DNA of 46,737 nt. Source: Lachnospiraceae bacterium (GTDB lineage: Bacteria > Bacillota > Clostridia > Lachnospirales > Lachnospiraceae). Positions 1 to 46,737 of this stretch are shown here, in pieces (the stretch's first letter is position 1; every line of letters starts with the position of its first letter). A program made the position numbers and the translations under genes. A model generated the notes under the pieces. The model was not told the origin of the DNA. It searched no databases and saw only the letters and a list, made by a program, of their open reading frames with translations. Where the stretch lies: positions 1 to 46,737 of the forward strand of contig JAFTXD010000041.1 in NCBI GenBank assembly GCA_017461775.1, in the 5' to 3' direction.

Positions 1-21
1 CTGAGCTATCTGGGCGCATAG

Positions 22-160
22 GCTTGCTGCGCAAGCAATACCTGACTAGCGATTAAAGCTCGTCGAAAGTTTACTTTCGTAAGAGCTTTGATTGGTAGGC
101 AGCTACGTTGACTTGCATTGTCAAGTCAACGTTCATCACATAATCTTTGATTATGTGATG
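22..160. repeat. chain of tandem non-coding hairpins
   Basis: Four inverted repeats follow one another in non-coding DNA downstream of the first gene. They are a 6-bp stem at 22-27/31-36, a two-part stem at 55-61/83-89 enclosing 64-70/73-79, a perfect 11-bp stem at 105-115/122-132, and a perfect 12-bp stem at 134-145/149-160 with a 3-nt loop. None is followed by a clear T tract on either strand, so simple terminators are unlikely. The chain may continue left of the window. It resembles the hairpin-rich interiors of the long inverted repeats elsewhere in the window in style, but I could not align it to them. Confidence 0.6.
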
Positions 161-290
161 GGATTGCTTACAGATGTTTCAATATTTCTCCTCTGTCACA
201 ACAAAAGCTATTTTACACATGGTCTCCAAAAATGTCAACAGCTTTTTTCACTTTTTTCTTAATTTTCCCAAAAACAAGTCTTATTTCCTA

Positions 291-1421
291 TTACTCCTCA
301 AAAAATCCCTGGCTATCATACCATTGCAAAAGCAGCCGCACCACTCGGTTATAGCTGAGCATACCATCTGCTACCCCATTTACCTTCAGGGTAGTATCAG
401 TAAAGGTATCTGACACCTCATCCACCGTCTCCGTATCAATCACTGCCTTTGCATTGATTCTGTCCCACTCGTCCTGAGTCACGTATACATTATCCACTGA
501 CACCTGTGTCAGTATTCTTTCCTGGGCCAGATATTTCTCTGTGTCCCTGCCAATGGCCTTGTAGAAATCATTATCCAAATAATTCAACACGCTCAAATAC
601 CCTGCGTACTGAAATACTACATCCTCAGAGCTTATACAAGCCAGAAATCCAATAAAATTCGCCTCATCCTCAAAGATATAGCCCCTCAGATGTGCCAGTT
701 CATGACACATGGTTGCCGGGAAATTCATGATATACATCACATCATTATAATTAGCCTCCATGGAAAAAGGGAAATAATACCCTGTCATATACTGCTGGCT
801 GAAAAAATCCGATGCTGCCAAAGGCTTTGGTCTGGGATAATACCCCTCCAACTGCTCATAGGTCTTTCCCAGATTCTGCATGGCTTTGATGGCTTCTGCC
901 TTCATGTCCCCATCATACAGAATATCCCCGTTTTCATCCCGCTCCATTACCTGAGAGTATGCATTACACCGGTCCACCACATGATTACGCACAGCAATCA
1001 ATTGTTCCAGAGTATACTCCCTCTCCGCAATCTCTCTGGGAAGATACTGCTCCGAGAACGTGGATGCATGGTACAGAATCGTACAATTCAGCGTCATCAC
1101 CAGACACACACTTACCAGCACCCATGCAAAAAACCGCAGATATCCCACGGCATACCGGCGGATTCTGCCAAAAAGACACATCAGGAGCGCCACCGGAAAA
1201 AGGCCTACGCACACTACTCCCGCCACCAGCATATATTCACCGATGGAGACGGGGATGATGCCAGTCACCCTTCCATAAGTATTCACCCAGATGGGAAAAA
1301 TATTCTTAATATAAAAATCGCAAAAAGCGGTAGAATTCCACGCCACTACATTCAGCACCAGCACCAATCCCACAAGTATGATATACACCCATACACGCTT
1401 TTTGCAAAAAAATTTCTTCAT
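291..1421 (-). CDS. DUF3810-family membrane metallopeptidase
   Basis: A 376-residue protein with about three N-terminal membrane helices (roughly 12-32, 60-85, 90-112) and then a soluble domain. The soluble domain carries a zincin motif, His240-Glu-Leu-Ala-His244, followed by an acidic EDEAN segment that may supply the third zinc ligand. This layout matches the DUF3810 family, whose substrates are unknown. The ATG lies one base after the stop of the MATE gene and has an AGAGG ribosome site inside that gene's end, so the two are translationally linked. A role in envelope proteolysis is inference from the motif and membrane topology. Confidence 0.85.
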   Translation of the reverse strand: MKKFFCKKRVWVYIILVGLVLVLNVVAWNSTAFCDFYIKNIFPIWVNTYGRVTGIIPVSIGEYMLVAGVVCVGLFPVALLMCLFGRIRRYAVGYLRFFAWVLVSVCLVMTLNCTILYHASTFSEQYLPREIAEREYTLEQLIAVRNHVVDRCNAYSQVMERDENGDILYDGDMKAEAIKAMQNLGKTYEQLEGYYPRPKPLAASDFFSQQYMTGYYFPFSMEANYNDVMYIMNFPATMCHELAHLRGYIFEDEANFIGFLACISSEDVVFQYAGYLSVLNYLDNDFYKAIGRDTEKYLAQERILTQVSVDNVYVTQDEWDRINAKAVIDTETVDEVSDTFTDTTLKVNGVADGMLSYNRVVRLLLQWYDSQGFFEE

Positions 1422-1422
1422 A

Positions 1423-2802
1423 TTACCTCTCTGCCTTTTGTATGTTTAGTTTATCCTTTTTCCAGATTCCCATGCGATACAGAATGTACAGGATTACTGC
1501 CGAAATCGCATTACTTACCACCACGGAGAACCAGATACTTTTTACTCCCAGGCAAAGCACCTCCTGGCAGAACCAAAGGGTCAGGAAACGGAACACCCAG
1601 AGCCTGGTAGCATCCACAGTCATGGTCACCTCCGTGTGGCCGGTCCCCTGAAATAGTCCGGTGGAGGCATTGTGCACACCATTGGTAAAACAACAGAATG
1701 CCATGATACTAAGGAAATCCGCCGCCATGGCAATTACCTCGGCATCCTCGCTGAAAATGCTGACGATAGCGGTGGAAATAAAGGTTCTGGACAATATCAT
1801 ACCACCTACAAATAAAAAAGCAACAGATATATACATGGCATATTTGTAGCCCTTCTCTGCACGTTCCGGCTGCTTGGCTCCCATATTCTGCCCCACGATT
1901 GTGGCTACTGCCGAACCGACACCGTTGGTGGGCAGGGTAATCAGACTATTTACTTTATTTCCAATACCATAAGCTGCCATGGCCTGGGTTCCATAGACGT
2001 ACACATTACGGCTCATCAGAAGAAAGCCCAGCTGCATGGTACTGCCACCGATTGCCGTGGGAAGACCGATTTTCAAGATGAGTCGCAGTTTATCCGCCGT
2101 AACCCGCATAAACCGGGGATGAAGTCTCACAATACCGCTGCCATGCACTAAAATACCCAGGGCAATGGATGCCGGTATAGCTTTTGCCAGAAGTGTAGCA
2201 AGGGCTGCTCCCGCCACTCCCATTTCAAAAGTTATCATAAGAAGCGGGTCCATCACCATATTAAAGGAGATACCAACCAGATTCAGAAGCATGGGCTTCA
2301 CCGTATCTCCCTGGGCCTGATTCACCGCCGAAAAAAGATTCACCAGATAAAGGAAAGGCATATCCCAGATAACGATGCGCAGATAGATGACACTGTGGAC
2401 ATAGGTTTCTCCCTCAGCTCCCAGCCACCCTACAATAGCCGGTGTAGCCAGAAAACATGCCGACGCACAGACAAGGGAGAAAATCATGGCACAGAAAAAA
2501 ATCTGGTTCGCCATATCCCTGGCGTCCTCCTCCTGCCCGGCGCCGATATACTGCGCAATCAGCACCGCTCCCGCCACTGTGATACCCGTTCCAAAGCTGA
2601 TGATAATATTCTGCAGCGGCGTCACCAGATTAATGGCTGCCAGCTCCTCCGTGCCTATTTTTCCCAGCCAATAGGTATCTGTCAAATTGTACATCGTCTG
2701 CAAAAAGCTGTTAATTACCACCGGAATGGCCAGCGCAGCAATGGCTTTCAGTAAATTTCCATGTAAAATTAGTTCAATGTTTTTATTACTTATCTTTTTC
2801 AT
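1423..2802 (-). CDS. MATE-family multidrug/cation antiporter
   Basis: A 459-residue polytopic protein with about 12 membrane helices. The N-terminal region (AIPVVINSFLQTMYNLTDTYWLG) and the repeated second half (GLPTAIGGSTMQLGF) are typical of MATE exporters of the DinF/NorM superfamily, which expel cationic compounds using a Na+ or H+ gradient. Length is normal for the family. It is followed immediately by the DUF3810 gene. No good ribosome site precedes the ATG, and a terminator-like hairpin (2826-2874) sits only about 24 bases upstream, so its expression may depend on read-through. Substrate is unknown. Confidence 0.93.
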   Translation of the reverse strand: MKKISNKNIELILHGNLLKAIAALAIPVVINSFLQTMYNLTDTYWLGKIGTEELAAINLVTPLQNIIISFGTGITVAGAVLIAQYIGAGQEEDARDMANQIFFCAMIFSLVCASACFLATPAIVGWLGAEGETYVHSVIYLRIVIWDMPFLYLVNLFSAVNQAQGDTVKPMLLNLVGISFNMVMDPLLMITFEMGVAGAALATLLAKAIPASIALGILVHGSGIVRLHPRFMRVTADKLRLILKIGLPTAIGGSTMQLGFLLMSRNVYVYGTQAMAAYGIGNKVNSLITLPTNGVGSAVATIVGQNMGAKQPERAEKGYKYAMYISVAFLFVGGMILSRTFISTAIVSIFSEDAEVIAMAADFLSIMAFCCFTNGVHNASTGLFQGTGHTEVTMTVDATRLWVFRFLTLWFCQEVLCLGVKSIWFSVVVSNAISAVILYILYRMGIWKKDKLNIQKAER

Positions 2803-2825
2803 AGGTCAAACTTTAACACAAAAAT

Positions 2826-2874
2826 ACAGCGGTATCTACCTGGATTTTAGGATTTCTCCGGGTAAAACCGCTGT
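2826..2874 (-). terminator. terminator or attenuator after DUF3048 gene
   Basis: On the minus strand an ACAGCGGT / ACCGCTGT stem with inner paired patches (ACC..GG / CC..GGT) is followed by ATTTTTGTG. It lies just after the DUF3048 stop (2893) and just before the MATE start (2802), which leaves little room for a separate MATE promoter. Confidence 0.75.
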
Positions 2875-2892
2875 TATTTTGTGTTATTTATT

Positions 2893-4104
2893 TTATTCCC
2901 ACTCCATATATTCAGAGTATTCCTTCCATACATTACAAATCCATGTCTTACCCTGATTAAAGATGATTTCATTGCCATCTTCGTCATAGAAGTAGTTTGC
3001 ACCGCTATCCGTAAGTCTGCTCCAGGTTGCCTTAATCACCTTACCTGCCGTAAATACATAGGCATCACCGGTGCCATGCACACCAAATGCAAGGTAGTCA
3101 TTTTTATCACGAACCTCACCATGGCAAATTTTAAATACCACATTGCTTACTGTCAGCTGCTCTTCATTCAGCTCATCAATCTGTGGCTCACCGAACTGGT
3201 AACGATAATAAAGACCATCCTCCGGATTATACTCAAAGTAGGGATTAGCATTGCCATAACCACCACTGTTGCTTCCCTTACCGGGATAAATCACGGTAGC
3301 ATCCTCGTAGGCGTCGTAGGTTACCTCCCAACCATCATTGGCAAAGGTGAATGCCTGCTCAAAGGTATCTCTGTACTCTGTCTCATATTTATGACGTTTT
3401 ACCGCTGCATTATAACCATCGATAAACATATAACCGGTATACTCCAACTTATATCCCGGGCGATCGATACGGTCAAATGCCTCTGCAGAAGGATTGTGAA
3501 TACCATCCACTGGCTCACTGATATTGTCAATACGGTCACTTCTGAGCAAATCCTCTACGTAAGGAACCGCAAGTCCCCAGTTACAGTAGATAGCATCATA
3601 CGCCATAGCTTCGTATACATAGTAGTCACGGCTGCTTCGAACAGGACCTACATGGTCCAAATCATCATAATCTTCAATAAAGCACATTAAACGGGTAATA
3701 CGTCCCTCCACCGGTGCCTCGTAAATAATGCTGGCACGAGAGATACCGTACTGGGGCATAGCCGCCTTATTATTAGGCATCATAACTGCCATGGCACGAC
3801 GATTTACTACCTCCTCGTCCTTCCACTCACCGGTCAGATAGCTCTGCTTCATACCATCCACCACTTCTCTTTCCTCAATGGTTGGTGTCGCAGCCTTTTC
3901 CTTACCATCCTCGGTCACCTCACTGGGCTCATCCGTAGCCTCCGGCTTTTCAATAGACGGCTCCTCAATTTGTACATTGGGTGCCTGAGTAGTAATTGGT
4001 TCTCCTACTACATCCTGGATAGGTGACTCCAGCTCCTGACCGCCACATCCCCCAAGAACGCAGGCAAGTATTAATGAACTTGCTAACAATTTCAATCTTC
4101 TCAT
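2893..4104 (-). CDS. DUF3048 (YerB-like) lipoprotein
   Basis: A 403-residue predicted lipoprotein. Its signal peptide ends in a lipobox with Cys20 (VLGGC). A Pro/Glu/Thr-rich acidic linker (about 25-75) leads to the conserved DUF3048 domain, including RRAMAVMMPNNKAAMPQYGIS and VGPVRSSRDYYVYEA. The family is related to B. subtilis YerB and has no established biochemical function; it should sit on the outer face of the membrane. A strong hairpin follows the stop. The ATG has an AAGGGA ribosome site. The family assignment is firm and the function is not known. Confidence 0.9.
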   Translation of the reverse strand: MRRLKLLASSLILACVLGGCGGQELESPIQDVVGEPITTQAPNVQIEEPSIEKPEATDEPSEVTEDGKEKAATPTIEEREVVDGMKQSYLTGEWKDEEVVNRRAMAVMMPNNKAAMPQYGISRASIIYEAPVEGRITRLMCFIEDYDDLDHVGPVRSSRDYYVYEAMAYDAIYCNWGLAVPYVEDLLRSDRIDNISEPVDGIHNPSAEAFDRIDRPGYKLEYTGYMFIDGYNAAVKRHKYETEYRDTFEQAFTFANDGWEVTYDAYEDATVIYPGKGSNSGGYGNANPYFEYNPEDGLYYRYQFGEPQIDELNEEQLTVSNVVFKICHGEVRDKNDYLAFGVHGTGDAYVFTAGKVIKATWSRLTDSGANYFYDEDGNEIIFNQGKTWICNVWKEYSEYMEWE

Positions 4105-4200
4105 CTGAAAGTTCCCTTCATCTTCTATTTATCCCAAAGGATACCACTCTTAGTTTATCGCATATATCGTCATTTTTCAACAGTAAAAAGTTTCCAAGCC

Positions 4201-4635
4201 TTAGACTCTCTGCCCCAAAAGCTTCTGCGCCTTCTCCCGCAGAATGAGCTCCTCCTCATCCGCAGTCTCATCCAGCACAATTCCATGATTTTTCTTACCA
4301 CCCTTGTCCTTATCAATGGTCACAAAGGTAATAAATGCCTCTATGGCAGCTTCCCCTGTCACAGCATTTTTCACCGTAACGGCAACCATCATACTGCTGC
4401 TGCCTGCGTGCACCACTCTCCCGGTAAAATTCACCACCGTTCCCGGCTTCACAGGCTTAAAGAAAGACATATTCTGCAAATTTCTAAGTACAATATCGTC
4501 GGTATTACCATGTTCACATGCCGCCGTGGTAAAACCAGACTCCACCACCCACGCTGCCGCCCGGGCCGCAAATAAGGTTCCGTGATGATTTAAATCCTCC
4601 TGTTTTACTAAATGCAGGGTTTCGTATTGCTTCAT
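4201..4635 (-). CDS. acyl-CoA thioesterase, hotdog fold
   Basis: A 144-residue single hotdog-fold protein of the cytoplasmic acyl-CoA hydrolase family. The diagnostic start is VKQEDLNHHGTLFAARAAAWVVE, with the conserved Asn-His-x-Gly-x-Leu of the active-site loop, then FFKPVKPGTVVNFTGRVVHAG. Such enzymes hydrolyse acyl-CoA to fatty acid and CoA; chain-length preference cannot be read here. The start at 4635 is chosen because AAGGAAGGAAGAG precedes it. A longer frame to 4746 would add 37 residues without family similarity and overlap the upstream gene. It follows the zinc-ribbon gene by 17 bases and is probably co-transcribed with it. Confidence 0.88.
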   Translation of the reverse strand: MKQYETLHLVKQEDLNHHGTLFAARAAAWVVESGFTTAACEHGNTDDIVLRNLQNMSFFKPVKPGTVVNFTGRVVHAGSSSMMVAVTVKNAVTGEAAIEAFITFVTIDKDKGGKKNHGIVLDETADEEELILREKAQKLLGQRV

Positions 4636-4652
4636 GTTTATCTCTTCCTTCC

Positions 4653-5609
4653 TTACAAATCCAGTTCCTTCAGCTCCATATAACTCTCCTGGCTGGTGAG
4701 AATTTCTGTGCGGATATCCTCCACAGAATCGTAGCCCATAATCCAAACAGCACCTGACACCTGTGTCAGATTGCCATAATACATACCATAAGACATGCTC
4801 AACGATGCCTGTGCCTCCTTTCGCACCAGTACATCATCAAAGCAGGCCAGCACGTAGTACACGGATTCTTCTCCATTCGCAGAAAATCGAACTTCAAACA
4901 CATCATACAGCTCATTCTTCTGCTTACCATCCGTGGTAAGAAACAGCTTCACCGGTTTCATCTCCACAAAATATCCTACCCTTTTACTGTTATCCAGATT
5001 CAGCTCCAGTACATTTTCTGCCTTGGCATGAATCAGCTCCAGCGCCTCCTTGGGAATGTCCGAAAGCTCCTTCAAATACTCATCCAACCCTTCCACCACA
5101 TAGGTTCTGGTGCTTTCCTCCAGACGGTATGCCTCACTTGTTGCCTCTACAGTGATGGTTTCTCCTTGAAAAAGCCCATGACTTTTGGAAAGCCGATAAT
5201 CAATCTGGTTTGTATCAGCCTCTCCCGATACTTGTTCTATCAGCACTTCTCCTTTTCCATCCGTGCCCTGAAAGGAAATCTCTATCTGGTCAAAGGGATT
5301 CACCTTCGGCTTTGCCATCACCTTACTGAAATTGGCCAACACAACAAATGCCACAAAAACACCCATAAATATGATGATATTGCGGAATTTACGCTGCTTT
5401 CTTCTTCGTTCCGCTTCTTCCTGGGCTTCCAGCTTTCCCTTGTGATAACCATAGGACTGTGACCGCATCCGCTCCCGCAGCTGGGAGATGGACTCCTTCT
5501 GCTCTATCAGCATGCGATAACCGCAATAAGCACATTCCGCCTTGGATTTCTCCTCATTATATGTCATCGTCGCCCCGCACTTGGGACAGGTCATATCCTG
5601 CACCTTCAT
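4653..5609 (-). CDS. zinc-ribbon, single-pass membrane protein of unknown function
   Basis: A 318-residue protein. An N-terminal zinc ribbon (Cys8-x2-Cys11 and Cys26-x2-Cys29) is followed by a charged helical segment (about 38-72), one membrane helix (about 75-93, IIIFMGVFVAFVVLANF) and an outer domain rich in beta residues. I do not recognise the outer domain. The ATG at 5609 has a GGAGGAG site 6 bases upstream. Upstream in-frame ATGs at 5639 and 5669 are rejected because the second extension runs into the terminator at 5649-5666. The zinc ribbon would face the cytoplasm and the C-terminal domain the outside. Function unknown. Confidence 0.8.
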   Translation of the reverse strand: MKVQDMTCPKCGATMTYNEEKSKAECAYCGYRMLIEQKESISQLRERMRSQSYGYHKGKLEAQEEAERRRKQRKFRNIIIFMGVFVAFVVLANFSKVMAKPKVNPFDQIEISFQGTDGKGEVLIEQVSGEADTNQIDYRLSKSHGLFQGETITVEATSEAYRLEESTRTYVVEGLDEYLKELSDIPKEALELIHAKAENVLELNLDNSKRVGYFVEMKPVKLFLTTDGKQKNELYDVFEVRFSANGEESVYYVLACFDDVLVRKEAQASLSMSYGMYYGNLTQVSGAVWIMGYDSVEDIRTEILTSQESYMELKELDL

Positions 5610-5648
5610 CTTTGACTCCTCCAGATTCCTCGTCGCCATAACAAAATA

Positions 5649-5666
5649 GAGGGTCCGCGGACCCTC
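5649..5666 (-). terminator. intrinsic terminator of the receiver gene
   Basis: A perfect GAGGGTC / GACCCTC stem with a CGCG loop is followed on the minus strand by TATTTTGTT. It lies 15 bases after the stop of the CheY-like gene. Confidence 0.85.
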
Positions 5667-5680
5667 CACATAATGCTTTC

Positions 5681-6043
5681 CTATCGGCTCAACACCTTTT
5701 TCACTGCTGCAAGCAGACGCGCCGCCTGGAACGGCTTCACAATAAACTCCTGTGCACCATACTCAATTGCCTTGGCAACCATCTCATGCTGTCCCAGCGC
5801 AGAACAAATAATAATCTTGGCATTCTCATCCATAATCTTGATACGCTTCAATGCTTCCAGCCCGTTCATATCCGGCATCGTAATATCCAAAATCACTACA
5901 TCCGGTCTAAGCTGTGCATACATCTGCCAAGCTTCAATACCATTCCCAGCCTCACCGGCAATGGTATAGCCTTCCGGCTCCAATACCTGTTTTATCGTAA
6001 GTCTCATAAAAGCTGCGTCATCTACTATTAATACACTTGCCAT
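5681..6043 (-). CDS. CheY-like single-domain response regulator
   Basis: A 120-residue stand-alone receiver domain. It has the acidic pair Asp8-Asp9, the phosphoacceptor Asp53 in VVILDITMPDMNG, the conserved Thr/Ser switch region (IICSALG) and Lys in FIVKPF. It has no output domain, so it must act by protein contact, as CheY or Spo0F do. No kinase or chemotaxis gene is nearby, so its partner is not visible here. The ribosome site GGTGGAG precedes the ATG. A terminator follows, so it is probably monocistronic. Confidence 0.93.
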   Translation of the reverse strand: MASVLIVDDAAFMRLTIKQVLEPEGYTIAGEAGNGIEAWQMYAQLRPDVVILDITMPDMNGLEALKRIKIMDENAKIIICSALGQHEMVAKAIEYGAQEFIVKPFQAARLLAAVKKVLSR

Positions 6044-6169
6044 AACGTTTCTCCACCTTTTATCCTGTGCTTCTTTAGTTAATATAAAACATCACTATGT
6101 ATTTTAACACAACTTGTCATATTTAGGAATATTTTTTGTGAATTTCATGAGAATAAAGTTCTAAAAATG

Positions 6170-6220
6170 ATGAAAAGGCTCACTAGAAAACACATAGTAT
6201 CCTCTAGTGAACCTTTTCAT
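6170..6220. terminator. 18-bp inverted repeat downstream of Abi gene
   Basis: Arms 6170-6187 and 6203-6220 (ATGAAAAGGCTCACTAGA against its near-complement) have one non-Watson-Crick position, which is a G.U pair in minus-strand RNA, and a 15-nt loop. It lies 110 bases past the Abi stop and could terminate that transcript or mark the edge of an acquired segment. There is no strong T tract. The rest of 6221-6329 shows no gene. Confidence 0.6.
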
Positions 6221-6329
6221 TACATAAGCTCAAATCTAGTTTAGTGCACGCACCGCCCTAGTAAAAACCTCTAACAGTTTTTGTTCCATGAACAGTAGTT
6301 TACTCTTTTCTAACACCCCTGTCAACTAC

Positions 6330-7331
6330 TTAATACAAATAATTTGTATGCTTAGGATTTTTATTCTTTTTATCTATATACTTTATTATACTACAAATAA
6401 AGAAATATGTTTCTTTTACATAAGGATTTTTATCGAAATAAGATTTGTTCTTTCTTATTCTTCCATCCTCATCACAAAATTGATGAAAAATTTCTTCCAT
6501 TTTCCTGTTTCTGACCTTTTTCGTCGCTGAAACTTTCATTATATCGTTATACACGAAAAGTAGTGTAACAAAATCATGAATAATGGGATTTTTCATCATC
6601 GCATCTCTGCTGCCTAATTCCCGAAATTCAGGTATTTTTCCGAGAATATTTGCGAGCTTTTTTGTTTTACTAAACTTTTTAAGACTGTTCGGTTTTCTTA
6701 GCGTGCTTAGAATACAATTATTATGCGCAGCCGCATTTCTTATAAACTTTATAGACTTTAAATAATCAGAATAATTGAAGGAAGGATACATTTGATAATA
6801 GAGCTCGTATAATTCCATAAAATTACCAAATGAAAGCAATTCAACGATATTCCATAAAGCCAACTCCTTTGGTTCATTGTATTCATTTAAATGCTTTTCT
6901 GCCAAGTCTGAACAGAATGAATATTTATCTGCCTTACTCTGAATATCTGCTTCTGCATTTGGATGATATTGAAGAAATAGCCTAACTATATTATACCCAT
7001 CTTCTTCTGAATTATCACTCAAATCATTCATTAACCGCACTTTTAAATAATGCTCTACATCTAAAGACAATTCCAAAATAATTTTTCTAATATACATATC
7101 CAGCTTGGATAATTCTACAAGATATGCAAAATCCAGATTGTAATACTTTTGAGTTTGTGAATTTATATTATAATTCCTTGCGTAAGATTTTAACTTAAAA
7201 TAGTAATTGTTGTATTTCAAAAATTTCTTTGCATCTTCTTGGGAATATAATTCAAACTGTATATTCTTGTCTGCCATATCCTGAATCTGTTCTTCGACGG
7301 TCAGCTTCCGTTTTTCATGTTGTGCTTCCAT
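6330..7331 (-). CDS. Abi-family (AbiD/AbiF-like) abortive infection protein
   Basis: A 333-residue soluble protein of the Abi_2 family. N-terminal features are typical: LTVEEQIQDMADKNIQF, YNNYYFKLKSYARNY and FAYLVELSKLDMYIRKIILELSLDVEHYLKVRL. An RNAAAH motif (Arg198 to His203) fits the R-x4-6-H signature of HEPN ribonucleases, to which this family belongs. Such proteins act as phage-defence toxins. The gene is clearly more AT-rich than its neighbours, lies alone, and sits next to the 3' side of a tRNA pair, all of which suggest horizontal acquisition. It has its own promoter and a GGAG ribosome site. No partner antitoxin gene is visible. Confidence 0.87.
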   Translation of the reverse strand: MEAQHEKRKLTVEEQIQDMADKNIQFELYSQEDAKKFLKYNNYYFKLKSYARNYNINSQTQKYYNLDFAYLVELSKLDMYIRKIILELSLDVEHYLKVRLMNDLSDNSEEDGYNIVRLFLQYHPNAEADIQSKADKYSFCSDLAEKHLNEYNEPKELALWNIVELLSFGNFMELYELYYQMYPSFNYSDYLKSIKFIRNAAAHNNCILSTLRKPNSLKKFSKTKKLANILGKIPEFRELGSRDAMMKNPIIHDFVTLLFVYNDIMKVSATKKVRNRKMEEIFHQFCDEDGRIRKNKSYFDKNPYVKETYFFICSIIKYIDKKNKNPKHTNYLY

Positions 7332-7376
7332 CTATTTTCTCCACTGCGTATAAATCGTCTATAAAACTATATTTTT

Positions 7377-7405
7377 ATTATACGACACACACCGTCGCAA
7401 TGCAA
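7377..7405 (-). promoter_or_regulatory. promoter of the Abi gene
   Basis: On the minus strand -35 TTGCAT (7400-7405), a 17-base spacer, and -10 TATAAT (7377-7382), 46 bases before the Abi start codon. Confidence 0.65.
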
Positions 7406-7482
7406 CAATTCATTTTATCCGTTTTTCCTTTGTCAGATTCTCAACAAGTGAAAAATAATGCATACACACCCACATAACGAAA

Positions 7483-7521
7483 AATGCGAGAAATACAGCA
7501 TCTCTACTGATTTCTCGCATT
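7483..7521 (-). terminator. terminator of the tRNA operon
   Basis: A perfect 12-bp stem (7483-7494 with 7510-7521, AATGCGAGAAAT and complement) is followed on the minus strand by TTTTCG. It lies just after tRNA-Leu. Confidence 0.85.
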
Positions 7522-7531
7522 CTCATTTTAC

Positions 7532-7615
7532 TGCTGGTGATCGGACTTGAACCGATACGGGGTTGCCCCCGAGGGATTTTAAGTCCCTTGCGTCTGCCTA
7601 TTCCGCCACACCAGC
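7532..7615 (-). tRNA. tRNA-Leu (anticodon UAA)
   Basis: An 84-nt class II tRNA. The acceptor stem is GCTGGTG / CACCAGC with discriminator A. The anticodon loop carries TAA within GGGACTTAAAATCCC, followed by a long variable arm (CGGGGGCAACCCCG) and the T loop GGTTCAAGTCC. CCA is not encoded. It is second in a two-tRNA transcript, 4 bases after tRNA-Tyr. Confidence 0.95.
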
Positions 7616-7619
7616 GGAA

Positions 7620-7701
7620 TGGATGGAGGTGGATTCGAACCACCGAAGCAATTTGCAGCAGATTTACAGTCTGTCCCCTTTGGCCACTCGGGAATCCATC
7701 C
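7620..7701 (-). tRNA. tRNA-Tyr (anticodon GUA)
   Basis: An 82-nt class II tRNA with acceptor stem GGATGGA / TCCATCC and discriminator A. The anticodon is GTA in CAGACTGTAAATCTG, with a long variable arm and T loop GGTTCGAATCC. CCA is not encoded. It is the first tRNA of the pair. Confidence 0.95.
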
Positions 7702-7730
7702 ATGCAGGAACTATGTCCTAACAAATTGGA

Positions 7731-7759
7731 ATTGTATCATATGTGTACACATTTTGCAA
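7731..7759 (-). promoter_or_regulatory. promoter of the tRNA-Tyr/tRNA-Leu pair
   Basis: Minus strand -35 TTGCAA (7754-7759), a 17-base spacer, and -10 TACAAT (7731-7736), ending 30 bases before the tRNA-Tyr 5' end. Confidence 0.75.
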
Positions 7760-7778
7760 GACATAATTCCCCATTTTT

Positions 7779-9878
7779 TTAATTTTTCTTGTATTTCAGT
7801 ACCACTGCGCTGGTAGGTGGCAGGGTAATGGTAATTTTACCACCCTTTATGGGATATTCCACAGGCTCCATGGAGTAGCCGTAATCTGCAGTCTCTATCA
7901 GGCGCTGCATCATGCCTTCTCTGGGCACTCCTGCCTCCCAGACGGTCACATCCTTGGTCAGCGGATGATTATTGTTGTTAAATAAAATCACACACTGTTC
8001 CTTTTTATTGAAACGACCATAGGCGATATAATTATAGCCTGCGTCGATATATTTGATGGAGCCGGTCTTAAATACCTGCCCTTCCTTGTGTATACGGATG
8101 ATTTCCTTATGGAAATTAATCAGCTCCCAGTCCTCATGGCCCCAGGGATAGGTACGACGATTATCCGGGTCGGTAAAGCCACAGACACCGGCTTCGTCAC
8201 CATAGTAAATGGTAGGCGCTCCTACCCAGGTCATCTGCATTACCACCGCTTCACGGAACACAGCTTTATTGATGCCCTGATTCGCTGCCTCCGGGCCCAG
8301 AGTCGCCGTTCTTCCCACCTTACGGCTGGTACGGGTCAAGAAACGGGAATGGTCATGGTTGGACAGCTCGTTCATGGCTACCTGCCAGGTAGGCATGGCA
8401 AAGTTGGAATTGTGATGCTGCATGGCGCCCCAGAAGCTCTCTGCATTGCCAAGCAAATCCTCACGGTACTCGTCGCTGTGCTTCTGCATACCGGTTAAAA
8501 ACCAGGTCACCGGCTCCATGAATGCATCGTAATTCATTACCGTATCCCACTCGTTGCCCTGTAACCATTCTCTGGTATTACCATAGTGCTCTGCCAAAAT
8601 AATCGCCTCTGGATTTGCCTCCTTCACAACCTTTCGAAACTCCTGCCAGAATTTATGATTGTACTCCGGAGAATGTCCCAGATCCGCTGCCACATCCAGT
8701 CGCCAGCCGTCCGCATTAAAGGGCGGTGACACCCATTTTGCAGCGATTTTCAGCACATAATCATGAAGTTCCTTGGAGCCCTCATAATTCAGCTTCGGCA
8801 GGGTATCGTGGCCCCACCAGCCATCGTAACAGTTATTGTAAGGCCACTGGCCGCCATGGAAGGCAAAATAGCTGTGATAAGGACTGTCAGCTGCCACATA
8901 GGCACCCTTTTCGTAGCCTTCTGCATGCTCGTAAATGCGCTCCTTATCCAACCACTTGTTAAAGGAGCCACAGTGGTTAAATACACCGTCCAAAATCACG
9001 CGGATGCCCCTCTTATGGGCCTCCTCCACAAGGCGGATAAACAGCTGATTGGAAGCCTCTAAATTGGCCTTATTGGTCACACGGTTGATATATTTGGTGG
9101 CATGGCTGTTGTCCCTATCGTAGTCCGGCAGAACATCACCACATTCCTCCACAATCTTACCCACATGGGGGTCAATATAATCGTAATCCTGAATATCATA
9201 CTTATGATTGGAGGGCGATACGAAGAGCGGATTAAAATAGATAACATCCACACCCAAGTCCTGAAGATAATCCAGCTTATCCATAACTCCCTGCAAATCT
9301 CCGCCATAGAACTCACGCACATCCATCTGCGCAGGATAACGTCCCCAGTCCTCTACGCAATGTACATGGTCTCCGATATAGGAATACTCTCTGGTCTGCA
9401 CATCATTGGAGGGGTCTCCGTTGCAGAAGCGGTCCACGTAAATCTGGTACATTACCGCTCCCTTCGCCCACTGGGGTGTCTTAAAACCGGGAATAATCAC
9501 AAAATTATAATAGTCATTAGCATCCCGCACAAGTCCCCGCACATCGTAAACGGCGGAAATTCTTCCGGTTCGTACCTCGAAATGGTAGGTCACCTTTTCA
9601 TCCCTTAATTTCAAATTATAAGAATAATAATCGAAGCTCTCATCCTCTGAGATTTTGGTCATATGATAGTGCTTTCCGTTACACACAAAGAGAACGCTGT
9701 CTACATTATTTCGTGCAGTACGGAACTTTAGCGTCACATTGGAAAACGGCTCCGGCTCAGAGGGTGTCACATAATCCTCCGTAGTATCCGTAAATAATCC
9801 CTTTCTATTAAAAACAGGTCGCATGGATGCAATGTAGAATTGGTTTTGAACGAGTCTCAACAAATGGTCTGTATCCAT
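7779..9878 (-). CDS. GH13 neopullulanase/cyclomaltodextrinase-type amylase
   Basis: A 699-residue cytoplasmic alpha-glucan hydrolase. Residues about 1-130 form an N-terminal beta domain of the CBM34 type, which starts most neopullulanases, maltogenic amylases and cyclomaltodextrinases. A GH13 barrel follows from about 140 (AVMYQIYVDRFCNGD). The conserved regions are complete: DGVFNHCG, DGWRLDVAAD with nucleophile Asp395, ILAEHYG with acid/base Glu430, and SNHDHSRF with Asp509. There is no signal peptide, so it acts on imported maltodextrins or stored glucan. Its own promoter carries a cre-like box, implying CcpA carbon repression. Confidence 0.93.
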   Translation of the reverse strand: MDTDHLLRLVQNQFYIASMRPVFNRKGLFTDTTEDYVTPSEPEPFSNVTLKFRTARNNVDSVLFVCNGKHYHMTKISEDESFDYYSYNLKLRDEKVTYHFEVRTGRISAVYDVRGLVRDANDYYNFVIIPGFKTPQWAKGAVMYQIYVDRFCNGDPSNDVQTREYSYIGDHVHCVEDWGRYPAQMDVREFYGGDLQGVMDKLDYLQDLGVDVIYFNPLFVSPSNHKYDIQDYDYIDPHVGKIVEECGDVLPDYDRDNSHATKYINRVTNKANLEASNQLFIRLVEEAHKRGIRVILDGVFNHCGSFNKWLDKERIYEHAEGYEKGAYVAADSPYHSYFAFHGGQWPYNNCYDGWWGHDTLPKLNYEGSKELHDYVLKIAAKWVSPPFNADGWRLDVAADLGHSPEYNHKFWQEFRKVVKEANPEAIILAEHYGNTREWLQGNEWDTVMNYDAFMEPVTWFLTGMQKHSDEYREDLLGNAESFWGAMQHHNSNFAMPTWQVAMNELSNHDHSRFLTRTSRKVGRTATLGPEAANQGINKAVFREAVVMQMTWVGAPTIYYGDEAGVCGFTDPDNRRTYPWGHEDWELINFHKEIIRIHKEGQVFKTGSIKYIDAGYNYIAYGRFNKKEQCVILFNNNNHPLTKDVTVWEAGVPREGMMQRLIETADYGYSMEPVEYPIKGGKITITLPPTSAVVLKYKKN

Positions 9879-9913
9879 ATTGGGCCATCCTTTCTAAAAA
9901 ACGATATATGATT

Positions 9914-9942
9914 ATTTTACCCATATTTTGAAAGAAACACAA
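9914..9942 (-). promoter_or_regulatory. promoter of the GH13 amylase gene
   Basis: Minus strand -35 TTGTGT (9937-9942), a 17-base spacer, and -10 TAAAAT (9914-9919), 36 bases before the ATG. The start has an AAAGGATG ribosome site. Confidence 0.65.
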
Positions 9943-9943
9943 T

Positions 9944-9957
9944 AGAAACCGCTTTCA
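9944..9957 (-). promoter_or_regulatory. cre box (CcpA operator)
   Basis: On the minus strand TGAAAGCGGTTTCT matches the cre consensus TGWAANCGNTNWCA at 13 of 14 positions. It lies directly upstream of the -35 element of the amylase promoter, a plausible place for CcpA control of a starch gene. Confidence 0.7.
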
Positions 9958-9974
9958 TTTTACAAAAGGGCAGT

Positions 9975-10005
9975 AAAAAAGACAGCCGGGATAGCTGTCC
10001 TTTTT
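9975..10005. terminator. bidirectional terminator-like hairpin
   Basis: A GACAGC / GCTGTC stem is flanked by A6 on the left and T5-6 on the right, so it can terminate on both strands. It is the second hairpin downstream of ftsH. Between it and 10160 I see no gene, only AT-rich sequence with a G7 run near 10061. Confidence 0.7.
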
Positions 10006-10164
10006 AGAGAAGGTATTTCTTTCTTATGGGGTATAGCAAAAAACTATATAATGTATTGGGGGGGTTACAAGAAGTATAATACACTAGTCTCCCTTTTTTG
10101 ACTATCCCCAAACTTCACAAATATTACAAATTCGCAACTGTGTTTTTGTGCATTTTCAACATAA

Positions 10165-10191
10165 AACCCTTGGTAAATTTCACCAAGGGTT
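10165..10191 (-). terminator. terminator of ftsH
   Basis: An 11-bp stem AACCCTTGGTG / TACCAAGGGTT with one G.T pair and a short AT loop is followed on the minus strand by TTATG. It lies 13 bases after the ftsH stop. Confidence 0.8.
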
Positions 10192-10203
10192 CTTTTCTGG
10201 TAC

Positions 10204-12018
10204 TTATGCCTCAAACAATGCTTCAAACTCTTCCTGCCCGATTTTCTCCTTTTCCAGTAAGAGCTGTGCACAGGACTCCAGCACATTACTATGCTGCATG
10301 ATGATGTCCTTTGCCTTCTTGTAGCAATCGTCCACAATAGCCTTCACTTCCTGGTCAATCTGACCGGAAATCATCTCACTGTGTCCCTTTGCATGGGCAA
10401 GGTCACGTCCGATGAATACCTCATCATCGTCGTCATCATAACAAATCACACCGATATTCTCCGACATACCATATTTGGTCACCATACGTTTTGCAACCTT
10501 GGTGGCCTTCTTGATATCACTGGAAGCTCCCGTGGTAATGTCGCCAAAGATAAGATCTTCTGCGATACGTCCTCCTAAGGAAACCATAATTTCCTGGAGC
10601 ATCTTGCCCTTGGTCAGGAACATCTCATCCTTCTCCGGAAGCGGCATGGTATAACCCGCTGCCCCCTGTCCGGTAGGGATAATGGATACGGTATGCACCG
10701 GTCCCACATCCGGAAGAACGTGGAATAAAATCGCATGTCCCGCCTCGTGGTAAGCGGTGATTTTCTTCTCCTTCTCCGCTACGACACGGCTCTTTTTCTC
10801 CGTACCGATACCCACCTTGATAAAGGACTTCTCAATATCCTCCTGCTTTACAAATACACGGTTATCCTTGGCTGCACGAATGGCTGCCTCGTTCAGCAGA
10901 TTCTCCAAGTCTGCACCGGTAAAGCCGGCGGTGGTCTGTGCCACCTTCTTAAGGTCTACATCCTCTGCCAGAGGCTTATTCTTGGCATGGACACGTAAAA
11001 TCTCTTCTCTGCCGCCGATATCCGGGGAGCCCACATATACCTTACGGTCAAAACGTCCCGGACGAAGAATTGCCGGGTCCAAAATATCCACACGGTTGGT
11101 AGCTGCCATTACGATGATACCTGCATTTACCCCAAAGCCATCCATTTCCACAAGAAGCTGGTTCAAGGTCTGCTCTCTTTCATCGTGGCCGCCGCCCATA
11201 CCGGTACCACGGCGTCTGGCCACCGCATCAATCTCGTCAATAAATACGATGCAGGGAGCATTACGCTTTGCATCAACAAACAAATCACGCACTCGGCTGG
11301 CACCCACACCTACGAACATCTCCACGAAATCTGAACCGGAAATACTAAAGAACGGTACGCCTGCTTCTCCGGCAATGGCCTTGGCAAGCAGTGTCTTACC
11401 TGTTCCGGGAGGTCCCTCTAACAGTACTCCCTTGGGGATTCTGGCGCCCACCTTGGTATATTTTCCGGGATTTTTCAGGAAATCCACGATTTCCTCCAAA
11501 TCCTCCTTCTCCTCACGAAGTCCGGCAACCTTGCCGAAATCCACATCATTTTCCTTACCCACAGACATCTTGGCCCGGCTCTTTCCAAAGTTCATCATCT
11601 TGGAATTGGAGCCACCCCCACCGTTTCTGGCATTCATCATCATAAAGAAGAATACCGCAAGTACCACCATCACTAAAATGGGTAACACATAGGCCAAAAA
11701 CCAGTGATCTCTGGGAATATCCTTTACCACCGGGTCATATCCATACTCCCTCACCAATGACTCTATCTCTGAAATATCGGTAGCATACAATACACTATGG
11801 TCATTGCCTGTATAATAAACCACAGCATTACCGGTAGGGCCTTCCGCATTGGGGTTGATTACAATTTCCACCACCCGGCCGGCTTCCATATCCATAATCA
11901 GGTCACTGCGTGTGTAGGTATTGCTCTCCTGTTCAAAGTTGGCAAGGACATAAACAAGGACTACCAACAACAATAGCGCAATAAAATGCGAACTAAAAAT
12001 CCTATTTACCTGTTTCAA
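10204..12018 (-). CDS. ftsH: ATP-dependent zinc metalloprotease FtsH
   Basis: A 604-residue membrane AAA+ protease that degrades misfolded membrane proteins and some regulators as a hexamer. Two membrane helices (about 12-27 and 107-127) flank a small outer domain. Then come Walker A GPPGTGKT (202-209), Walker [10 protein letters not shown], the second region of homology [20 protein letters not shown], and the zinc site His424-Glu-Ala-Gly-His428. The start is TTG at 12018, preceded by GAGGAAA. Length is near normal (about 600-650). It closes the tilS-hpt-ftsH cluster, the same order as in B. subtilis. Confidence 0.97.
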
Positions 12019-12064
12019 ACTAAAATTTCCTCATTTCTGGTACTATTTTTACTGTTCAGAACCA

Positions 12065-12592
12065 TTAATCAAACTTCACGATTCCGATATAAGGAAGGTT
12101 ACGATAGCGCTGGTCATAATCCAGACCATAACCCACTACAAATTCATCCGGGATGGTGAAGCATACGTGATCCACCTTCACATCCACCACTCTTCTATCC
12201 GGCTTATCCAGCAATGTGCAAAGGCTTAAGGATGCCGGCTTGCGGTCCTTTAAAAGCTCCATCAAATAACTTAAGGTTCTACCGGAATCGATGATATCCT
12301 CCACTACCAGTACGTCCTTACCCTGGATGGAATCATCCAAATCCTTCACAATACGCACGGTACCACTGGACTTGGTATCGCTGCCATAGCTGGATACGGA
12401 CATAAAATCCAGAGAACATGGTACGGTAATGTGCTTTGCCAGCTCACACATGAAAAATGCACCGCCACGCAGTACACATACCAAATGAATCTCTCTTCCC
12501 TCGTACTCCTTACTGATAATCGCGCCTAACTCTTTAATTCTCGCCTCTACATCTTCCTTAGAGATTAATGTCTCAACTCTGTGCTTTTCCAT
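12065..12592 (-). CDS. hpt: hypoxanthine phosphoribosyltransferase
   Basis: A 175-residue purine-salvage enzyme that joins hypoxanthine or guanine to PRPP, giving IMP or GMP. The PRPP-binding signature is VLVVEDIIDSGRTL, and the base-side loop YGLDYDQRYRNLPYIG is near the C-terminus. The start at 12592 (MEKHRVETLISKED) fits the family and has GGAGGAA five bases upstream. An alternative ATG at 12604 would add four residues. Either way the gene overlaps the end of tilS, so the two are translationally coupled. Confidence 0.95.
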   Translation of the reverse strand: MEKHRVETLISKEDVEARIKELGAIISKEYEGREIHLVCVLRGGAFFMCELAKHITVPCSLDFMSVSSYGSDTKSSGTVRIVKDLDDSIQGKDVLVVEDIIDSGRTLSYLMELLKDRKPASLSLCTLLDKPDRRVVDVKVDHVCFTIPDEFVVGYGLDYDQRYRNLPYIGIVKFD

Positions 12593-14033
12593 AGTTTCCT
12601 CCATTTTGTCCTTTTATGATTATCTGTAACACCCTTTTCGTCCCGTGGTCTACCTTGTAATCCTCGCTAATACGATAAGGTATCAGCCATAGTACATGAC
12701 TTTCCTCTGCCAGCAAAAGCAGCTCATCCCGCTCCTGTCTGGGAACCTTCTCGTCCATCAGGTAATCCTTCAGTTTTTTTCTGCCCACACCCTCCCGGGT
12801 TTTTACAGAGAAATAATCTCCGATCCTACGGTGTCTGATTTTAATATTACTCTTTATTTTATCATAATCCAGCCATTTCGTATACTTATTTTGGGGAATA
12901 TCTTGCAGATTTCCGCTAAAATCAAGTACCTTCAGCTCCAGCTCAGCCCCTGCAACAGAAATGGTCCAAGGCTCCAAAGCCAGCGCCTGCACGTCCACGC
13001 AAGCCTCAGGCAAAACCACCTTTTTCTCCTTTTCCCTGTACAAAAGCAGCCTTTCATAGCTCCTCTCGCCCCGTAAAAGATAGGGCAGACTTACCTGTCG
13101 GTTTCCACTGCCGGTAACCAGCCCAAGAAGACTCTCAATATGCTCCCTGGTGATATCCTTGCATCCCTCCGCCATTGTTCCTATGGCCCTGCGCAGAACC
13201 TCCTTCTGCAATACCTCATGAAGGCCTAAAAGCCTCGGAATATCCAGCTCCAGACGCTGCTGCCCCTGGCAAAGAAGAACTTCCTTCCACGCACCTTCTG
13301 CCTGCTGCTCTATAAACTCCTGCGCCAGGGCAATATGCTTTGCTGCCTCATACACGTTGCGGGTTGCTCCACGGACAATCTCCGCCTCCGCATAGGGCAG
13401 GATATGATGGCGAATCCGGTTTCTGGTATAATCGTCCCCATCATTGGTTATATCGTGGCAATGGGAAATTTTCCGTGCCTGCAAGTACTGCTCAATCTCT
13501 TCCCTCTCCAGGCAAAGGATGGGGCGTACCACCTTCCCGCGTACGGGACGAATGCCGGATAGCCCCGTCAGCCCGCTACCCCGAAACAAGTGGAAAAGCA
13601 TGGTCTCACTACAGTCTCCCATGTTGTGCGCCACGGCAATTTTCTCTGCGCCCACAGTCTCGCAAATTTCCTCAAAAAAGGCATATCTGGCCTTGCGCCC
13701 GGCCTCCTCCGGGGAGCATTTCCACTCCGCTGCAAGCTCCTCCATACGGATTTCCTTCAGGAAAAATGGTACTCCCAGTTCCCTGCAAAGCTGCTCCACA
13801 TAAACGCCATCCTCCCCTGCTTCTTCACGAACGCCATGGTTCACATGCCCCACATGAAGCCGGATTCCCAGCTCCTCCGAAAGGGCATGGAGCACCATCA
13901 GAAGGCACACACTGTCCGCACCTCCCGAAACACCTAAAACCACCTTGTCCCCCGGCGCAAGCATGTGCTGCTGCCGGATAAAGGCAAGCACCTTTTTCTC
14001 TATGAAATTCCCATAATCACTCTGCTTTTTCAT
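12573..14033 (-). CDS. tilS: tRNA(Ile)-lysidine synthetase TilS
   Basis: A 486-residue enzyme that converts C34 of the AUA-reading tRNA-Ile to lysidine, using ATP. The PP-loop motif VSGGADS (Ser36 to Ser41) is intact. The N-terminal ATPase domain runs to about 220, followed by the substrate-binding domain and the C-terminal TilS domain (IKIRHRRIGDYFSVKTREGVGRKKLKDYLMDEKVPRQERD). Order spoIIE-tilS-hpt-ftsH is the classic Firmicute arrangement. The ATG has no ribosome site, and a promoter-like pair ends 6 bases before it (separate entry). Confidence 0.96.
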   Translation of the reverse strand: MKKQSDYGNFIEKKVLAFIRQQHMLAPGDKVVLGVSGGADSVCLLMVLHALSEELGIRLHVGHVNHGVREEAGEDGVYVEQLCRELGVPFFLKEIRMEELAAEWKCSPEEAGRKARYAFFEEICETVGAEKIAVAHNMGDCSETMLFHLFRGSGLTGLSGIRPVRGKVVRPILCLEREEIEQYLQARKISHCHDITNDGDDYTRNRIRHHILPYAEAEIVRGATRNVYEAAKHIALAQEFIEQQAEGAWKEVLLCQGQQRLELDIPRLLGLHEVLQKEVLRRAIGTMAEGCKDITREHIESLLGLVTGSGNRQVSLPYLLRGERSYERLLLYREKEKKVVLPEACVDVQALALEPWTISVAGAELELKVLDFSGNLQDIPQNKYTKWLDYDKIKSNIKIRHRRIGDYFSVKTREGVGRKKLKDYLMDEKVPRQERDELLLLAEESHVLWLIPYRISEDYKVDHGTKRVLQIIIKGQNGGNYGKAQS

Positions 14034-14039
14034 ATGTCT

Positions 14040-14067
14040 AATATACTATAACTTAAGAAAAAATCAA
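14040..14067 (-). promoter_or_regulatory. possible promoter giving a leaderless tilS mRNA
   Basis: Minus strand TTGATT (14062-14067), a 16-base spacer, TATATT (14040-14045), then six bases to the tilS ATG. There is no Shine-Dalgarno sequence. If used, transcription would begin at or next to the start codon. spoIIE ends 23 bases upstream of this pair. Confidence 0.4.
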
Positions 14068-14089
14068 AGTCTCTGATGATGTAAGCTCA

Positions 14090-15286
14090 CTATTTTGTAG
14101 GAAAAAGCCCTGCCACAAGCACCAGCATATCATCCTGGATATGCCCGCCGCCGGCGGAAATGGCAAAGGTAAGAATTTCATTTGCCATGGCGGTGGGGCT
14201 GTTTTCCTGCATTTCTCCCACGAAAAGCCTCAGCAGCTCTTCCTGATCCACTCCCGAAAAGGCATTCAGTACGCCGTCGGTCACCATAATCACGTAGTCC
14301 CCCGGGGTCAGTTCCTTTTCCACCTGCTCGTGGTCCACATGGCTGAATATCCCCAGCGGCAGATTGCGCACGGCTACCTCCTCCACATAGCGCCCCCGCT
14401 TAATAAAGGTGGTGGCTCCACCGATTTTGTGCAGGCGGCACCGACCGGTATATAAATCCACGTTGCAAATATCCAGTGTGGACATATTGGTCTCCTCTCC
14501 CCCAAAGAGAAGCACATTATTTACCAGATTAATGGCGGTAGGTATCTGGTACCCAGCCTCTAAAAGGCGTTCCATCAGCTCTACCACCTGCCCGCTTTCC
14601 CGGCAGGCATCGCTGCCGGAGCCCATGCCATCGGATACAATCAGTGCCACATGACTACTGTCCGCGTGATACACGGAAAAGCTGTCGCCACTGACCTGCT
14701 CCATCTCCCGTATGGCCTTGGCATGTCCTGTAAATATAGTATAGGAAGGCTCCTCCACAAAAAAGAAACTGGTAGTTTCCTTTCCCAGATAATACACACT
14801 TCCCGGTGCCGGTATCAGCCTTCTGTCCAGCAGCACAGAAATCATGTCCGCCACCTCCGTAATGGGATATCCTCCCTGCTTCGTGGTACTCATACGCACA
14901 CACAGGGTATCGGTAGGCCGGTTGTCCCCTTTGGCAAAGTAAAACACATCCTCCACCAGGATTTTCTCCTGCTTCAAAGCCTTTACAAACATACGGACCT
15001 GCCGCTCGGGGATTCTGCGCACGGAAAATACCTCCCGGGCAATCTCCTCCAGAATCCGTGACATTTCACACATATTCTCAGAAAGCACCTGCACATTTTC
15101 CAGCTGCCTGCTCTTCTCCAGCCTGCTGCGCCTTCCCGGCTCCTCCATGGTCCAGATCTGTCCAATGGGAAAGCTGGTGGACAAATCCCGGAATGTGCCT
15201 GCATAATCCAAAAGACGGCTTTTTCCGTAATCGGAAATCACCAGCTCTCTGGATGTTTTTTCTCTACTCTTTGTCGCTGTCATCAT
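14090..15286 (-). CDS. spoIIE: SpoIIE-type PP2C protein phosphatase lacking the membrane domain
   Basis: A 398-residue protein. Its C-terminal half is a SpoIIE/PP2C phosphatase: ALIVSDGMGSGSDACRESGQ, the conserved MSTLDICNVDLYTGRCRLHKIGG, GDYVIMVTDGVLNAF and QDDMLVLVAG carry the metal-binding aspartates. B. subtilis SpoIIE (about 830 residues) has ten N-terminal membrane helices; here none is present and residues 1-190 form a soluble regulatory region. The ATG at 15286 has a GGAGGTAGGACG site, so the start is real. Position between divIC and tilS is that of spoIIE, which dephosphorylates SpoIIAA to activate sigma F. The membrane anchor is either supplied elsewhere or lost. Confidence 0.85.
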   Translation of the reverse strand: MMTATKSREKTSRELVISDYGKSRLLDYAGTFRDLSTSFPIGQIWTMEEPGRRSRLEKSRQLENVQVLSENMCEMSRILEEIAREVFSVRRIPERQVRMFVKALKQEKILVEDVFYFAKGDNRPTDTLCVRMSTTKQGGYPITEVADMISVLLDRRLIPAPGSVYYLGKETTSFFFVEEPSYTIFTGHAKAIREMEQVSGDSFSVYHADSSHVALIVSDGMGSGSDACRESGQVVELMERLLEAGYQIPTAINLVNNVLLFGGEETNMSTLDICNVDLYTGRCRLHKIGGATTFIKRGRYVEEVAVRNLPLGIFSHVDHEQVEKELTPGDYVIMVTDGVLNAFSGVDQEELLRLFVGEMQENSPTAMANEILTFAISAGGGHIQDDMLVLVAGLFPTK

Positions 15287-15353
15287 CGTCCTACCTCCGG
15301 AAAATCTTTCCTTCCACTATAGGACATCCATAGCTCTTTTTTTGTCAAAATGC

Positions 15354-15665
15354 GGTAGCCCGAAAAATATAACGCTTGCCGTGGAATCCATGGGGAGAGC
15401 AGGGGGAAGATATGGCTGGGGAAAATTGGGCAGACTCCGATATTTAAGAACTTCTAGTATTTCTGATGCAGTCTGTGATAGGCCACGCGTCGGAAGCAAT
15501 TCGCGTCCATGCGAAGTGCTTCCTCGTGTGAGCGTCCATGCTCACACACCGCTGTTTATGAAACAGAAATACAAGAAGTTCTAAAATATCTCCATATGCC
15601 CGATTTCCCCCAGCCATATCTTCCCCCTGCTCTCCCCATGGATTCTACTACACATTTCGGGTACC
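15354..15665. repeat. nested long inverted repeat element A
   Basis: A 312-bp non-coding element splitting spoIIE from divIC. The main arms are 15384-15465 and 15564-15645, 82 nt each, with nine differences and the first 38 positions identical. Short outer arms (15354-15365 with 15655-15665) extend it. The interior holds two tandem hairpins. The first pairs 15492-15504 with 15511-15523 and the second pairs 15526-15533 with 15540-15547; both have the loop GTCCAT. The same cassette recurs, inverted, at the right end of the window. No gene or terminal target duplication is seen. Confidence 0.85.
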
Positions 15666-15701
15666 AAAAAAGGGCATGCCCGCGCTCGCGGCAGCCCTTT
15701 T
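15666..15701 (-). terminator. terminator after divIC
   Basis: An AAAGGGC / GCCCTTT outer stem with a GC-rich inner stem is followed by T6 on the minus strand. It lies just after the divIC stop (15708) and abuts element A. Confidence 0.8.
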
Positions 15702-15707
15702 CTCAAG

Positions 15708-16049
15708 TTAATCCTGCTTTTTAAATAATATTTCGTCCTCGTGCACCAGACCAAGCTTTTCCTTAGCGACCTGCTCATAGTACTTCATGGTCTGCACTTC
15801 CTTGCCGTATTCCTCGATTTCCAGACTACGGTTCTCTTCCTTGGCAATCTGATCCTCCAGAGCCTGACTTTCTGCCTCTAGAAGCTCCTTCTTCTCCTTA
15901 AGACCGGCGGCACCTACGCCTACCACCACCAGCATCATAGCTACTACACCGGTAACCACCACCATGCTGAGGGCATGTGTACGCTTCGTTCCACGTCCTT
16001 TACTATTTCTCGCTCTTTTCTTTCTTGCTGCGCTTCCTGCCATGTCCAA
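15708..16049 (-). CDS. divIC: septum formation initiator DivIC/FtsB-like protein
   Basis: A 113-residue bitopic protein. It has a basic cytoplasmic tail (about 1-28), one membrane helix (about 30-47, VVVTGVVAMMLVVVGVGAAG) and an extracellular coiled coil (about 50-95, KKELLEAESQALEDQIAKEENRS read in pieces), as in DivIC/FtsB of the divisome. It overlaps the yabQ end by up to 47 bases. The start is uncertain: TTG at 16049 is 5 bases after AGGAGG, while ATG at 16043 is 11 bases after it. Order yabP-yabQ-divIC matches B. subtilis. Confidence 0.88.
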   Translation of the reverse strand: MDMAGSAARKKRARNSKGRGTKRTHALSMVVVTGVVAMMLVVVGVGAAGLKEKKELLEAESQALEDQIAKEENRSLEIEEYGKEVQTMKYYEQVAKEKLGLVHEDEILFKKQD

Positions 16050-16365
16050 ACCATCCTCCTGATAAGAACATCATAAAAAATTTTTCCACATATTTCAAGT
16101 AATATCGGGAAACCAATTTATGGAAAAATGAAATTCCCACAAAAAAACCGAATACCATATACCAGCGAATCCTGCCGGCGGTATAGGTATACATGAAGGA
16201 GAAGGCACTTTTTCCCAGATACGCCACCAAAATAAATTCCTGCAAGAAAGCAAACAGCTTCCCTGTAGGAATCACCTTGCGCAGAAGTAAGAGGGTATCA
16301 TACAAAAACAGACTCCACACTCCCAACAGAAAAAAATAACACAGGCAACGATTTTCCGGGGACAT
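16003..16365 (-). CDS. yabQ: spore cortex protein YabQ-like membrane protein
   Basis: A 120-residue hydrophobic protein with about four membrane helices (roughly 8-28, 38-60, 65-85, 95-110) ending in a basic tail. Sequence similarity to YabQ is limited, but topology, length and position between yabP and divIC fit this sporulation protein, which in B. subtilis is needed for cortex formation and sits in the forespore outer membrane. The ATG at 16365 lies unusually close to the GGGAGG site. An in-frame extension (WLNEFWEG) looks YabQ-like but has no standard start codon, so the true N-terminus is unsettled. Confidence 0.8.
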   Translation of the reverse strand: MSPENRCLCYFFLLGVWSLFLYDTLLLLRKVIPTGKLFAFLQEFILVAYLGKSAFSFMYTYTAGRIRWYMVFGFFVGISFFHKLVSRYYLKYVEKFFMMFLSGGWFGHGRKRSKKEKSEK

Positions 16366-16382
16366 CCCCTCCCAGAATTCGT

Positions 16383-16670
16383 TTAACCAAACAATCTGGC
16401 AAATAAGGAATCCCCTCGCTTTCCTACGCCGGAGGCCTGGGAATATAAAAGGCAGTCCACCATTCCGTCTATGTCCACCTCACCCCGGTCTAAGGAAAGT
16501 CTGCTTACATGCAGGTCATTGCCTTTTATAGTCAGCATCCCTGCATCCGTCTCCAAAAGTATTTCATGTAAATCAAAGGACAGTACATCCTTTACTCCTG
16601 TTAATGTTGCTACTCGTCTGCCTTCCAAAATCACCTTGTGGGAAGGCCCCATTCCTTTTATTTCCTCCAT
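16383..16670 (-). CDS. yabP: sporulation protein YabP
   Basis: A 95-residue YabP/YqfC-family protein: HKVILEGRRVATLTGVKDVLSFD, then ETDAGMLTIKGNDLHVSRLSLDRGEVDIDG. YabP is produced in the mother cell during sporulation and works with YabQ, whose gene follows 17 bases later. A GGAGG site precedes the ATG by 6 bases. The conserved neighbours (rqcP upstream, yabQ and divIC downstream) support the call. Confidence 0.93.
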   Translation of the reverse strand: MEEIKGMGPSHKVILEGRRVATLTGVKDVLSFDLHEILLETDAGMLTIKGNDLHVSRLSLDRGEVDIDGMVDCLLYSQASGVGKRGDSLFARLFG

Positions 16671-16715
16671 CCTTGCCTCCGTAGCATTATTGATACAATA
16701 TATGCACGGATTGCT

Positions 16716-16955
16716 TTAAATATATCGGAATAATTCCTTGGCTTCCTCTTTTCTCACGGTTTCCTGCACGTCCAGTACCTCCACCTTTACCTCCTTGTTT
16801 CCAAAAGAGATGGTGATGATATCCCCCTCCTTCACGTTGGTGGATGCCTTGGCGGGCTTGTCGTTAATCATCACTCTGCCGCCGTCACAGGCCTCGTTTG
16901 CCACGGTACGTCTCTTAATCAGACGGGACACCTTTAAATATTTATCTAACCTCAT
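16716..16955 (-). CDS. rqcP: S4-domain ribosome quality-control factor RqcP (YabO)
   Basis: A 79-residue protein that is essentially a single S4 RNA-binding domain: MRLDKYLKVSRLIKRRTVANEACDGGRVMINDKPAK, read from residue 1. In B. subtilis the homologue YabO/RqcP binds stalled 50S subunits with RqcH and assists alanine tailing. The ATG at 16955 follows GGGAGGAAAT; a longer frame to 16994 is rejected because it would run into the hup terminator. The position before yabP is conserved in Firmicutes. Confidence 0.93.
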   Translation of the reverse strand: MRLDKYLKVSRLIKRRTVANEACDGGRVMINDKPAKASTNVKEGDIITISFGNKEVKVEVLDVQETVRKEEAKELFRYI

Positions 16956-16970
16956 ATTTCCTCCCATACA

Positions 16971-17003
16971 GAAAAAAAGAGAACCTAATCTCATAGGTTC
17001 TCT
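16971..17003 (-). terminator. terminator of hup
   Basis: A 9-bp AGAGAACCT / AGGTTCTCT stem is followed by T7 on the minus strand, 15 bases after the hup stop. It separates hup from rqcP. Confidence 0.9.
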
Positions 17004-17017
17004 TCACAATCAATCAA

Positions 17018-17293
17018 CTAAGCGTTAACCATATCCTTTAAAGCCTTACCAGCCTTGAACTTAGGTGCCTTAGAAGCTGCAATCTTCATAGGCTCGCCGC
17101 TCTGAGGATTTCTTCCTTCTCTCTCTGCTCTTTCAGCAACTTCGAAAGTACCGAATCCAACTAACTGAACCTTCTCACCCTTCTTTAACTCTTCTGCAAC
17201 AACGCTAACGAAAGCGGATAAAGCCTTCTCTGCATCCTTCTTAGAAAGACCAGCCTGCTCTGCCATAGCTGCAACTAATTCTGTCTTGTTCAT
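17018..17293 (-). CDS. hup: HU-family DNA-binding protein
   Basis: A 91-residue bacterial histone-like protein: [28 protein letters not shown] at the start, [24 protein letters not shown] forming the DNA-binding arm, and the Lys-rich C-terminal helix. HU dimers bend and compact DNA. It has its own strong promoter and terminator and a GGAGG-type site, fitting high expression. Codon use is simple (many CTT/CTG, GCA), as expected for an abundant protein. Confidence 0.97.
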
Positions 17294-17364
17294 TTCAAAC
17301 TCCTCCTATATTAAGGTAAACTGTTTATATTGACATCTCTTATAAGCAAAAACGTCTATACATA

Positions 17365-17393
17365 TATATATCTTCTTTCCCTTTATTTGTCAA
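17365..17393 (-). promoter_or_regulatory. strong promoter of hup
   Basis: Minus strand consensus -35 TTGACA (17388-17393), a 17-base spacer, and -10 TATATA (17365-17370), 72 bases before the hup ATG. Confidence 0.85.
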
Positions 17394-17403
17394 GGGATTT
17401 TGC

Positions 17404-18288
17404 CTATTTTAAAGGGCGTGGCGGCTTGCAGGAGATTCCAATTCCCAATCCGCCGTAGCCGATGTGACAGGACGTACCAAAGGAAAGGTGGTCCCACATA
17501 ACATGGCGGCCCGGAAATGCGGCCTTTACCTCTTCCACCCATTTAAGCGTATCCTCGTCGGAAGCACTGGATGCCACCACCACGTAAGCTTCTCCCCTTT
17601 CCTCCCAGGCCTTGAAGGTAGTCTCCAGGTCCTTGGCAATCGCCTCCAGCATGGTTTTCTTTGCCTTTTGGAAACCTCTGCACTTGGCAAAGGAATCCAA
17701 AGTGCCCACATCAAATTTCAGTACCGGTTTGATATTGAGTATGGTTCCAATAGCCGCAGTGGCAGGAGTAATTCTGCCGCCTTTTTTCAGATTTTCCAGG
17801 GTCTGTACGGCGATATAAATCACCATATCCGCTCTGGAGCCTTCCAAAATTTCCTTGATTTCTTCCGCACTATAGCCCTCTTCAATCAGCTCCAGCCCAT
17901 CCAGCACTGCGCGGTGCAAAAGAGCGGATACACGTCCATTGTCCACCACCAGTACTCTGCCCTCATAAGGCTCCTCCGTGGCAAGTGCCGCTGCCGTAGC
18001 GCAGGAGCCGCTGATGCCGCTACTGATGGGCATATACAAAATCTTCTCATATTCCTTTAAGGCCTCGTCCCAGAGAGCCATGACCTCCGTGGGTGCCGGC
18101 TGGGAAGTGGACACCGGCTCTCCGGCCTGCAGCCTTCTATAAAATTCTTCCCGGCTTAAGGAAACATCCTCATAAAAGCACTCCTCACCGAAGTAAAAGG
18201 GCATGGGCAGCACCTTGACCCCCAGCTCTTTTGCCCTCTTCTGGCTGATTCCGCTATGACTGTCCGTTACAATTCCGATTGGTTTCAT
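17404..18288 (-). CDS. DegV-family fatty-acid-binding protein
   Basis: A 294-residue DegV protein: IGIVTDSHSGISQKRAKELGVKVLPMPFYFG at the start, VSTSQPAPTEV with the family Thr-Ser-Gln-Pro, and MPISSGISGSC. DegV (FakB) proteins bind one fatty acid and present it to the FakA kinase domain for phospholipid synthesis. No fakA gene is nearby. The ATG at 18288 is chosen because GAGGAAG lies upstream; an ATG at 18303 lacks a site. It follows the PEGA lipoprotein gene by 19 bases. Confidence 0.93.
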   Translation of the reverse strand: MKPIGIVTDSHSGISQKRAKELGVKVLPMPFYFGEECFYEDVSLSREEFYRRLQAGEPVSTSQPAPTEVMALWDEALKEYEKILYMPISSGISGSCATAAALATEEPYEGRVLVVDNGRVSALLHRAVLDGLELIEEGYSAEEIKEILEGSRADMVIYIAVQTLENLKKGGRITPATAAIGTILNIKPVLKFDVGTLDSFAKCRGFQKAKKTMLEAIAKDLETTFKAWEERGEAYVVVASSASDEDTLKWVEEVKAAFPGRHVMWDHLSFGTSCHIGYGGLGIGISCKPPRPLK

Positions 18289-18307
18289 TTCGCTCTTCCT
18301 CATATGA

Positions 18308-19609
18308 TTATTCTGTCAGTGACTGTAATACCAGCTCCGCAAAAGAGAAGGAAATATCCTTTTCCTCATCATCCACGGAAATGGTGTAGCTTCTGGTTTC
18401 ATATCCGCTCTTGCGCAGGGTAATCACGTGGCTTCCCTCTTCCTTTTTAAAGCTTACCGGGGAAATACCGATGTAGTTACCGTCCACATAGACCTCTGCA
18501 CCTTCCGGCGCCTCCACATATACCTTGTAATAGTCGGAGGATGCATCAATGGTAGTATCTGACGAATCTTCATCGTCCTCCCCTCCGGAATCCACCGGCT
18601 CAAGCACGATATCAATTCCCGCAGACGCCTGTCCCACCTTTAAATAAGAAGTAATGGACTGATAATTGTCCGCCCGGGCGATAATCTGGTGAATACCATA
18701 GGTAAGGGACACCGGTACACTGGTGTCAATCTTGGCACCATCCACATAAAGCTCTGTATTTGATGGGGTAAGGGAGAAAACAATCTGACCGAATTTCTCC
18801 TCTTCCACCTTCAAATCTCCAATATCCAGCACCACTTCCTCGCCCCGGTCAATGCTGACATTTTTCACACCGCCGCTGCTGCCTAAGCTGATATTTACCT
18901 GATAATCCCCCTCGGGTACCGTCAGGAGCATATCGTCGGTAATCTGTTGTACCATGGCCTGCCCGATTTCAATAAAGCCGCCAATAAAATTCTCGTCATT
19001 ATTCAAGCGCAGGTAGCCATGGCCTTTTTCCACTACCACACTCCATACCTGATTGCCGGTTCCCTGAAAGGAAAGCACATCACACTCGTTAATATCCATC
19101 TCTTCAATCTGCCGTCCCTGGGAGAAATACCGTGTCTCCTCGGTAAGCTTGAAAATCTCCTCACCGATGGTCAGATTGTTCCTGTCAAAATCCAGGGTAT
19201 AGCGGCTGACGGACTCATTGGTCCAGGCACTTTCCGAAAGCTTCATACTGTTTAGCCGCTTCTGGGATTTTAAAAAGGTCACATCCACCACATCTCCCGG
19301 CTCTATCTGCGCCAGAGACAGGGCAGTTCCGTGACGGTCCGCCAAAGTGGTGGTTCCCACAATATATAAGGTGTACTGCTTTCCCACCTCCATATTCCGC
19401 AGGGTCACCGTGCCATTTTCATCATCCTTTTTCACCAGCACTGCGGTATCCGCAGAATCGTAGCTGTTCGGGCCCGGTGCCTGATACACATTCTCCATTT
19501 TCCGGTCATAGGACTCATCCGGCTCCTCACCGCTCTGAGACATTCCGCAGCCGGTAAGTGCCAGCACCGTCCATAAAAGCATGCCCAAAAGAATCTTTCG
19601 TATCTTCAA
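18308..19609 (-). CDS. PEGA-domain lipoprotein
   Basis: A 433-residue exported lipoprotein with a lipobox Cys21 (LTGC). The N-terminal two thirds contain a beta-rich region I do not recognise. Two PEGA-type beta domains end the protein: one near 270-335 (LYVDGAKIDTSVPVSLTYG) and one near 360-425 (AEVYVDGNYIGISPVSFKKEEG), separated by an acidic Asp/Ser linker. PEGA domains are common in surface proteins, where they probably mediate protein contacts. It lies 12 bases after the CotS-like gene, so it is probably in the same transcript. Confidence 0.85.
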   Translation of the reverse strand: MKIRKILLGMLLWTVLALTGCGMSQSGEEPDESYDRKMENVYQAPGPNSYDSADTAVLVKKDDENGTVTLRNMEVGKQYTLYIVGTTTLADRHGTALSLAQIEPGDVVDVTFLKSQKRLNSMKLSESAWTNESVSRYTLDFDRNNLTIGEEIFKLTEETRYFSQGRQIEEMDINECDVLSFQGTGNQVWSVVVEKGHGYLRLNNDENFIGGFIEIGQAMVQQITDDMLLTVPEGDYQVNISLGSSGGVKNVSIDRGEEVVLDIGDLKVEEEKFGQIVFSLTPSNTELYVDGAKIDTSVPVSLTYGIHQIIARADNYQSITSYLKVGQASAGIDIVLEPVDSGGEDDEDSSDTTIDASSDYYKVYVEAPEGAEVYVDGNYIGISPVSFKKEEGSHVITLRKSGYETRSYTISVDDEEKDISFSFAELVLQSLTE

Positions 19610-19621
19610 GACCGCTCCTCC

Positions 19622-20614
19622 TTATCCTCTGATATTTTGAAAAACCTCCTCCAGGAAGGCTTCCTTTTGTCCCTCCAGCCGGATTACCTGCTCCAGCTTC
19701 TCCAAATTCCTCTCGGAGATAAAAGCCTTGGAGGTATTGTAGTAAAAGTTGGCAATCTTCCAGAATTTCTCCGGATAAGCCAGTCGATAATACAAATCAA
19801 TGTACTCATATGCCGTGAGAGGGGAAATCTCTTCATAGGCACCAAGCAGTTCTCTTCCCAGAGAAACCGACCAATCGTTTTTCTCCAGGAGCTTTCGCAT
19901 AAACAGGCTGATGTCCCTTACCACGCTGTCCCGAATCCACTTTTCAAAGTGAACCACCATCCAGCGGCCGTCCACCTTTAACAGGTTATGATCTCGGAAA
20001 TCCCCGTGGCAGATAAAACCGCCCTGGTCCGGGTCAAAGCCCTTCTCCATGCTTTCATATTCTTCCCACTGGCTGCTGACCTCCAGGGCCTTTTCCAGAT
20101 ATACAGGAAAGGTCTCCATCAATCTGCGCTCAAAGTACTGCTTCTGCCCTCTCTTTTTCAGATAAGTAAAGATATGGCGCAGTTCGCGGTTGTGCCGCTG
20201 ATACTCCAGGGTAGGTGAATATGTACCTATATTTTCAAAGGATCCCTTGGGCAAAAAGGACACCTGATGGAGTCTTGCCATGATGCCCATGGCCTCTAAG
20301 GCTTCCCTGCGGTCCTTGATGTTACATTCCTTTCCTTCATGATGGGACTTCAGAATATAGTTTATACCATCTCCGTCCGTTACATACAAACTTTCTTCCT
20401 TTGTGGGAAAAATCCGGTCCACCGAGATTTTCCCGGAAGCTGCAATCTGCTCCAGTAAAAGCTTTTCTGATGGCAATCTGTTTACATTCCCCCGGTATTC
20501 CATAAAAGTCAGGGGACCGGTCGGTGTTTCACAAATAATACAGCCCCGTCCCTTTCTGGTCTTTTGTACCTCTATATCGTAATCTTCCAGCAGGTAGATG
20601 GCTCTATCGTTCAT
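19622..20614 (-). CDS. CotS-family spore coat protein (kinase-like fold)
   Basis: A 330-residue protein of the CotS family, which has an aminoglycoside-phosphotransferase-like fold. The catalytic-loop motif is present as HGDFRDHNLL, but the metal-binding Asp that normally follows (DFD-like) is replaced in VVHFEKWIRDSVVRD, so it may not be an active kinase. The ending VRDISLFMRKLLEKNDW is typical of CotS proteins. The ATG at 20614 has GGAGG five bases upstream. CotS proteins are spore coat components in Bacillus, and the presence of yabP, yabQ and spoIIE nearby fits a sporulating host. Confidence 0.85.
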   Translation of the reverse strand: MNDRAIYLLEDYDIEVQKTRKGRGCIICETPTGPLTFMEYRGNVNRLPSEKLLLEQIAASGKISVDRIFPTKEESLYVTDGDGINYILKSHHEGKECNIKDRREALEAMGIMARLHQVSFLPKGSFENIGTYSPTLEYQRHNRELRHIFTYLKKRGQKQYFERRLMETFPVYLEKALEVSSQWEEYESMEKGFDPDQGGFICHGDFRDHNLLKVDGRWMVVHFEKWIRDSVVRDISLFMRKLLEKNDWSVSLGRELLGAYEEISPLTAYEYIDLYYRLAYPEKFWKIANFYYNTSKAFISERNLEKLEQVIRLEGQKEAFLEEVFQNIRG

Positions 20615-20651
20615 GGTTACCTCCATACAAGATTCATTGGCTTTCTGAAGC

Positions 20652-22001
20652 CTATCCTATCTTATGAAGGTAGTTATTAAAGTATGTTATTAAAATATCC
20701 TTTTCATTCTTTTCCGGATTGTCCAGCACATATTGTAGGAGTGCCTGTAAAATCTCACCGATTTCCTTGCCGGGCTTTAGTCCCTCGGCAATCAAATCCT
20801 TCCCGGTCACCGCCAGGGTCTTCAGAGAAACGCACTCCTTATCTGCCACAATCTGCTCATACAAGCGCTGCCAGTCCTCTAAGAGCAGCAGCTTCTCCTC
20901 CCTCTTATAAAGGGATTGGGCCAGCACGTCCGCCCTCTTCACATGATACAGCATGGGGAAAATATCCTCCCCGATGCGGTGCACGGCCCGGCGCACAATG
21001 GTCTTCGTAGGCTCCACACTGTTGCCGTAGTCGTGGAATTCCACCAGCTTCGCCACTTTGTAAATGGTGTCATTATCGAAGCGAAGACGCTTTAAAATCT
21101 CCTCTGACATGTCCCGGCTGATGATCTGGTGACCATGAAAATGAGTGATTCCTTCCTCATCCACCTCAAGGGCTCTTGGCTTTCCAATATCATGGAGCAG
21201 CACCGCTAACCTAAGAACCTTATCCTCAGGGGTCTCCTTCAACGCTACCAGGGTATGAGTTCCCACATCATACATATGATGCTTATGAATCTGAGGTGTT
21301 TCCATACAGCGGTCAAACTCCGGCAACACTATCTTGGTGACACCAGTGTCATACATAATCTTCAGATAATCAGGGTGGGGGGAGCACAAAAGCTTCACCA
21401 GCTCCACCTGTATCCGCTCTGCGCTGATATTCTGTAAAGTGGGGGCCAGCTCTATAATAGCCTGCTTTGTATTTTCTTCGATCTCATAACCCAACTGGGC
21501 AGAAAAACGAATGGCACGCATAATCCGCAGAGCATCCTCAGAAAAACGCTCCAAGGGATCTCCTACACATTTTATGACACCTCTGTCAATATCTTCTAAT
21601 CCGCCGAAGGCATCCACCAATCCGGTAGTTTCATTATAAGCCATGGCATTGATGGTGAAATCCCTGCGCTTTAAGTCTTCCAGCAGATTGGAGGTAAATA
21701 CCACCTCCTTAGGATGTCTGGAATCCTCATATTCCCCGTCGATACGATAGGTGGTAACCTCAAAGCCTTCCTTGTCCAGAAGCACGGTAATGGTGCCATG
21801 CTGGATACCGGTATCAAAGGTCTTGGCAAAGAGAGCCTTTACCTGCTGGGGCTTTGCTGAGGTGGTAATGTCCCAGTCCGCAGGATTTCTCCCTAAAATG
21901 GAGTCTCTAATGCAACCGCCCACTGCAAAGGCTTCAAAGCCTGCGCCAGTGATGGTGTCAATTATAAACTTTACTTTTTCCGGTAAATTTATGGTAATCA
22001 A
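20652..22001 (-). CDS. cca: CCA-adding tRNA nucleotidyltransferase
   Basis: A 449-residue class II enzyme that builds or repairs the CCA end of tRNA. The polymerase signature is FAVGGCIRDSILGRNPADWDITTSA near 26-50, and an HD-type segment VLLHDIGKPRA is near 265. The tRNAs in this window lack encoded CCA, so this enzyme is needed. The start is TTG at 22001, preceded by AAGGAAG. It lies 20 bases after the HAD gene. Confidence 0.95.
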   Translation of the reverse strand: MITINLPEKVKFIIDTITGAGFEAFAVGGCIRDSILGRNPADWDITTSAKPQQVKALFAKTFDTGIQHGTITVLLDKEGFEVTTYRIDGEYEDSRHPKEVVFTSNLLEDLKRRDFTINAMAYNETTGLVDAFGGLEDIDRGVIKCVGDPLERFSEDALRIMRAIRFSAQLGYEIEENTKQAIIELAPTLQNISAERIQVELVKLLCSPHPDYLKIMYDTGVTKIVLPEFDRCMETPQIHKHHMYDVGTHTLVALKETPEDKVLRLAVLLHDIGKPRALEVDEEGITHFHGHQIISRDMSEEILKRLRFDNDTIYKVAKLVEFHDYGNSVEPTKTIVRRAVHRIGEDIFPMLYHVKRADVLAQSLYKREEKLLLLEDWQRLYEQIVADKECVSLKTLAVTGKDLIAEGLKPGKEIGEILQALLQYVLDNPEKNEKDILITYFNNYLHKIG

Positions 22002-22021
22002 ATGTTCTTCCTTTTCCGCAG

Positions 22022-22828
22022 TTATATAAACTTTCTGATCACCTCTACCAGACCGTCTTCGTCATTGGTAGCGGTAATATAATCTGCGGCCTCTTTTATT
22101 TTTTCCTGGGCATTGCCCATGGCTACACCCACAGCGGCATATTTAATCATAGATAAATCGTTGAATCCATCACCGCAGCAGATAGTGTTTTCCCGCTTCA
22201 CTCCAAGAATGGGAAGCACCTTGTCCAGGGAGCTTGCCTTGTCCACATTCTGAGGCATAATTTCTACAAAGTATGGCTCAGAACGGTAAATACTCAGGGT
22301 TTCCCCATATCTTTCCTGCAGCGCCTTCTCCATCTCCGCAGCCTTCTGGGGTGGCGCAGTCATCAGGCACTTGTTTACTTCAAAATCCACAAAATAAGGG
22401 AAATCCTTCTCCACACGAATGGGAAGCTCGTTAATCTTCGCCTCATAAACCACGTACTCATCGGGCTCAAAAGCCGAAATAACCGTGTCTCCAAGGTAAG
22501 TAATGATTCCCGCGCCCTGCTCCTTCGCAAAATGGTAGAGCTGAGAAATTGCGCTTTTCGGCAAGGTTCTCTGGTAGATAATGTCCCCACTTTCGCAATC
22601 TACAATTCGCGCACCATTAAAGGACAGAAGATAGCCTCCTCTTTCCGCCAGCTCCAGCTCCTTTTCATAACGCTTCATTCCCGGTGTGGGCCTGCCGGAA
22701 GCAAGCACTACCTTATGCCCTTTAGCCATTACCTCCCAGATAGCATTTCTGGTGTTGTCTGTGATTTCCTTTTTGGAATTTGTTAATGTTCCGTCGATGT
22801 CTAATACTAATACTTTTTTATCTGTCAT
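22022..22828 (-). CDS. Cof-type HAD-superfamily sugar phosphatase
   Basis: A 268-residue HAD IIB (Cof/YidA) hydrolase. Motif I is LVLDIDGTLTNSKK (nucleophile Asp10, general acid Asp12), motif II is VVLASGRP, and motif IV is CCGDGFNDLSMI. Such enzymes dephosphorylate sugar phosphates or cofactors such as flavin and pyridoxal phosphates; the substrate is not predictable. An AAGGAGA site precedes the ATG. Element B lies 27 bases upstream of its start. Confidence 0.95.
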   Translation of the reverse strand: MTDKKVLVLDIDGTLTNSKKEITDNTRNAIWEVMAKGHKVVLASGRPTPGMKRYEKELELAERGGYLLSFNGARIVDCESGDIIYQRTLPKSAISQLYHFAKEQGAGIITYLGDTVISAFEPDEYVVYEAKINELPIRVEKDFPYFVDFEVNKCLMTAPPQKAAEMEKALQERYGETLSIYRSEPYFVEIMPQNVDKASSLDKVLPILGVKRENTICCGDGFNDLSMIKYAAVGVAMGNAQEKIKEAADYITATNDEDGLVEVIRKFI

Positions 22829-22854
22829 AAAATCTCCTTATGATAGAACACGTT

Positions 22855-23125
22855 GTATTCAGAGCCCTTTTCGTAACCTATGGCGTGTCACGATGCTGTA
22901 TAAGCTGCCTGCTCAGGGTTGATATGTCTTTTTCAGACCCTTGAAAAACGTCGGCACTTGGCGAGGTCTTTTCGAGCCTAGTACCGCCCTGCGAAAAATC
23001 TTGCGCATATGGATTTTTCGCATGTTCACGGCGTGAGAACATGTCTGAAAAAGACATATCATCCCTAAGCAGACAGCTTATACAGCATCGTGACACCTCA
23101 CCACAACCTACGCCTTACTCTGAAT
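22855..23125. repeat. nested long inverted repeat element B
   Basis: Main arms are 22885-22937 and 23044-23096, 53 nt each with three differences, two of which are G.U-compatible in minus-strand RNA. Faint outer arms share ATTCAGAG (22857-22864 and about 23118-23125). The 106-nt interior contains hairpins 22990-23000/23012-23022 (11 bp) and 23021-23027/23037-23043 (7 bp). It sits between a terminator and the start of the HAD gene and has no coding content. Confidence 0.85.
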
Positions 23126-23141
23126 ATACCATATCGCAAAA

Positions 23142-23168
23142 ACGGCGAGTATGCAAGCTACTCGCCGT
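23142..23168 (-). terminator. terminator of the PrsA-like gene
   Basis: A 10-bp ACGGCGAGTA / TACTCGCCGT stem with a 7-nt loop is followed by TTTTTG on the minus strand, 8 bases after the stop. Confidence 0.9.
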
Positions 23169-23175
23169 CTAATTC

Positions 23176-24624
23176 TTACTCTTCTGTGCTTTCAGCCACT
23201 GTTAAATATTTCAAATTGCCCTTAGGATCAGAGATGGTATAAGGTGCTGCAATCTCCTCCAGATAAGCGTTCATGGACTCATTTGCCAAAGTAGCCTCGA
23301 TGGATGCATGCCATACGGTGTCATTCTCACCGATATAATACAGTGCATAATAGTAACCCAGGTCATCCAAATGGATTGCCGTTACATCTCCGGCCTTTCT
23401 GCCACCGGCTAACCATTCACCAATTCTCTCATCCACGCTGGTCACAGGCATTCCCTCGTAAAGGAATTCATAATCAGCCATACCGTTTTCATCATACTGC
23501 ATACCCAGCTCGATGAAGCTCTCTTCAGTAGCTTCTCCGGCCTTCCACTCATCCACGATGGTCTGGGCATCGGTGGTAGTGGTGATGATGGCACGCATAT
23601 CATGGGTAGGGTCTTCATTGCGATAACGTGCATCAAAGCTTACTACCAGGTATCTGTCATTAGCGGTATCCTCCACGTAGGTGGTGTCACCCTCCACTCT
23701 TGCAGCGTCAAATAAGAAATCTGCAACCAGTGAGTTTACGCCACTTTTAAGTGCTGCAGTATACTCGGTACCCTCTTCCGCAACGGTATCCAAAGCTGCT
23801 TCTGCCTCAGCCTTTGCAGCTGCCATAGCAGTTGCTACTTCTTCCTCGGTAGGCTCATAAGCCACCTCATTTCCTTCTTCATCCACAGGAGTGGTGCCGT
23901 CCGGGTTGGTGGTGGGAAGCTCCGCGTTTACAATCTGCATGTGGTAATCCACGCTGTCATAGTTGTCCACATTTGCCTCATAATGAGCTATAATTGCGTC
24001 CTCCGCAGGTAAGAACTCCTCATACTTTGCCTCATAATATGCTGCAGCATAAAGAGTCTCCTCCATAACGGATTTCAGTCTCTTCTCGGTAGCATAATCG
24101 CCGAAGGACTGGGTGAGATACTGGGCTAAGGTCAGGCTATTCTCCTCCGCTGCCGCCTCCATGTCAGCCATCATCTGTTCATACTCCGCAGTGGTATCAT
24201 AAGTAAAGCCCGCTGCCTTTGCCTCTGCTACCATAGCCTTGGTATTCACGATATTCTCTGCTGCAATCTGTGAGAAATAATCTGCAAAGGTCAGATTGTC
24301 ATCATACTGCTGGCTGTCGATGGTGGAGGTGTCCATACCAAACATGGATAAATAATAACCATTTTCGTTCAGATAACTGTTCTTTGCCAAAGCGTAATTG
24401 TAATCAAACTCAATCTTGCTCACGCCCTCTCCATTTACAGAGAAATAAGGGGTGTATAAATTAATGGTATTACGAATGGGGAAGTATGCGATAAAGCCGA
24501 CGAAAAACAGTACGATTACTGCCATAATAATCTTATAGATTCTGTCTTCCTTCTTTGCCTGTACTTCCGCTTCTTTACGTCTCTGGACTTTTAAATCATA
24601 TTTTGTCATTTTCTTTTCAGACAT
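23176..24624 (-). CDS. membrane-anchored PrsA/SurA-like foldase without visible PPIase motif
   Basis: A 482-residue protein. A basic cytoplasmic segment (1-30) precedes one membrane helix (about 31-53, IIMAVIVLFFVGFIAYFPI), and the rest is an acidic extracellular region. Residues about 75-225 resemble the helical SurA_N chaperone module (VSKIEFDYNYALAKNSYLNENG, then long helices). I see no clear parvulin active-site motif, so chaperone activity is more likely than isomerase activity. The start at 24624 has GGGAG upstream; a longer frame to 24663 lacks support. It is monocistronic, bounded by terminators on both sides. Confidence 0.75.
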   Translation of the reverse strand: MSEKKMTKYDLKVQRRKEAEVQAKKEDRIYKIIMAVIVLFFVGFIAYFPIRNTINLYTPYFSVNGEGVSKIEFDYNYALAKNSYLNENGYYLSMFGMDTSTIDSQQYDDNLTFADYFSQIAAENIVNTKAMVAEAKAAGFTYDTTAEYEQMMADMEAAAEENSLTLAQYLTQSFGDYATEKRLKSVMEETLYAAAYYEAKYEEFLPAEDAIIAHYEANVDNYDSVDYHMQIVNAELPTTNPDGTTPVDEEGNEVAYEPTEEEVATAMAAAKAEAEAALDTVAEEGTEYTAALKSGVNSLVADFLFDAARVEGDTTYVEDTANDRYLVVSFDARYRNEDPTHDMRAIITTTTDAQTIVDEWKAGEATEESFIELGMQYDENGMADYEFLYEGMPVTSVDERIGEWLAGGRKAGDVTAIHLDDLGYYYALYYIGENDTVWHASIEATLANESMNAYLEEIAAPYTISDPKGNLKYLTVAESTEE

Positions 24625-24725
24625 AATGTAAAGTCTCCCTTCTAACACTAATGTACCTATCATAGCTTTTTTACGGCAATTTGTAAATGATTTTCACACT
24701 TTTTTCACATGCAAAAGCGCGCAAA

Positions 24726-24751
24726 GAGCAGGCGGATAAATCTGCCTGCTC
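24726..24751 (-). terminator. terminator of the rhamnogalacturonan operon
   Basis: An 8-bp GAGCAGGC / GCCTGCTC stem with a 10-nt loop is followed by TTTGCG on the minus strand, 35 bases after the GH112 stop. Confidence 0.8.
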
Positions 24752-24785
24752 CTTACTAATATGAGAGAAAAGATTTCATTATCAA

Positions 24786-26942
24786 TTAAAGATTTTTGAT
24801 TACCGTATCATATGCATCGATGGTTACGGTAACATCACCACTCTCTGTCTTTACCGTAGTGGTCTGCTCTACATCGCTGTTGTTGATGACAACCAGCTTC
24901 TTGCTTTCCGGATAGTATGCACATTCGGTGTAGAGGTTGTCGGTCATGTAAAGACCGGTTAATCCCTCGCCGCCTGCGTAGCGGATTAACTGATAGAGCA
25001 TACGGGTATTCTCTAAATCTACTTCAAAGGAGGAAAGGTAAATTCCAAGACCCTTACCAAACTTATTCATGGTTACCTGAGGTCTGTTCTCCTCATCTGC
25101 CATAAGAACCGCTGCCTTGCCATCGGTTAAGAAACGCTTGTCCTTAGCTGCAACGGTTGCGCCCTGAGGTAAGATATTCTCCGTATCTTCTGCTTCAAAG
25201 CTCCACTTACCGTGACATACCTTCGCACCGGTATCCTCGTCGATACCAAGTACATGAGCCATACGGAAGTAATTGTCATAACCAGCTACTGCGGAAGGCT
25301 CGTTTACACCAAGGAAAGTACCACCTTCGTAAACCCACTTGGTTAAAGCGGTCACCATCTCGTCATCCTTCCAAGCATCACCGCCGCTCCATGCACTGCC
25401 GGCATAGCCTGCGTTGATTACTACATCTACGTCAGAGAGTGCACCGTTCTTCACATCCTCGAAGGAAATGAATTTCACATCGATGGGAAGTCCGGATAAT
25501 GCCTCGTTTACATGAATCAAATCATGCATATAGGTCTCGTGGAAATGTCCGGATAAAGTCCAGGAACGAAGCTTGCCCCAGCTGTGAAGCACAGCAACCT
25601 TAGTCTTAATGGTATAAGGCTTACCTGCATCATGGAAGCTTCTGATGAGACGGAACTCATCTGCAACCTTGGCAATATAGTCGTTAAAGTCAGGGAACGG
25701 AAGAGTTAAGCTTAAATATCCGCCCAGACCGATTCTGTCGATTTTCTCGCGCAGAAGTGCTCTTCTTACGCTGTTCCAGTACTTCTTGGCATCTAATGTA
25801 GGATTACCGCCCTCGCTGAAGGTAGGTGCCCCGCCAAGTCCTACCGGGAATAAATATGGATGAAGTCTCAGCTCGTGGGTAGGCACGTCCACACCTGCAC
25901 AAAGTCTTGCTTCGTAGCCGGAGAACACGCACTTGATAAGTCCATCAAAGCCAAACTCCTGGAATCTGCCGTTCCAAGGCTCCACACCAACCCAGCTGTC
26001 ATCGTAAAATACATAAGCCTTCTTACCATACTCATGTACCATATCGATTAATTTCTTACCAAAAGAAATTACGAAATCGTTAATGAATGCCATCCAGTCA
26101 GCCTTCTTCTGGTTGCCCGGCATATGGGTCACATGTAAATCACCCTTGTTGATGAAATCCTCGGCAGTCATACGATAACCATACTGCTTCTCAAACTCAT
26201 CCAGCGCAAGGTCACTTACGGAATAATCGTAGGAACCCCAGTCAGAGAATAAATGTCTGTTTCGCAGGTCACTACCCCAAATCCATACGAAATTGTAGAA
26301 CATGGAGGTGAAACGTACTACGGTAGTTGCCGGATGGGTTTCACACCAGTTCTTCATCCAGGAAAGCATATACTCCTGGGTCTCCGGATATCTTGGATCA
26401 ATCTGGAGAAGATGTTCCTTCTGCCAGTTGTTGGTAGTATGATTGTACATGGAAATTTCTTCCCAGATACGATATGCAAGGAAGCTTACGGTATACTTAT
26501 GGAAAGGTGTGATACCCTTTACAGTTACTGTACCCTCTTCCTTATTATAAGTCCACTTATCGCTCTCTATCTTGGTATTGGTGGTTCTGTCATATACCTC
26601 CCAATACTTGAAAGCAGCCTCTGTGTCATTAATCTTAAACTGCTCGTCAAAGAAGCTTTCCATCAGAGAGATAGTGATAGCATCTTCTGCTGCGATAGCT
26701 GCCGGTGTGCAGAGGAAGGTCTGCTGCAGCTTATCCATATTCTCCTTCGCCCACGCATTGTGGTCACGGATGATACAGATGGTGGAATAAATTCCGTAAC
26801 CGGAATTGGTGATTTCATCGGACAAAACGGTTCCATCGCTGTCACGAATTACGTCAGCGCCCCATTTCTCTGCCATTTCTAAGGTTAATTTTTCATAACC
26901 GGACTCGCCCGGAAGGGTAAATCCGCCTTTTTCCATATTCAT
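24786..26942 (-). CDS. GH112 phosphorylase, probably beta-1,4-galactosyl-L-rhamnose phosphorylase
   Basis: A 718-residue cytoplasmic GH112 enzyme. Family features include VVRFTSMFYNFVWIWG and the catalytic region AYVFYDDSWVGVEPWNGRF, with Asp314/Asp315 near the expected general acid (Asp313 in the Bifidobacterium enzyme). GH112 enzymes phosphorolyse galacto-N-biose/lacto-N-biose or galactosyl-beta-1,4-rhamnose to galactose-1-phosphate plus the other sugar. Here the flanking GH105 and acetylesterase genes act on rhamnogalacturonan I, so rhamnose is the likely acceptor, as known for Clostridium phytofermentans enzymes. GGGAGG precedes the ATG. It is the last gene of the operon. Confidence 0.88.
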   Translation of the reverse strand: MNMEKGGFTLPGESGYEKLTLEMAEKWGADVIRDSDGTVLSDEITNSGYGIYSTICIIRDHNAWAKENMDKLQQTFLCTPAAIAAEDAITISLMESFFDEQFKINDTEAAFKYWEVYDRTTNTKIESDKWTYNKEEGTVTVKGITPFHKYTVSFLAYRIWEEISMYNHTTNNWQKEHLLQIDPRYPETQEYMLSWMKNWCETHPATTVVRFTSMFYNFVWIWGSDLRNRHLFSDWGSYDYSVSDLALDEFEKQYGYRMTAEDFINKGDLHVTHMPGNQKKADWMAFINDFVISFGKKLIDMVHEYGKKAYVFYDDSWVGVEPWNGRFQEFGFDGLIKCVFSGYEARLCAGVDVPTHELRLHPYLFPVGLGGAPTFSEGGNPTLDAKKYWNSVRRALLREKIDRIGLGGYLSLTLPFPDFNDYIAKVADEFRLIRSFHDAGKPYTIKTKVAVLHSWGKLRSWTLSGHFHETYMHDLIHVNEALSGLPIDVKFISFEDVKNGALSDVDVVINAGYAGSAWSGGDAWKDDEMVTALTKWVYEGGTFLGVNEPSAVAGYDNYFRMAHVLGIDEDTGAKVCHGKWSFEAEDTENILPQGATVAAKDKRFLTDGKAAVLMADEENRPQVTMNKFGKGLGIYLSSFEVDLENTRMLYQLIRYAGGEGLTGLYMTDNLYTECAYYPESKKLVVINNSDVEQTTTVKTESGDVTVTIDAYDTVIKNL

Positions 26943-26963
26943 TGTTTATCCTCCCTCAAAAGG

Positions 26964-28760
26964 CTAGATTTTCATAGCTCTGCAAAGCTCCACAACCTGA
27001 CCTCTTGTCACTATTTTTGTTAAATCCTCGCTTCCGTCCTTTGCAAGAAGTCCTAAGCTACACGCCGCGCGCACATATCTTCTGGCATACTCTGCACATC
27101 TGTCATCATATGCACAGGACTCCTCCGCAGGAAGTGTCTTACGACTGCTGTAACCGTTCATGGCAAATACCATCAGTTCTTCCAGACTTACCTCTCTGGT
27201 GGGGAAGAACTTCTTATCCTCTACCATTTCCGGCAGAATCATTCCATTCTGGTACGCCACTTCAATGGTTCCTGCATACCACTCATGTCCCACGATATCC
27301 TCATACATATCGTTGTACACGTTGGTCGGGAAAAATCTTGCTGTCTTAATCAGCATATCCAGCACCGCTGCACGGTCTGCATTTTTCTCCAGTTCCTCAA
27401 TTTCAGAAAGGAGAAGGGCACCTGCATTAGGATTCGTAATTCCTTCATACTTGACCGGCTTGGTGGGCAGAGTGATTTCTTCCTCGTTTACCCACTCTCC
27501 AAAGCCTTCGGTCACGCATTTTGCAAGGAAACGGTAGGAAGGACTGCTGTGCTGTCCGCATACGCGCTTGATTTCCTGTGCAATGAAGCCTGCCATTTTG
27601 TAAGCTCCGAAGTCATTACTGTGTGTAAAATCGTTGGGGAACAGGAATGCCTTGGAAGCTTCCAATCCGTTCTCCACGATAAATTCTTTACTTAATCCGT
27701 GTAAATCCAGTACCGGTGTTTCTGTTACCTTACCAATTTCCTTCACTGCTTCCGCATATTCTATCAGTAAATCGTTGTAGGTACCGTCACCCTTCCAGGA
27801 ATTACGGGCAAGTGGTGTTACCAAAACCGGATAGGCACCACGGCTTCGGCACTCGTTGATATAGCCCAGCATGTTAATACGATAACCGCCTCTGGCCTTC
27901 AATTCATCCAGCTTCTGGTCATTGTGCCCAAACTGGATAAAGTAATAATCTCTATGCTTGCTGTACTGGTCGATGATGGCATAGTGACCTTCCTTACGGA
28001 AGCTTTCCGTAGTCAAACCGGAATGAGCATGGTTGGATACTGCCACATCCTTATTTAAATACGCTGTCAACATCTGTCCCCAGCCGGAATAGCTGGTTCC
28101 CGGTGCGTATGGGTACTCCGCACTCTGATCCGTCACCGTAGAATCTCCGGCGATGTAGATTGTAGGACACTTGGTTTCCACAATTGACACGCTTGTCAGT
28201 CTCGGTTTATCCGCCACTACAGTAATGTCAAGAGTGGTATCCTGATAGATGCGCTCCTGCCCTCTGGGTACGATATCACATACATTCACCACCGTTACAA
28301 AACGGAATTCCTTTCCGGCCTCAATGGTTCCCTTGTACGCAAGTCTGCGTCTTCCGGTGAAAATGAGTACATCTTCCATATCCTCATCCGCACGGATTAC
28401 GATGGTCGCCAGATAGTTGCCCTGTCTGGGAACATCCATCTTAAAGGACAGCGGAATCCGACGAGGTTCTCCGGGATAATGCCCCCCTTCCTCCTTGGCA
28501 AGATCATCCACAATGGCTTTGGAATCCACGAAGCATCCATTTACATCATTCTGGATGTAGGTCAGGTTCTTATCCTGATACCAGTACATGGTTTCGAACC
28601 CGGAATTAAGCTCCGGAAACTTCAGAAGTTCCTGCTGACGTCTATTCAGTTCTATAACAAATCCATAGCCCTTACCGGGCTTATACAGATCCTCTGCTGT
28701 AACACCTATTACATTGGCCGTGGCAGAATCAACGCCAAATAGGAAATTCCTTCGAAACAT
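26964..28760 (-). CDS. CE12-type rhamnogalacturonan acetylesterase with SLH-like tail
   Basis: A 598-residue protein. Residues about 1-195 form a beta-rich N-terminal region. Residues about 200-400 are an SGNH esterase of the rhamnogalacturonan acetylesterase type: IAGDSTVTDQ (Ser207), FGHNDQ, and NDFTHSNDFG with Asp377 and His380. Residues about 475-595 contain two S-layer-homology-like repeats (DIVGHEWYAGTIEVAYQNGM, then VRAACSLGLLAKDG with TRGQV). No signal peptide is present, so the protein appears cytoplasmic despite the SLH-like tail. It starts 2 bases after the GH105 stop. It would remove acetyl groups from imported oligomers. Confidence 0.85.
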   Translation of the reverse strand: MFRRNFLFGVDSATANVIGVTAEDLYKPGKGYGFVIELNRRQQELLKFPELNSGFETMYWYQDKNLTYIQNDVNGCFVDSKAIVDDLAKEEGGHYPGEPRRIPLSFKMDVPRQGNYLATIVIRADEDMEDVLIFTGRRRLAYKGTIEAGKEFRFVTVVNVCDIVPRGQERIYQDTTLDITVVADKPRLTSVSIVETKCPTIYIAGDSTVTDQSAEYPYAPGTSYSGWGQMLTAYLNKDVAVSNHAHSGLTTESFRKEGHYAIIDQYSKHRDYYFIQFGHNDQKLDELKARGGYRINMLGYINECRSRGAYPVLVTPLARNSWKGDGTYNDLLIEYAEAVKEIGKVTETPVLDLHGLSKEFIVENGLEASKAFLFPNDFTHSNDFGAYKMAGFIAQEIKRVCGQHSSPSYRFLAKCVTEGFGEWVNEEEITLPTKPVKYEGITNPNAGALLLSEIEELEKNADRAAVLDMLIKTARFFPTNVYNDMYEDIVGHEWYAGTIEVAYQNGMILPEMVEDKKFFPTREVSLEELMVFAMNGYSSRKTLPAEESCAYDDRCAEYARRYVRAACSLGLLAKDGSEDLTKIVTRGQVVELCRAMKI

Positions 28761-28762
28761 TT

Positions 28763-29815
28763 TTATAAAGCTCCATCCTTCTGAATATCATCAGATACTA
28801 ATAAGGTTGCAAAGAATGCTAATGCAAGACCCTGGCCCCAACCCTGAATCCAATCTCTGGAGATTCCACAGTAGCCTTCTACGTCTCTCATTACCGCCGT
28901 TCCTGCAGATACGTTCATTACCTTTCCATCTACACTTACATTGTCAAGTAAGCCCTTGATGGCTTTGTTGATATATTTTGTATGAAGTACATTGCCTCTC
29001 TCGAGCATCGCGGCTGCAATACCTGCGGATGCAGATACCTCTTCATAAGAAGATTCATCGTTTAATACCGTTCTCCAGAGACCATTCTCCGTCTGTACGG
29101 TCTTTAAGGCTGCCAGCTGCTCATTTAAGGAGCCTGCAACGTCCATATACTTCGGATATAAATAGCACTCCGGTAAAATACCACCTACCTGTGACATGGT
29201 ATAAGCTGCCCATGCGTTTGCTCTACCCCAGTAAATACCGGACATATGGTTACCTGCGATATTGTCCCAGCCATGATAGTAGAATCCGCTGCTGGAATCC
29301 TGGAGGAACTTAATGTGCCAATACCACTGATTTAACGCATCATTAATCATATCCTCGTCCTTATTCATAACACCAACTCTCAGCATAAGAAGTGCTGCCA
29401 TAAATAAAGTATCCGCCCAAGCCTGCTCCGGGAAATCGTTGTTCGCGGAAACAGTGTGCTGAAGTACGTTGTCACCGAAACGAAGTGCTTCCTCACGAAT
29501 ATATTTTACCTTGGTCATTAAGATATCATAGTATTTCTGCTCGCCGGTAGCCTGATATAAGGATACAAGACAGTGACCCATTGCACATGCATTTACGGTC
29601 CAAACCTTAGGAAGACCCAGCTCGATTAACTCATCCACTCTATCCTTTAATAAGGTAAGATATTCTTCCTTTCCGGTTTTCTCATATGCCTGGCTGATTC
29701 CGTAGTAAGCTACGCCACATGGCCAGTCCCAGGTAAGATCCATATTCATGGTCTTTTTTACAATTTTGTCAATTACTTCTTCAATCTGTGTTTTGTCGTA
29801 ATCCAGCTTTAACAT
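28763..29815 (-). CDS. GH105 unsaturated rhamnogalacturonyl hydrolase
   Basis: A 350-residue cytoplasmic alpha/alpha-barrel enzyme of the YteR/YesR family, which removes the unsaturated galacturonic acid left at the non-reducing end by rhamnogalacturonan lyases. Typical segments are LTWDWPCGVAYYGI, QAWADTLFMAALLM with the likely proton-donor Asp135, and GRANAWAAYTM. Length is normal. The ATG at 29815 (MLKLDYDK) has a GTAGGA site; a frame to 29857 is longer but unsupported. It begins the enzyme part of the operon after the solute-binding protein. Confidence 0.92.
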   Translation of the reverse strand: MLKLDYDKTQIEEVIDKIVKKTMNMDLTWDWPCGVAYYGISQAYEKTGKEEYLTLLKDRVDELIELGLPKVWTVNACAMGHCLVSLYQATGEQKYYDILMTKVKYIREEALRFGDNVLQHTVSANNDFPEQAWADTLFMAALLMLRVGVMNKDEDMINDALNQWYWHIKFLQDSSSGFYYHGWDNIAGNHMSGIYWGRANAWAAYTMSQVGGILPECYLYPKYMDVAGSLNEQLAALKTVQTENGLWRTVLNDESSYEEVSASAGIAAAMLERGNVLHTKYINKAIKGLLDNVSVDGKVMNVSAGTAVMRDVEGYCGISRDWIQGWGQGLALAFFATLLVSDDIQKDGAL

Positions 29816-29925
29816 AACATTCCTACCTTTCATAAAATAGATGTAATAGCTTCTCATATTTCTAAATATGGGGTCGTTATAACAATTTAGAACTATGAGA
29901 AAATATCAATCATTCTTTAAATATA

Positions 29926-29948
29926 GCCCCCCAGCCTAGCCGGGGGGC
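29926..29948 (-). terminator. GC-rich hairpin after the first solute-binding protein
   Basis: A 7-bp GCCCCCC / GGGGGGC stem is followed by TATATTT on the minus strand. It lies between the binding-protein gene and GH105 and probably acts as a partial terminator or 3' stabiliser that makes the binding protein more abundant than the enzymes. Confidence 0.75.
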
Positions 29949-29984
29949 CGTATTATTTTACTGCCTGTTATTTAAGCTAATCGA

Positions 29985-31757
29985 TTAGTTAACGTAACCA
30001 GCATCTAAAGCTGCCTTCTTCTCATCGATGATTGCCTGATAACCAGCCTCAAGGTACTGCTTGCTAGCTTCTTCGTAGTTCTTCTCGAAATCAGCCTCAG
30101 AGCCCATTACGATCTTATCACGAAGAGTTGCGTAAGAGGTCCAAAGAGTCTCTTTGTACTCATCAGCTGCTGCGATAGATACGGTGAACATAGCGTCAGG
30201 AGAAGCTAAGCCAGCATCGTAGCAAGCAAGCTGTCCTTCGTAGTTCTTCTTGATGTCAGCGAAGAACTGATCAGAATCAGGATATCCCATAGGAGTGATA
30301 GCCTTGATATCCTTATCAACATCGCCTAAGGATCTGGTTGCAGTTACTAAACACCACATATCAACGTTGTTGTTATGGCTCTGCTGCTCTTCGATACCAG
30401 ACTGATCAGCTACAGATACAGGGTTACCATTCTCATCATAGTTGAAGTTCTTGCCTTCGAAGCCCCACTGTAAGGTGAAGAGGATGTCATCCTGGCTCAT
30501 CCACTCAAGATACATAGCAAATGCCTGCTTCTCTTCCTCAGTAGCCTGGCTGGAGAAACCAATGTACTCACCGAAGATACCGTTAGGACGGAATGCATTA
30601 CAGGTTCCATCAGAGTAGGTCTCAGGACCATTGTTGGTGATGATACCTAACTTAGCACCAGGATTCTGCTCATAGAACTGATTTAATACGTCAATGTTGT
30701 TGGTTGAGTAGCAAGAGTAAGTAAAGGTCTTACCACTTACAAAGTCAGAAATAGCGAAATCTGAAGTTCTGGTGTTGTACTCGTCATCAATATAACCTAA
30801 GTTGTAAAGGGTGTTGTTCCACTTTAATAACTTCTTCTGTGCTTCGGTAGAAAGAGCAGGGATAGAGTAGTCACCGGTAGTTGCCCAAAGAACTTCATCC
30901 TGAGGATAGGTTCTATAAGCATAGTTCTGGTCTACACCATTACCCTCAACCTTGGTACCACCAAGAATGTGGTCGCCACCAAGACCAAGCTCATCAATCT
31001 TAGCATACATCTTAAGTAACTCAGCAGGATCGGTAGGATACTCAGTGTAACCAGCTGCCTCTACCCAGTCCTTACGATAGAAGGTTACGAACTGATAGTT
31101 AGTCTTACCATAAGGTCTGGTACCGATGATAAGAACGTTCTCACCGTTGATCTCGGTGTAAGGAGCAAGACCTTCAGCTTCCATGTTAGCCCAGTAGGTA
31201 GGAGCGATATTCTTGAACCACTCGATATCATACTCTGCGAAGTAACCTTCGTTCTGATACATGGTTACGTCAGGATAGTCGTACTCGAAACAACATACAG
31301 GAAGCTCACCAGATGCTGCTAAGAGTGCATAGTTTTCATTCTCCTGACCACGAGGTAAAGCAACGTACTCAACATCGATGTTGTACTTGTCGCCGAACTC
31401 AGTCTGTACCCAATCAGTCCAGTAGTTGTCAGCAGCATCTGCAGCACCGTTAGGTGTAGCACGCTGATATACAGGAATTCTTAAGGTTACGGTCTCATCA
31501 AATGCCTTGAAGCCTTCGATACCAGGAACTGCTGGGGTATCATCTGCTGCAGGAGCATCAGAAGAACCAGAGTTGCTTGAATCGCTGGAACCTGCGTTGC
31601 TTGAGCCAGAGTTGCTTGAATCACTTGTTCCTGCATTGCTAGAACCTGCGTTGCTTGCTGCTGGTTCGTCAGAACCGCCACATGCTGTTAAAGTACCCAT
31701 TGCCATAGCACCTGCAAGTGCGATAGCAAGAAGTTTCTGAAGAGTATTCTTCTTCAT
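29985..31757 (-). CDS. extracellular sugar-binding lipoprotein (rhamnogalacturonan locus)
   Basis: A 590-residue family-1 type solute-binding protein of a carbohydrate ABC importer (LplA/YtcQ-like). The signal peptide ends at a lipobox with Cys26 (LTAC). A Ser/Asn/Gly/Ala-rich flexible linker (about 27-75, with repeats of SSNAG and SDSSNSG) joins it to the binding domain (FYRKDWVEAAGYTEYPTDPAELL). It should capture oligosaccharides from pectin at the cell surface and deliver them to the permeases encoded just upstream. AGGAGG precedes the ATG. The substrate is inferred from the downstream enzymes. Confidence 0.92.
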   Translation of the reverse strand: MKKNTLQKLLAIALAGAMAMGTLTACGGSDEPAASNAGSSNAGTSDSSNSGSSNAGSSDSSNSGSSDAPAADDTPAVPGIEGFKAFDETVTLRIPVYQRATPNGAADAADNYWTDWVQTEFGDKYNIDVEYVALPRGQENENYALLAASGELPVCCFEYDYPDVTMYQNEGYFAEYDIEWFKNIAPTYWANMEAEGLAPYTEINGENVLIIGTRPYGKTNYQFVTFYRKDWVEAAGYTEYPTDPAELLKMYAKIDELGLGGDHILGGTKVEGNGVDQNYAYRTYPQDEVLWATTGDYSIPALSTEAQKKLLKWNNTLYNLGYIDDEYNTRTSDFAISDFVSGKTFTYSCYSTNNIDVLNQFYEQNPGAKLGIITNNGPETYSDGTCNAFRPNGIFGEYIGFSSQATEEEKQAFAMYLEWMSQDDILFTLQWGFEGKNFNYDENGNPVSVADQSGIEEQQSHNNNVDMWCLVTATRSLGDVDKDIKAITPMGYPDSDQFFADIKKNYEGQLACYDAGLASPDAMFTVSIAAADEYKETLWTSYATLRDKIVMGSEADFEKNYEEASKQYLEAGYQAIIDEKKAALDAGYVN

Positions 31758-31855
31758 AATGAAATCCTCCTTTTCATTGAAAAACTTTAATATTTTTGTT
31801 TTTTAAAGTTCTGATTTATGTATAACCCCTATGGGTTGATACCAAGTATAAAATA

Positions 31856-32779
31856 TTAGCCTTTGACTGCACCTACCATTGCACCCTTTACGAAATACTT
31901 CTGTACGAAAGGATAAATGATAACAATCGGAATAGTTACGAACATAATACATGCCGCCTGAAGAACTTCAGGTGTAGTAGTATTGGAAGCACCACCTACG
32001 TCTCCAAGAGATGTAGCGATGGATGCCTCTGCACCCTGTACCAGTAAGTACAGCTTGTACTGAATTAATCTTAAGCTGTCCTTCTTAATATAGTACATAT
32101 TATCACCGTATGCATTCCATCTACCTACTGCGTAGAAGAGAGACAGAGTTGCAATAATCGGCTTACTTAATGGAAGCACAATCTTGAACAGAATCTGTAA
32201 ATTGGTTGCTCCGTCAAGGAATGCTGACTCCTCCAAAGAGTCCGGAATGGAGCTCTGGAAGTAGGTCTTCATAACCAGCATATTGTATGGTGAGTAAATC
32301 AACGGAAGGATTAATACCCACATAGTGTCTAACAGGTTTAAATCATTCATCAACAGGTAAGAAGGAATCATACCTGCGGTAAAGTACATAGGAACCATCA
32401 GGACAAAGGTAAAAAATCCTTTTCCTTTTAATCTCTTTTTAGAGAGTGGATACGCTGCACAGGTACAAACAACCATACCAAGAATGGTAAAAATTAATGT
32501 AACTATTACACTGTAGCCCATGGAACGAACCATGGATGCGTCCGCAAAAACCTTTGTGTAAGCCTCAAAGGATAAATCCTTCGGCCAGAAGAAAACTTCC
32601 TTCGCCATAACTGCGCCGTTACCGGAAATGGACTTTACAAGTACATGCCAGAAAGGAAGGACACAGGTCGCACAAAGAATTACGATAAATACGATGATAA
32701 GCACGTCGCTTATATGAAACTTACTTATTGCGCGGCTTCCATCAGAAGCCACTTCTTCCATATTCTTCTTTTTCGCCAT
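31856..32779 (-). CDS. carbohydrate ABC transporter permease, LplC/YtcP type
   Basis: A 307-residue inner-membrane permease with six helices. The EAA loop is ESAFLDGATNLQILFKIVLPLSKPI, and the end is the typical FVQKYFVKGAMVGAVKG. It pairs with the permease encoded upstream. The start at 32779 (MAKKKN) follows AGGAGG by 8 bases; a GTG nine bases earlier is part of that ribosome site. The ATPase is not in the locus, as usual for Firmicute CUT1 importers that share MsmX-type ATPases. Confidence 0.95.
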   Translation of the reverse strand: MAKKKNMEEVASDGSRAISKFHISDVLIIVFIVILCATCVLPFWHVLVKSISGNGAVMAKEVFFWPKDLSFEAYTKVFADASMVRSMGYSVIVTLIFTILGMVVCTCAAYPLSKKRLKGKGFFTFVLMVPMYFTAGMIPSYLLMNDLNLLDTMWVLILPLIYSPYNMLVMKTYFQSSIPDSLEESAFLDGATNLQILFKIVLPLSKPIIATLSLFYAVGRWNAYGDNMYYIKKDSLRLIQYKLYLLVQGAEASIATSLGDVGGASNTTTPEVLQAACIMFVTIPIVIIYPFVQKYFVKGAMVGAVKG

Positions 32780-32791
32780 CTTCGTCACCTC

Positions 32792-33745
32792 CTATAACAA
32801 GCCTTCTTCACCAAGTGCCTTGGCAATCTTATCGGACAATAATACTAACACAACGCCGACCAATGACTGGAACAGACCAACCGCAGTACCTTGCGAGAAC
32901 TTTCCGTTTCCAAGACCCTTTTGATAAATGTAAATAGCCAGCTGATACTGGAAGTCTCTTACCTGAGTATTATCAAACGCCATCAGACGCTCTAAGTTAC
33001 TTCCCATTACACGACCCAGGTTCATGATAAGCAGGGTAACGATGGTTCCGCGGATACCCGGAAGGGTAACATGCCACATCTTCTGCCATCTGTTTGCACC
33101 GTCGATAATCGCTGCTTCGTATAACTCACCATTAATACTGGTAATCGCTGCTAAGTAAAGAATGGTTCCCCATCCCATGTTCTGCCATACACCAATCAGC
33201 AGATAGGTAATTGCCCAGTGATACTTCTCTGTAAGGAAAGGAATACCTTCGGTAATCCATCCCATGTCCATCATGATGATGTTTACAAGACCTGATGAAG
33301 GACGGAACATTGTGTATGCTACAGAACCGATAATTGCCCAAGAAAGGAAATGAGGCAAATATAAAATGGTCTGTGTAACCTTCTTAAACTTTAAGAACTT
33401 CAGCTCGTTCAGCATAAGTGCCAGGATAATCGGCATCGGGAAACCAACCAATAAATCCAAAAGATTGAATACGATGGAATTCTTTAACGCTCTAACGAAA
33501 TCCGCATCCTTGAAAATTTTTACAAAGATATCAAATCCAACCCATTCACTACCTGCATAACCCTTCGCAGGCTTGTAATTCATAAAGGCCATTCTCAGAC
33601 CCGGATAAGCTGCATAACTAAAAATAACCACTAATGCTACCGGAACTAAAAGCAACAGATATAACTGCCAGTCTCTTTTTAATGCATTCTTCCAAGTAGT
33701 CTTTGTTCTTACTTTGACTGTGGCTGCCGATTTCTCATTTGCCAT
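32792..33745 (-). CDS. carbohydrate ABC transporter permease, LplB/YteP type
   Basis: A 317-residue permease with six membrane helices. The EAA loop is YEAAIIDGANRWQKMWHVTLPGI, and the end is VGVVLVLLSDKIAKALGEEGLL. It is the first gene of the rhamnogalacturonan operon, following a promoter at 33826-33853. GGGAGG precedes the ATG. It forms a heterodimer with the next permease. Confidence 0.95.
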   Translation of the reverse strand: MANEKSAATVKVRTKTTWKNALKRDWQLYLLLLVPVALVVIFSYAAYPGLRMAFMNYKPAKGYAGSEWVGFDIFVKIFKDADFVRALKNSIVFNLLDLLVGFPMPIILALMLNELKFLKFKKVTQTILYLPHFLSWAIIGSVAYTMFRPSSGLVNIIMMDMGWITEGIPFLTEKYHWAITYLLIGVWQNMGWGTILYLAAITSINGELYEAAIIDGANRWQKMWHVTLPGIRGTIVTLLIMNLGRVMGSNLERLMAFDNTQVRDFQYQLAIYIYQKGLGNGKFSQGTAVGLFQSLVGVVLVLLSDKIAKALGEEGLL

Positions 33746-33825
33746 CGCAAATACCTCCCATGTATGTTTTCACACTATTCTTTGTTAGGTTTATTATCCT
33801 ACAAGTAATCTCTCTTTTCTATTCA

Positions 33826-33853
33826 ATTATACATGAAAACTACGCAATTTCAA
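33826..33853 (-). promoter_or_regulatory. promoter of the rhamnogalacturonan operon
   Basis: Minus strand -35 TTGAAA (33848-33853), a 16-base spacer, and -10 TATAAT (33826-33831), 80 bases before the permease start. Confidence 0.7.
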
Positions 33854-33894
33854 CCATTTATTTTATTTTCCCCATTTTTGGTGTTGACTATTTG

Positions 33895-33920
33895 ACCACA
33901 AAACCGTTGTTTTTTGTGGT
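33895..33920. promoter_or_regulatory. inverted repeat, candidate operator
   Basis: ACCACAAAA (33895-33903) and its complement TTTTGTGGT (33912-33920) flank 8 bases. It lies about 40 bases upstream of the operon -35 element, where an AraC-type activator could bind. A role as operator is inference. Confidence 0.45.
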
Positions 33921-33984
33921 TTTAGTGCGCAAAATGACCACCTTGTTTACAATTTGTTCACAGATATTTACAGTTTATTCATGA

Positions 33985-34004
33985 AAATGTAAGCTCTTAC
34001 ATTT
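33985..34004. promoter_or_regulatory. 9-bp palindrome upstream of AraC gene
   Basis: AAATGTAAG and CTTACATTT flank only two bases (CT). On the plus strand a T run follows, so it could be an upstream terminator-like element or, more likely from its position just before the AraC promoter, a regulator site. Confidence 0.45.
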
Positions 34005-34022
34005 TTTTCTGCAAAGAAATGG

Positions 34023-34051
34023 TTGATTTTCTTCGATTGAATTGCTATATA
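34023..34051 (+). promoter_or_regulatory. promoter of the AraC-type regulator
   Basis: -35 TTGATT (34023-34028), a 17-base spacer, and -10 TATATA (34046-34051). The remaining 100-base leader to the start is AT-rich and contains no gene. Confidence 0.6.
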
Positions 34052-34155
34052 TAGTAGTAGGAGTATTTTTTACAATACAAGTACTTGTTTTTTAGTTTTT
34101 CTTCGTCATTTTGTATATTTCGAAGAGAAACCACAATATATAGGAGGGATTTCAC

Positions 34156-35118
34156 ATGGCCAAACAAAAAAGTACCATAACAGAATATCGAAATTATTAT
34201 CTCCCCCCTAACTTTCCTGCATTGCTTCTTTCCGGGGATTATTGGAAAATTTCCGACGTTCCCAGCGGACGCCTTCACTTCCACAACTGTCTGGAAATCG
34301 GTATCTGTCACAGCGACAGCGGAATGATGGAGTTCTTCGGACAACCTGCGCCCTTTAAGGCGGGTGACATTGTCGTGGTTCCCAGAAACATTCCTCACAC
34401 CACCTACTCTGCCAAGGGTACGGAGAGCCGCTGGTCCTATATTTATTTTGACCCGGCAGAGCTTCTTGGCTCCATGCTGCCCTCCACCTGGAAGACACTG
34501 GATTTATCCCTAAGTACCTTCCCCATGCATCGTTACATTATGCATAAAGAGGATTTTCCGCAGATTTATCAGCTGGTAATCAGCATCATTGCGGAGCTGG
34601 AGGAGAAGCGTCCCAGCTACCAGATCAGTGCCAAGGGACTTTTTCTGTCGCTTTTTATTGAACTGTACCGTATTCAGGCCATTGAAGGAAAGGGAAAGAC
34701 ATTTACCGCTTCCGAAGGTGATGGGCCGGACAACTCTCTGGTCATTGCCCCGGCGCTGGATTATATAGAAGAAAACTACATGCAGCAGTTTTCCATTGAT
34801 TTGCTGGCAGATTTGTGTCATTGGAGCCCCACTCATTTCCGTCGTGTCTTCCACGATATCATGGGTACCTCTCCACTGGATTTTATCAACAATACCCGGA
34901 TTATGAAATCCTGCAACCTACTCCGCAGTACCGAGGAATCCATTCTGGATATCTCCGAGCAGGTGGGCTTCCATTCCGTGTCCAGCTTCAACCGGTATTT
35001 TACCAAGGTCATGCAGATGTCCCCCAGAGAATACCGCAAGCAGATGGTACAGTCCGACAAACGCGCGGAGAACCAATCCATCCTGGAGTATGCGGGCTGG
35101 ATGTTCCCGGAGAAGTAG
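34156..35118 (+). CDS. AraC-family transcriptional regulator with cupin sensor
   Basis: A 320-residue one-component regulator. Residues about 30-110 form a cupin-type sugar-sensing domain (LHFHNCLEIGICHSDSG, then FKAGDIVVVPRNIPHT). The C-terminal 100 residues contain the double helix-turn-helix of AraC proteins (IDLLADLCHWSPTHFRRVFHD and ILDISEQVGFHSVSSFNRYFTKVMQMSPREYRKQ). It is divergent from the rhamnogalacturonan operon and is probably its activator. GGAGGG precedes the ATG. Element C follows the stop. Confidence 0.93.
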   Translation: MAKQKSTITEYRNYYLPPNFPALLLSGDYWKISDVPSGRLHFHNCLEIGICHSDSGMMEFFGQPAPFKAGDIVVVPRNIPHTTYSAKGTESRWSYIYFDPAELLGSMLPSTWKTLDLSLSTFPMHRYIMHKEDFPQIYQLVISIIAELEEKRPSYQISAKGLFLSLFIELYRIQAIEGKGKTFTASEGDGPDNSLVIAPALDYIEENYMQQFSIDLLADLCHWSPTHFRRVFHDIMGTSPLDFINNTRIMKSCNLLRSTEESILDISEQVGFHSVSSFNRYFTKVMQMSPREYRKQMVQSDKRAENQSILEYAGWMFPEK

Positions 35119-35131
35119 CTGCCCGCTATAC

Positions 35132-35268
35132 GAAATAAATAAGCCGCACTTTCACGGCCGACCAACAACAAAATACCCCTTTCCAAAGGTTCCGATGCAG
35201 TGGCAAGTCACCTTTGGAAAGGGGTATTTCATTGTTGGTCGGCCGCGAAAGCACGACTTATTTATTTC
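35132..35268. repeat. long inverted repeat element C (59-bp stem)
   Basis: Arms 35132-35190 and 35210-35268, 59 nt each with six differences and a 19-nt loop, fill the gap between two convergent genes and begin directly after the stop of the sortase-substrate gene. All six differences are transitions that pair as G.U in minus-strand RNA but are A-C mismatches in plus-strand RNA. It could serve as terminator for both genes, yet it is several times longer than a terminator stem needs to be. Confidence 0.85.
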
Positions 35269-36069
35269 TTAGTTTTCTTCTTTACCAGACGCAAATTTCA
35301 GGCCCATGCCCACTACCAGACATGCTGCCGCAAGGCCGAACATCCAGTAATATGTAGCAAAATCGCCGGTCTTTGGTACATCATCCAGCTCATCTCCTGC
35401 GGAGGTAGATGGCTTAGTAACAGGTGCAGGAGCAGGGGTAGCCACTACCACAGGGGTCTGACTGAATTTTGAAACCTCTGTTTTCAAAGCACCCTGTGAA
35501 ATTCTGAGAGAATTACTTTCAAAATTGTAGAATTCAAAATGTGTACGTTCCGAATCATAGGCCTTTACATGATTTACTGTACCGATTACACTAACAGTTG
35601 CAGATAGTGGATAATTTCCAAAAATCTCCAAATAATCTACATTATTATTAAAATTTGCAATACTTGACTGATACACATATCCATTAGTTACATCGCCGTT
35701 GATAGCGCCTACACTATCATTTAAAACGTACACATTATCAACTCCCGGCGTGTGGATTACCACATTATCGGCCTTCTCCAACGTAATATTACTTAAACGC
35801 TTATCCACTGTCAGATTCAGCGACATGGAATCGTCAGAAATAACCAGCTTATCGCCATCCTTCATATCCAGGAACATATAATATAATTCTCTATGAGTGC
35901 CATTCTCCACCCACGGGTAGCCGACCTGCTGGCGCCACTCACCATTAACCACCTTCAAAGTGTATGTAACCGGCTCTGCGGCCTCTACATCTACTTTCGT
36001 AAAGCAAAGCGCAGTAAACATCATGCACAGGCTCAACATAACAGTCCATACCTTTTTCATTTTTTTCAT
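35269..36069 (-). CDS. secreted surface protein with VPKTG sortase signal
   Basis: A 266-residue exported protein. The signal peptide (1-31, cleaved near VEAAE) is followed by a beta-rich domain of no recognised family, with many short repeating strands (LYYMFLDMKDGDKLVISDD, NITLEKADNVVIHTPGVDNVYVLND). A Pro/Ala/Thr linker leads to the C-terminal sorting signal: VPKTG, a hydrophobic helix (YYWMFGLAAACLVVGMG) and a charged tail ending KEEN. It should be attached to the wall by the class B sortase encoded 21 bases upstream in the same operon. AAGGAGG precedes the ATG. Confidence 0.85.
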   Translation of the reverse strand: MKKMKKVWTVMLSLCMMFTALCFTKVDVEAAEPVTYTLKVVNGEWRQQVGYPWVENGTHRELYYMFLDMKDGDKLVISDDSMSLNLTVDKRLSNITLEKADNVVIHTPGVDNVYVLNDSVGAINGDVTNGYVYQSSIANFNNNVDYLEIFGNYPLSATVSVIGTVNHVKAYDSERTHFEFYNFESNSLRISQGALKTEVSKFSQTPVVVATPAPAPVTKPSTSAGDELDDVPKTGDFATYYWMFGLAAACLVVGMGLKFASGKEEN

Positions 36070-36090
36070 ACTTCTTTTCCTCCTTATTCT

Positions 36091-36966
36091 CTACTCTACA
36101 GCTGCCGTCAGAGGCTCATAGAGCTGCTCTTCCTTCACTTCCTTGGCAACTACCACGAAGCGCCCATTATCCACATGATAAGAACATGTAGAAAGGGTGA
36201 TAAAGCGGTCTCCAAACTCCGCGGTGACACCCGTGTCATAGATAGACATTTCTTTAATATTATCGTAGAAATCCAGGAATTCCTCCTCGGACTCTGCTTC
36301 AAAGAACTTATAAAACTTAAATACAGTATCCTTTTTCTTAAACACCTGGGAGTAGAACACGGACACAACCTCATAGGTCCGAAGTGTCTCAGGGGTATAA
36401 AGATACACTATGTTGTGAGCAGCTCCATACTCTGCATCCTTATACTCTTCCAGCTTTCCAAACATGGTTCCGGCCTTCATGTTATGACCGTGAATAATCA
36501 GGTTGGTGGTAGCCGGATCTACCTTACTGTCCGTATCCAATATCAGACAGCCGGCTTTGTCATACTTTTTGTCAAAGCCCTTGCGCAGGTAATATTCCTC
36601 ATTCCGGGGAGTCCACATGATGGGATAATCAATATTGGTATCCGGAATCTGCAGCCAACCGGCCATATCCTCATTTTCCAGGAAATATTCCTTATATGGA
36701 TTCTCCACCAGCGGCACCGGCGTGGGTGTCGGCGTGGGAGTAGCAGTAGGTTCAAGTGTCGGAGTGGGTGTGGGCTCCGGTGTCGGTGCCGGGGTAGGAG
36801 ACGGCGTCTCAATAGGCTCAGGAGTCAAAACCACTACTTCTGAAGGCAGCTCCTCGCCTGCCGGTTTGTCTCCCCAATCTCCATACTGTAACACCAAAAA
36901 TACCAGTGCCAACACAATTGCCACAATTATTAATGCCAATGATAAAATTTTTCGATAACTCTTCAT
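36091..36966 (-). CDS. class B sortase with long Thr-Pro linker
   Basis: A 291-residue membrane transpeptidase. A short basic tail, one membrane helix (about 8-27) and a Pro/Thr/Glu-rich linker (about 40-85, repeated TPxP units) precede the sortase domain (about 90-285). The catalytic residues are His161 (IIHGHN), Cys261 (STCSYH) and Arg269 (NGRFVVV), matching SrtB. The substrate is very likely the VPKTG protein encoded next. The ATG at 36966 has no Shine-Dalgarno sequence; a TTG at 37023 would extend the frame without support. The linker may let it reach through the wall. Confidence 0.88.
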   Translation of the reverse strand: MKSYRKILSLALIIVAIVLALVFLVLQYGDWGDKPAGEELPSEVVVLTPEPIETPSPTPAPTPEPTPTPTLEPTATPTPTPTPVPLVENPYKEYFLENEDMAGWLQIPDTNIDYPIMWTPRNEEYYLRKGFDKKYDKAGCLILDTDSKVDPATTNLIIHGHNMKAGTMFGKLEEYKDAEYGAAHNIVYLYTPETLRTYEVVSVFYSQVFKKKDTVFKFYKFFEAESEEEFLDFYDNIKEMSIYDTGVTAEFGDRFITLSTCSYHVDNGRFVVVAKEVKEEQLYEPLTAAVE

Positions 36967-36972
36967 GACTTT

Positions 36973-37001
36973 ATTATAGTAAATTATTTCGGGTACTGCA
37001 A
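36973..37001 (-). promoter_or_regulatory. possible promoter giving a leaderless sortase mRNA
   Basis: Minus strand TTGCAG (36996-37001), a 17-base spacer, consensus TATAAT (36973-36978), then six bases to the sortase ATG. No ribosome site is present. Confidence 0.5.
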
Positions 37002-37007
37002 GGTGGC

Positions 37008-37036
37008 TTGACGCTTTTTTCAAATTTTAATATACT
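37008..37036 (+). promoter_or_regulatory. promoter of the YesN-type regulator
   Basis: -35 TTGACG (37008-37013), a 17-base spacer, and -10 TATACT (37031-37036), 37 bases before the ATG, which has AGGAGG at 37061-37066. Confidence 0.75.
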
Positions 37037-37073
37037 CTTAATATATTTATGAGCAAGGGCAGGAGGTAATTCA

Positions 37074-38657
37074 ATGTACCGTGTACTGATTGTTGATGAC
37101 GAAGCCTTTATCCGCGAAGGATTGAAAGTGATATGTGATTGGGAGGAGCTGGGCTTTTCCATTTGCGGCGATGCTGCCAGCGGAGAAGAAGCTCTCCAGA
37201 AGATTCTCCAGGAAAAACCGGACCTTGTGCTGATGGACATCAAAATGCCGGGTATGACCGGACTGGAGATTATTAAGAAATGCAAGGATGCGGGTTCGCT
37301 CTCCCGTTTTATCGTTATCAGCGGTTACTCTGACTTCACCTATGCCCAGGAAGCCATCCGCTATGGTGTGACCAATTATCTGACCAAGCCGGTGGATGAG
37401 GATGAGCTGATTCCCACCGTCAAGTCCATCAAAGAAGCCATGGATAAGGAAAACCGGGACACCAGCCATCTGGTGCAGATCCGCCGCAAGGCCAAGGATG
37501 TCATCCTACACGAAATCGTAGAGGGCGCCCAGCCACTGGATCATATCCTGACCAAGGAGGACATCGACGAACTGGAGCTGGATGCGGATATCTATCAGGT
37601 AGTTATCTATGAGAATTTCAGCCTTTCTCAGGGCAGTGATTCCTACAGCTTTGCAGACCTTTTAAAGGTCACAAACCGCGGGGACCATACCTTTAATCAC
37701 TTTTTATATGATAATAAAGACATTATTCTACTGAAAGGAACCTATGCTCTGAATCGTTTTCAGGATTTCCTCTCCAAATACGAGGGACCTACACCGCCCC
37801 AGAGCGGAAGCCCTTTGGACACGCTGTTTTTGGCCTACGGCAGACCGGTAGCACAGCTTGCAGAGGTACATAAATCCTACGCCGAAGCACTGACTTTGGT
37901 CCGCCGCCGCTTCTTCTGTATGAATGGACAGCATACCTTAGGCTACGAGGAACTGCCCAGTGTGGAAGCCGTATCCCAGGAAGTCAGTCCGGCTACTCTG
38001 CAGAAATACGCCGATGATTTTGTCAGCTATCTGCAGACCTTCAACCGTAAAAAGGTGATTTCCACCCTTTCGGAGCTGGAGGACTTTTTATACGATGTAA
38101 AGAACGATATTTCCGAAGTAAAGCTGTTTCTCACTGATTTATACCTGCGTATCAAGGAAGGCATCAGCGTAGTTTACCAAAGCGCCTCCATTCCTTTTGA
38201 GAGCAACACCTCGGTCATTAACCTGATTACGGATAAGCACTATCTCTACGAGATTATCCAGTTCTTATCCGAGCAGTTTGAGATGATTATGAATTCCACC
38301 GGCAACCCATCCCGCAACAGTGTGCTGGATGATGTGCTGTACTACATCGACCATAACTATCAGAACAATATCAAGCTGGAGACCATCGCCCCACTGTTTG
38401 GCTACAACAGTGCCTATCTGGGCAAAATTTTCAGCAAAACCGTAGGTGAAAATTTCAACTCCTACGTGGACCACATGCGTATCGAACACTCCAAGGAGCT
38501 CCTCCTAAACAAGAGCCTGAAGGTGTACGAAATCGCAGAACGTGTTGGTTACCGCAACGTGGACTACTTCCACAAAAAATTCCGCAAATACGTGGGCCTG
38601 AGCCCTGCGGAATTCCGCAAACAGAACAGCATCATCGACGATGGTGGCGATGAGTAA
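37074..38657 (+). CDS. YesN-type response regulator (receiver plus AraC output)
   Basis: A 527-residue two-component regulator. The receiver (1-120) has Asp8-Asp9, phosphoacceptor Asp55 (LVLMDIKMPGMTG) and Lys in YLTKPVDE. A middle region of about 280 residues links it to a C-terminal AraC DNA-binding domain (KLETIAPLFGYNSAYLGKIFSKTVGENF; KVYEIAERVGYRNVDYFHKKFRKYVGLSPAEFRKQ). Such regulators usually work with a YesM kinase and control nearby sugar ABC genes. No kinase gene is in the window. The gene is convergent to the GH5 gene and likely controls the 38684-46398 locus. Confidence 0.93.
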   Translation: MYRVLIVDDEAFIREGLKVICDWEELGFSICGDAASGEEALQKILQEKPDLVLMDIKMPGMTGLEIIKKCKDAGSLSRFIVISGYSDFTYAQEAIRYGVTNYLTKPVDEDELIPTVKSIKEAMDKENRDTSHLVQIRRKAKDVILHEIVEGAQPLDHILTKEDIDELELDADIYQVVIYENFSLSQGSDSYSFADLLKVTNRGDHTFNHFLYDNKDIILLKGTYALNRFQDFLSKYEGPTPPQSGSPLDTLFLAYGRPVAQLAEVHKSYAEALTLVRRRFFCMNGQHTLGYEELPSVEAVSQEVSPATLQKYADDFVSYLQTFNRKKVISTLSELEDFLYDVKNDISEVKLFLTDLYLRIKEGISVVYQSASIPFESNTSVINLITDKHYLYEIIQFLSEQFEMIMNSTGNPSRNSVLDDVLYYIDHNYQNNIKLETIAPLFGYNSAYLGKIFSKTVGENFNSYVDHMRIEHSKELLLNKSLKVYEIAERVGYRNVDYFHKKFRKYVGLSPAEFRKQNSIIDDGGDE

Positions 38658-38680
38658 AGGGGGCAGATTTTGCCCCCTTT
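38656..38680. terminator. bidirectional terminator between regulator and GH5 gene
   Basis: A perfect 10-bp AAAGGGGGCA / TGCCCCCTTT stem with a 5-nt loop lies between two convergent genes, with T runs on both sides. Confidence 0.88.
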
Positions 38681-38683
38681 CGT

Positions 38684-41479
38684 TTATTTCTTCTTAAATT
38701 TATTCAGTCCGCCACCTGCAATAAACAGGGTCAGAGCAAATACTACTACGCCTAACACGGCAATTCCCACATACATTAAGATAGTGCCGCTTGTGGATAC
38801 AGATGCGGTCTGCTCCAGCTCTGTTGGCTCTGCCACAGGCTCCGGCGCCTTCGTAGGTTCCGGTGTCGGTGTCTCCTCTACGGTAGGTGCAGGAGTTTCT
38901 TCTGCCTCCGGCTGTACCTCTACTACGGAAGAAGAGATTCCCATGGATGCAGTTAGCCCATTTTCGGTAATGGCAGTGATGGTTGCATTTCCACTCTTCA
39001 TGGCAGAAAGCTTCACGCTGGCCATGCCGTTTCCGTCTACTACCGCGCTGGTGTCCACTGCTACCACGCTGCTGTCAGAGGACATAAATGCCACTTTGCC
39101 GCAGTTTGCAGGAGAAACCTTGAAGTTTACTACCCAATCTTCGGTATTGTTGATGGATAATGTGGAGCTCTCAGCGGAAATCTCCGTTGCTTCCGGTGCT
39201 GCCACTCCGGTTGCGCCTTCCTCAAATACCAGGTCGCTGATGGTGAAGGTTACCTCCACCTTCTGAGGATTTTCCACATCGGTAAAGTTCAACACATGGT
39301 TGGATACGGTTACCTCTTCGATGACGGAGCCGTCCCAGGAGTTAATCGGGTCATTGGTATCGAAGATGCCGGATGCCTTCATTGCGGCCTTCGGTGCATC
39401 CATATTTACCTTGTAGGAATTACCATCCACCACTACTTCATCATAGATAATGTTACAACTTACCAGAGGTGACTTCTTTGCAAGACCCTTGGTTACGCTG
39501 TGGTCCTTGATATAGATTGCGGTCAGATTGTTTAAGCCCTTTACGCCGGCATTCTTCGCATTATCGGATAAGTCCTTGCTGCAATCAAATTCTACTTTAT
39601 AAGTACCATCCTCAGAAATCGTGATATCTGAGCCGTACTCATTACTGAAATAATTTGCTTCACTGTCATTAAAGTATACATTCAGCGCCAGTGCAATTTC
39701 TGCCTTTGCTTCACCCTCGCTGACATTTACCTTCACCATCTTGGTGAGACCATCAGAGGAGCTGACCATAATATAGGCAGTTCCCTTTGCCTTCGCTACT
39801 ACCTTACCAATCTTAGATACGGTAGCTACCTCCGGGTTGGAGGAGCGATAAGTAAGATGGGCATCGCTGTCCGCCGGAACCTTTGCCGCGTTCAGGAAGA
39901 AGTACTGGTCCACAATTACGTCTACGCTTTCCTGCTCTAAGGTGATATCCGTACATGGCTTGGTGGTTTCCTGGGCATACACCTCTACCGGAATCTCCAA
40001 TACAGCCTGACCGTTATGGGAATATGCAGTGATGGTGGTTTTACCGATGCCGGTACCATGTACATTGGCTGCCCATACGGATAAATCGGAGCTGTCCCCA
40101 TTTACAGTAGCGATGGTTTCGTCCGCACTTCTCCACACAATCACGTCATTGGAAACACTTTTATCCACATAATCTGCCAGACTAATGTCTACAACCTCAC
40201 CAACAGCAGTTGCAACTTTCGCCTCATAGGTGCCCATATCGGTAATCGGTGTCACGGTAGCCTCTTTTACAATATCACTTAAATCAGCTTTTCCTTCAAA
40301 ATAGAAACCACGTAAGATACCTTCGATGATTTCCGGATAAATTTCCTCACAGGTAGCTCTGTCAAATAAGGTAAAACTGAAATCCGGAGTCATGGAAAGG
40401 TCATACCAGCCCTGGTCCCAGTATATCGGCACTACGCCACTCAGCTGGCAAATGCGGTTCATACCTTCCATGTGATATGTACGATCAACGGTGTTATTCT
40501 TATTAATGGCGCCATACTCACCTAAAATTACCGGAATGCCCTTAGAGGTGAACTTTTCCACCAAATCTTCAAACATAGCGATAATGTTGTTAAAGCTGGC
40601 ATGATTCCACTTATTTCCTTCTGCATTTTCCAAAAGTCCGAAAGTCCAGTCATAATGATGCACTGCCACAAAAAGACGATTATCCACAGTATCATCAGGA
40701 ATCCAGAATGGCACATCTTCTCGTGTCATATTGGTAATATTGGTGTAACGTCCCGGTACGGATAACCAGCGCACCTCATTGTTGGAACCGGTAGCACGTA
40801 CGGTATTTACGAAAATCTGATTTAATTCCATGATAATCTGAGTATCCTTGATGATTCCATCAATAGAATTGTCAGGACCTACAACCTCATTCATGGATTC
40901 AAAAATGACATGTTCGTCATAATCTTTAAAACGATCTGCAATCTGCTGCCATACTGCGGAATATTTCTCCTTTACAGCCTCTAAATCCTCCGCACCGATT
41001 CTGAGCCAGCCGGACTGCTCCGCACCATCGTGATGCACGTTGATGATGACGTACATATTCATATTTACACAGTAATCCACGATATCCTGCACACGGCTCA
41101 TCCACTTATCATCAATGGCGTAATTGTTGCTGTCATCAATCATAGTTCCCCAGGTAACCGGCACACGCACGGTATTAAAGCCTGCATCATGTACCGTCTT
41201 GATTAAAGCCTGGGTAGTTTCTACGTTCTGCCAGATGGTTTCTCCGGGAGTAAAACCGGTATGACCATCCATGGTATTACCAAGGTTCCAACCGGTACCC
41301 ATTTCTGCAACCATCTCATCCGCAGTCATCTCGCGGAAAGGCATCTGTGCCGATACGGTCTGGGTTGCACCGGTACCCTCCACCGGAGCAGCTTCTGCCA
41401 CAATACCTACATTTCCCAGCACCAGCCCTGCGCAAAGAAGGCCTGCCAGAACCTTTCCAAAAAAGCTCTTTACTTTCAT
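38684..41479 (-). CDS. secreted, membrane-anchored GH5 endoglucanase with Ig-like modules
   Basis: A 931-residue extracellular enzyme. A signal peptide (1-30) precedes a GH5 barrel (about 45-395; GTGWNLGNTMDG, acid/base Glu198 in MNEVVG, nucleophile Glu321 in ILGEYGA). Two bacterial Ig-like (Big2-type) domains follow (about 425-600), then a possible carbohydrate-binding region (about 600-745), another Ig-like domain and a Pro/Glu/Thr linker (852-898). A C-terminal helix (899-922) and KFKKK tail end it, with no LPXTG-type motif, so it is held by the membrane helix. Substrate is likely a beta-1,4-glucan; subfamily not determined. Confidence 0.9.
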   Translation of the reverse strand: MKVKSFFGKVLAGLLCAGLVLGNVGIVAEAAPVEGTGATQTVSAQMPFREMTADEMVAEMGTGWNLGNTMDGHTGFTPGETIWQNVETTQALIKTVHDAGFNTVRVPVTWGTMIDDSNNYAIDDKWMSRVQDIVDYCVNMNMYVIINVHHDGAEQSGWLRIGAEDLEAVKEKYSAVWQQIADRFKDYDEHVIFESMNEVVGPDNSIDGIIKDTQIIMELNQIFVNTVRATGSNNEVRWLSVPGRYTNITNMTREDVPFWIPDDTVDNRLFVAVHHYDWTFGLLENAEGNKWNHASFNNIIAMFEDLVEKFTSKGIPVILGEYGAINKNNTVDRTYHMEGMNRICQLSGVVPIYWDQGWYDLSMTPDFSFTLFDRATCEEIYPEIIEGILRGFYFEGKADLSDIVKEATVTPITDMGTYEAKVATAVGEVVDISLADYVDKSVSNDVIVWRSADETIATVNGDSSDLSVWAANVHGTGIGKTTITAYSHNGQAVLEIPVEVYAQETTKPCTDITLEQESVDVIVDQYFFLNAAKVPADSDAHLTYRSSNPEVATVSKIGKVVAKAKGTAYIMVSSSDGLTKMVKVNVSEGEAKAEIALALNVYFNDSEANYFSNEYGSDITISEDGTYKVEFDCSKDLSDNAKNAGVKGLNNLTAIYIKDHSVTKGLAKKSPLVSCNIIYDEVVVDGNSYKVNMDAPKAAMKASGIFDTNDPINSWDGSVIEEVTVSNHVLNFTDVENPQKVEVTFTISDLVFEEGATGVAAPEATEISAESSTLSINNTEDWVVNFKVSPANCGKVAFMSSDSSVVAVDTSAVVDGNGMASVKLSAMKSGNATITAITENGLTASMGISSSVVEVQPEAEETPAPTVEETPTPEPTKAPEPVAEPTELEQTASVSTSGTILMYVGIAVLGVVVFALTLFIAGGGLNKFKKK

Positions 41480-41499
41480 TATTTCCTCATTTCCGCCTT

Positions 41500-42117
41500 T
41501 TAAGCTTCACTGTTATTTTCACTTTCAATCCGTCGGAATGCGTACATGGCAAAACCGCTGATAGTATACATAATGCAGACAGGGCCAATCAACAAACCCA
41601 AAAACAGGGTGATATTATTAAACATGAATATCAGTATTTCCAATGCCAGAAACAGCACCAACGCAATGGTTCTGGGGAAAAACTTTACGGTAATCTGAAT
41701 GGAATTTTTGATGGTATTAATCACTGTATTCTCATATCGCGCCAATAATGCAAAGGAATAGATAAATGCAGTAATAAATAATACACATCCAATGATTCCA
41801 AACACCAACGTAGCCATGGCGCCTGTTACACGATGCAGTTCAAAATCCAGATACACCACATAGGCACAAAACAGGCACAGAAGTCCCATGGGAATCCCCT
41901 GCTTCCAGTTCTCCTTAAAGCCCTGAATAAACTGGCGGCCCACATAGCCTTCTGTATCCTCTGCCATCTTGTTGGTTACACTGAAAACCGCTGCCGTAGA
42001 AGCACCGATAGTAACGATGGGCAAACTAAAAATCAGCCATAATATGTTTAACTTTAACACGTCCCATAAGCTTGACATAAACCTATATAAAGGACCATCT
42101 ACACTAAAAAACTTCAT
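41500..42117 (-). CDS. YesL-like (DUF624) membrane protein
   Basis: A 205-residue protein with about five or six membrane helices and the typical start FFSVDGPLYRFMSSLWDVLKLNILWLIFSLPIVTIGAS. DUF624/YesL proteins are regularly encoded with YesMN regulators and LplABC-type sugar importers, but their role is unknown. It is placed between the solute-binding protein and the GH5 gene. GGAAGG lies upstream of the ATG. Confidence 0.9.
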   Translation of the reverse strand: MKFFSVDGPLYRFMSSLWDVLKLNILWLIFSLPIVTIGASTAAVFSVTNKMAEDTEGYVGRQFIQGFKENWKQGIPMGLLCLFCAYVVYLDFELHRVTGAMATLVFGIIGCVLFITAFIYSFALLARYENTVINTIKNSIQITVKFFPRTIALVLFLALEILIFMFNNITLFLGLLIGPVCIMYTISGFAMYAFRRIESENNSEA

Positions 42118-42147
42118 CCTATCATTAACCTTCCGACTTTCGAAAAA

Positions 42148-42170
42148 GGCTGCCCTGATTTAGGACAGCC
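42148..42170 (-). terminator. hairpin after the second solute-binding protein
   Basis: A GGCTGTCC / GGGCAGCC stem with one G.U pair and a 7-nt loop is followed by T5 on the minus strand, between the binding-protein gene and the YesL-like gene. It probably reduces expression of the downstream genes relative to the binding protein. Confidence 0.8.
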
Positions 42171-42189
42171 TATATTCATCATATCTTCA

Positions 42190-43938
42190 CTATTTTCTAA
42201 GAGGAGCCTGTAACTCGTTCTTTCTAGCTGCTTCTTCCTCACACCACTTCTTACACTGCTGCTGAGGATCGTACATTCTTACCTTACCCTGCATTTCCTT
42301 GACCTTAGCGTCAAACTCTTCTACAGTGTCGCAGTAAATTGCCTGCCATGAGCACTGTACGATACATTCCTTCACCTGATTCCAGATTACGTCAAGCTCT
42401 GCACTTCTGGAGCCCTCTGCGAAGGTCGTAGCGATATCAACCTTATAGTTACCACTTTCCATGTACTCTTCAACAGTTGTACATCCTGTAGTCTCTCTCC
42501 AGTCCTTATCAGCCTCATTTAAACCATCCGGAGTCTGTGTACTTGCCCAGAACTCCTTATTGTACTTCTCACCGGTTACCGGGTTAGTATCGTTAGAAGA
42601 CCAGGTAGTATTGTTAATCTGGAATGCACCATCATTGAAGGTTGCTCCGCCCCATTCTTCAGGCATCACAGTAGTTCTGTCGCTATCACAAGTCTTACCA
42701 AAGTCGGTAAATGCAATTCTACCGTCTTCATTGTAATCCCAGCAAAGTCCCTGTGGACCGTAGTCCATGGTAATTCTTCCTTCCGGAGTACATAACCAGT
42801 TGATGATTTCCATACATAACTCAGGATACTGGGTATTGGCACCGATGGACCAGATACGGTTACCACCGTATACACTCATACCATAAGCAATAGGAGATGC
42901 TTCGGTAGGAACTAAGCTTCTCATAATCTTATTCTCTGCAATGTGGTCTTCGCTGTTATAGCCTGCACTACCTGCATAGTTGAAGATAGAGAAGAATACA
43001 CCACCATTCTGAACCTTTTCAATCATCTTGTCATAGTTCTGAGTCATAGAATCGGGATCCAGTAAACCTTCACGATATAAGGTATTGAAGAACTCTAACA
43101 TCTCAAGATAAGGGCTGCCTTCGTCCATAGAGTAATACCACTCACCGTTGGTAGGGTTGTAATGACCGATACCAAACTCATCATATCCATAATAAGCAGT
43201 AGCCATGGACTTAACATACATTACATAGTTGCCGTCCCAGTCAGGCCACAAGCTCATCGCATAAGTAGGGTTGCCACTGTCATCGGTAGGGCAGATTTCC
43301 TGCATCTGCTTAAAGAGGCTTACCATATCATCCAGGTTCTTTACTTCCGGATGTCCTAACTGCTCATATAAATCCCAACGGATATCCCAAGTATAGAAGA
43401 ATGCTTCATGGCTCTCTGAGCTGGAAGCTACGTTATGACCGAAACCATAAATGGTGTCCTGTCCGGAAATTTCTCTGTTCTTCTCTAATGCGTATGGCAT
43501 ATTTGCCTTAATATCAGGACCATACTCTGCAAGAATATCATCCTCTTCCCAATCGAAGAGAAGTCCTGCTTCTACTGCCTGCATGTAGTTCTTACCATCA
43601 GAACCCCATACAACGATATCACCAAGGTCGCCATCCTCCATACGGGTCTCGTATACACCGTCACCGGATGCAACCAGGTTAATCTTTACATTGAATTTGT
43701 CTAACATAACCTTTGCAAACCATCCCTGCATCTCACCGGAATAGTTAGCCAGCTCACTAAAGCAAGTGAGTGTAATAGTTTCTTCATTAGCAGCTGCTCC
43801 GGAATTTGAGCCTGCATTAGCAGAACCATCTCCACCGGCATTTGTGGTAGATGAAGAATTGCCGCCACCACACGCGGTCAACATACCTACCGTTAAAGCT
43901 GAAACTAATAAAGAAGAAATAACTTTTTTCAGTCTCAT
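42190..43938 (-). CDS. extracellular sugar-binding lipoprotein (GH5 locus)
   Basis: A 582-residue solute-binding lipoprotein of the LplA type, with lipobox Cys23 (LTAC), a Ser/Asn/Gly/Ala linker (24-50) and a large binding domain rich in Trp and Tyr (DIRWDLYEQLGHPEVKNLDDMVSLFKQM). It should deliver oligosaccharides, probably released by the GH5 enzyme, to the permeases encoded upstream. AGGAGG precedes the ATG. The substrate is inferred from the locus. Confidence 0.92.
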   Translation of the reverse strand: MRLKKVISSLLVSALTVGMLTACGGGNSSSTTNAGGDGSANAGSNSGAAANEETITLTCFSELANYSGEMQGWFAKVMLDKFNVKINLVASGDGVYETRMEDGDLGDIVVWGSDGKNYMQAVEAGLLFDWEEDDILAEYGPDIKANMPYALEKNREISGQDTIYGFGHNVASSSESHEAFFYTWDIRWDLYEQLGHPEVKNLDDMVSLFKQMQEICPTDDSGNPTYAMSLWPDWDGNYVMYVKSMATAYYGYDEFGIGHYNPTNGEWYYSMDEGSPYLEMLEFFNTLYREGLLDPDSMTQNYDKMIEKVQNGGVFFSIFNYAGSAGYNSEDHIAENKIMRSLVPTEASPIAYGMSVYGGNRIWSIGANTQYPELCMEIINWLCTPEGRITMDYGPQGLCWDYNEDGRIAFTDFGKTCDSDRTTVMPEEWGGATFNDGAFQINNTTWSSNDTNPVTGEKYNKEFWASTQTPDGLNEADKDWRETTGCTTVEEYMESGNYKVDIATTFAEGSRSAELDVIWNQVKECIVQCSWQAIYCDTVEEFDAKVKEMQGKVRMYDPQQQCKKWCEEEAARKNELQAPLRK

Positions 43939-43966
43939 AAATTTTCCTCCTTTTATATAATGTGGG

Positions 43967-44929
43967 TTAGCCCTTCACAGCACCCAACATAATACCTTTC
44001 TCAAAATATCTGTTCATGAACGGATATACCAATAAAATCGGGATTACCGTTACCATGGAAACGGTGTACTTAATTACCTTCGTATTCATAAGACTGCTTG
44101 CCACGGTCTCAGAAATCTGTCCGCTGTTTGCAATCGCCTGAATATTAGAAGCCTGATTTAAGTAGTTATACAATCTGTGCTGTAAGGTGTAGAACTCCGG
44201 TGCACCCTGCATGAGAATCAGGGAATCGGTGAAGGAGTTCCAATGTCCTACCGCACCGAAAATAGCGATGGTAGCTAAAATCGGTTTACTTAAAGGCCAG
44301 ATAATCTTACGGAAAATGGTCATATAAGACGCACCATCCATAAATGCACTTTCTTCCAAATCCGCCGGTATGGACTCTATGTAAGTCTTTACCAGGATAA
44401 TATTATACGGAGCTACAATACCCGGAATGATGTATGCCATGAAGCTATTGGTCAAACCTAACATGGACATATTTAAGTACCAAGGAATGATACCTGCATT
44501 AAAGTACATGGTAATTACCAGGAAACGATACCAGAACTTTCTGTGCCACATCTCCTGCTTTGTAACCAGGTAACCAACAAACGCAGACGCTACAACCATC
44601 AGCGCCGTACCAAGTATGGTTCTTCCAATGGATACCAGGAATGCCTGGCTGATTTCTCCTGCCTGCAGCATGGAGGTATAGTTACTAAGATGTATTCCCT
44701 GAGGAATAAAGTTAACTGCACCCTTTCGTACCAGATCATTATCTGAAATGGTGTTAATAAACAGGTAGTAGAAAGGGAAGATACAGGTGATTGTAAATAC
44801 AATGAAGAACACGTAGTTAATTACATTGAATACAATATCTCCCGGGGTCAGCTTATACTGTCTTTTATGTGTTTTATAATACTCTTTTTCGCGTTTAGCG
44901 TCCAGCTTTTCCTGCTTTGTCTTAGCCAT
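43967..44929 (-). CDS. carbohydrate ABC transporter permease, LplC type
   Basis: A 320-residue permease with a charged N-terminus (KTKQEKLDAKREKEYYKTHKR) and six helices. The EAA loop is ESAFMDGASYMTIFRKIIWPLSKPI, and the end is MNRYFEKGIMLGAVKG. It pairs with the longer permease encoded 14 bases upstream. AGGAGG precedes the ATG. Confidence 0.95.
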   Translation of the reverse strand: MAKTKQEKLDAKREKEYYKTHKRQYKLTPGDIVFNVINYVFFIVFTITCIFPFYYLFINTISDNDLVRKGAVNFIPQGIHLSNYTSMLQAGEISQAFLVSIGRTILGTALMVVASAFVGYLVTKQEMWHRKFWYRFLVITMYFNAGIIPWYLNMSMLGLTNSFMAYIIPGIVAPYNIILVKTYIESIPADLEESAFMDGASYMTIFRKIIWPLSKPILATIAIFGAVGHWNSFTDSLILMQGAPEFYTLQHRLYNYLNQASNIQAIANSGQISETVASSLMNTKVIKYTVSMVTVIPILLVYPFMNRYFEKGIMLGAVKG

Positions 44930-44943
44930 CTATCCTCACCTCC

Positions 44944-46398
44944 TTATACAATACTTTCACCACGAACCAGCTTAGAAATGCTGTTCGCAAGGAAGAGAAG
45001 TATTACTGAAATAATTGACTTAGACATACCAACTACGGTAGACAATGGAATCATACCGTTGCCGATACCAAGCTTATATACATATAAATCGAGAACGTTC
45101 AGCCACTCAATGTTGTTTGCAGTTTCAAATACTAAGTACTGGTCCATACCATTACTTAAGATACCAGCTACAGACATCAGTAACATTACCATGAAGGTAG
45201 GAATCAGACCGGGCACGGTGATGTTCCACATCTTTTGGAAACGTCCTGCACCATCCACGGTAGCTGCTTCATAGAGCTGTTGATCAATACCTGCAATACC
45301 GGATATGTAGATAATTGCACTCCAGCCCAGTCCCTTCCAGGTACCCCACAGCCACATCTTCAGCCACATATGGTCAGTGGACATTAAGAAGTTGATACCC
45401 TTATCCACTGCACCGGTGTTTAATAAAATACTGCTGACAAAACCATCGGATGCGAAAATAGCAAGTGCAATCGCATATACAAGTACCCAGCTGATGAAGT
45501 TAGGAATGGTAGAGAATGTCTGTACAAATCTCTTTACTCTTGCACTCTTGATTTCTGAAAGGAAAATCGCAAACGCCATGGGCAGCCAGCTGGTAATAAT
45601 ACCGATACCACTCATCGCAAGGGTGTTACGAAGTACTCTGACAATATCTCTTTTGGTTGCCTCGTTCTGGAAGAGCTGTGTAAACCACTTAAGGCCTACA
45701 AAGTTCTCTGCAGAAAGAGTACCACCGGATTTGTAATCAAAGAATGCATATCTCCAGCCATATAACGGCAAATAGCTGAATACAAAGCAAAGTGCCGCAA
45801 ATGGTAAGAACATAAGGAATAATTTGAATTTGGACTGCATTTCAAATTTCTCATCTTTGCCTACCTTCGGTAATAATATCTGAATCACAATGGTAGAAAC
45901 AAGCAGTGCAACCGCTGCAATGGTAAATAACATAAAGCCTGTGGTATTTAATGCCGGCTCGACCTTCTCCGGTCTACTGGTTGCTGCAACCTGTGAATAT
46001 GCTGTAAAGATAAGCACGATACCGATTAACTGAACCGCAGAACCTGCGATACCGAACCAGTTACCAAGCTTCTTCATCTTCACATTACCCAGGGACATAC
46101 AGCCGCATACGATGGTAATTAAAATACCTACACATGCCACCAGACTGGCTGCAAAGAGAAGCTGGAAGCTGGACTCTGCAATCCATCCCTGACGGAATGC
46201 TCTTCCACAGTCCTCAATCAGTCTGTTGTAAGACATTCCACTGGTAAGCAGCGACATGTTCTTATTGATGTAACCACAAATTTTTGCGGGGTTCGCTGCC
46301 GGGAAAAACATCAACACAATGGATACTAAAATACTAATTCGATTGATGTAGTATAACTTATCCGCTGTGCGTTCCTTTCCTGATTTTGTGTTGTTCAT
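44944..46398 (-). CDS. carbohydrate ABC transporter permease, LplB type, with extra N-terminal membrane domain
   Basis: A 484-residue permease. The C-terminal 300 residues are a normal LplB permease (FSYLPLYGWRYAFFDYKSGG; EAA loop YEAATVDGAGRFQKMWNITVPGL). The first 180 residues are additional and contain about four more membrane helices (near 15-35, 80-103, 115-135, 150-172) with a polar stretch between the first two. Typical relatives are about 300-320 residues. The start has GGGAGG upstream and the frame is continuous, so this is a real extension. It is the first gene of the GH5 locus visible here. Confidence 0.92.
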   Translation of the reverse strand: MNNTKSGKERTADKLYYINRISILVSIVLMFFPAANPAKICGYINKNMSLLTSGMSYNRLIEDCGRAFRQGWIAESSFQLLFAASLVACVGILITIVCGCMSLGNVKMKKLGNWFGIAGSAVQLIGIVLIFTAYSQVAATSRPEKVEPALNTTGFMLFTIAAVALLVSTIVIQILLPKVGKDEKFEMQSKFKLFLMFLPFAALCFVFSYLPLYGWRYAFFDYKSGGTLSAENFVGLKWFTQLFQNEATKRDIVRVLRNTLAMSGIGIITSWLPMAFAIFLSEIKSARVKRFVQTFSTIPNFISWVLVYAIALAIFASDGFVSSILLNTGAVDKGINFLMSTDHMWLKMWLWGTWKGLGWSAIIYISGIAGIDQQLYEAATVDGAGRFQKMWNITVPGLIPTFMVMLLMSVAGILSNGMDQYLVFETANNIEWLNVLDLYVYKLGIGNGMIPLSTVVGMSKSIISVILLFLANSISKLVRGESIV

Positions 46399-46477
46399 TT
46401 GTTACCTCCCTTGTCCGCTCGTTCACACGATTTTCGGACATTTTTTAGATAATATTCATAATTTTCATCTTAATGTT

Positions 46478-46483
46478 ATTATA
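46478..46483 (-). promoter_or_regulatory. -10 element of the GH5 locus
   Basis: A consensus TATAAT on the minus strand lies 79 bases before the permease start. No good -35 sequence is at the right distance, which fits a promoter that needs an activator such as the YesN-type regulator. Confidence 0.55.
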
Positions 46484-46539
46484 CAAAGCACCCCCTCAGA
46501 AAGATACCGCAATTACTTAACCCAAAATACAGTAAATTT

Positions 46540-46737
46540 TACACTCCCTACAACGCTGAGTCTACAGCTAGGAATTGGGGATGTGCCTCCGGGAATAACT
46601 TTGCAGGGCAGGAAGACAGGTGGGGCATAGTGCTTGGAAGCTGCGTGTGAAGACATTTTAGTTTTTCTTAGTGTTCTGCTCGATTTGAAGGGGCGATTGG
46701 GCATGGATGCCCAATCGAGGAAGCACTGCGCATGGAC
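46540..46737. repeat. partial nested inverted repeat element D, cut by the window end
   Basis: This non-coding stretch ends in the same hairpin cassette as element A but inverted. On the minus strand it reads GTCCAT, then GCGCAGTGCTTCC, TC, and a stem GATTGGGC / GCCCAATC (46709-46716 with 46695-46702) around ATCCAT. The flank at about 46648-46685 also aligns loosely with the inner right arm of element A. The left boundary is approximate, and the other arm must lie beyond the window if the element is complete. Confidence 0.65.

What the first reader, a model, noticed from the sequence alone, without database searches (positions are those of the whole stretch)
15354..15665. Two distant elements share a double-hairpin cassette with compensated stem changes
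Element A holds two tandem hairpins, both with loop GTCCAT. The window end (46695-46737, minus strand) repeats this order: loop GTCCAT, a 13-base arm differing from A at one position, TC, then a second hairpin. The second stems are GTGTGAGC/GCTCACAC in A and GATTGGGC/GCCCAATC in D. All three arm differences are matched by complementary changes in the opposite arm, while the loop changes only from GTCCAT to ATCCAT. Covariation with a fixed loop indicates selection on a folded nucleic acid. I do not recognise a described family.
Basis: partly seen in the sequence, partly recalled or inferred. Interest (0 to 1): 0.75.

Follow-up and report, generated by a model that had tools for sequence, protein, structure and literature searches.

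The report
Known TwoAYGGAY double-hairpin repeat, many copies
The two look-alike hairpin pairs are copies of an already catalogued bacterial RNA motif, TwoAYGGAY, present in dozens of copies in this bacterial genome; its loops look like docking sites for the regulator protein CsrA, and its stems change in a way that suggests they are also rewritten at the DNA level.

Summary
Both sites are TwoAYGGAY (Rfam RF01731), so "no described family" is wrong. Element A scores 103 bits (cut-off 43). The window end is a second copy, cut off by the contig end. The genome holds 37 copies above cut-off. Rfam groups the family with CsrB, and a CsrA-binding role was proposed in 2014. My tests bear on that. Loops read C-A-N-G-G-A-N-G in 282 of 396 hairpins and are inverted in none. 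CsrA is found in 62 of 65 carriers against 148 of 332 non-carriers in the family, where it is inseparable from flagella. Elsewhere in the phylum it is 30 of 31 against 33 of 49; among flagellated genomes, 30 of 31 against 31 of 41. Two further results were not in the passages I read. The stems covary almost without G-U pairs (0.6-1%, against 14.7% in RNase P RNA), suggesting DNA-level repair of the palindrome. In one relative the motif sits inside elements with terminal inverted repeats next to TA. Most likely it is a dispersed palindrome carrying paired CsrA-type sites. Transcription and binding are untested.

The parts
15381..15648 (-).
   Evidence: I1; fold, z -15 and -19
15432..15596 (-). 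TwoAYGGAY core, RF01731, positions 1-168 of 168, 103.2 bits
15526..15547 (-). First hairpin in RNA orientation, loop AUGGAC closed by C-G (CsrA-site-like)
   Evidence: read; aligned
15492..15523 (-). Second hairpin in RNA orientation, loop AUGGAC closed by C-G
   Evidence: read; aligned
46571..46737 (+). Second copy, cut by the contig end at its second loop; 165/167 identical to a copy in contig C83
15708..16049 (-). Flanking gene upstream of element A in RNA orientation: DivIC-like septum protein (24.7 bits, below the Pfam cut-off of 28.9)
14090..15286 (-). Flanking gene downstream of element A in RNA orientation: protein with SpoIIE domain (100.2 bits)

Best explanation
Both sites are copies of TwoAYGGAY (RF01731). 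It is a palindromic element dispersed in tens of copies. Its core presents two neighbouring hairpins whose hexaloops (A-N-G-G-A-N, closed by C-G) match the CsrA binding site. SHOWN: family identity, copy number, loop conservation, presence of csrA next to fliW in this genome, and statistical association with CsrA. INFERRED: when transcribed, the two loops bind one CsrA dimer and titrate or locally recruit it, as CsrB/RsmZ-type RNAs do in other bacteria. INFERRED: the stems stay paired largely because replication template switching between palindrome arms rewrites them, while selection keeps the loops from being inverted or lost. INFERRED: copies spread by transposition of elements that carry the core. 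Transposon-like ends are shown in one relative only, and no transposase was looked for.
For: Identity: 103.2 bits, cut-off 43; 37 copies over cut-off; 0 of 14 control genomes ring. Same Rfam clan CL00106 as E. coli CsrB. Loops: C-A-N-G-G-A-N-G in 282 of 396 hairpins of 198 copies, GGA in 332 of 396, inverted in 0; in this genome 36 of 36 first and 34 of 36 second loops. Consensus RUACARGGAUGU with ACA and GGA 100% conserved and GGA in a hairpin loop: passage of PMC4347634. CsrA in this genome next to FliW and flagellar genes, similar in sequence to solved CsrA chains. Association: 62/65 carriers vs 148/332; outside the family 30/31 vs 33/49, and within flagellated genomes 30/31 vs 31/41, Fisher p 0.013. 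Dispersal: 24 copies seen in G006 (a floor); among 21 of them, 13-base terminal inverted repeats with TA before 18 of 19 left ends and after 16 of 18 right ends found, 17 copies with both ends found. DNA-level stem upkeep; mechanism described in PMC8794818 (abstract and passages).
Against: No transcript or binding data. In 17 of 65 examined flanks in this genome a terminator points towards the element against 4 pointing away, so read-through into it may be weak. In the family set CsrA is inseparable from flagella (FlhA 64/65 carriers vs 147/332; within flagellated genomes CsrA 62/64 vs 143/147). None of the p-values corrects for shared ancestry. Carriers without detected CsrA: G267, G418, G456 (family), G007, G058 (genus), G675 (phylum). 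GGA is lost from the first loop in 24 of 24 G006, 12 of 12 G074, 7 of 11 G088 and 3 of 9 G045 copies, and from the second loop in 8 of 12 G010 copies. In three genomes of one genus the motif sits antisense in the flagellar gene cluster, which does not fit cis-regulation of that cluster.
Confidence: 0.55

Rival explanations
1. A purely DNA-level mobile palindrome (MITE- or REP-like). The hairpins and conserved loops serve recognition of single-stranded DNA or transposition, and RNA function is incidental.
For: Near-absence of G-U pairs (0.56% in this genome, 1.04% across relatives, 14.7% in RNase P control). G-U and A-C mismatches nearly balanced in the core across relatives (24:17, against 388:10 in RNase P) and in the outer arms of other genomes (129:121). 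Terminal repeats and TA flanks in G006. Near-identical copies with different flanks.
Against: Loops match the CsrA consensus, and the family tracks CsrA even among flagellated genomes outside its own family. G-U does exceed A-C along closest-neighbour steps (39:15; sign test p 0.0015) and in this genome's arms (53:25; p 0.002). G006 copies, which show the clearest transposon-like ends, are among those with a degraded first loop.
Confidence: 0.3
2. A bidirectional transcription terminator or an mRNA 3'-end stabiliser placed after genes.
For: Very stable hairpin on both strands; some copies lie near terminators of neighbouring genes.
Against: No terminator-like site with a T tract in 15250-15800. 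In 17 of 65 flanks a terminator already precedes the element. Would not need conserved GGA loops.
Confidence: 0.07
3. Independent short hairpins that resemble each other by chance.
For: None found.
Against: 37 family matches over cut-off in the genome; covariation above all 500 shuffles on all five measures.
Confidence: 0.01

Closest known systems
TwoAYGGAY RNA, Rfam RF01731 (Weinberg et al. 2010, PMC2864571; table passage seen)
   Same: Model match over positions 1-168, two hairpins with AYGGAY loops, enclosing stem; listed taxa include human gut and Clostridiales
   Different: Here 37 copies in one 2.9-Mb genome; outer arms of 24-76 nt beyond the model in 32 of 37 copies. The 2010 table marks it 'probably RNA' and 'probably not' cis-regulatory, while the Rfam type printed is Cis-reg
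CsrB/RsmY/RsmZ CsrA-sequestering sRNAs (CsrB is in clan CL00106; the others recalled)
   Same: GGA in hairpin loops, paired sites, same Rfam clan as CsrB; proposed for TwoAYGGAY in PMC4333381 (passages seen)
   Different: Two sites per element but tens of dispersed copies, instead of many sites in one or two genes (latter recalled); no shown promoter or terminator; stems almost free of G-U
MITEs / TA-targeting IS630-mariner-type elements (type recalled, not tested)
   Same: In G006: 13-base terminal inverted repeats, TA at 34 of 37 ends found, many near-identical copies
   Different: No transposase or autonomous relative was looked for; such ends were not defined for this genome's copies
Template-switch-maintained RNA hairpins (Monttinen and Loytynoja 2022, PMC8794818; abstract and passages seen)
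   Same: Compensatory double changes without intermediates
   Different: That paper also shows inverted loops; here 0 of 396 loops are inverted

Membership tests
TwoAYGGAY (RF01731) | Covariance-model score above the curated cut-off, full length | tested here: met
   103.2 bits vs 43, positions 1-168 of 168
TwoAYGGAY (RF01731) | Two hairpins with AYGGAY loops | tested here: met
   Element A: AUGGAC in both; window-end copy: first loop AUGGAU complete, second hairpin cut at its loop by the contig end
CsrA-sequestering sRNA | GGA sites in hairpin loops, usually paired | tested here: met
   135 of 198 copies have two GGA loops, 62 have one, 1 has none
CsrA-sequestering sRNA | CsrA encoded in the genome | tested here: met
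   Two CsrA genes, one beside fliW
CsrA-sequestering sRNA | Binds CsrA | not testable with these tools
   Needs a binding assay
CsrA-sequestering sRNA | Expressed as a small RNA with its own promoter and terminator | tested here: inconclusive
   Two weak promoter-like matches in 15250-15800, both on the + strand, whereas the RNA is on the minus strand; no terminator-like site. Only element A was scanned
MITE | Terminal inverted repeats and target-site duplication | tested here: inconclusive
   In relative G006: shared ends plus TA at 18 of 19 left and 16 of 18 right ends; not defined for the copies of this genome; no empty site seen
MITE | Mobilised by a transposase | not tested
   No transposase search made
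Intrinsic terminator | GC stem followed by a T tract | tested here: not met
   0 sites in 15250-15800

The most novel reading that the evidence does not exclude
A mobile palindrome spreads paired CsrA-binding hairpins through genomes of flagellated bacteria of this phylum. Its stems are rewritten by DNA template switching while selection holds only the loops, giving a genome-wide, copy-number-tuned CsrA sponge and an 'RNA family' whose covariation is produced mainly at the DNA level.
Probability: 0.25. Interest if true: 0.75.

Novelty: new member of a known kind. Interest (0 to 1): 0.42.

Why it matters
The finding itself is a new set of members of an RNA family published in 2010 without a known function. 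It becomes useful because it makes the published CsrA proposal testable: 30 of 31 carriers outside the family and 62 of 65 inside it have CsrA, and copy number in the genus sample runs from 1 to at least 24, with 37 here. It also warns that strong covariation, the usual evidence for structured RNA, can arise in DNA palindromes. The G-U to A-C ratio is a cheap check that helps to separate the two.

Tried and rejected
Terminator idea: no T-tract terminator at the element. CsrA association inside the family as decisive evidence: rejected as confounded, because FlhA tracks the motif as well as CsrA does. Flagellar-cluster location as support for cis-regulation: rejected, because in G505, G591 and G625 the motif is antisense to the genes and only G606 is sense. 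Of these four hits G505 and G591 are below the Rfam cut-off and G625 and G606 less than 1 bit above it; Pfam was run on neighbours in G505, G625 and G606, not G591, whose reading frames have a similar layout. Empty-site proof: only one relative of the flanking gene was found. It lacks the motif but has a different ~670-nt palindrome at the same place, so it is not an empty site. A hairpin finder of my own misplaced hairpins, including 3 false 'inverted' loops; replaced by alignment columns. Strand test on outer arms: G-U 53 vs A-C 25 in this genome but 129 vs 121 in others; not conclusive. Literature searches: TwoAYGGAY (7 papers, 5 listed), skipping-rope/drum motifs, CsrA sponges in Firmicutes, the CsrA consensus, quasipalindromes, and MITE plus CsrA (only the Rfam 12 paper). 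Of the TwoAYGGAY papers I saw passages of four; PMC7657543 was seen in the listing only. None of these passages gave a MITE-like or G-U-free account of the family. That is no proof that it is not in print. Rfam 15 lists two more covarying pairs for RF01731 after R-scape (passage of PMC11701678); I ran no R-scape.

Rows dropped: alignment A1 used 36 of 37 copies (the partial one in contig C29 left out). The truncated window-end copy was left out of the loop and G-U counts, though it is one of the 68 rows. A2 has 68 matches from 73 sources: some sources gave none, a few gave two. In one search, pairs standard in under 80% of rows were skipped (1, 0, 2 and 2 in the four sets). In one search, 21 double changes that involve a non-Watson-Crick state (34 in RNase P) stand apart from the counts given. 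In the phylum test the 17 carriers below the Rfam cut-off were not tested for CsrA, and 49 of 347 non-carriers were chosen at roughly even steps before their CsrA state was known. Searches scored at most 24, 6 and 6 candidates per genome, so copy numbers there are floors. Only 19 left and 18 right ends could be found in 21 G006 copies, allowing two mismatches in an 11-base motif. The genus table (25 carriers: 23 with CsrA; 76 non-carriers: 57; p 0.056) assumes that the one unlisted non-matching genome is G100; all 23 other carriers were listed with CsrA.

Full report
OBSERVATION. The sequence is as described. On the + strand element A carries two tandem hairpins with loop GTCCAT, and the minus strand of the window end repeats the order with one change in the 13-base arm and three compensated changes in the next stem. 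Element A is the centre of a 90+90-nt inverted repeat that folds far below its shuffles on either strand. The window is one whole contig of a draft genome (G000, 2.9 Mb, 172 contigs, 82% complete), and the contig ends inside the second copy.

IDENTITY. An Rfam scan of the window gives TwoAYGGAY (RF01731) at 15432-15596 minus, 103.2 bits against a cut-off of 43, positions 1-168 of 168. A search of the whole genome gives 37 matches above the cut-off, with none in 14 control genomes. A covariance model from 36 of the genome's copies finds the truncated copy at the window end. That copy is 165/167 identical to one at the end of contig C83, with different sequence to the left of position 46571. Two further copies at the ends of contigs C152 and C113 also share a core and lead into different 3' flanks.

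STRUCTURE AND COVARIATION. On 36 copies, 99.0% of stem cells pair, 26 of 38 pairs have a double change, 190 cells carry one, and no shuffle in 500 reaches these values; slid structures pair in 33-44% of cells. Across 68 matches from the window and relatives, 919 cells carry double changes (that alignment was fitted to the model). Copies also have outer arms beyond the Rfam model, 24-76 nt in 32 of 37 copies of this genome (some are cut by contig ends), in inverted-repeat register within each copy.

AN ODD FEATURE. G-U pairs are almost missing. In RNase P RNA from 30 relatives (of 38 genomes with a match), aligned with MAFFT and folded by consensus, G-U makes up 14.7% of standard pairs, one-sided to two-sided changes are 134:337, and G-U to A-C is 388:10. 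In TwoAYGGAY the same measures are 0.56%, 6:180 and 7:3 in this genome, and 1.04%, 16:872 and 24:17 over relatives (with MAFFT and a fresh consensus fold, on 17 pairs, 2.1%, 12:434 and 22:17). Along nearest-neighbour steps among 136 copies in ten genomes there are 281 Watson-Crick to Watson-Crick double changes, 39 one-sided steps involving G-U, 15 involving A-C and 59 involving transversion mismatches, against 331, 193, 11 and 41 for RNase P, whose steps are longer. Ordinary RNA selection should leave many G-U intermediates and few A-C. The pattern fits arms rewritten together at the DNA level, a mechanism described for RNA hairpins as replication template switching (PMC8794818, abstract and passages). 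The excess of G-U over A-C along steps (39:15, sign test p 0.0015) leaves room for some RNA-strand selection as well. RNase P is the only RNA control used.

LOOPS. In 198 copies, 282 of 396 loops read C-A-N-G-G-A-N-G, 332 of 396 contain GGA, and none is inverted, though loop inversion is an expected by-product of template switching (PMC8794818 passages); 135 copies have two GGA loops, 62 one, 1 none. The set is dominated by ten genomes with many copies; among the 48 copies from other genomes the numbers are 40, 7 and 1. GGA is lost from the first loop in 24 of 24 G006, 12 of 12 G074, 7 of 11 G088 and 3 of 9 G045 copies, and from the second in 8 of 12 G010 copies. A strand-specific loop largely held while stems vary is the best evidence of a function, and the loop matches the CsrA consensus RUACARGGAUGU (ACA and GGA 100% conserved, GGA in a hairpin loop; PMC4347634 passage), except that N is most often a pyrimidine where the consensus has R.

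CsrA. Rfam places TwoAYGGAY in clan CL00106 together with E. coli CsrB, and a 2014 paper proposed that TwoAYGGAY binds CsrA (PMC4333381, passages). I tested co-occurrence. This genome has two CsrA genes. One lies in a fliW-csrA-flaG-fliD run, and the other between an integrase-family gene and a flagellin gene. In the family sample of 397 genomes CsrA is found in 62 of 65 carriers and 148 of 332 non-carriers, but FlhA, a flagellar marker, is found in 64 of 65 and 147 of 332, so the two cannot be separated there (within flagellated genomes 62/64 vs 143/147). Outside the family, CsrA is found in 30 of 31 carriers above cut-off and 33 of 49 sampled non-carriers; FlhA in 31 of 31 and 41 of 49; and within flagellated genomes CsrA in 30 of 31 and 31 of 41 (Fisher p 0.013). 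This favours CsrA over flagella as the partner, without correction for ancestry. In the genus sample 23 of 25 carriers have CsrA against 57 of 76 others (p 0.056; the two carriers without it are 59% and 73% complete).

DISPERSAL. In the genus sample 25 of 101 genomes carry the motif; 12 have one match and 13 have 6 to 24, where 24 is the cap. In the complete genome G006, copies sit in shared repeats bounded by 13-base terminal inverted repeats. In 21 copies examined, 19 left and 18 right ends could be found; TA precedes 18 of 19 left ends and follows 16 of 18 right ends, and the 17 copies with both ends span 467-694 bases. That is MITE-like; the transposase is unknown. For this genome's copies no common ends were established. 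At element A's site the only relative found (Lachnospiraceae MAG, 81% protein identity in the neighbour) has no TwoAYGGAY, but has a different palindrome of about 670 nt between the same two genes. Around this genome's copies, terminators point towards the element in 17 of 65 flanks (11 of 33 upstream, 6 of 32 downstream) and away in 4, against 5 hits in 151 random windows scanned on both strands (random windows are probably mostly coding, so the comparison shows mainly that these copies lie at gene ends).

MECHANISM. Most likely: a dispersed palindrome whose transcript, when made, offers a CsrA dimer two loops; the effect would be titration of CsrA or local action on a neighbouring transcript. 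Shown: identity, copy number, loop conservation, association with CsrA. Inferred: transcription, binding, titration, template switching, transposition in this genome. The main rival is a DNA-only mobile palindrome.

VERDICT. New members of a known family whose leading functional hypothesis is already in print. Not in the passages I read, and so possibly new: the co-occurrence test, the G-U-poor covariation with never-inverted loops, and the transposon-like ends in a relative.

Noticed in passing
window 35129-35271 and 22885-23096: Two other long inverted repeats (62-nt arms 89% complementary, 19 nt apart; 54-nt arms 94% complementary, 104 nt apart) with no Rfam match; seen.
   Followed up: no
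L158 1760-2445: A related Lachnospiraceae MAG has a ~670-nt imperfect palindrome (fold z -36) of a different kind at the place of element A, with no Rfam match; this intergenic spot holds long palindromes in both genomes.
   Followed up: partly
L062 762-3120 (G000:C157): A second, lower-scoring CsrA gene lies between a phage-integrase-family gene and a flagellin gene; similar lower-scoring second CsrA genes occur in many genomes of the genus sample.
   Followed up: partly
L200-L202 (G074:C50:3049-5529): Three TwoAYGGAY copies in 2.5 kb, starts 1157 bases apart, the first in the opposite orientation to the other two.
   Followed up: no
L269, L270, L271, L272: TwoAYGGAY-like hits near the cut-off lie in flagellar gene clusters: beside fliK (antisense) in G505 and G625 and in the same layout in G591, one genus, and between flhB and flhA (sense) in G606.
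   Followed up: partly
window 15432-15596: Rfam labels the family Cis-reg, while the discovery paper's table marks it as probably not cis-regulatory.
   Followed up: no
window 31564-31656: A run of related 15-base units (GAACCAGAGTTGCTT-like) inside a 590-aa open reading frame on the minus strand, perhaps a low-complexity linker.
   Followed up: no
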